NCBI GenBank assembly: GCA_002256055.1
Contig: NKIE01000030.1
Span: 1 to 13,484 of the forward strand
DNA length: 13,484 bases
Reading direction: 5' to 3'
Source of the DNA: Pseudomonas sp. PGPPP3
GTDB lineage: Bacteria; Pseudomonadota; Gammaproteobacteria; Pseudomonadales; Pseudomonadaceae
In this document: positions 1 to 13,484 of the stretch, piece by piece
Numbering within the stretch: the first letter of the stretch is position 1
How the letters are laid out: each line of letters begins with the position of its first letter
The notes under the pieces: generated by a model
Told to the model about the DNA's origin: nothing
Seen by the model: only the letters and a program-made list of their open reading frames with translations
Database searches by the model: none
Translations under genes and position numbers: made by a program

Positions 1-3000
1 TTCCTCTGGTGCTACCAGCTCAATCTTCCGCTCAGCAGCCTCTAACTGAGCACGATTGCGGATCTGTACGTCTTGCCCGTTAGCCGAATATACAAATCCA
101 TCACGGTGACGGAATCTTTGCTGCCGACAACCCAAGCGAATTGCCTCATCTACAGCCGTTGAAATCCGCGAGCCGGCACGAGTAACACCGAAGGCATCCA
201 TCAGCCGGCGGGTGATATCACTCTCGTGAACGGGCGCTTCCCCCTCAACCACCGCACTGATCATTTGAACAAGTCGTTCGGGCTTTTCTTGGTGGAGCTG
301 TACGCTTGTGTCCAACACAGGGCTTAGTCGTACCTGCACATAAGGCCGACTCGAACTTGGCAGTTTTTCCTCCGCCGGTTGCCCACGTACGATTTCATGC
401 TTGGGCTCAGGTGCCGCTACTTCAGGCACAATCAAGTCACGCTGCTCTGCAAGCTTCTGCCGTGCAGCCTCAATTGCAGCTACGGCGCGGATAATTTCCT
501 GCTGCGGATTGCGGAACCAATCAGTACTCCAGATGCGATGGAAGTTCCAGCCAAGCCCCTCAAGCACGCCCTGGCGCAACCGATCACGGTCACGGGCAGA
601 ACGCGAGCTGTGGTAAGCAGCACCATCGCATTCGATAGCCAACACATAACGGCCTGGATATTCAGGATCTTTGACGGCGATATCAATGAAGTAACCCGCT
701 GTACCCACCTGTGGCTCAACGACATAGTTGCGTTCACGTAGTGCTTCAATCACCTCAAGCTCAAAGGGTGAATCTGCCGCTTTCCCCGTTTCCGTGGCCA
801 CCTCTAACTCGCCAGTTTCAGCGAATTTTAAAAAGTTACGTAGCGCCCTCACTCCGTGACTTGCACCGGCATCCAGCTCAAGCTCATCGGCCCTGAAGTT
901 AGAGAACACCCGCATTGCCATCTTCGCGCGAGTAATTAGAACGTTGAGTCGGCGATGCCCGCCTTCACGATTCAACGGGCCAAACTCTTTGGCGATTCGT
1001 CCAGACTCATTGCGCCCGTAGCCGACGCTAATAAAGATCACATCACGCTCATCGCCTTGGATGTTTTCAAGGTTCTTGGTGAAGAATGGCTCGCTGCTTT
1101 CGCGCGTGAAGAACACCTCAGCCTCTGGCGTTTTTCTGCGCAGCAACTCAACTTCGACTTGGATTAAATCCCGTTGCGCCACGCTAAAGGCGGCAACACC
1201 CAGAGATAACTCAGGGGTGCGAATGGCGTGTTCCATCACCGCACGAGCGACGGCCTTAGCCTCTTCTTTATTTGTCCGCGTACGACCCCGGTCATAAAGC
1301 GCCGTAGGGTCATAATCAAAGCTCACACCTTTAGCATGTGGATGCTGTCCAGCAGACGGAAATACCACCAATTTACTGTCGTAAAACTCGACATTGGAAA
1401 CAGCAATCAATGATTCATGACGGCTACGGTAGTGCCAGCGCAAATAGCGCTCTTGGCTACCCGCGGCCTTGAACATGGTCAGAATGCTTTCGATATCACC
1501 CGTGGCACTGTCCTCATCATCCATTTCGACTTCACGGCTGAAAAAGTCAGTTGGTGGCATCTGCCGAGTATCGCCAACCACCACTACCTGCTTGCCACGC
1601 ATAATCGCGCCAAAGGCATCAACCGCCTTAACCTGCGAGGCTTCGTCGAACACCACCACATCGAACTCCAGCTTGCCCGGCGGCAGAAAGTTGGCAATCG
1701 ACATCGGGCTCATCATAAACACCGGTTTGATCTGCTGAATCGCGCGACCAGCCTTCTCGATCAACTGGCGAATCGGCATGTGCCGCCGCTTCTTGTTCAA
1801 CTCGCCGCGCAAGATGGCCATCTCGCCCGGTTGATTGATATTCGGCATGCTCTCCCAAACCTGCTTGGCCAGGCTGGTTTGTGCATGCCGCAGAGAAGCC
1901 AGATCAAGATTACGAAAACGGCTGATCTGATGCTCGTGCTTAATACGGTCAAACTGCTGCAAGGCTGGCTTATCGGCATAGACCCGCTGAACAAGCCCGG
2001 AGTACCAGGAAAGATCGAGAATATCGGTCAATAGCGCCGGTTCATCGCTGACCGAAGCAAGCTGGAGAAGCTCGTCGAGACGTTCTGCGCGAAGTTGCCC
2101 TGCAAGAACGTTCCAACGGGACATTTGGTAAAGAGCTGTCAGGTTTTCCAACCACTGCTGCAAACGTGTACCCAAGTCTTGCAAGCCCAGTGCTCTGACG
2201 CTGTCTTTATCTTTCTGCGACTGCATCCCGGTGATATCGAGCGAACTGCGCAGCGCCTTGTCCAACCCGACCACGTGTTGTTCGATACTCGCAACAGCAT
2301 CACCCAGCCCTGTAGCATCCGCATGGCCAGCCAGGAAGCTAATGATTCCTTTCGGTATTTCACCGTTGCCCAAATCATCATGCAGCTTGATGACCCAACT
2401 ACTCAAACGCTCAAGTACAGGCCAGTCAGACTTTTGCCGCTGCCACTGAGCGCCGAACAACGCGCTGCCCAACGTCTCATGCTGATCGTAGATTTTCTTG
2501 CCTTGCTGATAGGTCAATACTGAATCTACCAGCGCCAGCTGCTCAGAATTGGCTTTCGGTAAAGCCTCCCGAGCCAAGCCTTGTAGGCGCGTACGCGCTG
2601 CACGGAACCGCCCAGAGAATACCTTCCACCATTTGTCGCCGTAGGCCAGCAAACACTGGCGCACTTCCAACAAGTCCTGCTCCCAGGCCGCATCAATCAA
2701 CGCACTGTCATACTGGTTACGACAGGCTGACATTTGCTCCCCGGCCTGCAACAGCTCGCGAATAACATCGCGGCGCGACTGCCAGTCACCAGTTGATAAC
2801 TGCACCCCATCCAAACGCGGCGCCTCTGCGGCGCGGCGTGCAGCCCGGCAAATAACATCGACATCAGCCAGTGTCGCCGGGTGGGTCAGCATTAATCGCT
2901 CAGAAAGAGCACTGGCCGCAGACTGCAGAGCAGCCAAGTGACCACTCGCCTGCTGTAAGGCATCCGTAGCGTTACTTTGCTCAATGGGTGAGAAGTAAGT

Positions 3001-4578
3001 TCGCTCCGTCCCCCAGAAAGCACTTTGCTCGGGACGTCCCATCTCTTGCAGGTGCAGCACGAGTTCCTTGACTAGCTCTCGGCGCTTTAATTGCTCGGCA
3101 TGGCTCCAGCTTGCCATGGGAGCAAAGGCTAGAACCGGCAAACCTGGCTTGGTACGCTTTAACTTCAGGTAACTGCCCAGCACCTCAATAAAAGCTAGGC
3201 CGCTGGCACCGGCCAGCGAGCTGACGGCCTCGCAGTAAAGATTCAAGCCATCTTGCAGCTCTTTAAGGCTGGCCAGGTCTTCCACACCAACCTTGGTCAG
3301 TGGCCGCCCCTGGTCGAGCGTGCGTGCTAATTCTTTAAGCACAGATTGCTTGGTCGACTTATGGCTGTGCAGCTCAAACACTGCATCGCCTAAGTGGCAC
3401 TCATCCAAACGACGCTTAACCACCTCAAGCGCTGCCATTTTTTCAGCGACAAACAGTACGGTCTTTTTTTGGCCAATCAGCTCGGCAATCACGTTGGTAA
3501 TGGTTTGTGATTTACCTGTGCCCGGCGGCCCTTGAATCACCAGGTTGGCACCAGCACGAATTTCCAAAATAGCTTCGGTTTGGCTGCTGTCGGCATCCTT
3601 AACAAAGCGAACATCGCCGGGGTTAATCACCGAGTCGATATTCACCTCTTCGGGATAAGCACTGCGTTGATCGCCAAAACCGCCGCCCAGCAAACGCTTC
3701 AATACGCCATGCTCGTCAGGTTGTTTTTCTTCTGGCCAGCTCTTCGGATCAAGGTCCTTGAACATCAAAAATTTGCCAAACGAAAAGAACCCTAGAGCGA
3801 CCTCATTGGGCGCAATCTTCCAGCGCTTTTGCTTACTAACTACATCGCCAACATTGGCAAAGAACGCGCTCAGCGCATCACCATCAGTGGCATCTACTAC
3901 GTCACCTAAACTGCACGTCGACATATCCAGGCCAAAATCAGTTTTAAGCTTGGCTACCAGCGATAGGTTCTCAACCAGGTCGTCGCCTGAATACTTCAGC
4001 GCAAAACCGTCTTTAGCACCACTGCGCTCCAGGCTAACCGGCAGCAATAGCAAAGGAGCTTTACGCAGGTTGTCCGAGCTATCGGCTTCGTACCAATGCA
4101 AAAACCCCAGGGCCAGAAACAAGGTGTTCACCCCTTGTTCTTCGATGAAGCCTTTGGCCTCGGCATGTATTTTCAATAACTGCAGAAATAGCCGCTCATC
4201 ATCCAGCGCCGTTTGTAAGCGGCTATCGAGATGTCGACGCGCCTTACCCGTTGCACTGTCAGCGTCATCGTCTGCAGCACTAGACCAATCCAGACTATCC
4301 AGCTCATGCAGGAGCTGCTCATCGCTTGCCGACTCATCATCCTCAAACGCCTCAGGATTGGCAGACTTAGCCAACTCCGTCAGCTTTTGCCGAGCCATAG
4401 GCGCGAAGGTCATCGCCTTTTCCTGGCAATAGAGGATTTTGAAAACCTCCTCCGACAGTTCATCCACCACCACGAGGGTTTTGGCTGTCTTGCGGAAGTT
4501 GAGCATATTGTTTCGAAGTCCAATATCCAGCAGCTCTTTGCGGCTGCTCTGGAGCTTCTGACTGATCCCTGCACTCAT
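1..4578 (-). CDS. DUF4011 / SF1 helicase / Vsr-like nuclease / DUF3320 protein, C-terminus cut by window edge
   Basis: Large ATP-dependent helicase-nuclease, probably an antiphage DNA-targeting protein. I read the frame codon by codon from the ATG at 4578 to position 1: 1526 codons with no stop, so the C-terminus lies outside. Residues 1 to about 260 look like DUF4011 (LRNNMLNFRKT near residue 22). Helicase motifs follow: Walker A GPPGTGKS at 350-357, DEASQ at 978-982, GDTRQMPP at 1002-1009, WHYRSRHE at 1048-1055, QGDERD at 1174-1179 and LNVLITRAK at 1211-1219. The roughly 600-residue insertion between Walker A and DEAS is rich in helical, coiled-coil-like sequence. A Vsr/DUF559-type nuclease follows, with D1299 and ECDG at 1316-1319 as probable catalytic residues. 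The last 100 or so residues (APVHESDITRRLMDAFG) match DUF3320. This domain order is that of the class named Hhe in defence surveys (from memory). The start is preceded only by a weak GGGA. It is the last visible gene of the leftward set, 107 bp after the DUF4236 gene. Domain calls are firm; the role is inferred. Confidence 0.93.
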   Translation of the reverse strand, partial: MSAGISQKLQSSRKELLDIGLRNNMLNFRKTAKTLVVVDELSEEVFKILYCQEKAMTFAPMARQKLTELAKSANPEAFEDDESASDEQLLHELDSLDWSSAADDDADSATGKARRHLDSRLQTALDDERLFLQLLKIHAEAKGFIEEQGVNTLFLALGFLHWYEADSSDNLRKAPLLLLPVSLERSGAKDGFALKYSGDDLVENLSLVAKLKTDFGLDMSTCSLGDVVDATDGDALSAFFANVGDVVSKQKRWKIAPNEVALGFFSFGKFLMFKDLDPKSWPEEKQPDEHGVLKRLLGGGFGDQRSAYPEEVNIDSVINPGDVRFVKDADSSQTEAILEIRAGANLVIQGPPGTGKSQTITNVIAELIGQKKTVLFVAEKMAALEVVKRRLDECHLGDAVFELHSHKSTKQSVLKELARTLDQGRPLTKVGVEDLASLKELQDGLNLYCEAVSSLAGASGLAFIEVLGSYLKLKRTKPGLPVLAFAPMASWSHAEQLKRRELVKELVLHLQEMGRPEQSAFWGTERTYFSPIEQSNATDALQQASGHLAALQSAASALSERLMLTHPATLADVDVICRAARRAAEAPRLDGVQLSTGDWQSRRDVIRELLQAGEQMSACRNQYDSALIDAAWEQDLLEVRQCLLAYGDKWWKVFSGRFRAARTRLQGLAREALPKANSEQLALVDSVLTYQQGKKIYDQHETLGSALFGAQWQRQKSDWPVLERLSSWVIKLHDDLGNGEIPKGIISFLAGHADATGLGDAVASIEQHVVGLDKALRSSLDITGMQSQKDKDSVRALGLQDLGTRLQQWLENLTALYQMSRWNVLAGQLRAERLDELLQLASVSDEPALLTDILDLSWYSGLVQRVYADKPALQQFDRIKHEHQISRFRNLDLASLRHAQTSLAKQVWESMPNINQPGEMAILRGELNKKRRHMPIRQLIEKAGRAIQQIKPVFMMSPMSIANFLPPGKLEFDVVVFDEASQVKAVDAFGAIMRGKQVVVVGDTRQMPPTDFFSREVEMDDEDSATGDIESILTMFKAAGSQERYLRWHYRSRHESLIAVSNVEFYDSKLVVFPSAGQHPHAKGVSFDYDPTALYDRGRTRTNKEEAKAVARAVMEHAIRTPELSLGVAAFSVAQRDLIQVEVELLRRKTPEAEVFFTRESSEPFFTKNLENIQGDERDVIFISVGYGRNESGRIAKEFGPLNREGGHRRLNVLITRAKMAMRVFSNFRADELELDAGASHGVRALRNFLKFAETGELEVATETGKAADSPFELEVIEALRERNYVVEPQVGTAGYFIDIAVKDPEYPGRYVLAIECDGAAYHSSRSARDRDRLRQGVLEGLGWNFHRIWSTDWFRNPQQEIIRAVAAIEAARQKLAEQRDLIVPEVAAPEPKHEIVRGQPAEEKLPSSSRPYVQVRLSPVLDTSVQLHQEKPERLVQMISAVVEGEAPVHESDITRRLMDAFGVTRAGSRISTAVDEAIRLGCRQQRFRHRDGFVYSANGQDVQIRNRAQLEAAERKIELVAPEE

Positions 4579-4625
4579 AGAAAATCCCACTATCTGAAAC
4601 AGCAAATCGAGCTATTGGACATCAA

Positions 4626-4661
4626 CCGCATGTGCCAAGGTGAAAAATTCAGCACATACGG
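4626..4661. promoter_or_regulatory. 10-bp inverted repeat in the gap before the helicase gene
   Basis: The arms CCGCATGTGC (4626-4635) and GCACATACGG (4652-4661) are complementary at 9 of 10 DNA positions. The remaining position is a U-G pair in the leftward transcript, so the RNA could form a 10-bp stem with a 16-nt loop. No T-run follows on the minus strand, so it is not a typical intrinsic terminator. It sits 48-83 nt upstream of the helicase ATG. A TTGACG hexamer (4673-4668, minus strand) lies just upstream and could be a -35 element, but I see no convincing -10. It may be an operator, an mRNA processing or attenuation hairpin, or chance. Confidence 0.45.
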
Positions 4662-4685
4662 CTACGGCGTCAATTGACAGGTGTG

Positions 4686-5852
4686 TTATTGATCATCAGC
4701 TGTTTTAGCAGGCAGGCGCGCTGCTGAGTCCACGCCACCAGAGCCAGAGATGTGGCTACTGCGAAAAGCAGCATGCATTGCAGAGAGCGCATGCGCCAAA
4801 CCATCAAAGCCACCATTCTTAGATCCGATGAAGCGCACATCCAAGCCATCTGGAGTCGATATATTTAACTGGCTATATGCGCAAATAGGCAGCTCCCGAT
4901 TGTTCTTGAAACGCCTGTCAGGGCCACCTTTCTTGTTAACGTACTGCCAGGTTTTATCGACAACCTGTGCATCACCGGGAACAGACTCACTCTCCACGTA
5001 TTTGACACGCTCACTTTGCGCAGACAACTTGGCATACTCAATTGCGCCTACAGCTTTGCCTTGAAATGCCAGTACGCGGTCTGGGTAAAAAGCCAATGTG
5101 GTTTTATCCGATGTAAGCACCGGTACCGGCACGTTCGCTACGACGCCGGGTGCATGCCCAAGCACCAGACGTGCCCCACCAAACCTCAAGCCCTGACCTG
5201 CACCAGCTGAATACTTTTTGTCGGCGTACTGTGAAGTAGAGGCAATCGATTTAATTTTTCTCGCCGTCGCAGCCTGCTTAAGCTCGCGACACAAGCAATC
5301 GAAAAGATCATTGGTAACCTGGTCAGGCTCGTAGAAAAGAACGGTCAGTTTGCCCATTTGGTCCCGCCAATAGACCCACCCAGCAATCGCTACAAAAGTG
5401 ACAAACACCACAGGACGCAGAAACGCAGGCCAAGCCCCGCTAACGACTACAAACAGGGAAAAAAGCACCAGCAGGCCGACACATACAAAGGGCCATAGCG
5501 GCACCTTAGAGAATTGCTCATTCATTGATTGCAGCAGTGCATCGCTCGTGGAATCGCTAAGTTCTAGAACACTGGTGGTCTCATGTTCCACTCGGGCAAT
5601 AACGTTGAAGTCATCGGAGCCCTGAGGCGTGTCTACACGCTTGGGCGCAACGATAGGTTGGGACTTGCCCTGTGGTCGGGCATTTAGGCTCTTGCGATAG
5701 CGAAAACCCCCAACACCACCGCCAATGTACGCTCCACGGGCACCGATGCCGACGCGAAGCCCAGGCACGCCAAGTGATATGCCAATACCTGCCGTAGAAA
5801 AATTAAATCGAACGGCGCCAAATTTCACACTGCGAGAAAAACTGAGACTCAC
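4686..5852 (-). CDS. DUF4236 domain membrane protein
   Basis: A 388-residue protein. Residues 1-55 are a DUF4236 domain: SRSVKFGAVRFNFSTAG, then a glycine-rich G-x-G repeat and a RYRKSL tail. Two hydrophobic segments at about 119-139 and 145-162 should form a membrane hairpin with the rest in the cytoplasm. The C-terminal part (170-388) is soluble and matches no family I recognise. The GTG start overlaps the TGA of the upstream DUF262 gene (GTGA). A perfect AAGGAGG at 5863-5857, inside the end of that gene, is only 4 nt from the GTG and fixes the start. The ATG at 5854 is in the upstream gene's frame, followed at once by its stop, so it cannot be used. DUF4236 has no assigned biochemical function. 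Position in a nuclease-rich operon suggests a membrane-linked defence component, which is inference. Confidence 0.88.
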   Translation of the reverse strand: MSLSFSRSVKFGAVRFNFSTAGIGISLGVPGLRVGIGARGAYIGGGVGGFRYRKSLNARPQGKSQPIVAPKRVDTPQGSDDFNVIARVEHETTSVLELSDSTSDALLQSMNEQFSKVPLWPFVCVGLLVLFSLFVVVSGAWPAFLRPVVFVTFVAIAGWVYWRDQMGKLTVLFYEPDQVTNDLFDCLCRELKQAATARKIKSIASTSQYADKKYSAGAGQGLRFGGARLVLGHAPGVVANVPVPVLTSDKTTLAFYPDRVLAFQGKAVGAIEYAKLSAQSERVKYVESESVPGDAQVVDKTWQYVNKKGGPDRRFKNNRELPICAYSQLNISTPDGLDVRFIGSKNGGFDGLAHALSAMHAAFRSSHISGSGGVDSAARLPAKTADDQ

Positions 5853-7687
5853 ATGTCCTCCTTGATGGCGGCCATGTCGGACGCGAAGTGAGCCAATAGG
5901 GCCGCTCTGCCGCTTTCGCTCCCAATTCCTGAAGACAACAACTCAAACCCTCGACGCACCAGCGCAGCGATCAAGTTGCGGCGCTGCTTGAGAAAGTCAA
6001 AATATTCCAGCGTCTCCCACCCTAGAGGCAGCGCATGCAATTGATGCATGTGCTGCCAAGCATCTTGACTGAAATGCTCTCGAATCTTCGGCAGATATAC
6101 AGTCGGGGCGTCATCCGAAATCTGGATGTTCTCGCTCCACTCGATCAGCGCGTAGTTGGCAAGCTGGTTGGTCTGGCGCTGTTCCACGATGCCGGAATTG
6201 ATCAACCAGGCTTTCGGGAACAGGTGATGGCGCTCCAACGACTCCTTGGTACTCACAACCGCTGGATCAAGCAGATCGCTGACCTTTTTGTGCGAGAACA
6301 GCACAGGCGCACTTAACAGATTCTGGGCTGCCACAAAGGCAAAAAACTCCGGGCTGCGCGCCGAAGAACTCTCCATGCTGAACGGCAACGTGATGTCCCA
6401 GAAGTCTCCCGTCAGCTCACTAGCCATCTTGCTTTCCAGCAACTCGGCGAACGCCGCGGCAGTACTAATACCGCGCAAATCAGCAAGATCCGCGTCCAAC
6501 TTCGACTCTGGAGAGGACGAGTAACGGCCTTTCAGTGTGATAAAGAAGAACCAGCGCCCAATCAGACGCTGCAGTTGCGCCTCGGGCACCTTTAGCTCCA
6601 CCCGGCCAATCAGGTAGAACACATAGCCATACATCAACGCCAGCTCGGACGAAACCATCTGCCGGCTGCGAAAGCCCGCCCCCACCAAGGCACTTAGATA
6701 CTGATGCCAATGGGTCAGGTTCAGCACATCGGCCTGCGCGGCCTTCAGCTTCGCAAACTGCTGATCACGAACCACTGCCGAATATTCACCGGTATCGGCA
6801 TCCTTGCCTCGCAGCACCTGGTAGACGGACTTCAGTCGGGCGCGACGAAACGCCAGTGCCACCGACACACGCAAGAGCTGGTCAGGGTCAGGTTCGATAA
6901 AGTGATTGAACGATGACTTGCCCTGGGCTGGCTGCCTGGAATCCGCACAGAACTTCTCCAGCGCCAGCCGCCCTTCATGCCAGAACACCGAGAGCAGGGT
7001 CAGAATGAAGTCCGCTTGATTGAGCTTCTTGCCCTCGCTGTTGATCCGCACGAAGATCTCGGCGACATGCTCCTCATCCACGTTCTCGGCAATCTCCAGC
7101 GCCGTGAATGGGTATCCCTTTAGATTGATCAGCTGCTGAATGTTGTCAGCAATCTGCTCTTCTTCAGCCTCATCCAGCGCTTCGCGCTCACTCAGCTTGT
7201 CGATAAAGGCATTGATCAGCTTGCGGCTATTCTGCCCTTCCGCCCACAGCACAGAAATATTAGCGATCCATTCCGGGTCACGACGGATGCTGTTGTCCGC
7301 CACCTCGAACCGGCCACTACGTGGGTGGAAGGCAATCTCGATCTGCCGCTTCTGGTAGTTCTCATCAAGTACGGTCTGCCCGCGGAACACCGCATAGAGC
7401 GATGTCAGCCGCTGCTGTCCATCCACGATCAGACGATTGGGAACGTCATGCACCTTCGGGCCGCTGCCAATGCTGCGGCTCTTGTCATCGCTCTGATTGG
7501 CCCAGAACAGGAAGTAGCCAACGGGGAAGCCACGGTACATGGAATCGAACAGGTCGCGAACCTTGGTGTTCTTCCAGACAAAGGGCCGCTGAATATCCGG
7601 CAGGCCGATATCGCCTGTTTCAATGTAATTCAGCAGATTATCAAGGCTGTAATCAACCCGTTTGAAGCAAATTGCGCTATCGGCCAT
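5849..7687 (-). CDS. DUF262 protein with C-terminal HNH-like motif (GmrSD/BrxU-like)
   Basis: A 612-residue protein with the hallmarks of DUF262, a ParB/Srx-like nucleotide-binding fold: LPDIQRPFVWK (29-39), FPVGYFLFW (54-62), LIVDGQQRLTSLYAV (86-100) and FVRINSEGKKLNQADF (212-227). DGQQR is the conserved DUF262 motif. The C-terminal part has ERHHLFPKAWL (485-495), then NQLAN (507-511) and a later ISDDAP. This spacing resembles the His-Asn-rich metal finger of HNH nucleases in GmrSD-type (type IV) enzymes and BrxU, which restrict modified phage DNA. The ATG at 7687 has no strong ribosome site (GCGGA is about 11 nt away), but the N-terminus aligns with the usual DUF262 start. It lies 53 bp after the nuclease gene and overlaps the DUF4236 gene by 4 bp. 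A modified-DNA nuclease role is inferred from family; a toxin-like or complex-bound role is possible. Confidence 0.9.
   Translation of the reverse strand: MADSAICFKRVDYSLDNLLNYIETGDIGLPDIQRPFVWKNTKVRDLFDSMYRGFPVGYFLFWANQSDDKSRSIGSGPKVHDVPNRLIVDGQQRLTSLYAVFRGQTVLDENYQKRQIEIAFHPRSGRFEVADNSIRRDPEWIANISVLWAEGQNSRKLINAFIDKLSEREALDEAEEEQIADNIQQLINLKGYPFTALEIAENVDEEHVAEIFVRINSEGKKLNQADFILTLLSVFWHEGRLALEKFCADSRQPAQGKSSFNHFIEPDPDQLLRVSVALAFRRARLKSVYQVLRGKDADTGEYSAVVRDQQFAKLKAAQADVLNLTHWHQYLSALVGAGFRSRQMVSSELALMYGYVFYLIGRVELKVPEAQLQRLIGRWFFFITLKGRYSSSPESKLDADLADLRGISTAAAFAELLESKMASELTGDFWDITLPFSMESSSARSPEFFAFVAAQNLLSAPVLFSHKKVSDLLDPAVVSTKESLERHHLFPKAWLINSGIVEQRQTNQLANYALIEWSENIQISDDAPTVYLPKIREHFSQDAWQHMHQLHALPLGWETLEYFDFLKQRRNLIAALVRRGFELLSSGIGSESGRAALLAHFASDMAAIKEDM
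5857..5863 (-). promoter_or_regulatory. Shine-Dalgarno for the DUF4236 gene
   Basis: AAGGAGG lies within the last codons of the DUF262 gene, 4 nt before the GTG start. The short spacing plus the GTGA overlap suggest that ribosomes finishing the DUF262 gene restart here, giving coupled, stoichiometric expression. Confidence 0.7.
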
Positions 7688-7740
7688 GGCAGTAAAATCC
7701 GCTTACTCAGCAAGTAACATCCGTTCAAACACGCGATTGC

Positions 7741-8973
7741 TCAACGCATTGCCGCGTCCACATCTGCCAGAGCAACTCTGACATCCAGTGCCAGCTTCAC
7801 AATCCGGCTTACAAAGCCCTGCTCTGTCGTGTCGCTAATGCGCAACCAAGGCTCTGCAGATGCTGCCCAGTTGCGCTCGCTATCACTTAGTACACGATCG
7901 TGCACACCAGTACCGATGTACCAGGGCCAGTTCGCGCCACGCTGTCCCACAGCAAAAGCGCTATCCATTGCCTCGGCAATTACTTCAACGTTGACGGCAT
8001 TAAGCTTGACGTCGGCATTGTCGCGGCAAATACCCCACTCCAGCTTATCTAGCCGTGCAGCCCCAAATTCAAAGCGCAGGTGTAGCTGGTGCGCTGGGTT
8101 TAGCTTCACGCCAAAACCTGCATACGCACGACCGCTGGCTAGTGCCTGGTCATCCCAAACTAAACCCAGTCCTTGGACCTCTAGGGCTTGCCCCAGAGAG
8201 TGTTTGAATTCAGCCAGTAACTGCTTTTTCACCTGATCGATGGACTGCGCCACCTTTAGCGCCGCCTCTAGGTGCTCCGGCTTTTGCAGGATCACCGCCT
8301 TGATTTGCTCTGCCTCGCTCACGTCACTCTCTCCATTAACCTGCTGGCGCACATAGGCGCTGAGGGCTTCTACAAACAGCCGTACTTTTGGGGCGCGGGT
8401 GTGGCAAGCGCTGTCATCCAGCCATTCGGCGATCTGTAAAAAACCCAGACGCAAGAAGTTGCCGGTTTGCTCCAGCGCTTCGCGCTGTGCCGGGTTCAAA
8501 CTGGCTTCGGAAGGTTCCCAGTTGCAGGCATACACCAGCAGCCATTGCCTACCGCCGGCCGACGTCTGCAGAAAGCGCGCGTAGTCTTCTAGCTGCTTAT
8601 CCTGGTCGGCGGCCCATGGCTTGTTCTCGATGCCGATTACGCCACCGCGAAACTCAAGGTAAATATCCAGAAAACGGCCGCTACGGGTGCGTTTTTCCAA
8701 CTCAACGCGCAGCAGATCTTGCGGCTCAAAGCCGGGTTGCCCCAAGCGCTGCAGCAGGCCGCGTAAAAACAGTTCGCCCTGACCGTGCACACCTTTGGTA
8801 TCCAGCAACAGGCCGAGGTAGCGCGACAGTGCCACCTCGTTATTGCGCAGGTGGTCCACCAGGCTAAAGTCCGGCGCCAACTCAGCGGCGTAGCTCTGTT
8901 TGGCTTCGGCCAGGGATGCCGCGCGAATACGCACGGCATCGAGCAGGTCGATAATAGTGGCCGGGGTGCTCAT
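7741..8973 (-). CDS. PD-(D/E)XK nuclease family protein
   Basis: A 410-residue protein beginning MSTPATIIDLL. A PD-(D/E)XK core appears at about 88-135: D103 in FLDIYLEF, then E116 and K118 in GVIGIENKPWAADQDKQLEDY. This matches the D...ExK active site with the trailing DQ..QL..Y helix typical of the PDDEXK_4 family; E91 could be the extra N-terminal acidic residue. The C-terminal half (about 200-410) is not recognisable and may bind DNA or a partner. The ATG at 8973 overlaps the hsdS stop (ATGA) and is preceded by GGAGGAGG (8988-8981) with 7 nt spacing, so this start is well supported. A longer reading frame extends to 9096, but that stretch is proline- and arginine-rich, lies inside hsdS and is rejected. 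It probably cleaves DNA, and the operon position suggests it works with HsdM/HsdS or as an accessory. Confidence 0.88.
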   Translation of the reverse strand: MSTPATIIDLLDAVRIRAASLAEAKQSYAAELAPDFSLVDHLRNNEVALSRYLGLLLDTKGVHGQGELFLRGLLQRLGQPGFEPQDLLRVELEKRTRSGRFLDIYLEFRGGVIGIENKPWAADQDKQLEDYARFLQTSAGGRQWLLVYACNWEPSEASLNPAQREALEQTGNFLRLGFLQIAEWLDDSACHTRAPKVRLFVEALSAYVRQQVNGESDVSEAEQIKAVILQKPEHLEAALKVAQSIDQVKKQLLAEFKHSLGQALEVQGLGLVWDDQALASGRAYAGFGVKLNPAHQLHLRFEFGAARLDKLEWGICRDNADVKLNAVNVEVIAEAMDSAFAVGQRGANWPWYIGTGVHDRVLSDSERNWAASAEPWLRISDTTEQGFVSRIVKLALDVRVALADVDAAMR

Positions 8974-10289
8974 GCCAGCGCCTCCTCCACAGCTTGCTCT
9001 GCGTCGGGCAGGCGCAGTTGGCCGGAGATTAGGCGGGGTAATAGGGTGTCGCGCAGTTGGGTGAGGGTTTGGGTTTGCTGCTCGCTTGCAATCCAACCAT
9101 CGAGAGCGGCTCCGGCAACGTCCTCAAACACGCTTAAAACTTCTTTAGGCGGCAGTAATACAGGATGATTTGAAACGAGCCCTTTGTTGAGATTCTGCTG
9201 TGCTGACCCTGATGATTTTGACGCCAACGCTGCACGCTCTCGACGAGCACATATAAACGTAAATGCTCTGGAATAAACCCGCGGGATAAGCCCGCAACAG
9301 GCCTGGTTAGCAGTGGATGGATTAGCTAACAAACAAACCTCACCGGCCGTGGCTCCATACATAGCCACCACGGTTGTTCCCTGAGGCCATATCTTGGCGG
9401 AGCTTTGATTAACGCCTAGCTCGGTTATTTTTTCCTTGGTATTCAGAACAATTGGTTTTCGTACTTCGCCGGATGTAAGCCACGGCACTTCTCCGCCCCA
9501 ATATTCCGGGGCCGTACGCTTTGGAGTCCCGCCACTTTCTACTCGTTCACAGCAGTCAGATAGCACGCCGACACGCCACCCCTTTGGCACCAAGCCCAGT
9601 TGGGACTCTTCGAAGCTGTCGGGGAACAGGGCGGCGGTGGGGGCGTCCATGGCTTGGGGTTCGAGTCCTTCGGCCTTGGCGCGCACGGGGTCGAAATCGA
9701 CGAACCAGGATTTGAACAGCGCCTGGGCGATGGCTTCCAGGGTCGCGTTGGTTTCACGTAGCACCTTGATACGGCTGTCCAGGGCTTCCAGAACTGAAGC
9801 TATGGTCTCCTGCTCTGGGAGAGGAGGAACCCTGATATCTGCTTTTTTAAAATCCTTCAGAACCACACGCGGAATAGCAGCACCTGATATGAAATTACTT
9901 TTCAGATAATCAATCACATCTGCAGAAGACAAATAGTACTTAAGGTAACTCGTCAGAACTTTAGATTTATCTGGTCGCAAAATTGCGACGGACGACAGTA
10001 AAACCGCATCTAATTCAGCATCCACGGAACACACTGTATCGAGCGCAGAGTTACCATCCTTCGCTATCAGAACATCGCCAACTTCAGGTTTGCACCCTTG
10101 TTTAATCAGTACATTGAAGTCTTCTTCTGAAATCAATCGTGCATTAGAAATATCCACACCAAATCTAGTGAGATCTTTCACCGACGCCATAGGCTTACCC
10201 GTAGTAACAGATTTCGGGCTTTGATGAGCTCCATCAGTAATTTTTAAACAAAGCTCACTTAGCTTTATCAGAGGCCAGTCAGAACTCAT
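8970..10289 (-). CDS. hsdS: Type I restriction-modification specificity subunit
   Basis: A 439-residue DNA-recognition subunit that guides HsdM to a bipartite target site. It shows the two-domain HsdS plan: target-recognition domain 1 at about 1-155, ending in DIRVPPLPEQETIASVLEAL; a central conserved helix at about 157-205 with LEAIAQALFKSWFVDFDPVRAK; target-recognition domain 2 at about 235-380 with ESGGTPKRTAPEYWGG and GSAQQNLNKG; and a distal helix ending LRDTLLPRLISGQLRL. Each recognition domain reads one half of the site and the helices set the spacing. The target sequence cannot be deduced from protein alone. The start at 10289 has GGAGG (10302-10298) at 8 nt inside the end of hsdM, overlapping it by 11 bp. 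DNA for domain 1 is much more AT-rich than the central helix and hsdM, a usual sign of recognition-domain exchange. Confidence 0.96.
   Translation of the reverse strand: MSSDWPLIKLSELCLKITDGAHQSPKSVTTGKPMASVKDLTRFGVDISNARLISEEDFNVLIKQGCKPEVGDVLIAKDGNSALDTVCSVDAELDAVLLSSVAILRPDKSKVLTSYLKYYLSSADVIDYLKSNFISGAAIPRVVLKDFKKADIRVPPLPEQETIASVLEALDSRIKVLRETNATLEAIAQALFKSWFVDFDPVRAKAEGLEPQAMDAPTAALFPDSFEESQLGLVPKGWRVGVLSDCCERVESGGTPKRTAPEYWGGEVPWLTSGEVRKPIVLNTKEKITELGVNQSSAKIWPQGTTVVAMYGATAGEVCLLANPSTANQACCGLIPRVYSRAFTFICARRERAALASKSSGSAQQNLNKGLVSNHPVLLPPKEVLSVFEDVAGAALDGWIASEQQTQTLTQLRDTLLPRLISGQLRLPDAEQAVEEALA
8981..8988 (-). promoter_or_regulatory. Shine-Dalgarno deciding the PD-(D/E)XK nuclease start
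   Basis: GGAGGAGG on the minus strand lies inside the 3' end of hsdS, with GGAGG 7 nt from the ATG at 8973. It supports the 410-residue product over the upstream extension and implies translational coupling to hsdS. Confidence 0.75.
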
Positions 10290-12210
10290 ACCCTAGCCCT
10301 CCCAACTTCTGCCGGATCAGTTGATCGAGTTCTGCGCCTTTGGCCATCTGCTCGCCCAGTTGGGCGGTGAGCTTTTGCATCTTCTCGGCAAAGGCTTCCT
10401 CGTCGTCTTCCACCTCTTCGGCACCGACATAGCGGCCCGGCGTAAGTACATGGCCGTGCTCAGCGATTTCACTGAGTTTGACGCTGCGGCAGAAACCGGC
10501 GATGTCCTGGTAGTCGGCAATCTCACCACCCACGTCCAGCGGTTCGCCGCGCCAGTTGGCGACGGTCTGGGCGATGCGTTCGATGTCGCTGTCGAGCAGT
10601 TCGATCTGCACGCGGCTGACATTAGTGCCGAGTTTGCGCGCGTCGATAAACAGCACTTCACCGGGGCGGGCAACTTTCTGTTTGGCCAAGAACCACAGGC
10701 AGGCGGGAATCGGGGTGTTGAAGAACAGCTGGCCGGGCAGCGCGACCATCACTTCCACCACGTCGGCCTCGACCATGGCGCGGCGGATGTCGCCTTCGCT
10801 GTTCTGGCTGGAGCTCATCGAGCCGTTGGCCAGCACGATGCCCGCGCGGCCGCTGGGTTTCAGGTGGTAGAGCATGTGTTGCAGCCAGGCATAGTTGGCG
10901 TTGCCTTGCGGCGGGCTGCCATAGACCCAACGCGGGTCACCTTCCACGCTGCCGGGCCACCAGTCGCTGATATTGAACGGCGGGTTGGCCAGCACAAAGT
11001 CGGCACGCAGGTCTGAATGCTGGTTGCGGATAAAGGTGTCGGCCGGCTCTTTACCGAGATTGAAGTCGATGCCCCGAATGGCCAGGTTCATAGCAGCCAA
11101 GCGCCAGGTGGTGGGGTTAGCCTCCTGACCGTAGATCGATACGTCGCCCAGCTTGCCGCCGTGGGCCTCGATAAACTTCTCGGACTGCACAAACATGCCG
11201 CCCGAGCCGCAGCACGGGTCATAGACCTTGCCATGGTGCGGGTTGAGCACCGCCACCAGGGTTTTAACGATGCTGGCGGGCGTATAGAACTGCCCGCCCC
11301 GCTTGCCTTCGGCGCTGGCGAACTGACCGAGGAAGTATTCGTAGACCTGGCCGAGTAGATCGCGGGCCTTATTGGCGTCGGTGCCAAAGCCGATGGTGGA
11401 GATCAAGTCCACCAGCTCGCCGAGCTTGCCGTCTGGCAATTGGGCGCGAGCGTAGCGTTTGTCGAGGATGTTCTTCAGGCGCGGATTTTCCGCTTCGATG
11501 GCACTTAGGGCGTCGTCGATGCGTTTGCCGATATCCACCTGTTTGGCGGCGGCGCGCAACGACTCCCAACGGGCCACGGCCGGCACCCAGAACACGTTGA
11601 CCTCTTTGTAGTAGTCGCGGTCTTCCAGCTCGGCATTGATCAGCTCAGGGTCATCGCTGCCCAGGTAGTAATCGTCCTGTTCATCGCTGAGCTTGCGCTC
11701 CAGCTCGGTGCGGCGACCGGCGAAGCTGTCGGAGATGTACTTGAGGAAGATCAGCCCAAGCACGATGTGCTTGTACTCGGCGGCGTCCATGTTGGCGCGC
11801 ATTTTATCGGCAGTGGCCCAGAGGGTTTTCTGCATATCTTGCAGGGTGCTGCTGGCCTGCTGCTTGGCTGGGCTGCGCACGCTGGCGACGGCCTCGGTCA
11901 GGTAGGCAGCGGAGGCTTCGGCCACACTGGCTGGTTCAAAGCGCTCGCGGGCTTTACTCAGCGCTTGTTCAGCCAAGCTCAGGCTAGCGCCCTCCTCGGC
12001 CTGGGTGCGTTTGACCGCACCACCGCGACCACGGCCCTTGGCCAACTCACCCGCCTCAATCAAGGCGTCACGCACCGCCCAGAACTCATCCTCACTCACC
12101 TGTGGGAACTGGCCACGCAGAACCTCCAGCAGCGACTGGTTACCAATCGTGCTGCCATCGGCCGGTACTGCAGCCAGCAGGGCCGCACGCAGAAGCGGTG
12201 CTTCGTTCAT
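10279..12210 (-). CDS. hsdM: Type I restriction-modification N6-adenine methyltransferase subunit with N-terminal extension
   Basis: A 643-residue S-adenosylmethionine-dependent methylase that modifies adenine in the site chosen by HsdS. The HsdM_N helical domain starts near residue 123 (LQDMQKTLWATADKMRAN...YKHIVLGLIFLKYISDSF). QFYTP is at 307-311, the cofactor-binding motif DPCCGSGG at 331-338 and the catalytic NPPF at 409-412. The C-terminal helices (about 598-640) should contact HsdS. The protein is longer than the common 500-530 residues: residues 1-70 look like a winged helix (DEFWAVRDALIEAGELAKGRGRGG), joined by an alanine- and glutamate-rich linker (about 72-120). The ATG at 12210 has GGAG (12220-12217) at 6 nt, so the extension is very likely translated. 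It is the first gene of the leftward nuclease operon. No hsdR follows within the window. Confidence 0.97.
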   Translation of the reverse strand: MNEAPLLRAALLAAVPADGSTIGNQSLLEVLRGQFPQVSEDEFWAVRDALIEAGELAKGRGRGGAVKRTQAEEGASLSLAEQALSKARERFEPASVAEASAAYLTEAVASVRSPAKQQASSTLQDMQKTLWATADKMRANMDAAEYKHIVLGLIFLKYISDSFAGRRTELERKLSDEQDDYYLGSDDPELINAELEDRDYYKEVNVFWVPAVARWESLRAAAKQVDIGKRIDDALSAIEAENPRLKNILDKRYARAQLPDGKLGELVDLISTIGFGTDANKARDLLGQVYEYFLGQFASAEGKRGGQFYTPASIVKTLVAVLNPHHGKVYDPCCGSGGMFVQSEKFIEAHGGKLGDVSIYGQEANPTTWRLAAMNLAIRGIDFNLGKEPADTFIRNQHSDLRADFVLANPPFNISDWWPGSVEGDPRWVYGSPPQGNANYAWLQHMLYHLKPSGRAGIVLANGSMSSSQNSEGDIRRAMVEADVVEVMVALPGQLFFNTPIPACLWFLAKQKVARPGEVLFIDARKLGTNVSRVQIELLDSDIERIAQTVANWRGEPLDVGGEIADYQDIAGFCRSVKLSEIAEHGHVLTPGRYVGAEEVEDDEEAFAEKMQKLTAQLGEQMAKGAELDQLIRQKLGGLGYEF

Positions 12211-12216
12211 CGTTCA

Positions 12217-12220
12217 CTCC
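12217..12220 (-). promoter_or_regulatory. Shine-Dalgarno of hsdM
   Basis: GGAG on the minus strand, 6 nt before the ATG at 12210. It supports the long HsdM form with the winged-helix extension. Confidence 0.6.
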
Positions 12221-12291
12221 ACAGTCGAGCACGGCGTATAGCGGGCTCAAGCAATTCAAATACGAGGGCATGCGCAGGGTAAAACAGTCAT

Positions 12292-12303
12292 GCGCTTAAG
12301 CGC
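12292..12303. repeat. Perfect 12-bp palindrome GCGCTTAAGCGC
   Basis: Fully self-complementary 12-mer about 82 bp upstream of the hsdM start. Its left part overlaps the second copy of the CATGCGC direct repeat. A dimeric DNA-binding protein could use it as an operator, but no family-specific match is recognised. Confidence 0.4.
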
Positions 12304-12544
12304 GTGGCTGTGCCTGGCGGATATCACGGGAGGGCTTTACTACGGGGGTTTCGCCGCACAGCGAAACACAATGAGTGGCCATCCTTGGGATACCGCGGCC
12401 TACCTTGCATGCGATGCCCGTCACAGTAGCCATGTGCGCTGCAGGGGTAAAGCAAACAGCACTAACGTGCTGGTAATTTTTTGTATTAGTGGTCAAATTT
12501 TGCGCAGCGTAATGATGCTTCCGCTGTGTGCCTGCTCCACTCAT
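12296..12544 (-). CDS. Doubtful small ORF, 82 codons
   Basis: The ATG at 12544 overlaps the TGA of the small membrane-protein gene (ATGA) and the frame stays open for 82 codons to a TAA at 12298-12296. Against it: the product (MSGAGTQRKHHYAAQN... ending RDIRQAQPRA) has no recognisable domain and a mixed, noncoding-like composition; no clear ribosome site precedes it; and a terminator-like hairpin lies inside it. It is listed because the overlap is the kind seen in real operons. More likely it is a chance frame. Confidence 0.2.
   Translation of the reverse strand: MSGAGTQRKHHYAAQNLTTNTKNYQHVSAVCFTPAAHMATVTGIACKVGRGIPRMATHCVSLCGETPVVKPSRDIRQAQPRA
12348..12367. repeat. Inverted repeat GTTTCGC-N6-GCGAAAC
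   Basis: Perfect 7-bp arms (12348-12354 and 12361-12367) around CGCACA. No T-run follows on either strand, so it is not a standard terminator. It could be a protein-binding site or an RNA hairpin in the hsdM leader. Confidence 0.4.
12448..12482. terminator. Probable bidirectional intrinsic terminator
   Basis: CAGCAC (12457-12462), loop TAAC and GTGCTG (12467-12472) form a 6-bp stem. On the minus strand TTTGCTTTA follows the stem directly (12456-12448), which suits termination of the small membrane-protein gene ending at 12541. On the plus strand a run of six T lies at 12477-12482, four bases after the stem. The stem is short, so efficiency is uncertain. If it works, hsdM needs its own promoter downstream of it. 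Confidence 0.45.
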
Positions 12545-12840
12545 AAGCTCATCCCTACCCCAACCATGTGATCAGCCAAGGCCTGTTGCAGCACCTCCAC
12601 CTTGCGCTGCAACTGCGCCACGTGGGCGCGCTCGGCCCGCAGTGCCGCGCTGGCTTCCTTGCGCTCAGCCAGCAACTGTTTATTGACTGCCTGCTGGTTA
12701 GCCAAGGTTCGACCCTGGCGGGCCAACACCTCACCCATGCCTTGATGACGCAAAGCCTGGATCAGCAACAGCATCAGCAGCGTGATGATCAGCAGGCCTG
12801 CACTACCCAACAGCATCCATACCAGCCCCATGCCTTCCAT
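12541..12840 (-). CDS. Small one-pass membrane protein with coiled coil
   Basis: A 99-residue protein of unknown function. From the ATG at 12840 it begins MEGMGLVWMLLG. A hydrophobic segment at about 6-28 (LVWMLLGSAGLLIITLLMLL) should span the inner membrane, with arginines and histidines just after it (ALRHQ). Residues about 40-88 form an alanine-, glutamine-, lysine- and arginine-rich heptad-like helix, so a coiled coil in the cytoplasm is likely. GGAGG (12856-12852) lies 11 nt before this ATG. An upstream GTG at 12849 lies only 2 nt from it and is less likely; the ATG at 12831 is also possible. It is divergent from the WYL regulator, so the shared intergenic region should control both. The layout resembles small lysis-spanin or scaffold-like proteins, but no family is recognised. 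Coding is supported by its protein-like pattern rather than by homology. Confidence 0.6.
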   Translation of the reverse strand: MEGMGLVWMLLGSAGLLIITLLMLLLIQALRHQGMGEVLARQGRTLANQQAVNKQLLAERKEASAALRAERAHVAQLQRKVEVLQQALADHMVGVGMSL

Positions 12841-12851
12841 CGCTCGCACTA

Positions 12852-12856
12852 CCTCC
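12852..12856 (-). promoter_or_regulatory. Shine-Dalgarno of the small membrane-protein gene
   Basis: GGAGG on the minus strand. The spacing is 11 nt to the ATG at 12840 and only 2 nt to the GTG at 12849, so the ATG is preferred although the spacing is longer than usual. Confidence 0.45.
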
Positions 12857-12892
12857 AGCGCTCGCGGTCAATCTTGAACCGCCAGCGCACAG

Positions 12893-12932
12893 TATGTAGC
12901 CTAAGGCGACAGGTCTACGATGTAGGCATATA
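12893..12932. promoter_or_regulatory. Imperfect inverted repeat, candidate operator of the WYL regulator
   Basis: TATGTAGCCTA (12893-12903) faces TAGGCATATA (12923-12932), whose complement reads TATATGCCTA. The core GCCTA/TAGGC is perfect with 19 bp between the cores, and the outer TAT is kept with a one-base offset. BrxR/CapW proteins are known to bind inverted repeats in their own divergent promoter regions. A site here would overlap the candidate regulator promoter and lie upstream of both genes. The sequence is not a known consensus. Confidence 0.4.
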
Positions 12933-12934
12933 CA
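12906..12934 (+). promoter_or_regulatory. Candidate sigma-70 promoter of the WYL regulator gene
   Basis: GCGACA (12906-12911) and TATACA (12929-12934) are separated by exactly 17 bp. Each matches 4 of 6 consensus bases. Transcription would begin near 12941, giving a leader of about 23 nt with AGGTGG (12951-12956) as ribosome site. The -10 lies inside the right arm of the inverted repeat, which fits autorepression. Confidence 0.4.
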
Positions 12935-12963
12935 GGTAAAGTTTGCGCACAGGTGGAAGCGGC

Positions 12964-13484
12964 ATGAAACGCGAGCAATCGGTAGCACAGGTACGCTGGG
13001 ATCTGGCTTTGCGTTATCGCCTGATCGAGACAGTGGCTTGGTGGGAGGGCCGGCTGACCACGGGGCATCTGATGCAGAGCTTTGGCATCAGCCGGCAGCA
13101 GGCCTCGAAAGACATCAACAGCTACATCAATGAATATGCGCCTAGAAACCTTACATACGACAAGTATCTGAAGGGCTATGTGCCGAGCAAGGTGTTCAAG
13201 CCGCTGTTCATTGATGACAGCGCCAGCGCCTATTTGCACCTGCTCAATCAGAACCACGAACGCGCCCCGCACATCGACGGCCTAGCCCTGGCCTATGCCC
13301 ACACTGAAGTGCTGCAAGTGCCGGACCGCTCAATTCGCCCGGAAGTACTGCGCCCGCTGCTCAAGGCCTGCCGGGAAGGCCTACGCCTGGAAACCGAGTA
13401 CGTTTCGTTTACCACCCCGGTTGCGGAAACCCGCCTGCTTGCGCCGCACACCCTCCTCTACACCGGCATGCGCTGGCATGTGCG
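12964..13484 (+). CDS. WYL-domain transcriptional regulator, BrxR/CapW type, C-terminus cut by window edge
   Basis: A DNA-binding regulator, open for 173 codons to the right edge. Residues 10-57 form a winged-helix domain: RYRLIETVAWWEGRLTTGHL and GISRQQASKDINSYI, the second being the recognition helix region. Residues 61-120 match the linker wing seen in BrxR/CapW proteins (YDKYLKGYVPSKVFKPLF). The WYL domain starts near 125 and reaches LLAPHTLLYTGMRWHVR (158-174), where WHV replaces the W-Y-L tripeptide, as is common in this subfamily. The C-terminal WCX domain is outside. Known relatives repress BREX, CBASS and other defence loci and are thought to respond to a nucleic-acid or nucleotide ligand. 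The ATG at 12964 has AGGTGG at 7 nt. It is divergent from the small membrane-protein gene and the defence operon, so it is their likely repressor, by inference from position. Confidence 0.9.
   Translation, partial: MKREQSVAQVRWDLALRYRLIETVAWWEGRLTTGHLMQSFGISRQQASKDINSYINEYAPRNLTYDKYLKGYVPSKVFKPLFIDDSASAYLHLLNQNHERAPHIDGLALAYAHTEVLQVPDRSIRPEVLRPLLKACREGLRLETEYVSFTTPVAETRLLAPHTLLYTGMRWHV

Follow-up and report, generated by a model that had tools for sequence, protein, structure and literature searches.

A Pseudomonas type I restriction-modification operon very probably holding four separate defence-type genes between hsdS and hsdR

Does a pair of type I methylation genes, followed by four defence-like genes and no restriction subunit, represent a new kind of immunity or a familiar operon seen in part? 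This question is raised by a 13,484 nucleotide stretch of DNA from Pseudomonas sp. PGPPP3, referred to here as the window. The original prediction offered two readings, either that hsdS and a more distant hsdR are separated by nested accessory genes or that HsdM-HsdS supplies self-marking to another set of motor and nuclease proteins. A single complete contig (C320) of a fragmented Pseudomonas-like genome makes up the window; the assembly has 914 contigs and is 81% complete. The helicase gene runs off the left end of the contig, with approximately 66-68 residues missing compared to full-length relatives. The lack of hsdR that was originally noted is true of the window, where none was found, but it is uninformative, since the window is the entire contig and stops inside the helicase gene. 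The apparent lack is most likely a boundary effect, the gene having been lost past the contig end. The locus is very probably a type I restriction-modification operon in which the hsdS-hsdR interval holds four separate defence-type genes. As such it illustrates a known arrangement well, rather than a new kind of immunity.

All six of the genes named in the original prediction are present on the minus strand and have matches to their families (Pfam, PADLOC). The methyltransferase subunit is encoded by hsdM (10279..12210, 643 aa; Pfam N6_Mtase, 1.1e-107, and HsdM_N, 1.4e-22), the product of which has a PADLOC MTase_I match, an NPPF motif and approximately 120 additional residues ahead of the HsdM_N domain. 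The specificity subunit gene, hsdS (8970..10289, 439 aa), shares 11 bp with hsdM, and its product matches Pfam Methylase_S in two stretches (6.2e-27) and PADLOC Specificity_I (5.4e-102). HsdM and HsdS encoded together identify the pair as type I restriction-modification genes.

Behind hsdS, the first of the cargo genes encodes a PD-(D/E)XK nuclease (7741..8973, 410 aa) with the nuclease motif, a match to Pfam PDDEXK_4 (1.1e-13) and a match to the PADLOC candidate PDC-S26. The open reading frame was listed as 7741-9096; its start is most likely the ATG at 8973, which is favoured because the resulting 410 aa is the length of most close homologues. Counted from this likely ATG, the nuclease gene overlaps hsdS by 4 bp, and the series of 11, 4 and 4 bp overlaps described previously is reproduced. 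Such short overlaps suggest that the cargo may share transcription and translation with the operon. The second cargo gene (5849..7687, 612 aa) encodes a protein with an N-terminal DUF262 domain (GmrSD_N/DUF262, 2.3e-31), as is characteristic of GmrSD, a DGQQR motif, a HEC-05-like PADLOC match and similarity to the solved structure 7p9k (E 4.8e-9). Its earlier description as a DUF262-HNH protein is confirmed by Pfam for the DUF262 part; the HNH part is seen as a C-terminal HH..P...N-like motif only, with no Pfam match to DUF1524/HNH. The third gene, for a DUF4236 protein (4686..5852, 388 aa; Pfam DUF4236, 1.4e-10), shares 4 bp with the DUF262 gene. Its product has a hydrophobic stretch at about residues 114-162 (hydropathy) and is likely to be membrane-anchored; it has no match in PADLOC or NCBIfam, and none of the libraries searched names it as a defence protein. 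The fourth gene encodes a DUF4011 SF1 helicase-nuclease (1..4605, 3' end cut), matching DUF4011 (1.2e-40), AAA_11/AAA_12, REase_MTES_1575 (8.1e-38) and DUF3320. Its nuclease part is of the MTES_1575 (Vsr-like) type, it matches PADLOC PDC-S37 with 1973 bits, and its translation may begin at the ATG at 4578. Assignment to the NCBIfam families Hhe and ProA was rejected at scores below the cut-offs (1060.9 against 2000 and 1430.6 against 1500 bits, respectively), these being the scores of a 3'-truncated gene with an N-terminus shorter than that of ProA.

An HsdR fragment of the family that fits the window is encoded on another contig of the same genome. Contig C531 starts with the C-terminal 191 aa of an HsdR, and this fragment shares 96% identity with the Pseudomonas abietaniphila HsdR. 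For comparison, Pseudomonas loci were fetched from 20 of the 24 other genomes with an HsdM match (G004, G147, G319 and G348 were left out). The closest to the C531 fragment among the fetched loci is L072, with 97% protein identity, in which hsdR lies directly behind the helicase gene. The fragment is 85-97% identical to its counterparts in the P. abietaniphila locus (L009) and in 17 of the 20 Pseudomonas loci that were fetched, and those of L090, L091 and the outgroup reach no more than 66%; for L073 the corresponding part of HsdR is outside the fetched stretch and hence has no identity value.

The related loci show what occupies the interval between hsdS and hsdR. On the same strand, hsdR is downstream of hsdS in all 20 of the fetched Pseudomonas loci, which have a related hsdM, and in all seven of the plasmid records viewed, these having been taken from the best 15 of 187 with an HsdM match. 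The prediction that accessory genes are nested ahead of a distant hsdR is therefore supported, both by the matching fragment in the genome and by the hsdR that follows in relatives. In 16 of the 20 the interval contains one or more ORFs of at least 90 aa, and the content varies by locus, from nothing up to 13 kb, with a Zorya type I set among the contents. In P. abietaniphila the order is hsdM-hsdS-PDDEXK-DUF262-helicase-Fic-hsdR, with no DUF4236 gene. Most of the cargo representatives tested belong to defence-type families by PADLOC or Pfam, the families having been scanned via chosen representatives. The 312-aa and 169-aa cargo families had no Pfam or PADLOC match; the 312-aa protein is found in eight fetched loci. 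Variable foreign genes within a conserved hsdM-hsdS-hsdR operon are thus a feature of the relatives, the hsdR end of the window's own operon being out of view. Remnants of lost cargo were also observed at several loci.

A conserved block of hsdM, hsdS and the four cargo genes was looked for, and the neighbours vary between loci. Neither L009 nor any of the 20 fetched Pseudomonas loci has a counterpart of the DUF4236 gene, whose position in the operon is thus seen in the window only; the DUF262 gene is also missing from those 20, and a fixed six-gene block was therefore rejected.

It is extremely improbable that HsdM-HsdS is the self mark for a dedicated four-gene motor-nuclease set that works without HsdR. 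The window without hsdR and the tight packing of the cargo behind hsdS would suit such a methylation-linked defence system, but hsdR is found in the genome and downstream in the relatives read, in L072 and L075 directly behind the helicase gene, and the composition of the cargo is not conserved between loci. Furthermore, no hsd match was found near the helicase orthologues of six other Pseudomonas genomes in the sequence read, which was approximately 20 kb in four of them. The findings named beforehand in the original prediction as refuting it were largely observed: hsdR directly behind the helicase gene in some relatives, neighbours that are not conserved, and cargo relatives without detected hsdMS. 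It is very improbable that the HsdR of C531 is part of a different type I locus, leaving the hsdMS of the window with no hsdR of their own. This would be compatible with the fragmented and incomplete assembly, from which the piece between C320 and C531 is absent, their join being known from neither contig, and with the presence of a second, different HsdR on contig C640. However, by identity the C531 fragment clusters with the HsdRs encoded behind hsdM genes of this family and not with others, and a DNA search of the genome itself found no second hsdM copy, only a 44-base match elsewhere.

The helicase, DUF262 and DUF4236 proteins all have relatives for which no hsdMS was detected; for the nuclease, three distant relatives (28-44% identical) were checked, with no hsd match in the surrounding 20 kb that was read for each. 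The close nuclease relatives read in context (L009, L074 and L077) are all in the hsdS-hsdR slot. A two-gene DUF262-DUF4236 unit was considered because of the 4 bp overlap of the genes, but no further example came up: the DUF262 protein had no match in 10 plasmid contexts (from 35 plasmid records with a DUF4236 match) and two genomic contexts of DUF4236 relatives. A scan found no DUF4236 relatives in viral contigs, and a literature search for DUF4236 listed one Salmonella paper. The database proteins P0002 (DUF4236) and P0124 (nuclease) may share a contig, as the longest contig given for each has 5722 bases.

The last 11 residues of HsdS are associated with the identity of the first cargo gene (0/5000 permutations for all 19 loci; 41/5000 and 30/5000 within the hand-drawn groups A and B). 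These counts are exploratory, since the tails had been seen before the test and the two groups were drawn by hand. L090 and L091 were left out of both parts of the HsdS comparison and L089 out of the tail test. Over the last 150 nt of hsdS there is little signal with cargo type (69.3 versus 66.8% mean identity). It is rather doubtful that the slot is a cassette in which the hsdS 3' tail and the cargo, including the DUF4236 protein, travel together, and in which that tail ties the cargo functionally to the type I complex, the cargo proteins acting for instance as guards set off by its blockage. That the cargo proteins are PrrC-like guards, silenced by the type I complex and set free by phage blockage of that complex, is unlikely. 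PrrC is described as silenced by its linked type I enzyme (PMC2610378), and the tail tracks the first cargo gene as such guards might require, but recombination at the hsdS end explains the tail pattern equally, and the helicase, DUF262 and DUF4236 proteins have relatives for which no type I locus was detected.

Under the preferred interpretation, an operon with independent cargo, HsdM2S would methylate host sites and HsdR2M2S would translocate on, and then cut, unmodified phage DNA. The GmrSD-like protein may cut phage DNA whose modified cytosines would let it escape type I restriction. Two of the other products, the PD-(D/E)XK nuclease and the helicase-nuclease, could be additional independent effectors, and the DUF4236 protein is a putative membrane-anchored partner, sensor or effector. 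Recombination close to the conserved 3' end of hsdS and to the start of hsdR may bring cargo in and remove it, and cargo may also be lost by decay, which would leave remnants.

The embedding of defence genes in type I operons is already published. In the VPI-2 island of Vibrio cholerae, the type I operon is described as containing the GmrSD-like pair TgvAB (PMC11411939) while retaining hsdM, hsdS and hsdR; as here, a DUF262-type protein lies within the operon, with two proteins there compared to one in the window, which adds three genes of other families. DarTG2 is reported in the RRDM island of enteropathogenic Escherichia coli (PMC12255303), where it separates hsdS from hsdR. This is the same interval as that of the cargo here; the RRDM cargo is described as a toxin-antitoxin, with an RptR repressor gene in front. 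The window has ORFs in front of hsdM. In Campylobacter, a host group other than Pseudomonas, RloF and other R-linked ORFs are described at type I loci, RloF being a DUF262 gene between hsdS and hsdR, and type I genes are given as the commonest defence neighbours of GmrSD homologues (PMC4619093). Three of the four cargo proteins match the PADLOC-DB candidate models HEC-05/BrxU, PDC-S37 and PDC-S26, HEC-05 being equated with BrxU (PMC11411939); these models describe single genes, and the DUF4236 protein has no match. Membership of MADS was rejected, with the MAD2 methylase at 59.5 against 720 and the MAD5 specificity subunit at 32 against 400 bits.

The analysis removes a false lead, that of an HsdR-less methylation-linked system, and provides a clear comparative case in which a single conserved type I backbone, chromosomal in some cases and plasmid-borne in others, carries cargo ranging from nothing to a Zorya set, as well as remnants. 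The hsdS-hsdR slots are places in which to seek new defence genes, with the DUF4236 protein and the 312-aa protein as candidates. No tRNA or Rfam match was found in the window; scans returned 3 promoters against 6.8 expected and 17 terminators against 13.7 expected. The G+C content is 55.5% in the window and 53.6% in contig C531.

The window contains six minus-strand genes in the order hsdM (10279-12210), hsdS (8970-10289), a PD-(D/E)XK nuclease gene (7741-8973, from the likely ATG), a DUF262/GmrSD-like gene (5849-7687), a DUF4236 gene (4686-5852), and a DUF4011 helicase-nuclease gene (1-4605) that is cut by the contig end. This arrangement is as originally predicted, with the positions and the overlaps of 11, 4, and 4 bp confirmed. 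The expected motifs were found in the HsdM, PD-(D/E)XK, and DUF262 proteins and in the helicase with its C-terminal nuclease. About 120 HsdM residues (window 11848-12210) precede the HsdM_N domain and much of this stretch is absent in some relatives.

The window is the whole of contig C320, from an assembly of 914 contigs that is 81% complete. The contig stops within the helicase gene, leaving 1535 residues versus ORFs of 1592 to 1626 residues in relatives. In the nearest named relative read, P. abietaniphila ATCC 700689, with a 94% identical DUF262 protein, the order is hsdM, hsdS, PD-(D/E)XK, DUF262, helicase, Fic, hsdR, and the HsdR is 1033 aa (TIGR00348, 613.7 bits). When the PGPPP3 genome was searched with this HsdR, another contig, C531, proved to begin with an HsdR C-terminal stretch of 191 residues, 96% identical to the query. 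In this genome, the P. abietaniphila DNA from the end of the helicase gene to past hsdR has matches at the C320 end and the C531 start and nowhere else, which suggests that the two are joined by DNA absent from the assembly. The closest HsdR to the C531 fragment (97% protein, 88% DNA) is that of Pseudomonas locus L072, which among the fetched loci also comes closest over the helicase and part of hsdM, and has hsdR directly after the helicase. An hsdR fragment matching the more distant hsdR considered in the original prediction is thus present, the join to C320 being inferred. Past this fragment, C531 (584-6099) encodes a helicase of 1048 aa, with DrmD/DpdE-like matches, followed by a protein of 717 aa that has a NERD match, so defence genes continue beyond hsdR. 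An HSDR_N search of the genome identified one HsdR, of a different kind, on contig C640. At 64.3%, the G+C content of C640 exceeds that of the window (55.5%) and of C531 (53.6%), and this HsdR may represent a second system or contamination.

Close HsdM relatives (E up to 1e-150) are present in 25 of 398 Pseudomonas genomes, including this one, and 20 of the other 24 were fetched as loci. All 20 have hsdR downstream of hsdS in the same orientation, with the hsd genes in pieces in L089 and hsdR exceeding the stretch in L073. The hsdS-hsdR interval ranges from -1 to 12976 bp, and 16 of these loci have at least one ORF of at least 90 aa within it (none in L076, L087, L089, and L091). Cargo was assigned by similarity to scanned representatives. 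L074 and L077 carry the PD-(D/E)XK gene and L072 and L075 the helicase. Fic is present in L073, L078, and L083 and is matched in part in L090. L072, L075, and L078 have an AAA gene paired with a McrBC-like one, L073 and L077 have a type I Zorya set (ABCD), and a YhcG-type nuclease occurs in L073, L079, L084, L085, and L088. A family of 312 to 327 aa proteins, a candidate defence gene, is present in 8 of the 20, directly after hsdS in L081, L082, L083, L084, L085, L086, and L088 and deeper in the interval in L073, and neither Pfam nor PADLOC matches the L073 member. The DUF4236 and DUF262 proteins of the window have no match in any of the 20 loci, and P. abietaniphila lacks DUF4236. With cargo varying by locus, conservation of the six genes as a block is not supported.

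Against the fetched loci, the window has a mosaic structure, its nearest relative changing along the sequence. Its hsdM is mostly nearest to L072 or L073, the hsdS end and nuclease gene to L074, P. abietaniphila, or L077, DUF262 to P. abietaniphila, the helicase to L072, and DUF4236 to no fetched locus. The conserved middle of hsdS matches 18 to 19 loci, while its variable parts match none or one. In an exploratory test, the last 11 HsdS residues correlated with the type of gene that comes first in the cargo. Of 19 loci tested for YhcG remnants, 14 have no intact YhcG gene. Scar-like remnants of 65 to 168 bp lie between hsdS and hsdR in six of these (L076, L080, L081, L086, L087, and L089), seven have none, and L082 has a 39 bp match that may reflect no more than the conserved start of hsdR. 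The remnants read as loss of cargo from the slot in several loci.

Helicase orthologues (E up to 1e-200) occur in 9 of the 398 Pseudomonas genomes: this one, the two hsd loci noted above, and six others with no hsd match in the sequence covered, two of those contigs being only 8 to 10 kb. In P. aeruginosa, a core defence hotspot is described as having a DUF4011 gene as a conserved flanking gene (PMC10250203). Full-length DUF4236 relatives are rare among the genomes sampled, occurring in 2 of 398 Pseudomonas genomes (E up to 1e-8) and 2 of 293 class genomes (E up to 1e-30), this genome counted in both, but 696 database proteins match. In ten plasmid contexts of DUF4236 relatives, no hsd gene is annotated nearby, in an incomplete gene table, and none matches the hsd genes of the window. 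In one of the ten (P. aeruginosa plasmid pHPA0875-2, L113 1-7098) the relative adjoins a DUF3320/DUF4011 helicase, as in the window. In genome G412, a DUF4236 relative is close to a different hsd locus. For three distant PD-(D/E)XK relatives among 57 related genomes, the 20 kb read around each contained no hsd match. The close relatives studied in context are all within the hsdS-hsdR slot, therefore the case for independence of this gene from hsdMS is weak.

The DUF262 gene favours type I loci. It is between hsdS and hsdR in 6 of the 12 loci found through it (L004 to L009) and directly after hsdR in L012. The other five have no hsdM or hsdS match, including a short contig (L010) and L014, which retains a 54-residue HsdR-like match. 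The sole other match among the 398 Pseudomonas genomes, in G415 (34-36%), is also between hsd-like genes. GmrSD homologues are described as likewise favouring type I loci (PMC4619093).

It had been suggested that HsdM-HsdS might mark DNA for a different motor-nuclease set, forming a new methylation-linked system. The helicase and DUF4236 relatives without an hsd match nearby argue against such a partnership. Judged from sequence, the locus is most likely a conventional type I system to which independent effectors have been added. Unmodified phage DNA would be the target of the type I enzyme. Modified DNA would be that of the GmrSD-like protein, an activity that has been demonstrated for the GmrSD-like TgvAB (PMC11411939). 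The remaining nucleases and the putative DUF4236 membrane protein would respond to triggers of their own. All of these activities are predicted from gene content and comparison.

PrrC is located between hsdS and hsdR. Embedded defences are reportedly the subject of a 2024 preprint by Payne et al. The PrrC gene is described as linked to a type I enzyme that silences it (PMC2610378). Such cargo is already known, with RloF (PMC4619093) and DarTG2 (PMC12255303) reported between hsdS and hsdR and TgvAB inside a type I operon (PMC11411939). At title level, none of the papers found on embedding, Pseudomonas, Zorya, or hsdS-hsdR names this Pseudomonas slot; a first description is not claimed.

The slot is also occupied on plasmids. 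Seven of the plasmid records carrying a related hsdM were read, two from Azotobacter, three from Pseudomonas, and one each from Polaromonas and Acidovorax, and in every one hsdS and the annotated type I subunit R are separated by one or more genes. Besides a Fic gene in this interval, the two Azotobacter plasmids have an extra one between hsdM and hsdS (L118 15548-16630 and L119 16139-17221).
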